Shown piece by piece: positions 1 through 20,067 of a stretch of 20,067 bases of DNA. Source of the stretch: a virus. Under the pieces are notes generated by a model. The model did no database searches. It was not told where the DNA came from and saw nothing but the letters and a program-made list of their open reading frames with translations. Both the position numbers and the translations under genes were made by a program. The DNA is taken from positions 1 through 20,067 of the IMG/VR virus record IMGVR_UViG_3300044971_004299. One strand, written 5' to 3'. The first letter of the stretch is position 1. Every line of letters begins with the position of its first letter.

Positions 1-588
1 AATTGATTTTTTCATTCGGTAGGGAACCACAATGTAATTTTCGTGAAGTTTTTGCACACACGAGCGGTAACGAATCATTGACTCATTCGCTCGCACACCC
101 GTAATGAAAGCAGTTCTCCCCTTTTTGCCTTGCATCGTGTAATAGTCAACAGACTGGGGAATCGTTTGATTGGACGGGAGCCCAAAATGTTCTGCGCGAA
201 TTGCCCAAGGGGGAATGTCTCGAACAAGGCGCCCCTTTTTTGCTCTTTTTTCCGACCAAAGCAAAACGTATTCTCGCCTGCCCAAAACCCAAATTTCGCC
301 ACCGGAAGGCAAGCAGTACCATTCCATGTCCACCCAGTCGTAATTTCTGACCTCTTCCATGAAGCGAACGACAGCAGGGGAAACCATTTCCTCGTCTCGG
401 AAAATGACTTTTACGGGTCCGAGTCCTCGTTCTTCGTGAATTTCTTTTGCTAGGTAAAGAACGGCAGTGGAGTCTTTCCCGCCAGAGAATTGAACACAAA
501 CGGTGTCGAAAGTGTCATAGACGTGACGCATTCTTTCGCGAGCCGCATCCACACACGAAATATCTAGGAACATTCTTTGGCGGGTCAT
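1..588 (-). CDS. PAPS-reductase-like PP-loop protein (IbrA/DndC-like), partial
   Basis: I translated this by hand from the ATG at 588 (reverse strand); 196 codons are open down to base 1, where the window cuts off the C-terminus. Residues 35-40 read SGGKDS, the pyrophosphate-binding PP-loop of the adenine-nucleotide alpha-hydrolase/PAPS reductase superfamily, preceded by a hydrophobic beta strand (VCVQF). A second hint is an FRDEE segment after strand 2, common in phage PAPS-reductase-like proteins. The start is supported by an AAAGGGA ribosome site just upstream; the previous gene stops 11 bases away. True PAPS reductases make sulfite. Phage and IbrA/DndC-type relatives are usually not sulfate-assimilation enzymes and have been linked to gene regulation or nucleic-acid modification. 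Co-orientation with a ParB-fold gene two genes upstream favours an IbrA-like role. The family call is secure; the biochemical role is unknown. Confidence 0.85.
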   Translation of the reverse strand, partial: MTRQRMFLDISCVDAARERMRHVYDTFDTVCVQFSGGKDSTAVLYLAKEIHEERGLGPVKVIFRDEEMVSPAVVRFMEEVRNYDWVDMEWYCLPSGGEIWVLGRREYVLLWSEKRAKKGRLVRDIPPWAIRAEHFGLPSNQTIPQSVDYYTMQGKKGRTAFITGVRANESMIRYRSCVQKLHENYIVVPYRMKKSI

Positions 589-599
589 TATTTCCCTTT

Positions 600-887
600 C
601 TAGAAAGGAGAGTCAGTTGAGTCAAGTTGGATTGCAGCAATTTCCTTCAAAAGGCCGTGAAGGGTTTCATTCTGAACCTTTGCGGAAATCCGAATAGCCG
701 ATAAGGGCTGACCCATTTCTGAGGTTTCCAGATCATCCAAACTTCTTAAAAGAGAAGCAAGTAAATCTGCTTTATATAGAAGAGTTTCGACAACTTCTGC
801 GATGTGTTGCGAGTAATAAAAAAGTGATGAAGCGTCAGCCGTTCTCAGAGTTCTGATTGCTTCTGCGGCGGTGATTTTTTCTCTCAT
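600..887 (-). CDS. small helical protein between ParB-like and PP-loop genes
   Basis: A 95-residue protein I do not recognise. The sequence looks almost wholly alpha-helical, with leucine/isoleucine spaced through residues 5-85, and it lacks cysteines, a signal peptide or a membrane segment. Its ATG overlaps the stop of the upstream ParB-like gene in an ATGA, so translation is probably coupled, and its stop lies 11 bases before the PP-loop gene. Sitting between the two partners of an IbrB/IbrA-like pair, it may be an adaptor or accessory subunit, but that is inference from position only. Confidence 0.75.
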   Translation of the reverse strand: MREKITAAEAIRTLRTADASSLFYYSQHIAEVVETLLYKADLLASLLRSLDDLETSEMGQPLSAIRISAKVQNETLHGLLKEIAAIQLDSTDSPF

Positions 888-1726
888 CGGTAATTCGCAT
901 GGGAGTCAAGGAAATGGAGAAGTCTTTCTGCGGTTGTTTCTCCATCGGTTCCGGGATCGGAGCGCAGCCAGCGCAGGAAGTCATACCATTTCCGTTGTTG
1001 GGCTGCATCGTCAAAAACGAGCATGTACTGAACAATCGCTGTTGCCCCAGCAGCGCCAACGCTAGACGCTCCCCTTGTGACTGCTTCGTGGGTGTTCATG
1101 GTCGAAGGGGCTTCAATCGGAACAGCGTCACCGCCACCGGAAGACCCATTCTTAATTGATTCCGTTGTAGGGGCAGGGGAGTCTTCAGGGTAGGAGGTCA
1201 TTACCGGTGGAATGAACCCCGAAGGTGTTGAGTCTGCTTCGTTGAGGTAAGCGACCTGTTCATCCATTGCCGCTAATTGAAAGTTGTCCCATCCGAGCGC
1301 ATCAAAAGTTTCTGGAAATTCATCAATAACCGTAATAATTGCGTCGTGCAGAAGAACGGGATCTGTGTGACCGAGTTCCATTGTTCGATTTTCTGCCAGC
1401 GCAAAAGCAAGCGCCCGCTTGTCGTCCACCTGCATTGAAATTGCAGCAATGTGTGTCCACCCTAAACGGCGGGCTGCTTCGGTCTGATGATTGCCAGCAA
1501 CAACTGTTGCGGTTCCGTCATCGTTTGGTCGGATGACAATTGGTTTTACTTGGCCAAATTCTGAGTAGGAGGCCGCAATAGCGTCTACGTCGCCTTTGCG
1601 AGGATTCTTGTCAAGCGGAATTAGTCGATCAAGTGGAACCAAGAGGGGGGTGATGTCTTCGTGAACGTTGTAGTTGACGACTTCAACCGGTTGCTGCTTT
1701 TTTGCTGGAGATTTTTTTTCTGTCAT
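884..1726 (-). CDS. ParB/sulfiredoxin-fold (ParB-N-like) protein
   Basis: A 280-residue protein. Residues about 28-120 match the ParB N-terminal/sulfiredoxin fold: a VPLDRLIPLDKNPRKGD opening, then GQVKPIVIRP, and a nucleotide-binding box at 78-89 (GNHQTEAARRLG), corresponding to the GxxR-type box of ParB/Srx proteins, followed by AENRTMELG. Chromosomal ParB uses this fold to bind CTP and slide on DNA; phage and IbrB-like copies have other roles, some nuclease-like. No ParB helix-turn-helix is evident after the fold. Instead there is a Pro/Ser/Thr/Gly-rich linker (about 160-225) and a short C-terminal domain (about 230-280) rich in Trp and Leu. It overlaps both neighbours in 4-base ATGA junctions. 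The likely partner is the PP-loop protein downstream. It could also serve DNA packaging, since it lies in the terminase operon, but nothing in the sequence shows that. Confidence 0.85.
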   Translation of the reverse strand: MTEKKSPAKKQQPVEVVNYNVHEDITPLLVPLDRLIPLDKNPRKGDVDAIAASYSEFGQVKPIVIRPNDDGTATVVAGNHQTEAARRLGWTHIAAISMQVDDKRALAFALAENRTMELGHTDPVLLHDAIITVIDEFPETFDALGWDNFQLAAMDEQVAYLNEADSTPSGFIPPVMTSYPEDSPAPTTESIKNGSSGGGDAVPIEAPSTMNTHEAVTRGASSVGAAGATAIVQYMLVFDDAAQQRKWYDFLRWLRSDPGTDGETTAERLLHFLDSHANYR

Positions 1727-2076
1727 GGCATCACCTGTGCTCTTACGTTTGCGTTAAGGGTTCGCAAACTGTCCATAGAAGTCCTCAATGAAGACAACTT
1801 TTCACGTTTTGACTTTACTAGCGCTTCTGCAATTTTGTGTTCGTATGACATGTCTGCAAGTTTGTAGTCCGCCCAAGCCTCGCGTTCTTTGATTGATCCT
1901 TTTGCGGAAAGGTATTCTTTTGCCCAATTGGACTTGTACTGCGCCTCTTTCTTTGCGGCGTCTACGGCAAGAGTCTCAAACGCTTCAGTTTCATTTTCAA
2001 GGAGATCAGTCATCCTAAGTAGTTCAGTTTCAATTTCTACTTGACTAATTGGTTGTGACCTGTAAGTGCCGTTCAC
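1723..2076 (-). CDS. conserved-looking coiled-coil phage protein, unknown function
   Basis: A 117-residue protein starting at a GTG (2076) that overlaps the stop of the RuvC-like gene in GTGA. It is strongly charged and helical: residues about 10-110 alternate Glu/Lys with Leu/Ala, as expected of a coiled coil or helical hairpin. The C-terminal stretch SLRTSMDSLRTLNANVRAQV resembles the tails of small proteins I remember from other actinophage recombination operons, but I cannot attach a named family. There are no cysteines and no membrane segment. Its place between resolvase and ParB-like genes suggests a DNA-metabolism accessory factor. Function unknown. Confidence 0.8.
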   Translation of the reverse strand: MNGTYRSQPISQVEIETELLRMTDLLENETEAFETLAVDAAKKEAQYKSNWAKEYLSAKGSIKEREAWADYKLADMSYEHKIAEALVKSKREKLSSLRTSMDSLRTLNANVRAQVMP

Positions 2077-2621
2077 AAAAACTCACCTTTCTTTATAGTC
2101 GTCTTCCAATCATCGAATGGAGACCAGTCAATTTTTTTCAAAGCGGATTTATTTATTTCGGGCCAATCACATCTGCCCGCATCAAAGTAGGTTAGTCCAC
2201 ATTCCTGCAAAATCCAAGCGTCACAACGATCATCGGCCCCCTTTCCATCCCAAACAATTCCCGTTCTAGCACTAATAGCACTAACCACTTCCGACTTGGA
2301 AGCATTTCCCCTGCCAGTAGCAAACTTAGCCCTACACGTTGGCGGAATCTCCACAAATGGAAAACCGTTTTCCCACAAAGCGCAACGAACAACTCCACCC
2401 AACTCGCCAGCCGCATGAGCCTGAGAGTTTCGAGACCCAAAAGAATAGCCCTCCAAACAAACAGCAGGACCATTCAAAACAGCAAGTTTTTCAATGATCT
2501 GATCCCTAATCCAAATCAAACGTTCAACACCCATTTGTTTCGGGCTTAACGCTTCGGTCGCATGCGGCAACGCTATCCCAGTTGAAGTTAACGAAAGGTC
2601 TAAGCCAACAATTTCAATCAT
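2073..2621 (-). CDS. RuvC-like Holliday junction resolvase
   Basis: A 182-residue RNase H-fold resolvase of the phage RuvC type. Numbering from the ATG at 2621, the first catalytic aspartate is D8 in VGLDLSLTSTG, the second acid is E57 in CLEGYSFG, and the C-terminal acids are D131 and D134 in ADDRCDAW. The IPPTCRAKFATGRGNASKSE stretch matches the basic region of RuvC-like phage enzymes. It would cut four-way or branched DNA, resolving recombination intermediates or clearing branches before packaging. A longer GTG start at 2648 (nine more residues) is open but would overlap the HNH gene by 19 bases; the ATG has a GGTAGG-like ribosome site and leaves 8 bases to the upstream stop, so I prefer it. 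Length is about that of bacterial RuvC. Confidence 0.9.
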   Translation of the reverse strand: MIEIVGLDLSLTSTGIALPHATEALSPKQMGVERLIWIRDQIIEKLAVLNGPAVCLEGYSFGSRNSQAHAAGELGGVVRCALWENGFPFVEIPPTCRAKFATGRGNASKSEVVSAISARTGIVWDGKGADDRCDAWILQECGLTYFDAGRCDWPEINKSALKKIDWSPFDDWKTTIKKGEFL

Positions 2622-2629
2622 TGCAAAAC

Positions 2630-2938
2630 CTACCCATTTTTTTCCCACCCATGCTTGGCTAAACCTAAATCAAAAGCCAGTTTTGGATAATTGCCAATTC
2701 TTTGATGGCACGCCCTACACACAGCCATACAGTTTTCTTCGTCCAGAATGGAGCCACCTTGACTACGCCTAATGATTTCGTGAACATCACAAGATGCATT
2801 GCGGTTGTACGTCACTTTTTCATCGTGCTCAGCAAAAATCGGACAGGCCTCACACCATGGACGTTCCTGAAGCAAGCGTTCCACAAGGGGCCGCCGCAAC
2901 CTGTACTGGGCTTCTTTCTTAAGAGATCTTCGACGCAT
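2630..2938 (-). CDS. HNH endonuclease
   Basis: A 102-residue HNH nuclease. Two CxxC pairs (C29/C32 and C74/C77) make the structural zinc site. The beta-beta-alpha metal motif is seen as DVHEIIRRSQGG (H53), N69 in the middle, and H78 in CRACHQRI. The N-terminus is very basic (MRRRSLKK), fitting DNA binding. Stand-alone HNH proteins of this size near terminase genes often assist cos-type packaging, but they can also be homing enzymes; the tight coupling here (1-base TAATG overlap with the glycosyltransferase stop) argues for a native operon member rather than an inserted homing gene. Target unknown. Confidence 0.9.
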   Translation of the reverse strand: MRRRSLKKEAQYRLRRPLVERLLQERPWCEACPIFAEHDEKVTYNRNASCDVHEIIRRSQGGSILDEENCMAVCRACHQRIGNYPKLAFDLGLAKHGWEKNG

Positions 2939-4005
2939 TACAAAATAGAATCAAAAAAATCGGACATTTTTTTTACTCCGTGCCTAATGTCGTACTTGTC
3001 CACTTTTTCTCTATTTGTCTTTGCGGCCAAAAGTCTTTGTTCCGGGTCACGCAAAGAAGAAAGCAATGGCTTCCAGTGACGTCGCTTGCGAGCGACAAGA
3101 CCGATTCCGTCTTCCTTTAACTCCAAGTATGACGGCGTGGGAGAAGCAACAAATGGGATGCCCGCTGCGGCATACTCCAAACCCTTAATGTTGCTTTTTG
3201 CCATATTGAAAGGAACATCGCTCAGTGGCACGATTCCAATATCGAACTGAAAAAGTTCTGGATATTTGCTTGGTGACACAAGTGGCAAAGTCGTAACTAA
3301 TTTGGGGTGGACATCAATTTCTTCCGCAAAAGAAACGTGCTGTGACACATGCCCTGAATGATGCAACTTGATAAGACCCTCTTCAAACATTGGCCCCAAA
3401 ATGCCTTTAACCTCGTTCAGGTCGCCAGATCGGTGAGCAGTTGAGCCAACCCATCCAACAATTGGTGTTTCGGTTTTTTCAATAGGCCGCCCCTTGAACC
3501 GTCCCACATCAATGTAGTTCCCAATAAGTTCAATCGGGCATTTAACAAAAGACGCTAATCGTTCTCGCAAGTAAGGCGTTGAAGTCGTGACGTAATCAGA
3601 CTTAGCCAAAATAGTTTTGTAGTGAATGGTGTTTTCTTTTGGATTGGTTTTAGGATGAGAAGCCGCAAAGGCAGCGTTTTTCGGTGAGAGGCCAAAATAC
3701 CAATCATCAATATCGTTAACGATTATTTGACCATTTGCCTGAGCGAGAAGAATCTTTTCAGGAATGTCCTCAAACATGACGCGTTGCATGACGATCACGT
3801 CGCAGTCGAAATGGTATGCACCACCCCAATCCCTGACACCAAAAATTCCGTCTTTATGGGCAAGGATTCCGATTGCCGCAACATTCTCCAATGATCCAAA
3901 ATACTGCCCCAAACGAGCCCACCCGGCTCCCCCCATTACCGGGTGACCTCGTTTGTCAGTTATTGATCTTGACCAATCACTTGAGGCGAATCCAATTTTT
4001 GGCAT
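2938..4005 (-). CDS. GT-B fold glycosyltransferase (group 1/GT4-like)
   Basis: A 355-residue glycosyltransferase. The C-terminal Rossmann half shows the nucleotide-sugar site of GT4-like enzymes: IGIVPLSDVPFN, then NIKGLEYAAAGIPFVAS at 272-288 with E277, and a downstream E295 in PSYLELKEDG. The N-terminal half has GGAGWARLGQYF near the start and a VNDIDDWYFGL segment typical of phage and exopolysaccharide GT-B proteins, then IVGWVGSTAHRSGDL at the inter-domain hinge. The length is normal for a single-chain GT-B enzyme. Acceptor unknown: modified phage DNA, a virion protein or host cell-wall glycan are all possible. Its place among DNA-handling genes slightly favours nucleic acid. It starts in a TGATG overlap with the upstream stop. 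Confidence 0.9.
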   Translation of the reverse strand: MPKIGFASSDWSRSITDKRGHPVMGGAGWARLGQYFGSLENVAAIGILAHKDGIFGVRDWGGAYHFDCDVIVMQRVMFEDIPEKILLAQANGQIIVNDIDDWYFGLSPKNAAFAASHPKTNPKENTIHYKTILAKSDYVTTSTPYLRERLASFVKCPIELIGNYIDVGRFKGRPIEKTETPIVGWVGSTAHRSGDLNEVKGILGPMFEEGLIKLHHSGHVSQHVSFAEEIDVHPKLVTTLPLVSPSKYPELFQFDIGIVPLSDVPFNMAKSNIKGLEYAAAGIPFVASPTPSYLELKEDGIGLVARKRRHWKPLLSSLRDPEQRLLAAKTNREKVDKYDIRHGVKKMSDFFDSIL

Positions 4006-4508
4006 CAGTCCCCCGGATCAGTGACGGAGTCAAAATCCCATTTATTTTCTAAAGCAGCCCAAAGCGCTCGGTCTACAGCGGTCGGCTCAATATCAAATTC
4101 GTCCAAAAGTTCCTGATGTCGCTCAATGGCTTTGCGAAGAAACTCAACACCACGCAAACGTTCATCAACGGCATCGGACCCAAGCGCAATCATTTGGGTC
4201 ACTTCGTCAACCCGACTATCAACGTGGAACTTAAAGCGAAGAATCTTTTTACGACGTACCTCGATCTCGGACAAAGATTCGGTAAGTAGTTTGACTCCAT
4301 CGTCACCTAGCGCTCGGTAATTTTCAGTATCCCGACGCTCTTCGTTTTTAAGTGATTCAAGTTGCTGGTCAAGGTTGTTCGTCAAGACAGTGAGCGCTCT
4401 TTGCCAACGTGTCCAGTTTTCTGGCAGGCGCAAATAGTCTTTCTGCTCTGGAGTTACCTTGTTTTTGACTTCCTCAGCAACCAAACGTGCAAATGTGTCA
4501 TCTAGCAT
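4005..4508 (-). CDS. conserved-looking helical phage protein, unknown function
   Basis: A 167-residue, almost entirely helical, highly charged protein with a probable coiled coil around 45-110 and an acidic C-terminus. I recognise the style (N-terminal TFARLVAEEVKNKVTPEQ, later MIALGSDAVDERLRGVEFL) from unannotated proteins near terminase/recombination genes of other phages, but know of no function. The ATG at 4508 follows an AAGGGA ribosome site at a normal distance, and the gene is the first after the tRNA. No catalytic motif, cysteine cluster or membrane segment is visible. A structural or DNA-protein bridging role would fit the helices, but this is speculation. Confidence 0.8.
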   Translation of the reverse strand: MLDDTFARLVAEEVKNKVTPEQKDYLRLPENWTRWQRALTVLTNNLDQQLESLKNEERRDTENYRALGDDGVKLLTESLSEIEVRRKKILRFKFHVDSRVDEVTQMIALGSDAVDERLRGVEFLRKAIERHQELLDEFDIEPTAVDRALWAALENKWDFDSVTDPGD

Positions 4509-4542
4509 TTTTTTCCCTTACTTTTTAATGTTTCTATTTACT

Positions 4543-4629
4543 TGGTGCCCGAGATGGGATTTGAACCCATAAGGTGTTGCCACCCGGGGGGTTTAAGCCC
4601 CCTGCGTTTGCCGGTTTCGCCACTCGGGC
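4543..4629 (-). tRNA. tRNA-Leu(UAA), CCA encoded
   Basis: Reading the reverse strand gives a complete class II tRNA. The acceptor stem GCCCGAG (4623-4629) pairs with CTCGGGC (4547-4553), followed by discriminator A and an encoded CCA. The anticodon stem is GGGGG/CCCCC around the loop CTTAAAC, so the anticodon is UAA (4593-4595). A long variable arm (GGGTGGCAACACC region) and a TTCAAAT T-loop complete it. The identity is Leu, reading UUA and, by wobble, UUG. It sits inside the minus-strand operon between the exonuclease gene and the 167-residue gene. Phage tRNAs usually supplement codons rarer in the host than in the phage. Confidence 0.95.
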
Positions 4630-4665
4630 ATCGGAGCGAAAACGAATTGCAAACATTTGTGCTTT

Positions 4666-5484
4666 TCAGTTCCATGCTGGGCAAAAAGATTTGTAAGCGC
4701 ACCAGTCGCACAAGCGGTGCTTCTTGGCTTCAAAATTTGAAGTTGCGCACGCTTCTTGAATTTCAGCATGAACGGAAATAATTGTTTTTTTTGTTTCATC
4801 CAATTCTTTAGTTTTTACTGGGTGAGTAAGTCTTACACCATCTTTTAAATAAAGCAGTTCCAATGAATTTACTTTGGTTTGGTGAATTTCACCAAGCAAG
4901 ACAGCGTAAATAAGAAGTTGTTGAAATTTTCCGTTTCTCCATTGAGGACGAGGAGTTTTTCCGGTTTTGTAGTCACCGATAACAATGCCATTGGCGTCCT
5001 TGCCCCAGCGATCGATATAGCCGCGTAAGGAGGCGTCACCAACTTTGCCCGTCACGTAATCTTCCAGCCCTTCAAAGGAAACTTCGGCTGGGTTTTCCAT
5101 TAGGAAATAGTTTTCAACACACCACCATGCACGCCAACGAAACTCATGCATTTTGGCTTCGTGGCCATGGAGCACATCGGCTGCTTTGTTTTGATACTCG
5201 TCAGACCAAAGCGATCGCATAATTGATTGAGCGGTTGAGAGGGTTCTGCTTTCCGGGGGGCTCAGCAAAAGACGTTCGAGTGCATCGTGAACAAAGTTGC
5301 CAAGAACTGTTGCCTCGGTCGGAGGGTCAATGATTTTGTCAATCTTTGAGTACTTATATTTCAACGGACATTGCTGCCAAGTTGAAATTGAAGACGGTGA
5401 AAGAAATTCCGGTGGAACTAGAATTTCGGTTTCAATTTGCTGATTTACGTCTTCAGGCAATTGGCTCAACGAAATCACCGCCAA
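4666..5484 (-). CDS. Cas4/RecB-like PD-(D/E)XK exonuclease with Fe-S cysteines
   Basis: About 272 residues. Four cysteines suit a 4Fe-4S cluster: C39 in STWQQCPLKYKY and C259, C262, C268 near the C-terminus (CDWCAYKSFC). The nuclease core shows H66 in GNFVHDALE, D158 in GYIDRW, D171 and K173 in GDYKTGK, and a QxxxY motif (Q189-Y193). This is the layout of Cas4, AddB-type and phage recombination exonucleases, which resect DNA ends. The gene overlaps the Rad52-like gene by about 32 bases. The start is uncertain: no ATG is available, and the candidates are TTG at 5484, GTG at 5478 and TTG at 5469 (the last has GGCGGTG upstream). With the annealing protein it forms a likely end-resection/strand-annealing pair, comparable in logic to lambda Exo/Bet. 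Confidence 0.9.
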   Translation of the reverse strand: MAVISLSQLPEDVNQQIETEILVPPEFLSPSSISTWQQCPLKYKYSKIDKIIDPPTEATVLGNFVHDALERLLLSPPESRTLSTAQSIMRSLWSDEYQNKAADVLHGHEAKMHEFRWRAWWCVENYFLMENPAEVSFEGLEDYVTGKVGDASLRGYIDRWGKDANGIVIGDYKTGKTPRPQWRNGKFQQLLIYAVLLGEIHQTKVNSLELLYLKDGVRLTHPVKTKELDETKKTIISVHAEIQEACATSNFEAKKHRLCDWCAYKSFCPAWN

Positions 5485-6118
5485 GAGTCAGTCGCGTTAC
5501 TTCTGCAATAAGTGCTTCCAAATCTTCCACCTTTGCAGTTGTGCGTGTTGGCTTTGGCTCACCGTCTGCGTACTCAATCCAAAAGTCTTCCAACGCTTCT
5601 TTTTGCTCGGGGGTAAGCGACTTGGACAAAGACACAAGTTGATCAAAAAGTTGATTGATTCCTTCATCCACTTGAGCAACCTGTTGCGCCAAGGCGTCAT
5701 TACTCTCATCAACTTCAATAGCGGCGTCATCGCGAGCGAGATACAAACCCACACCCAATTGCTGGGCCGCTTTCTTTAAGGCGTCCGACATTGCTCCCTT
5801 GAATTCGTCACCGAGGTCAAGGATTTTCCCCGCCTTGGTGTACTTGACCTGCTGGCCGCCAACACCATCCTTGACAACTGTGTTGTCGCCAAGTCGGGCG
5901 ATCAGGCGTACCTGCGCAATAACCCAATCAGGGTCTGCGGAATCGCGTCCAATAAAAATAATTTCGCTGGACCAGTTGCCAACACCCAAAACTTTGTTCA
6001 ACCGACTGATAACTTCACTAATTGGAATATAGGTGAGAGTGCGTCCCGACTTGGATACGTTTCTTTCCATTTCTTTTGGAAACTGTTGGGACAGCAAGGG
6101 GTAAATTTCATTACTCAT
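5453..6118 (-). CDS. Rad52-family single-strand annealing protein
   Basis: A 221-residue protein. The N-terminal two-thirds matches Rad52/22-type phage recombinases: TYIPISEVISRLNKVLGVGNW (about 29-49), a KDGVGGQQV segment (83-91) and the hallmark DEFKGAMSDALKKAAQQLGV (104-123), followed by GLYLAR. Such proteins form rings that anneal complementary single strands. The C-terminal third is acidic and flexible, as is common for single-strand-binding-protein interaction regions. The ATG overlaps the upstream stop in ATGA; the stop lies inside the next gene, the exonuclease. The pair is the recombination core of the operon. Confidence 0.92.
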   Translation of the reverse strand: MSNEIYPLLSQQFPKEMERNVSKSGRTLTYIPISEVISRLNKVLGVGNWSSEIIFIGRDSADPDWVIAQVRLIARLGDNTVVKDGVGGQQVKYTKAGKILDLGDEFKGAMSDALKKAAQQLGVGLYLARDDAAIEVDESNDALAQQVAQVDEGINQLFDQLVSLSKSLTPEQKEALEDFWIEYADGEPKPTRTTAKVEDLEALIAEVTRLTLGGDFVEPIA

Positions 6119-6621
6119 TTAGCATTTCCTTTTCTTACGATGATTGACGGTTTTGCTTCATGCACTTCACAGTATTCGTCCGGGTTAACGCTGATCTTTT
6201 GCAGTTCCTTGATTCGCCAGTAAGAAGGCTGAACGTAATCAAAGATCTGAACAAGCATCTGCTCGGGGGAGGCGAGAATTTCTCCTGTGTCCATATCCAC
6301 ATTAAGGTCAACAATTCGTCTAGCAACAGTGTTTGCTAAATCCTTGTGCTGCCACCCGGTACGAGTGTTTGCCCACTTCTTCTCAATTTTCGAACCATCC
6401 GGCAGTGCTAGTTCCGGGTTGTCAGCCATTTTGACATTCATAGCGTTAACGGCATAGTCGTAACACATGCCAACTTCGGCTTTTGCCCTATTCAACTCAA
6501 CAAGTGCAGCACCCAGATCTTCAAGCGAAGCGCCTGAATCAAAAAAACACGCAATTTCTGTATCGAGCGCCAAAATGGCATTACGGAAATCTTTTATAAA
6601 TTCTAAATTGGGTTGATCCAT
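6115..6621 (-). CDS. phage protein of unknown function upstream of the Rad52-like gene
   Basis: A 168-residue protein starting at ATG 6621, chosen because a near-perfect ribosome site GAGGAGGT (6626-6633) lies 4 bases upstream; an in-frame upstream start at 6645 would put that site inside the gene. No known catalytic motif is visible. The first half is helical; a DGSKIEKKW...WQHKDLANTVARRIVD stretch in the middle looks like a compact conserved domain. Proteins with a similar middle segment often precede phage annealing or nuclease genes in my memory, suggesting a recombination or replication accessory factor. It is coupled to the Rad52-like gene by an ATGA overlap and lies 34 bases downstream of the terminase. 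Confidence 0.8.
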   Translation of the reverse strand: MDQPNLEFIKDFRNAILALDTEIACFFDSGASLEDLGAALVELNRAKAEVGMCYDYAVNAMNVKMADNPELALPDGSKIEKKWANTRTGWQHKDLANTVARRIVDLNVDMDTGEILASPEQMLVQIFDYVQPSYWRIKELQKISVNPDEYCEVHEAKPSIIVRKGNAK

Positions 6622-6655
6622 AGTTACCTCCTCAATAAGCAACAAAACATCTACT

Positions 6656-7960
6656 TCAAACGATGATAGACGCAGTTTTCCTTTGGGGCAACCCCAACCC
6701 AGTGAGAATCGTGAAAGCGCCTACTGTCGCATCAACCTGATCGTCGTGATCGCCCGCTTCAGGAAAAGACGAAAACTCGTCCAAGTAATCGCTTAGCCAT
6801 GCCGAACGCATCAGTCGAACATTGCCGTTTGCCACAGCGGCAGCAAAAGGCCTTGCACGTGTAACTTTGTCACCAGTTGAGCGCAGACCCATAAAGTCAT
6901 ACCCGGAAAGAACATATCTTGCGTACTGGTCAAGTAGGGCTTTTCCGGAAGACCCCGGCTCCTGCTCCATGCGGATCGGAACATTCTTTCCGTCTTCGGC
7001 AGCAGTTTGGGCAATTAGCGCTTCCACCTTCTCTCCCTTCACTCGCGCTTTTTTAACGTCAAGCACATAGGCAATGCCTTGATCGAGCAGCATTAAAACG
7101 CCAACCGTCCAGTCGGGGTTCGGATTTGAGTGCGACGGCTCGGTAGCCGCAAGATCCCAAAAGCGTACAACTCGAGCCATCGAACTAATCTGCGGAACTT
7201 CGTGGGCGTCAATAATCCCAAACGATTCACGCGAAAAAAGAGTTCCTAGAGTGGTCGCCCACCAGTCACCGGACTCCAATCGACGTCTTTCAATGGGATC
7301 AAGTGTTTGGAGCGCCTGCCTGTACGACTCTGCGTCGATTCCGGGGTTGTCGGTCAGCCGGGAGGGAACAAAAATACGGTTCTGCTCCTGACCCTCCACG
7401 ATGAATCGTTGACGAACCCAGTTGGGTGCAGGGTTGGAAGCAGACCTCATTCTCAAGGGCACCTGAGACAGTGGTCCGCTCGATGGACGCCGCAAACGAG
7501 AGAACAAATAGCGGTAGTCCTGTTCTCTAATTTCCGTAACCTCGTCCATTCCAATGAATTGGAACTCCGCACCCTTGTAACGCAAGTAATCATTCACGTT
7601 GTTCAAGTAGCCAAAAGAAATGCGTGCCCCTGACGGAAAAGTGAATACATAGGAGTTTGCGTTCCAGTGAACGTCGTCTTGGGGGGCGAGCCAGTCTCTT
7701 GCCCTGTCCATGAGTGCACCCGGAAGCGACAAGTCGGCAAACGTCTTACGAAACAAAATGGCCGAGTAGTTCGGAACATCTACGTATTGAAGCGCAGACA
7801 TTAAAATGGCAGAACTTTTTCCGCCGCCAGCCGCTCCGCCGAATAGCGCCTCCAGTGCATACGTGCGCAAAAAAACACGTTGAGTGAGGGAGGGCTCTTC
7901 TGGGCAATAAAGCGGCTCTTTTGGTTTTAGCCAGTCAAGAACCTTGTTCCAGTCGGTCAT
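6656..7960 (-). CDS. terL: terminase large subunit
   Basis: A 434-residue packaging motor. The ATPase domain has Walker A GGAAGGGKS (41-49), an LFRKTFADL segment (69-77), Walker B FQFIGMDE (133-140) and the coupling motif SASNP (173-177). The nuclease domain starts with D269 in RFWDLAATEP and ends with DHDDQVDA (404-411), supplying the RNase H-like metal-binding acids. The length is usual for a compact TerL. It drives genome translocation into the prohead and makes the packaging cuts. An AGGTG ribosome site precedes the ATG. It is unusual in being on the strand opposite to the portal, as first gene of the recombination operon; no small terminase subunit is recognisable next to it. Confidence 0.97.
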   Translation of the reverse strand: MTDWNKVLDWLKPKEPLYCPEEPSLTQRVFLRTYALEALFGGAAGGGKSSAILMSALQYVDVPNYSAILFRKTFADLSLPGALMDRARDWLAPQDDVHWNANSYVFTFPSGARISFGYLNNVNDYLRYKGAEFQFIGMDEVTEIREQDYRYLFSRLRRPSSGPLSQVPLRMRSASNPAPNWVRQRFIVEGQEQNRIFVPSRLTDNPGIDAESYRQALQTLDPIERRRLESGDWWATTLGTLFSRESFGIIDAHEVPQISSMARVVRFWDLAATEPSHSNPNPDWTVGVLMLLDQGIAYVLDVKKARVKGEKVEALIAQTAAEDGKNVPIRMEQEPGSSGKALLDQYARYVLSGYDFMGLRSTGDKVTRARPFAAAVANGNVRLMRSAWLSDYLDEFSSFPEAGDHDDQVDATVGAFTILTGLGLPQRKTASIIV

Positions 7961-8034
7961 CGCAGAATTTCACCTACTTTTTCAGCATTTACCAATGTAG
8001 AATCTACTCTAGGTTGACGGACTAAGGTGTTAGC
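7961..8034. promoter_or_regulatory. divergent intergenic region with a short palindrome
   Basis: This 74-base gap separates the two divergent blocks, so both operons probably start here or nearby. It holds an 11-base palindrome GTAGAATCTAC (7997-8007), nested in the overlapping TAGAATCTACTCTA, which could be an operator shared by both directions. A TTGACG (8014-8019) is present, but it is too near the GTG start at 8035 to serve as a -35 box for that gene. I see no pair of -35/-10 boxes good enough to name. AAGGTG (8024-8029) is the ribosome site of the plus-strand gene. Confidence 0.4.
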
Positions 8035-8244
8035 GTGAAAAAAGAAAACAACTTGGATTTTGCGGGAGTAACAAGATTGTCAAAAATCATCGGTTTTCTC
8101 ACTCGCGAAAATATTGCACACATGCTTATGGTTGCTTTTGTCATTTTTACTTGCATTGGAGCGGCTCTAATTTATCTTCCCGCTGGTTTTATTACATTGG
8201 GAGTTACAGCCGGACTTTATGCCTACCTTCTTGGATCTGAATAA
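8035..8244 (+). CDS. small two-helix membrane protein
   Basis: A 69-residue protein from a GTG start with AAGGTG five bases upstream. Residues 27-48 and 50-67 are strongly hydrophobic and probably form two membrane helices joined by a tight Pro-Ala-Gly turn; the N-terminus (MKKENN...) is basic and likely cytoplasmic. Its TAA overlaps the portal ATG by one base. Small membrane proteins just before the portal are seen in many actinophages, without known function. It is too short and lacks features to call a holin with any confidence. Confidence 0.75.
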   Translation: MKKENNLDFAGVTRLSKIIGFLTRENIAHMLMVAFVIFTCIGAALIYLPAGFITLGVTAGLYAYLLGSE

Positions 8245-10430
8245 TGGCTTGGAATAAAACAGAGAATAAGCAACTTGGCGTCGATCAGGAGGTGAAGTCC
8301 TCTTTAGGTTTGGGGGCGCCAATTTCCTTGAATCCATCGATGGTGGGACGAGGGTACCGAGACGGGTGGGACATTGAACGGGCCTACCGGGAAGGTGTAC
8401 AGCGAGTAACTTGGGTTTTTCGCTGTATTGACGCCATTGCTGGAAATCAAGCCCGACTCCCCGTAGTCCTGAGAAAAGACAATTCACCACAGGGCGAGAT
8501 ATTAAGTAAATCTAATGAAGTTTTAGATCTACTTAACACTAAGTCCAACGAGGGGGAGAACTCCTTTATTTTCCGCTTCCGACTGTCAAGTCAATTGCTG
8601 ATGAGCACTCGCGGCGTGTTCATTGAAAAGGTGCGCGGTCGGGGGGGCAAACTCATTGCCCTGCATTTGCTGCCCCCCCAGCACACATCCCCAATTCCAG
8701 ATCCACGGAAATTTGTTTCCGGATTTGAAGTTTTACTTCCCGGCGGCGGGAAGAAAATTATTAGACCAGAAGATGTTGTTTGGATTCGACGCCCACATCC
8801 GATTGATCCTTATCTTTCTTTGACGCCAATGGAGACTGCTGGCGTGGCAATTGAAATTGAAAATCTTGCAAAGATTTACAACAGGAACTTTCTTTACAAC
8901 GACGGACGTCCGGGTGGGCTCTTGGTTGTGCGTGGAGAAATGGATGAAGACGACAAGGAAGAACTTCGTAGTCGTTTCCGTGGGAACCTGAATAGAGCGG
9001 GCCAGACCTCCGTTATCGCTTCAGACGATGGAGTCGACTTCGTTGACACCTCATCGAACCCTCGCGATGCCGCTTACATCCAAATGCGTCAAATTACAAA
9101 AGAAGAGATTCTGGCCGCTTTCGGTGTACCTGAGAGCGTTATTGGCAATGCCGCCGGTCGAACATTTTCAAACGCTGCAGAAGAGGGTCGTGTTTTTTGG
9201 ATGGAGACCATGCAGCCCCATTTGGAAGTTATCGCTCGGGCTTTAGACGAACTTCACGACCAGTACTACATTGATTTCGATACTTCCAGTGTTCCAATTC
9301 TTATTGTTGCCAAGCAGGAGCGGCAACGGTATTTGATGGATGAATTTGGAAATGGCTTAATTACGGGCAATGAGTACCGTGAAGGAACGGGTCGAAGCAA
9401 GATCGAGTCCGAACTTATGGACTCAATGCTTGCCAATCCGAACTTGACGCCAATTGGAAATACCGAAAAGCCTTTTAATGCCGCAGCCCCTCAAACTCCC
9501 GTAGACATGGTTCCAACAGGGGAAGCCGCAGCCCCCGAAGTTCAGGCCGAAGCCCCAGAAACGGCAGTACCGGAGCAGACGGAAATTCCCGCAGAACCCG
9601 CCCCTGAGGAAGAAGCGACGTTGACGGCTCCGATCCTTTTTAAGGATTTGCTCAACAAGGACCAGCCGGACGAGTGGGAAATCAAGTCAAGTCAATCAGT
9701 TGACAGGTGGACGGAAATTTTTGATCGCTCCTTGGAGCGCCTTTTTGAACGTCAGCAAAGAGTTGTGCTGGAGAAAGCAATGGGAGCAAAGGCCCGACGA
9801 GCCATTGCGGCTGGGGAGTTGCCGGTAGATGCAATTTTCGATAAAACCGTATGGAATAAGCAACTCGATGAAGACCTTCGCCCTGTGATTACGGCGATTG
9901 TGCGAGATGCTGCTGACATGGGGACGAGCCTGTCAAGCAAAGTTGATAAAACGGATTTTGTTTTTGATGACGAGGCCCTAAAGCAGTATGTGGATGCCCA
10001 GATTTACAGAATCCAAAAAGCCAACGAAACGACAAAAGAAGAAATTGCTTCAGCGATTTTAGTTGTACTTCTGCTCGGCAGCGACGAAGACAAGATGGGT
10101 ATTCTCCGCACCGCTCTTGGAGCAATTTTTGCCAACTTAATTGGCGCTCGCGGACGCCGCATTGCAGAAAATGAAACGCAAACTGCTTTTAACGCTGGAA
10201 CTTATTTTGCTGCTGGCGCTGCGGCAAAAAATAGCGCGACTGGAGTTAAAAAAACTTGGCTAAGTCGACGTGATGGAAAAGTTCGAAGTGCTCATGCGGC
10301 GCTACATGGGAAAAAAGTTGCTTTTTCAGAAGGTTTCAAGACCGATGGATCGCTTTTGCGATTCCCCGGAGACCCCCTTGCTCCACCCCATTTGACGATT
10401 AATTGTCGTTGCAGGCTTCGATTCGATTGA
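8244..10430 (+). CDS. portal protein fused to MuF-like head morphogenesis domain
   Basis: A 728-residue fusion. Residues about 30-410 match the HK97-type portal: an RVTWVFRCIDAIAGNQARLP opening, the LHLLPPQ and PEDVVWIRRP strands, a PMETAGVAIEIENLAKIYN stem helix and ILAAFGVPESVIGNAAGRTF. Residues about 415-475 are a Pro/Ala/Glu-rich linker. The C-terminal part (about 480-728) is a MuF/SPP1 gp7-like minor head domain, with ETQTAFNAGTYFAAGA and the diagnostic end: SRRDGKVRSAH (674-684), FPGDPLAPPHLTINCRCRL near the C-terminus. The portal forms the dodecameric DNA entry ring; MuF-like proteins ride with it and can carry effector domains or enter the host. Separate genes are the norm, so the fusion fixes one MuF copy per portal subunit. 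No extra toxin or enzyme domain is visible after the MuF motif. Confidence 0.93.
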   Translation: MAWNKTENKQLGVDQEVKSSLGLGAPISLNPSMVGRGYRDGWDIERAYREGVQRVTWVFRCIDAIAGNQARLPVVLRKDNSPQGEILSKSNEVLDLLNTKSNEGENSFIFRFRLSSQLLMSTRGVFIEKVRGRGGKLIALHLLPPQHTSPIPDPRKFVSGFEVLLPGGGKKIIRPEDVVWIRRPHPIDPYLSLTPMETAGVAIEIENLAKIYNRNFLYNDGRPGGLLVVRGEMDEDDKEELRSRFRGNLNRAGQTSVIASDDGVDFVDTSSNPRDAAYIQMRQITKEEILAAFGVPESVIGNAAGRTFSNAAEEGRVFWMETMQPHLEVIARALDELHDQYYIDFDTSSVPILIVAKQERQRYLMDEFGNGLITGNEYREGTGRSKIESELMDSMLANPNLTPIGNTEKPFNAAAPQTPVDMVPTGEAAAPEVQAEAPETAVPEQTEIPAEPAPEEEATLTAPILFKDLLNKDQPDEWEIKSSQSVDRWTEIFDRSLERLFERQQRVVLEKAMGAKARRAIAAGELPVDAIFDKTVWNKQLDEDLRPVITAIVRDAADMGTSLSSKVDKTDFVFDDEALKQYVDAQIYRIQKANETTKEEIASAILVVLLLGSDEDKMGILRTALGAIFANLIGARGRRIAENETQTAFNAGTYFAAGAAAKNSATGVKKTWLSRRDGKVRSAHAALHGKKVAFSEGFKTDGSLLRFPGDPLAPPHLTINCRCRLRFD

Positions 10431-10540
10431 CGGTTTATAAAGTTTATTGAAACCTCTTTTAATTTATTGAAACCCTTCCATGTGGGTATTGGTACTGCTC
10501 TAACCTATTGAGATACGCCTTAATTCCACAAGGTAGGGAA
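10431..10540. promoter_or_regulatory. AT-rich intergenic region with 20-base-period direct repeat
   Basis: The gap between portal and protease contains a perfect 12-base direct repeat TTTATTGAAACC at 10443-10454 and 10463-10474, spaced exactly 20 bases (about two helical turns), which would suit a regulator binding one face of the DNA or an upstream promoter element. The first copy also pairs with GGTTT at 10432-10436 to make a weak AT-rich hairpin followed by TCTTTTAATTT, so a weak terminator is possible. AAGGTAGGG (10530-10538) is the ribosome site for the ATG at 10541. No confident -10 box. Confidence 0.35.
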
Positions 10541-13500
10541 ATGTCAACCGATTTTCAAACAAAGTCTATTCCCGGTCAGTTAAACGTTGATCAGGCAGAG
10601 GGAATTGTTGAATGCTTCGTTGCGGGCATTGGCAATAAAGACTCAGTAGGAGACATTGTTCTTCCCGGCGCATTCGAGGGAAGCCTAAAGCGCAGGAAGC
10701 CACGCGTCGTTTGGGGGCACGACTGGAACCATCCGATTGGCCGAGTTCTGGAAATTTACGAGGTTGGACCCAATGACCGCCGCCTACCGGAAAAAATGCG
10801 CGCTGCTCGAATCGGGGGGCTGTTTGCAAAAGTCCAGTTCAACCTTAAAAGCGAAAGAGGTCGAGAAGCCTTTGCAAATATTTCATTTTTTGGGGCTGAA
10901 CAAGAATGGTCAATTGGCTACAAAACTATTCAAGCCGTTTACGACAACACCCGACAGGCCAACCTTCTAAAAGAAGTTGAACTCTACGAAGTCTCCCCCG
11001 TCCTCCATGGGGCCAATCAACTGACTGGAACTATTTCGATCAAGTCCGACGACGCTAAAGACCGTGTCACTTCTTTTAAGAAGTCCAAGTGGCCGATGTT
11101 CGACCGAGCCTATGCGGAACGAATTAAAACTGAACACCCAAACATCTGGGACAAGGGTGGCAACATTAAGGGTGATGACCAGTACACAATTCTCACACGT
11201 ATTGCTGAACAGGGCGGCACAGCCAAAACCGAAGATCAGATTCAGGCATTGGAACTTCGCGAAGCGTGGATCGCTCGTCATCTAAAGGATTTTCAACTTC
11301 CGGGCGTAGTTGCCCAAATGAAGTGGCTTGCGATTGGTTCCCGTGGCGAAGGACACATGAAGGACGTTGTCCGGGAAGCAATCAGCAAGTCTTCGGATGG
11401 GAAGGCTGAAGCAGCATGCCCAATCGCAACTAGGGACGTTGCGGTGAATCTGGAAAACCGTCAAAAGGCTATTGAGTCTGCTGGCTATGGGCCGTTAAAC
11501 CCTGAAGAGCCAAACCTAGATTTTTGGGCCGGAAAGGCTCGTCGCTGGGACGTTTCAACTGAGGATGCCCAAAAGCAAAAGTGTGGTAATTGTGCCGCTT
11601 TCGTGAAGACCGAGCGAATGATGGACTGCATTAAACAAGGTCTCGCAAACGAATCTGGAAATGAAGCCGAAGGCGTAATTGAAGCAGGTGACCTCGGCTA
11701 CTGCGAAGCGTTTGATTTCAAGTGTGCTGCTGCCCGTACTTGTGATGCTTGGATCGGTGGTGGACCTGTTACTAGCGAAAGCGAAGAGCAGGAAAAGGGC
11801 TATGGCTATGGCAAGCCACATAGCGGCGAAAATCGTGAAGAATTGTTAGAAATGTGGCGACGTCTTTCCGGTTACGCCGCCGACCGCGAAGGTTCGTCCG
11901 ATGACGACCCTCGCGAAGAATTAGATGAGATTGCTGAATCCGCAGGCATGTCGAATCCCGCAATGGGCAGGCAGGCTGTGCTGGCCCGCTCACTTGCCAA
12001 TGAGTTGCGAAGCCCTGTAAGAATTCGCACCATGACATCGAATACTGTTGTTTTCGATGTCATGGATCCGTCCGATCCAGATGACGTGACCACTATGAGG
12101 TCTTCTTGGCACGCCGAAGAGGGGCGTGTAATGATCGGCAAGCCAGAACGCGTAAGAGTCGAAACCGTTTACGTTCCAATGGAGGGCGGCGGTGGACAAG
12201 CGTATTCCGGCGATGCGGAAAAAGGCCTTGGTGCAACTATCGGCGGTGGACGCTCGCGTGAAGGACAAAGCGAAATTGACCGTGACGGCGACGGGGTTAT
12301 TTTTGATGGCACCCCCGACGAAAGACCCGCCCCTAAAAAGCGCCCCCAGCAAGAGTCTCGCCCTGCAGCAAACCGGGCCACCTCAAACTCCAAGGCTAGT
12401 TATCACCGGGCCAGATGGAAGAATGGTGAAAAAAGTTTTTTCCATGAAGATGGCAGCGGCATCATTCAAGATTCTAACGGCAAGGAGTATTCAGTCGGCA
12501 ACTGGGAAGAAGCGCCAAGCAAGGTGTATTCCAACGTCCCAAAAAATCTACGCTCCAAGGCAAAGCAGGCCCGTGAAGCGGCCCTCAGGAAGGCTCATAC
12601 TGAGCGGTGGAATCGCGAACTTGGTGGTGCGGGATACGAAGATATTCTGGCTCGGGCGCAGAAAAAAGCCTCACTTGGTCGGGACGCAAATCTTCCCAGA
12701 TCATGGAAATTTAACGACAGCGACGGGCACACCACGACAGTTGAGGAGGACGGATCAGGCGTTGTCCGTCATCGTGATGGTGGTGTCGTGTTTTCCTACG
12801 GCGGGTTTGATGATCCCGAAGCCCTTGCCGAGACGCCTGCCGAGATGCGTAAAAGATTGCAGAAAATGCGGGCATATCAGTGGGCAAGCAATCAGGTAGC
12901 AAGAGCCTCTTTGGAAAAGAGTGCGGATAGCGACATGGACGTAAAGGCTGACCCTCGGGCCGGAATTCCCCAAGAGGCCATTACGGGCGACATTCTGCGA
13001 GGCTACGGTCCACGACGCGGCAACCTCGAACGACTACTTCGGTACTGGCGACCAATTATGAAAAAGCCCGGCGGGTTCCGTCGCTGCCTTGTCATTCTCG
13101 CCGACCACCCCGAGTTGTACCCGTTGCAGAACATCTGCGCGTGGCTTCACCACGAGACCACCGGCTTGTGGCCGAACGAGGGCTGCCACCACCCGGGTAT
13201 GAAGAACTGTCGTCGCAAGTTGCGTGGGGTGCGGAATGGGTCGCTGTGGAGCGATCGGGAGTTTAGTGCTCGCCTGCGCCGCATGGGCGACGACAAGAAG
13301 GGCATGGACTGGCAGGAATCTGACGACGGCTACGGGGACGTGACCGATGACGATGTCAAGTATGCCAATCGCGTTCTTAATGAGTTTCTAATGGAGGAAA
13401 AAGAGTTTGCCTCCTATCTTTCGGAGGAGAAGAACTGGATGCACGTCGGCGACGATCAAAACGAGATGGAGATTGAGCACGATTGGGTGAAGCCGGATGG

Positions 13501-14767
13501 CTATGCCGACAAGCCCGGCGGCTGCGGTTGCGGGTGTTCCGGCAAAGATTCGTCCTCACCGTACAAGTCTGCGGATGGCGGTGTTGACGGGCTGGGGGAA
13601 AAGGTTGGTCGAGCGTTGAATGTCCGTAATGCTGAGCGGATTGCCGAAGCGGTGCGGCTGCTCACTCAGGTTCTCGGCAACCAAGCCCCCACGATGCAAA
13701 GCAAGGGTGCCGCAGTAATCGTGTCGGCACCTACCGAGTCGTTGTTTGACTTGCGGGAAACCCTTGACCCCGTTATTGACTACTACGGCTTGGACGCCGT
13801 GGTCGCCGAGGATGGGGTGCACATCAATGGGGTTGAGTCGGAGGCTGCTGCGAAAGCATTGGACAGGGCCATTGATTCGTTTGTGGATATTCAAATTAAG
13901 GAAATGTTCGACGCTGTAGAAACCAAAGGTATAGGTCGAGGCTTGCGTCGCCTGCTTCCCGGCGCTGGCGGAGGCCGAGGCGGGCGAGGTGGCCGAAGGG
14001 GTCGCGGGGGACGAGGCGAACGTTTTGATCCCAACGCCTACGACGGCAATAGTGATGGGATGGTGCAGGACAACACACCTTTCGAGCGTCCTGCGACTCC
14101 TCGTGCTGGCCGTGCTGCTGGGGCTGTAGACGGTGGCGGAAAAAACAAGCCAGACAACAAGTGGCTAGAAACGCAAAAAGCGTTAAGGTCTCTTGGTTTG
14201 TCCGACCAAATGGTCCTTGGGCGTGCCACCGAGACCGACGTAGATACCATTGGGTTCGCGGTTCGGGAAATTCAGGCAAGCATGTCTGATGATTCGGGAA
14301 GTGGCCGTCGCGTAGAGGTTACAGACGGGCAAGTGGCCGACCAGTTACTTGATGACCTTCAGGCCGCCGGTGCCAAGTTCGACGACGAGCAACTGAAAAA
14401 GATTAGAAGTGCGATCGAAGATGTTGCTTCAAGGTCGACAAGAGGTAAGCCTCTGTCGCAACAGGAAATGAAGGAACAGAGGAAACAAACTGCTCGGCGG
14501 GTTGCATTTAGAGAACTTGGCCTTGACGGAACTGTTTTGAGCGACAAAGGACCGTCGGAAAAAGAGTGGGACGCGCTTGAACGTCTTGTGGAAGAGATTG
14601 AGGCAGACGGACCGGCTAACCCCGATGGCAGCCGACGCGAACTTGAAGCCTACGACATTTATGACTCAATTTACGATCAAATTGGTCGTGAAAACATGAC
14701 CGATAAGGAAATGGCCAATTTGCAGAAAATTGCCGACGCGATTATTCGGGATCGTGAAATGGATTAA
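10541..14767 (+). CDS. HK97-type prohead protease-led giant multidomain head protein
   Basis: 1408 residues from the ATG at 10541; a TTG at 10508 is in frame, but AAGGTAGGG favours the ATG. Residues 1-165 are an HK97/S78-family prohead protease: GDIVLPGAF, catalytic H60 in WGHDW, S124 in EWSIGY, and ELYEVSP (147-153). Then come a helical region (about 175-300), a six-cysteine domain (C348, C351, C363, C388, C395, C401) reminiscent of HiPIP-like phage domains, a calcium-loop-like motif (D580-D589) ending TPDERPA, two ~100-residue repeats (EDGSG at 636 and 736), a W/R-rich domain starting GYGPRRGNLERLLRYW (821), a CGCGC cluster (995-999), an RGG-rich stretch (about 1134-1160), a second calcium-loop-like motif (1168-1177) ending TPFERPA, and a charged helical tail. 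Usual proteases are about 200-300 residues. The extra parts may be scaffold or be released by self-cleavage. The protease call is firm; the rest is unknown. Confidence 0.9.
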   Translation: MSTDFQTKSIPGQLNVDQAEGIVECFVAGIGNKDSVGDIVLPGAFEGSLKRRKPRVVWGHDWNHPIGRVLEIYEVGPNDRRLPEKMRAARIGGLFAKVQFNLKSERGREAFANISFFGAEQEWSIGYKTIQAVYDNTRQANLLKEVELYEVSPVLHGANQLTGTISIKSDDAKDRVTSFKKSKWPMFDRAYAERIKTEHPNIWDKGGNIKGDDQYTILTRIAEQGGTAKTEDQIQALELREAWIARHLKDFQLPGVVAQMKWLAIGSRGEGHMKDVVREAISKSSDGKAEAACPIATRDVAVNLENRQKAIESAGYGPLNPEEPNLDFWAGKARRWDVSTEDAQKQKCGNCAAFVKTERMMDCIKQGLANESGNEAEGVIEAGDLGYCEAFDFKCAAARTCDAWIGGGPVTSESEEQEKGYGYGKPHSGENREELLEMWRRLSGYAADREGSSDDDPREELDEIAESAGMSNPAMGRQAVLARSLANELRSPVRIRTMTSNTVVFDVMDPSDPDDVTTMRSSWHAEEGRVMIGKPERVRVETVYVPMEGGGGQAYSGDAEKGLGATIGGGRSREGQSEIDRDGDGVIFDGTPDERPAPKKRPQQESRPAANRATSNSKASYHRARWKNGEKSFFHEDGSGIIQDSNGKEYSVGNWEEAPSKVYSNVPKNLRSKAKQAREAALRKAHTERWNRELGGAGYEDILARAQKKASLGRDANLPRSWKFNDSDGHTTTVEEDGSGVVRHRDGGVVFSYGGFDDPEALAETPAEMRKRLQKMRAYQWASNQVARASLEKSADSDMDVKADPRAGIPQEAITGDILRGYGPRRGNLERLLRYWRPIMKKPGGFRRCLVILADHPELYPLQNICAWLHHETTGLWPNEGCHHPGMKNCRRKLRGVRNGSLWSDREFSARLRRMGDDKKGMDWQESDDGYGDVTDDDVKYANRVLNEFLMEEKEFASYLSEEKNWMHVGDDQNEMEIEHDWVKPDGYADKPGGCGCGCSGKDSSSPYKSADGGVDGLGEKVGRALNVRNAERIAEAVRLLTQVLGNQAPTMQSKGAAVIVSAPTESLFDLRETLDPVIDYYGLDAVVAEDGVHINGVESEAAAKALDRAIDSFVDIQIKEMFDAVETKGIGRGLRRLLPGAGGGRGGRGGRRGRGGRGERFDPNAYDGNSDGMVQDNTPFERPATPRAGRAAGAVDGGGKNKPDNKWLETQKALRSLGLSDQMVLGRATETDVDTIGFAVREIQASMSDDSGSGRRVEVTDGQVADQLLDDLQAAGAKFDDEQLKKIRSAIEDVASRSTRGKPLSQQEMKEQRKQTARRVAFRELGLDGTVLSDKGPSEKEWDALERLVEEIEADGPANPDGSRRELEAYDIYDSIYDQIGRENMTDKEMANLQKIADAIIRDREMD
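12393..12900 (+). repeat. tandem ~100-residue repeat coded within the protease gene
   Basis: Two consecutive segments of the encoded protein share the pattern Trp-(Lys)-...-EDGSG-[IV]-[IV]-...-G-...-S-x-G-...-P-...-R-rich helix-...-W. The EDGSG anchors fall at residues 636-640 and 736-740 of the 1408-residue protein, an offset of exactly 100. The copies have diverged strongly at the DNA level, so the duplication is old. Each unit looks like a small beta module followed by a basic helix. Confidence 0.6.
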
Positions 14768-14802
14768 TGGGAAACGGGCCTGTTGCCACTAATCCCATTA
14801 GT
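14763..14802. other. inverted repeat / alternative hairpins after the protease gene
   Basis: TAATGGGA (14765-14772, covering the protease stop) is the exact reverse complement of TCCCATTA (14793-14800), giving an 8-base stem with flanking wobble or A-T pairs. The right arm also belongs to a smaller hairpin, ACTAAT-CCC-ATTAGT (14788-14802), so the two folds exclude each other. No T-run follows, so it is not a standard terminator. The rest of the 122-base gap holds GCACG...CGTGC (a 5-base stem) and no gene I can support. Confidence 0.4.
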
Positions 14803-14889
14803 TAGCAAGTAAAGTAGGAAAACAGCACGTCCACATGGCGTGCGTCAACAGAAAGCAAGACAAACGCCATGCAGGATCAGGAGACTCCA

Positions 14890-16197
14890 ATGGACGATAT
14901 GGACGAGAAGGCGGTCGTTCGGATTGACGCCGAAGGCGCTGTAGTGAAGTGCGCTAAGGGCGTCACCGATGGTTGCGGTTACAAGGCCGGTGCCAAGGTG
15001 TGCGGCAAGTGTGGCGCCATGGCGGTGCAGGTTAAGGGCGATGACGTTGACATGACCGAGGATTACGAGGGCATGGGCGACGAGATGCCCAAGAAGCAGA
15101 AGCCCAAGCGAGGCAGGTCAATGGGCAATCCCCAAGAACTGGACGGGTATGACGAGGAAGACCCCTCCGCCGAAGCAATGGATGAGTCCGATGAGGTCCC
15201 CGATGAGTCAAACGGCGAAATGGGCGAAACCCTTGTTGAGGCCATGAGCGAACCTGACGTTCGCCGCCGCATGGCTGCCCGCAAGCGACGCATGGCTTCG
15301 ATGAATGTGAAGAGTGCCGAGTGGGGCGACGACGCTTATCTTTGCGGCTTGCAGATGAAAATGCTGTCCGGCGATTCGCAACCCTGTGCCGCCTGCCCGG
15401 GCGGATGCGCCCCAGAAAGCGATCTTCCCACCCTTTTGGAAGTGCAGGGACTCGCCGAGCAGATCAGCGGAGGGAAGGTGCTTTCGTCTGGTTACTCGGA
15501 TGCCGTCGATTTGTACATTGTGGATGTTGAGCAGAAGGACGGACGTCTTAGCGAAATGTACTTTGATGGCGCTACCGCCGAGTGCATTCGGTGGGAAAAA
15601 CTTGATGAAGCGCTGATTGGCGAAAAGTCCGCACAGTTGCCAATGGCCATTGTGTCCATCGATGAAGCGGCCCAAATTGCCACAAAGTCCCTCCCCGGGG
15701 AGGTGGTCGCCGTTGACGCCGACGTCTTTGAGGGATACGACGTTTATGCCGTTGAGATTGAAGGCGCCGACGGCAAGTCCTACGACGGCTTCGTCTCCCT
15801 TAACGGCGAACTTCTTGGTTACGACGAATACGATCCGACGGAAGCCGCAGACATTGATGCCGAAACTTCCGAGTACGCCTTGAAGGCCGCCTATTCCACC
15901 GTTCAGCGTGAACGCATGGCCGAGACCGGCGAAGCGATGGAAGACGGCTCCTACCCCATCAAAAACATGGAGGACCTTAAGAACGCCATTCAGGCTTACG
16001 GTCGGGCAAAGAACAAGCCGGCCGCTCGCATCCACATTATGCGGCGCGCCGAAGATCTCGATGCCATTGACATGATCCCCGAGAACTGGCTGTCGGGCAA
16101 AGAAGCCGATGCCGAGGAAAAGGCGGAGTTCGACCCCAAGTTTTTGGCCTCGCTTATGGAGTTTGAGTTGCTGGCCACCGAGGAAGATCGCGACTGA
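14890..16197 (+). CDS. scaffold-position protein with zinc-ribbon-like, CxxCPGGC and PepSY-like domains
   Basis: 435 residues from the ATG at 14890, chosen for AGGAG six bases upstream; an earlier ATG at 14869 lacks a good site. The protein is very acidic. Modules in order: a zinc-ribbon-like motif (C21, C29, C38, C41; ending VCGKCGAMAV), an acidic low-complexity stretch (about 50-115), a basic MAARKRR patch, a cysteine segment (C152, then C166, C169, C173 in CAACPGGC) leading into an alpha/beta domain (about 178-245), a PepSY-like domain (about 252-315: SIDEAAQIATKSLPGEVV, then YAVEIEGADGK) and a C-terminal domain (about 352-402: DGSYPIKNMEDLKNAIQAYG then RAKNK) that I recall from the ends of phage scaffold/prohead proteins (I believe DUF6582). 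Its place after the protease, acidity and tail suggest a scaffold. PepSY domains are known as M4 protease inhibitors, so it may restrain proteolysis; that is inference. Confidence 0.75.
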   Translation: MDDMDEKAVVRIDAEGAVVKCAKGVTDGCGYKAGAKVCGKCGAMAVQVKGDDVDMTEDYEGMGDEMPKKQKPKRGRSMGNPQELDGYDEEDPSAEAMDESDEVPDESNGEMGETLVEAMSEPDVRRRMAARKRRMASMNVKSAEWGDDAYLCGLQMKMLSGDSQPCAACPGGCAPESDLPTLLEVQGLAEQISGGKVLSSGYSDAVDLYIVDVEQKDGRLSEMYFDGATAECIRWEKLDEALIGEKSAQLPMAIVSIDEAAQIATKSLPGEVVAVDADVFEGYDVYAVEIEGADGKSYDGFVSLNGELLGYDEYDPTEAADIDAETSEYALKAAYSTVQRERMAETGEAMEDGSYPIKNMEDLKNAIQAYGRAKNKPAARIHIMRRAEDLDAIDMIPENWLSGKEADAEEKAEFDPKFLASLMEFELLATEEDRD

Positions 16198-16224
16198 TTT
16201 TCCTGCTGGAACGGAGACGGAGTT

Positions 16225-18309
16225 GTGTGGACAGGCAGCGAACCTGCAGAGGCGGCTTCCGTAACTGTAAATGCGAAGATGCTTAATGGCGGCTCTTACA
16301 CGTTAACGCCAGCCATTTCAGATGACGCTCCAGCAGTGATCCGTCAACCGTTAAACGGTGATCGCAACCTTGTGAATTTCAAGGCTCTCATGCTTTGGAA
16401 CTATTTGGAGCAGGCGCCGTTTGACGCAAAAGTTGGCCTCATCACAAGTCGGTCCGGTGCCGGCAGAGTTGTTCAGTCCATTGGGTCGGTAGCGATACCC
16501 GGCGACATGAGCGATATCCGTTCGCCGGTACGGTCTACCGTCTATGAGGTCCTCACCCCCGGAGGTGGAGGAGGACGAAACCGCCGAAATCTGTTGGGTG
16601 CTGCCATTGGAGGTGAACGGGGGGCGGTGCGCTGCCCCGCGGGTTATGAGTTTGGTGGCCGTTTCGCTACCCGAGGATTTGGGAACTGCGGTCGACGATT
16701 GTTCGATGTCCTCGGGGGGCCTAATGTTTCTCCGGGCCGCCGGTTGGGCGGCAATATGGTGGGACTATTGCGAGCGGAGCGCAACAGAGTGGGGGCTGGG
16801 GGGTACGGCAACCGAACAGTGCAGATTCAGCGCAATGCCCAAATCCCAAGAGTGGCGGCTTCAAACGAGCAAAAGTTCAATGATGGTTTGGAGCAGGCTG
16901 TTGCCACGCTCGCCAATCCCGATATTGATGGGATGTTGTTGGTGCGTCGCGATGGGCAAATTCTGCGTTCTGCTGTAAGCGCCAATGTGCTGACGCGTGT
17001 GGCCGAAAACCCCGACATGAAAGACGGCGCCCTTGTCGCTTCTGTCGCCGACCCATCAGCGTTAGGCGACGAAGAGGTGCCTGCCATTTGGAAAAGTGGA
17101 GTTCGGTCGGTGGCGTTGGCGCTTCCCGGCGGAGGCTCCATTAGAGTTTCTCGGTCGCGCGATTTATCGGCAACCGATAAGCGGCGACTTGGTCGGGTGT
17201 GGGCTCAGGCAAACAACAGATCCGATGGCCGATACGACTACGGTCTTCGGCTGCGACGTGCTACGGAAAAGTCCAATGGGCTTCTTGTTTATGAAGAGAA
17301 GTTTCCGAACATCCAGAAGCCCAGTGAAACTGTCACCATTTCGGAAACGGCAAACGAAGAAAATCGCATTTCTGTGCAACGCTGGGTGCACGAAACTTAT
17401 CTTGCCGAAAAGGCCCCCGGGCGAGACGCCAAAGACAAAACGTGGAACGTTGTTGACGTTGCCGGTCAGGAAACGGCTATTAGCACGAACGAAATTGCCG
17501 ACGCCAAGGCGGCCGTCCAGCATTTAAAGAATGGCAAGCCCGTGAACGACGTGCCATCAGATTTGTTGGATAACGCCATTTCTCAATCAAAAGTATTTCA
17601 GTCTTCGCGAGTTCGGCCCGGCGTGACGCTTTTGGAGAGATCGAACGGTGAAAAATGGTGGCGAGTAAATTCGTCTGATGATTACATGCATCTCGCGGAA
17701 CGAATTTCTGCCGATGTAAACGGTGCACTCGGGCTGCGTACTTCAACGGTTAAGTTTATTGGCGCTGGTGCCCGTCGCGATGTGCTGGTATCCCATCCAG
17801 AAAGCGACGACCAAAGGATGCGTCGCTTAACTGTGAATGAAATGAACTCGCAGGATCTTTTGCGAACGGTAGTGAGCGACTGGTTGGTGGATCGACGCGA
17901 CCGCAATCCAGCGTCACTTGTTAGCGTTGGGCGTGACGATAATGGGCGTCTTGCCTCAACTACAAATGTTGACGCCGCTTTGGTTGGGCTGTCCACCGAA
18001 GAACTGAAGCGTCGCCGCCAACTGGTGTTGGGCGATTTTGCCGGACAGTCATTCAATGCGTTGGCTGCCGACCGATTCCGCTCGGGCAGCGTTTCGCAAA
18101 AAAAGGCTTTGCTGGAACTTTACGACGATTTGCTGAAACGCGCCGCCAACTTCAATTGGGATGACTACATCAGTCGGCTTGGGTTGGATGGTGGTTTGTC
18201 GCCCGGCGAACGAGCCCACGTTGAACTGGTCAAAGCGTTGTACGAGCGGCGGCTAAAGAATTTGCGTTCAAGCCGCAAACAATTTTTGTCAATTTTCGGA
18301 CTGTCGTAA
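16225..18309 (+). CDS. large virion-cluster protein with Cys module and degenerate kinase-like domain
   Basis: 694 residues from a GTG start with GGAG upstream. I do not recognise a named family overall. The N-terminus (1-110) is mixed alpha/beta, ending in DIRSPVRSTVYEVLTPGG. A Gly-rich linker leads to a cysteine module at 137-156: C137-P-x-G-x3-G-G...R...N-C155-G. After a Gly/Arg linker comes an alpha/beta region (about 215-300). The C-terminal third resembles the HipA/PI3-kinase-like fold: NGEKWWRVN (474-482), then a helix and LGLRTSTVKFIG, then WLVDRRDRNPASLV (553-566), in the place of the kinase DRxxxN loop, and NGRLASTTNVDAAL (573-586), in the place of the metal-binding Asp strand. The expected N-lobe Lys, catalytic-loop Asn and metal Asp look replaced, suggesting a pseudokinase. 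It overlaps the next ATG by one base (TAATG). Confidence 0.7.
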   Translation: MWTGSEPAEAASVTVNAKMLNGGSYTLTPAISDDAPAVIRQPLNGDRNLVNFKALMLWNYLEQAPFDAKVGLITSRSGAGRVVQSIGSVAIPGDMSDIRSPVRSTVYEVLTPGGGGGRNRRNLLGAAIGGERGAVRCPAGYEFGGRFATRGFGNCGRRLFDVLGGPNVSPGRRLGGNMVGLLRAERNRVGAGGYGNRTVQIQRNAQIPRVAASNEQKFNDGLEQAVATLANPDIDGMLLVRRDGQILRSAVSANVLTRVAENPDMKDGALVASVADPSALGDEEVPAIWKSGVRSVALALPGGGSIRVSRSRDLSATDKRRLGRVWAQANNRSDGRYDYGLRLRRATEKSNGLLVYEEKFPNIQKPSETVTISETANEENRISVQRWVHETYLAEKAPGRDAKDKTWNVVDVAGQETAISTNEIADAKAAVQHLKNGKPVNDVPSDLLDNAISQSKVFQSSRVRPGVTLLERSNGEKWWRVNSSDDYMHLAERISADVNGALGLRTSTVKFIGAGARRDVLVSHPESDDQRMRRLTVNEMNSQDLLRTVVSDWLVDRRDRNPASLVSVGRDDNGRLASTTNVDAALVGLSTEELKRRRQLVLGDFAGQSFNALAADRFRSGSVSQKKALLELYDDLLKRAANFNWDDYISRLGLDGGLSPGERAHVELVKALYERRLKNLRSSRKQFLSIFGLS

Positions 18310-20067
18310 TGGCACGCGTCCTCCTGTTGAACGATACGGCAACGAAGACTTTATTTGCTGTCGTTTCCGAGAATGACAATATGTTGCACTTCCACGGTGT
18401 GACTGAGGCCGGTAAAGAATGGGCTCGGTGGGTGGAGTCACAGAGCGAACCTGCGCGCGACTTGACCGAAGTGGCGAAAAGCGCAGATTATGGCCTCACT
18501 GCGGACGGGCCAAAAGTTTTAACAAAAACGCTTCGCATTGAGTTAAGCGATTATCTTCCTTTAGACGCTCCGTCGGCCAAAGCCCTTGGCGTGGAGTTGC
18601 GACAGAGAGAAATTGACTACAGGGCATTGGCTGCAGTCAGCGACCGCCGGCTCGCCGCTATGGCATATGCCGTGAAGCAACCCCGAGCGTTTTTTGATCC
18701 CGATTTGGGTCCTAGCGGCGGGTTTCGATGTCCTTTGGGAACCCCCAACGGCGGCCAGATCACTGATCGGTTTGGAAGGAACTGCGGTTTAGGCGTTGCC
18801 CGTCGGCTCGCCAATAGAATTGATGGCGGTAATGGCGGTCTGTCTCGGCAGGTGGGTTCGCGCAGGCAATCCCGTCCGGATAGTGTGAGCGAGCGGGTTG
18901 AGGACGCTAAGCCCACGTTGCGAAGCCGTCGCAGCGTATCGGGCGGGCGAATTAGTGGGGCTGGCGGCGCCAGCGGTTCAACAGTCGACTTGGCAGGAAG
19001 CGATCGTTCAGAGACGGTTTCTATTGAACAGTTGCGGGAAGAAAATTTTAAATTCTTTCAAGAGGTCGATCTCGCTTTCGAGGGGGCAAAGAACGATAAA
19101 AGTGTTGGCGAAAAGGAAATTGACGAAATCGTCAAGCAGCGAAAAAAGCAAATTCGCGAGGTGCGAGAACGGGCGGATGCCGAAAAAGATCGCAGGAATC
19201 GGGCGGAGTACGAAAAGCGCTACGATTACCTATTTAACGATGTGCAGCGTTGGACCCGTTTGCGGAAAGAGCGCGATGAAACCGGAAAGCGGGTTCAAGC
19301 GCAACTAAATCGAGAACGGCAGTTTTTGACGGCTATAGAAATGCAGAATGACGACTTAAGAGAACGGATTGAGCGGGGAAACATTTTTGATCTGGCGGAG
19401 GCCCAAAAGCGACGTGACGTCGCAAGGGGTTCGGCAGAAGATTTGCGTCTGGCACTGAGCGATGAAGCGCTTGACCCTGAAGTTGCCAATGTGCTTTGGA
19501 AGCAGATTGCGGCTTTTGAGGAAAGCGCCGACGTGTACCAAGAAATGGTTGACGTAGGGGAAAGGATGAGGGCAAACCCTGTGCCCGATCTTCCCGAAGG
19601 CGGGAAACGGCCTAAACCGGCTCGAGGTTTAGCGGTTTTGGCTAGCGACCCTGATGGCGCCCTGCTGGGGCGACGTGAGACAAAAAACGGTTACGCTTTG
19701 CCTGTCGTGGTGCCGGTTGGGCATAAAAACATCTATAGCGCTCGTGACGCTGTTCGTGCTTTACAAGAAGACAAAATTGATCTTGCAGACGTCCCTGACC
19801 AATTTCTTGCCGAGTCGATTGCGACGGCGAACAAACGTTTTGAGTTTTGGTTTGATGGAGACGGCGTCAATGGTCTCACCATGTACAAAGACAAGGTGAC
19901 GGGCAAGGGGGTTGGCATCAAGTTTTTGGGCGGCGAGGGTTACGGAGCCCAAGAGGACTTGAATGAACTTGTCGCCCATCATTTAGCCGAGCGGTTTGGT
20001 TTCCCAATGGGGTCTATTCGTGTGGGTGGAAAACCGGATCTTGCCGCTGGGGAAAAGGCGGCTGCCC
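18309..20067 (+). CDS. large virion-cluster protein with Cys module, coiled coil and kinase-like N-lobe, partial
   Basis: I translated 586 codons by hand from the ATG at 18309; the frame is open to the window end, so the C-terminus is missing. Residues 1-130 are an alpha/beta head unlike the previous protein. At 141-160 is the same cysteine module as in the previous gene (C141-P-L-G-x3-G-G...R...N-C159-G). A Gly/Ser/Arg-rich linker (about 170-235) is followed by a long charged coiled coil (about 240-455). From about 515 the sequence fits the N-lobe of a HipA/PI3-kinase-like fold: KRFEFWFDGDG, then KGVGIKFLGGEG with K538, a helix with E553 (NELVAHHLAERFGF) and GSIRVGG. Unlike the previous protein, the Lys and Glu are present, so this copy may be an active kinase; the catalytic loop lies beyond the window. 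Confidence 0.7.
   Translation, partial: MARVLLLNDTATKTLFAVVSENDNMLHFHGVTEAGKEWARWVESQSEPARDLTEVAKSADYGLTADGPKVLTKTLRIELSDYLPLDAPSAKALGVELRQREIDYRALAAVSDRRLAAMAYAVKQPRAFFDPDLGPSGGFRCPLGTPNGGQITDRFGRNCGLGVARRLANRIDGGNGGLSRQVGSRRQSRPDSVSERVEDAKPTLRSRRSVSGGRISGAGGASGSTVDLAGSDRSETVSIEQLREENFKFFQEVDLAFEGAKNDKSVGEKEIDEIVKQRKKQIREVRERADAEKDRRNRAEYEKRYDYLFNDVQRWTRLRKERDETGKRVQAQLNRERQFLTAIEMQNDDLRERIERGNIFDLAEAQKRRDVARGSAEDLRLALSDEALDPEVANVLWKQIAAFEESADVYQEMVDVGERMRANPVPDLPEGGKRPKPARGLAVLASDPDGALLGRRETKNGYALPVVVPVGHKNIYSARDAVRALQEDKIDLADVPDQFLAESIATANKRFEFWFDGDGVNGLTMYKDKVTGKGVGIKFLGGEGYGAQEDLNELVAHHLAERFGFPMGSIRVGGKPDLAAGEKAAA

Follow-up and report, generated by a model that had tools for sequence, protein, structure and literature searches.

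A modular prohead protease protein with add-in modules as probable head-internal cargo in an uncultured phage

Phage head proteases are usually regarded as small, dedicated enzymes. In the 20,067-nucleotide stretch analysed here (IMG/VR virus record IMGVR_UViG_3300044971_004299, positions 1 to 20,067; the window), a single frame that starts with such a protease runs to 1408 codons, which raises the question of what so long a protein contains and whether it is real. The frame is open from ATG to TAA and is directly preceded by a ribosome-binding-like site (AAGGTAGG), and no frame exceeded 284 amino acids (aa) when the window was shuffled 200 times, so that the unbroken frame noted in a preliminary description of this DNA was borne out. 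Nine segments could be told apart by their presence and absence across relatives, where at least seven had been claimed to follow the protease (Table 1). The protein is indeed far above the usual size of a head protease (about five times) but only about 2.5-fold longer than members of its own family (547 to 577 aa). No record in the phage collection covered most of the protein, and no solved structure was matched significantly by the full protein, by M7 or by the cysteine-rich domain.

Table 1. Features of the modular protease gene and its surroundings (positions in the window)
Feature	Position	Strand	Basis
Terminase large subunit	6656..7960	-	Profile matches
Portal protein ending in a MuF domain, immediately upstream of the protease gene	8244..10430	+	Profile matches
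P0001, whole frame, modular head protease protein, 1408 aa	10541..14767	+	ORF, ribosome-binding-like site, shuffle comparison
PROT, HK97-type prohead serine protease, first 175 residues	10541..11065	+	Peptidase_S78, phrog_80, conserved H60/S124
M2, conserved 110-aa module, function unassigned	11066..11395	+	Comparison of relatives
Cysteine-rich domain	11408..11779	+	Alignment of relatives; named high potential iron-sulfur protein in other records
M4, core module, in nearly all relatives	11858..12205	+	Presence/absence across relatives
Linker 1, EKGLGATIGGG...DRDGDGVIFDGTPDERPAP	12155..12361	+	E 3e-4 against a profile built solely from non-protease proteins
Near-identical 0.87-kb stretch common to two phage types; mosaic junction	12159..13027	+	Comparison with relatives
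WK cassette, 186-aa duplicated cassette	12377..12940	+	Pairwise comparison of copies, relatives
M7, phrog_6439-like, RRGNLERLLRYW...CAWLHHETTGLWPN	12953..13540	+	Relatives
M8, C-terminal core module, GRxLNxRNAERIxEAVRLLTQVL and following	13553..13897	+	Relatives
Linker 2, TKGIGRGL + Gly/Arg-rich run + FDPNAYDGNSDGMVQDNTPFERPATP	13889..14125	+	Profile trained without protease proteins, E 9e-14
CT, C-terminal add-in, charged	14126..14764	+	Relatives
P0002, 442 aa, conserved downstream gene	14869..16197	+	Weak PepSY match under the cut-off; capsid match absent
P0003, 694 aa, conserved downstream gene	16225..18309	+	Synteny with relatives

The earlier assignment of an HK97-type head protease to the start of the frame was upheld by a match of residues 19 to 165 to Peptidase_S78 (PF04586; 44.7 bits, cut-off 21) and by a match of the 1408-aa protein to the phrog_80 head maturation protease (E = 4e-32). 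H60 and S124 (within WSIGYK) were invariant in 12 of 12 aligned relatives and are the putative catalytic residues, as assigned by motif. Because the score against TIGR01543, the NCBIfam HK97 equivalog model, which is narrower than the whole family, was below its cut-off (53.4 versus 59 bits), profile matching files the protein as an S78 prohead protease and not as an HK97 equivalog.

The remaining segments fall into a conserved core and a set of add-ins. About 30 related contigs encode a much shorter protein of 547 to 577 aa, made up of the protease, M2, M4 and M8; these contigs share the synteny terL, portal-MuF, protease, P0002, M7 gene and P0003. M8 forms the end of the protein in most relatives. 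M2 also occurs in Salinibacter phages, as part of an 852-aa protein, and in relative L158, where it lies in a separate gene together with DUF6321.

The cysteine-rich domain, with 7 invariant Cys, forms a gene of its own in about 70 viral contigs and is missing, exactly at the module borders, from L004 and L008. It is also contained in a 665-aa XkdF-type protease, and in DSL-LC01 an 855-aa protease with an M7-like part has the cysteine-rich gene two frames upstream. The domain shares a CxxC, further Cys residues and a GYC motif with high potential iron-sulfur protein (PF01355), the name used in public records, but has 7 invariant Cys, versus 4 in the latter, where they are the ligands of a 4Fe-4S cluster. 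Pfam HIPIP (PF01355) did not match the domain of the window and gave weak matches in 4 of 14 members (best E = 0.0037); the DSL-LC01 paper makes no mention of an iron-sulfur annotation. The WK cassette is built from a unit of about 80 aa, present in two copies that have diverged (pairwise E = 6e-5), occurs only in the window and in L002 to L008 and is precisely missing from L009 and L073. M7 is a separate gene of 203 to 262 aa in most relatives, located about 2 kb downstream in more than 15 of them; this separate gene, which precedes P0003 in relatives, is missing in the window. M7-like sequence is also contained in several actinophage genes named capsid maturation protease. CT had no family match and was found outside the window only in L004, where it is truncated by the contig end.

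Elsewhere, complete fused proteins measure 1139 aa (in two metagenomes), 909 aa and 2690 aa, and M7 is fused in every sufficiently long member of the window's clade (clade support, 81/70), down to 66% protease identity; this clade has no separate M7 gene. Judged by these comparisons, the fusion is genuine, since complete fused versions exist, and it is neither recent nor accidental, a recent accident being ruled out by the clade-wide fusion of M7. Close relatives with a split frame had been named beforehand as a sign of a recent accidental fusion or an assembly error; M7 is indeed separate in more distant relatives, but it is fused in all sufficiently long members of the window's own clade. 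The view of a single frame in which a head protease precedes several modules was supported, and homologues that keep the module order were found.

The exact combination of modules in the 1408-aa protein was seen in this contig only. In the window, a left arm belonging to one phage type continues into a right arm belonging to another via a 0.87-kb cassette that is near-identical in both types, the flanks of which are about 75% identical between the types on the left and 66 to 80% on the right. The contig may be a natural recombinant or an assembly chimera, and a length of exactly 1408 aa is unconfirmed. If two phages' arms were joined during assembly, the real proteins would be those of L002/L003, with 1139 aa, and of L004, with at least 1107 aa. 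The window is identical or nearly so to L002, L003 and L005 to L007 up to 13027 and to L004 and L008 from about 12159, and is only about 66 to 80% identical to each type beyond these stretches; the cassette contains the ends of three left-arm contigs, and in two cases the end adjoins positions at which the contigs differ; and GC, about 0.49 at first, climbs to 0.55-0.59, in line with the two parent types. The shared cassette itself, however, shows that these phages recombine naturally here, so that a true recombinant is equally possible, and we regard the chances of an assembly chimera as evenly balanced. This concerns the length only and is compatible with the explanation favoured below: the fusion would stand even if the contig were a chimera, since each parent type has it independently and it was seen apart from this contig in L002, L003, L004 and L073. 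The right arm beyond 14245 lacks an independent contig because a peptide-pattern search with P0003 gave no near relative.

How the head is built had been considered puzzling, as no separate major capsid protein was seen up to 20067. This observation is correct: none of the three ORFs downstream of the protease gene matched a capsid protein, P0002, P0003 and P0004 being rejected as candidates on this ground, and no PF05065 capsid domain was found inside the 1408-aa frame. The puzzle itself was not sustained. All seven long IMG/VR relatives tested carry a PF05065 gene for an HK97-fold capsid protein in the same operon, as does the closest relative, L002, in which it lies 7.58 kb past the protease stop; the window retains 5.3 kb there, and no capsid gene was seen because the window ends too early. 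The capsid proteins of the relatives are ordinary, with an N-terminal delta-like region.

Two of the add-ins start at a spacer, a GR-rich run followed by DxDxDGxVxxGTxxERPA, which recurs in other virion-operon proteins of related viruses. In L158, the linker protein contains a zeta-toxin-like kinase (PF06414; E = 2e-10) and is encoded beside the capsid gene; in the marine relative L155, a 2690-aa protease protein has the linker followed by ParB (weak) and KTSC (clear) matches. The recurrence of the spacer before add-ins and a toxin-like enzyme suggests a shared way of attaching cargo. As the linker was not present around M7 or the cysteine-rich domain, it is unable to explain all add-ins. A search of the phage collection with the linker peptide gave nothing relevant, and comparison by eye of the capsid N-arm (KSLGE...SxEFK) with the linkers (K[SGA][LI]G, ...ERPA) did not establish a common cleavage motif. 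That the linker would be a cargo tag, which attaches modules to different virion-operon proteins, directs their uptake into the prohead and lets the protease release them there, we consider quite improbable.

What, then, might the long protein do? We lean toward a prohead protease that carries head-internal cargo. The conserved core, PROT-M2-M4-M8, which in most relatives amounts to about 550 aa, would do the ordinary job of a prohead protease: once inside the prohead, it would trim a normal major capsid protein, encoded just past the window, at its N-terminal delta-like region. Among members of the window's clade, the core would have turned carrier, with the cysteine-rich domain, the WK cassette, M7 and CT entering the frame step by step; made together with the protease, these accessory modules would probably be packaged with it as head-internal cargo, would perhaps be freed by it at the linkers during maturation and might act after injection. 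One prohead protease is known to cleave both head proteins and its own C-terminal propeptide (PMC10052503), and head-packaged multidomain polyvalent proteins are known as well (PMC5512222). Effector or large-polyvalent-protein-associated Pfam domains were not found in the window's protein.

The preliminary description had proposed a polyprotein that assembles as scaffold or decoration and is cut by its own protease. As a scaffold, the whole protein would build the prohead from inside and then be cut into pieces. In favour of this, M8 is conserved as the C-terminal module of the core, cluster EE of Microbacterium phages has fusions of protease, scaffold and capsid (PMC7302621), and a separate scaffold gene was not recognised. 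The added modules, however, vary among relatives whose capsid type is one and the same, which is unexpected of an essential scaffold; such coming and going fits dispensable cargo better. Moreover, an N-terminal delta-like region is present in the capsid protein itself, and in HK97 the delta region of the capsid acts as the scaffold. We therefore hold the scaffold reading to be unlikely, the best candidates for scaffold parts being the core modules M4 and M8. It is also doubtful that the add-ins are head assembly or stability parts (decoration, portal-vertex or DNA-binding) which remain in the particle instead of being injected: they adjoin head genes in many other phages, and the 7 invariant Cys might form a structural metal site, but in relatives the linker family precedes domains of enzyme or nucleic-acid type (zeta-toxin-like kinase, ParB, KTSC).

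Under the favoured reading of a protease with cargo, the protease gene would be a docking place for domains from neighbouring genes and other phages, one that grew by absorbing blocks kept separate, or absent, in related viruses. Different kinds of head protease acquired the same cysteine-rich domain, and orphan domains of many uncultured phages are thereby linked to head maturation. The shared linker offers a concrete sequence with which cargo loading or cleavage can be tested.

With HK97-family prohead proteases, the protein shares an S78 domain above the Pfam cut-off, the invariant His and Ser, and a gene position behind the portal and, in relatives, upstream of a capsid gene whose product has an N-terminal delta-like region; it differs in its 1408 aa and several extra modules. 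The capsid maturation protease fusions of actinophages (for example Microbacterium clusters EE, EG and EL; PMC7302621) likewise combine the head protease with other virion proteins in one gene, but there the partners are MuF, scaffold or capsid, whereas here they are the cysteine-rich domain, the WK cassette, M7 and CT; in the EE type the capsid lies within the fused frame, whereas the window's frame is without PF05065 and the relatives' capsid gene is separate. The targeting propeptides of T4 internal proteins would have an effect comparable to that of a cargo tag, but the linkers of the window sit inside fused proteins. Polyvalent proteins (PMC5512222) are similarly large and multidomain, with swappable domains and a virion gene context; they sometimes include a peptidase thought to process them, whereas in the window the peptidase is the prohead protease itself.

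The head protease gene of the window begins with an ATG preceded by AAGGTAGG, and its frame by far exceeds the longest frame among 200 shuffled windows (284 aa). Residues 19 to 165 of the protein match Peptidase_S78 well above the cut-off, and the protein also matches phrog_80 (head maturation protease; E 4e-32). A portal-MuF gene lies directly upstream and a terminase gene nearby, which identifies the window as a tailed-phage head-gene region; the source record is of a viral contig, 20067 bases long. The glycosyltransferase-like gene of the window (phrog_7162) is missing from the relatives that were compared.

Features of the window and segments of the 1408-aa head protease protein
Feature	Position	Strand	Remark
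Protease-protein frame	10541-14767	+	open for 1408 codons
PROT (HK97-type prohead protease part)	residues 1-175		core block in most relatives
M2	residues 176-285		core block in most relatives
Cysteine-rich domain	residues 290-413		addition
M4	residues 440-555		core block in most relatives
Linker 1 + WK cassette	residues 556-800		addition
M7	residues 805-1000		addition
M8	residues 1005-1119		core block in most relatives
Linker 2 + CT	residues 1120-1408		addition
Glycosyltransferase-like gene	2938-4005
tRNA-Leu gene (TAA anticodon)	4543-4629	-	amid minus-strand genes

Scanning viral contigs yielded 57 loci (related loci bear L-numbers here), in most of which the protease protein measures 547 to 577 aa and aligns with that of the window in the four core blocks only. 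The additions differ from relative to relative. L002 and L003 carry every module except CT (complete frame, 1139 aa); the cysteine-rich domain is absent from L004 and L008, WK from L009 and L073 (frame complete in L073, 909 aa), and the cysteine-rich domain, M4 and WK from L046. DUF6321 takes the place of M2 in the protease protein of L051 (5709-6926); in L158, M2 and DUF6321 occur together in one 230-aa gene.

The preliminary description had proposed a protease-led polyprotein, with accidental fusion or assembly error as the alternative. The contig itself calls for caution. Its left side is 99.8 to 100% identical to L002, L003 and L005 to L007 (up to 13027 for L002 and L003), and from about 12159 it is nearly identical to L004 and L008 to the ends of those contigs; beyond the shared parts, identity to each phage type is only about 66 to 80%. 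This pattern marks the contig as recombinant, whether in nature or through assembly, and with two parent types the rise in GC from about 0.45-0.52 (left) to 0.51-0.59 (right) is expected. The 0.87 kb at 12159-13027, nearly identical between phages otherwise differing at about one-quarter of bases, reflects recent recombination and is also a trap for assembly; the ends of L005 to L007 fall inside this shared cassette, two of them adjoining positions that vary between contigs. The full module set in one protein is known from this contig alone. The fused architecture is independent of it, since L002, L003, L004, L008 and L073, which have the fused form, come from different metagenome data sets. 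The modular protease-led frame is real and not accidental, and the phenomenon is more general than first described: the head protease gene collects modules.

M7 is a gene of its own (203 to 262 aa) in more than 15 relatives, about 2 kb downstream of the protease, between genes of the P0002 and P0003 types (conserved genes downstream of the protease gene in the window). The window and L002 lack this separate gene; P0002 adjoins P0003, and M7 lies within the protease frame. All fused-M7 proteins form one clade in a tree of the protease part (moderate support, 81/70), a clade whose truncated contigs could not be scored for M7, and a single old move into the protease frame is the simplest reading. 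M7 is fused to the P0003-type protein in L053, L156 and L157. In L053 (16170-19352) it shares a protein with a 2H phosphoesterase (2'-5' RNA ligase superfamily) domain, and the adjoining gene in the head operon (13499-16102) encodes a polyA-polymerase-type nucleotidyltransferase with an exonuclease domain. Giant proteins (1969 to 2419 aa) with a weak PI3/PI4-kinase-like match near the C-terminus, under the Pfam cut-off, are encoded downstream of the P0003-type gene in L042 (15844-21963), L018 (16319-23578) and L156 (13624-19533, fused to the P0003-type protein).

About 70 viral contigs, many of them roughly 30 to 37 kb long or less, carry the cysteine-rich domain as a stand-alone gene (155 to 191 aa). 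Actinomycetia phage DSL-LC01 has it two frames upstream of an M7-bearing protease, under the annotation high potential iron-sulfur protein. All 14 members aligned share seven invariant cysteines; Pfam HIPIP matches are weak (4 of 14, best E 0.0037), so that the iron-sulfur name is a lead rather than a result. In L142 to L145 the domain lies within a 534- to 665-aa protein that also has an XkdF-type protease (PF14550; L142:3267-5264 and L145:3335-4939), a second, independent union with a head protease.

Two additions of the window open with like sequence, K-G-[LI]-G, a Gly/Arg-rich run and DxxxDGxVxxxTPxERPA, whose DxDxDG part presumably resembles a calcium-binding loop. A profile trained only on non-protease proteins found both linkers, at E 3e-4 and 9e-14, as well as L155, a marine relative; it matched none of 1336 reversed proteins. 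About ten distinct proteins from these phages contain the linker, which was not found in the 547- to 577-aa core proteins. In L158 (5633-7969) it is joined to a zeta-toxin-like kinase (PF06414, E 1.7e-10) in a 778-aa protein directly upstream of the capsid gene. The contig of L155 is filed under a Phycisphaerae MAG; its 2690-aa protein (9989-18061) starts with the same protease, followed by the linker and a long extension (weak ParB match, KTSC match above cut-off, long charged stretches).

Of the long IMG/VR relatives, seven were tested for a capsid protein, and all seven match PF05065 at E 1e-44 or better. The first half of the protease gene is identical between L002 and the window; in L002 the capsid gene starts 7.58 kb past the protease stop, and the window holds 5.3 kb past that stop. 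From the N-terminus on, the relatives' capsid proteins consist of a conserved delta-like region, a variable link rich in Ala and the shell domain, the layout expected of a protein that such a protease trims.

The protease core would enter the prohead and trim the capsid protein, and the additions, sharing one chain with it, would be carried in at a fixed ratio; the protease or a partner molecule may release them at the linkers, and injection along with the DNA may follow. We infer packaging, cutting and injection from precedents in other phages, namely the protease fusions of Microbacterium phages (PMC7302621), head-packaged polyvalent proteins with several domains (PMC5512222) and the protease of SPN3US, which cuts head proteins as well as the C-terminal propeptide of the enzyme itself (PMC10052503). 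HK97-type proteases, fused head proteins and polyvalent proteins are already known in kind; to the extent of the databases and literature searched, the module combination, the M7 relocation and the recurrence of the linker are new.

Follow-up and report, generated by a model that had tools for sequence, protein, structure and literature searches.

A two-Cys-tagged cassette with a predicted pseudokinase and a putative kinase in the head module of an uncultured phage

Two adjacent genes in the head module of an uncultured phage encode p694 and p586, in which a first-pass annotation saw a degenerate and a possibly intact kinase domain. The locus raises the question of whether both proteins carry a kinase fold, and whether they work together as a regulator and its enzyme.

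Gene layout and search for relatives

The window, which is the whole stretch of DNA analyzed here, is a 20067-base fragment from IMG/VR, and position 20067 is the end of the record itself. The features of the locus are listed in Table 1. Both proteins are encoded among virion genes, between the portal and protease genes on one side and the major capsid gene, seen in relatives, on the other, which agrees with the head-module location proposed earlier. The p694 stop codon and the p586 start codon overlap by one base (taATG). On their own, p694 and p586 gave no convincing match in Pfam or PHROGs. The motif positions reported by the first-pass annotation were exact, including SDWLVDRRDRNPASLV and TTNVDAAL in p694 and GVGIKFLGG in p586 (aa 534-542); K538 within it and the helix Glu E553 are likewise exactly placed. 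A tRNA-Leu (taa) gene is also present in this phage fragment (window 4543-4629, minus strand).

Table 1. Features of the window around the p694 and p586 genes.
Feature	Position	Strand	Basis
Portal-MuF fusion (upstream context)	8244..10430	+	Pfam and PHROGs
Prohead protease with long extension	10508..14767	+	Pfam, PHROGs, DNA comparison with L019
442-aa protein	14869-16197	+	ORF
p694, 694 aa, head-module protein: tag A and predicted C-terminal pseudokinase domain	16225..18309	+	ORF; 49-member family
Tag A in p694, RCPAGYEFGGRFATRGFGNCG, aa 136-156	16630..16692	+	Pattern and profile match
Linker and predicted pseudokinase domain of p694, about aa 415-693	17467..18306	+	Profile match, AlphaFold, Foldseek
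KWWRV in p694, V481 at the N-lobe Lys position	17653..17667	+	hhalign register, column counts
SDWLVDRRDRNPASLV, p694 aa 551-566, predicted degenerate catalytic loop, S564 replaces Asn	17875..17922	+	hhalign, column counts
TTNVDAAL, p694 aa 579-586, metal-Asp strand, N581 at the Asp position	17959..17982	+	hhalign, column counts
p586, 586 aa, incomplete: tag B, helical middle, putative kinase N-lobe	18309..20066	+	ORF open at contig end; homology to intact kinases
Tag B in p586, RCPLGTPNGGQITDRFGRNCG, aa 140-160	18726..18788	+	Pattern and profile match
Linker and putative kinase N-lobe of p586, about aa 436-581	19614..20051	+	Profile match, E 1.2e-34
K538 and E553 codons of p586	19920-19922; 19965-19967	+	Near-invariant columns of live family

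Direct single-sequence searches with p694 and p586 against viral contigs and cultured phages returned no relatives, and the neighboring portal and capsid genes were therefore used as the route to them. The portal led to 28 contigs, and a near strain's capsid gene led to 80 loci. Among the ORFs obtained from these neighborhoods, p694 has 20 distinct relatives and the p586 family has many complete members. A tag search of genome contigs for the host gave no confirmed match. The p586 gene runs to the end of the record at 20067, and an exact 28-mer from its end was found in no other viral contig; its own C-lobe is thus out of view. In the near strain L019, whose sequence reaches the capsid gene, the p586 slot is occupied by a different protein without a kinase. 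The close complete relatives L054 (1658-4414), L083 (2463-5420), L044 and L043 contain the DRH..N and PID motifs after the N-lobe, and we infer the C-lobe of p586 from such full-length relatives.

Other features were observed in these head modules. The motif D-x-D/N-x-D-G-x-V/I-x-D/E-G/N-T, often followed by xxERP, was matched 39 times and never in shuffled ORFs. Two copies are located in window 10508-14767, and others in L014, L016, L036, L047, L079, L093 and further loci, in proteins that are otherwise unrelated; the motif is possibly a calcium-binding or processing signal. A protease fusion (L016:12363-17117, plus strand) contains a further kinase-like stretch recognized by eye (YLVK, NEMSAH, VGDNVIL, RIDVGG), on which Pfam is silent. 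A Nudix domain is encoded by an ORF, 2580 aa or longer, that lies downstream of the protease (L022:10653-18392, plus strand), and a 734-aa protein encoded just downstream of a kinase gene (L036:859-3063, minus strand) carries a zeta-toxin domain (Pfam E 1e-20) and DUF5824.

Predicted kinase folds of p694 and p586

The C-terminal region of p694 (aa 401-694) was modeled by AlphaFold with 20 relatives (pLDDT 87.1, pTM 0.85). The model has a five-stranded N-lobe, a helical C-lobe and a catalytic-loop hairpin. The first-pass annotation had proposed a fold search of residues 460-694 within this region; in Foldseek, all 28 PDB matches at E≤0.001 were kinases, namely PI3Ks, CtkA or CotH kinase. Pfam returned no kinase match for p694. 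The TM-scores to solved kinases are modest (about 0.3-0.45 for p694, and 0.3-0.47 overall for the models of p694 and L054), so that the likeness of p694 to these kinases is distant and at the level of the fold. Based on the model, the C-terminal region of p694 is predicted to adopt a kinase fold.

At the positions that characterize active kinases, p694 has V481 instead of the N-lobe Lys, S564 instead of the catalytic-loop Asn, and N581 instead of the metal Asp, in line with the earlier description of the first copy as degenerate. The metal-Asp strand NVDAAL does hold an Asp (D583), and the profile alignment places N581 at the metal-Asp position. None of the 49 members of the p694 family (the dead family) has all six catalytic-site residues (K, E, D, R, N, D): 45 have S or T at the Asn position, 34 have Asn for the metal Asp and 42 have a residue other than Lys at the Lys position, in counts that, like those of the live family below, had redundancy removed by containment only and include close relatives more than once. 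Other residues in this region are retained, with D552 (p694 numbering) present in 49/49 members, R560 in 48, D556 in 43 and R558 in 39. The full-length family shares 22-48% identity with p694 and has twelve invariant columns. As it has none of the three active-kinase residues (Lys, Asn and metal Asp), p694 is predicted to be catalytically dead.

The second copy fits the earlier claim of an intact N-lobe, as K538 and E553 of p586 fall in near-invariant columns of its family (the live family). In L054, the closest full-length relative modeled, the near-invariant columns are K107, E129, D206, R207, N211 and D227, and this set is complete in 75 of 78 full-length domains of the family. The L054 kinase model (pLDDT 81, pTM 0.85) has CtkA as its top Foldseek match, and L054 also matches Pfam PI3_PI4_kinase (PF00454) with 31.1 bits, compared with a cut-off of 27.1. 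The same Pfam family is matched at E≤0.1 by 16 of 25 live-family members. From these alignments, p586 appears to contain the intact N-lobe of a PI3K/HipA-like kinase and is probably a working version of the fold. This is the one recognized enzymatic domain in p586, and the longer relatives, up to about 3600 aa, are mostly without annotation. One live-family member (L077:1-1104, plus strand) reads KEGRTR at the six positions, with GR...T for DR...N and R for the final D, apparently an independent loss of the catalytic site.

The PI3K/HipA-like fold proposed for both regions was borne out by the fold search on p694, and by the profile match of p586 and the model of its relative L054. The motif resemblance is not a chance one: the positions align to a family with near-invariant K, E, D, R, N and D, and the independent fold prediction for the p694 region also retrieves kinases. 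The dead and live families aligned in hhalign with 99.1% probability (E 1.1e-18) and with the catalytic motifs in register. In a six-frame scan of whole records, the live kinase profile matched dead genes down to E 9.7e-13; pairwise BLAST of p694 against p586 gave no match. These profile comparisons indicate that the two families are homologous. The contrast between degenerate and intact sites is genuine and holds at the level of whole families. The two proteins are built alike, with a two-Cys tag towards the N-terminus, then a conserved linker, and a PI3K/HipA-like kinase domain at the C-terminus; this common architecture suggests that they are paralogs.

The window families share their fold with the PI3/PI4-kinase and HipA-like kinases (PF00454, PF20613, PF07804; Helicobacter CtkA). 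Like these kinases, the live family has the N-lobe Lys, the helix Glu, the DRH..N loop and the metal Asp in a PID motif. Unlike them, the window families are tagged multi-domain phage proteins of the head module, and the p694 branch appears dead. Foldseek against viral models (BFVD) retrieved other tailed-phage proteins with the kinase fold, some annotated as portal or ADP-ribosyltransferase. These include A0A6J5MJB0 (annotated PI3/4-kinase catalytic domain) and A0A6J5S481 (annotated portal), and they are automatic annotations or uncharacterized models. A kinase fold in phages is therefore not new in itself. A literature search of partial coverage found nothing relevant on pseudokinases of phages or on a PI3K/HipA-like head kinase in a phage.

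Two-Cys tags and cassette exchange

Both p694 and p586 carry a version of a tag of about 21 residues, RCPxGxxxGGxxTDxxxxxCG. This pattern had 84 matches in real ORFs and 0 in shuffled ORFs. Form A (like RCPEGYQYGGRFTDSRLSTCGxKLF) occurs together with the dead domain in 47 non-redundant proteins, and form B (like GGWRCPxGTRYGGQITDRFGRNCGWGVARRLAN) occurs with the live domain in 58 proteins. No crossing of tag and domain was found, with 0 tag-B proteins carrying the dead domain and 0 tag-A proteins carrying the live domain. Another 27 tag-A and 40 tag-B proteins, some of them truncated, have neither kinase domain. The mean column identity is 70% for tag B, compared with 21% for the kinase alignment. 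Scanning for tag B gave 94 confirmed places, which were reduced to 63 distinct loci. Pfam returned almost nothing for the tag-B proteins without a kinase. One of these (L083:5702-8332, plus strand) matches an Eco57I-type methylase domain weakly (E 0.0078, below the cut-off).

Comparison with the near strain L019 shows how these genes vary. The window shares 98.7% DNA identity with L019 up to position 13243 and then diverges abruptly inside the protease extension. Position 13243 is a recombination breakpoint against both L019 and L005, where DNA identity falls from about 99% to under 82%. Beyond it, p694 shares 49% protein identity with its L019 counterpart, and the sole DNA-level match of the p586 gene to L019 is a 94-base stretch over the tag. 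The p586 slot of L019 is filled by a tagged protein of 1042 aa with long proline-charged repeats and without a kinase. The difference between the window and L019 is the pattern of a cassette in which the cargo is replaced and the tag is kept. Such a tagged cassette with swapped cargo recurs across a large group of uncultured phages.

Based on portal and capsid, the closest cultured phages are the Gordonia phages Gray, GMA6 and ScarletRaider and the Brevibacterium phage Cantare. In these four phages the same interval encodes large unknown proteins as well as an annotated ADP-ribosyltransferase toxin, an RNA ligase, or both. Neither kinase profile found a kinase domain in Cantare, Gray, GMA6, Gilgamesh, ScarletRaider or DalanDe. 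In Streptomyces phage Gilgamesh, gene 48 (L142:4979-18853) encodes a 4624-aa protein in the corresponding portal-to-capsid interval.

Gene order and possible roles of the cassette

At loci with several genes in view, one tag-A gene is usually followed by one to three tag-B genes, upstream of the major capsid gene; these tag-A, tag-B and capsid genes are the conserved neighbors at the loci. Some loci have an extra small kinase gene upstream of the tag-A gene. In 50 records scanned whole (E<1e-30), the dead domain was found in 34, the live domain in 24 and both in 17. In all 17 records with both, the two are on the same strand and the live domain is downstream of the dead one.

The reading we favor, and consider fairly probable, is that the cassette encodes head-delivered cargo, with p694 as a dead component, p586 as an exchanged cargo kinase, a tag that directs proteins to the virion head, and the host as the site of phosphorylation. 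The tag-A protein p694 would have lost catalysis and be kept under constraint as a widespread head-module component, probably as a binding or scaffold domain. The tag-B protein p586 would be one of a set of rapidly exchanged tagged cargo proteins, many with a complete kinase site. The tag most likely directs such proteins inside the virion head or onto its surface, and early in infection the kinase with tag B would phosphorylate a host target, like polyvalent or Alt-like effectors. Virion packaging, delivery into the host, kinase activity, its target and the paralogy are what we infer from the gene and protein comparisons. A more specific form of this reading is tentative: the tag-A protein, usually with a pseudokinase, may be a fixed adaptor of an undescribed head-cargo system in which interchangeable tag-B proteins, PI3K/HipA-like kinases in many cases, are loaded into the head for delivery, with the tags as recognition signals.

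The nearest published concept is that of polyvalent proteins, which are large, contain enzymatic domains, are encoded among virion genes and are thought to be injected with the DNA (PMC5512222). The cassette resembles them in being coded among virion genes, and its neighbors include a zeta-toxin-like kinase. The kinase of polyvalent proteins belongs to the Ser/Thr/Tyr superfamily and is without the C-terminal subdomain (PMC5512222, Iyer et al. 2017), whereas that of the window family is predicted to be PI3K/HipA-like with a C-lobe. In the passages of PMC5512222 consulted, neither the two-Cys tag nor the dead/live pair appears. Phage T4 Alt is among the enzymes that travel in the phage head and are injected together with the DNA, as described in the same account (PMC5512222); the enzyme of the present cassette is a different one and would likewise be packaged.

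Alternatively, the kinase fold may have been repurposed for head or scaffold assembly only, with any kinase activity directed at phage head proteins rather than at the host. The location of the genes between the protease and capsid genes fits this, as does a dead domain that is widespread and conserved without a kinase, but the six catalytic-site residues are kept in nearly all live kinases while the remainder diverges strongly, and exchange of a slot between near-identical phages typifies host-directed cargo more than structural proteins. We consider structural repurposing unlikely.

Pseudokinases commonly regulate active kinases, and p694 could be a dedicated allosteric regulator or scaffold of the adjoining kinase. 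The adjacent, overlapping genes and the invariable placement of the dead domain upstream of the live one are consistent with such a role. The obligate regulator/enzyme pair of the first-pass annotation is not supported, however: 17 of the 34 records with a dead domain are without a live kinase, several of them showing the whole interval to the capsid gene (records may be fragments), and at no fewer than nine loci (≥9) the tag-A protein that precedes the tag-B kinases is complete but has no dead domain. Neither domain therefore requires the other, and dedicated regulation is improbable.

Some atypical kinases have a different catalytic activity, and the dead domain might have gained one through its own conserved D552, D556, R558 and R560. 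This is very unlikely: D552 and R560 look ancestral and structural, as these positions hold an Asp and the DRH Arg in the live family, and the dead family is without a conserved Lys or metal ligand. A chance resemblance, or a decaying copy without a real kinase fold, would suit the empty BLAST and Pfam results for p694, but is almost certainly wrong given the confident kinase-matched fold, the profile-profile E of 1e-18 and the conserved full-length family, which rules out gene decay.

The tag-led cassette is the most interesting result. A fold is now assigned, by prediction, to proteins without any Pfam or PHROGs match, and the live and dead domains in one gene cluster offer a naturally replicated comparison. 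The short, strongly conserved tag on divergent proteins is a direct handle for search, deletion and reporter fusion. To our knowledge, the choice of enzymes that a phage takes along in its head is understood in few systems. Since the tagged cassette recurs with swapped cargo, it may be a means by which these phages carry enzymes into the host.
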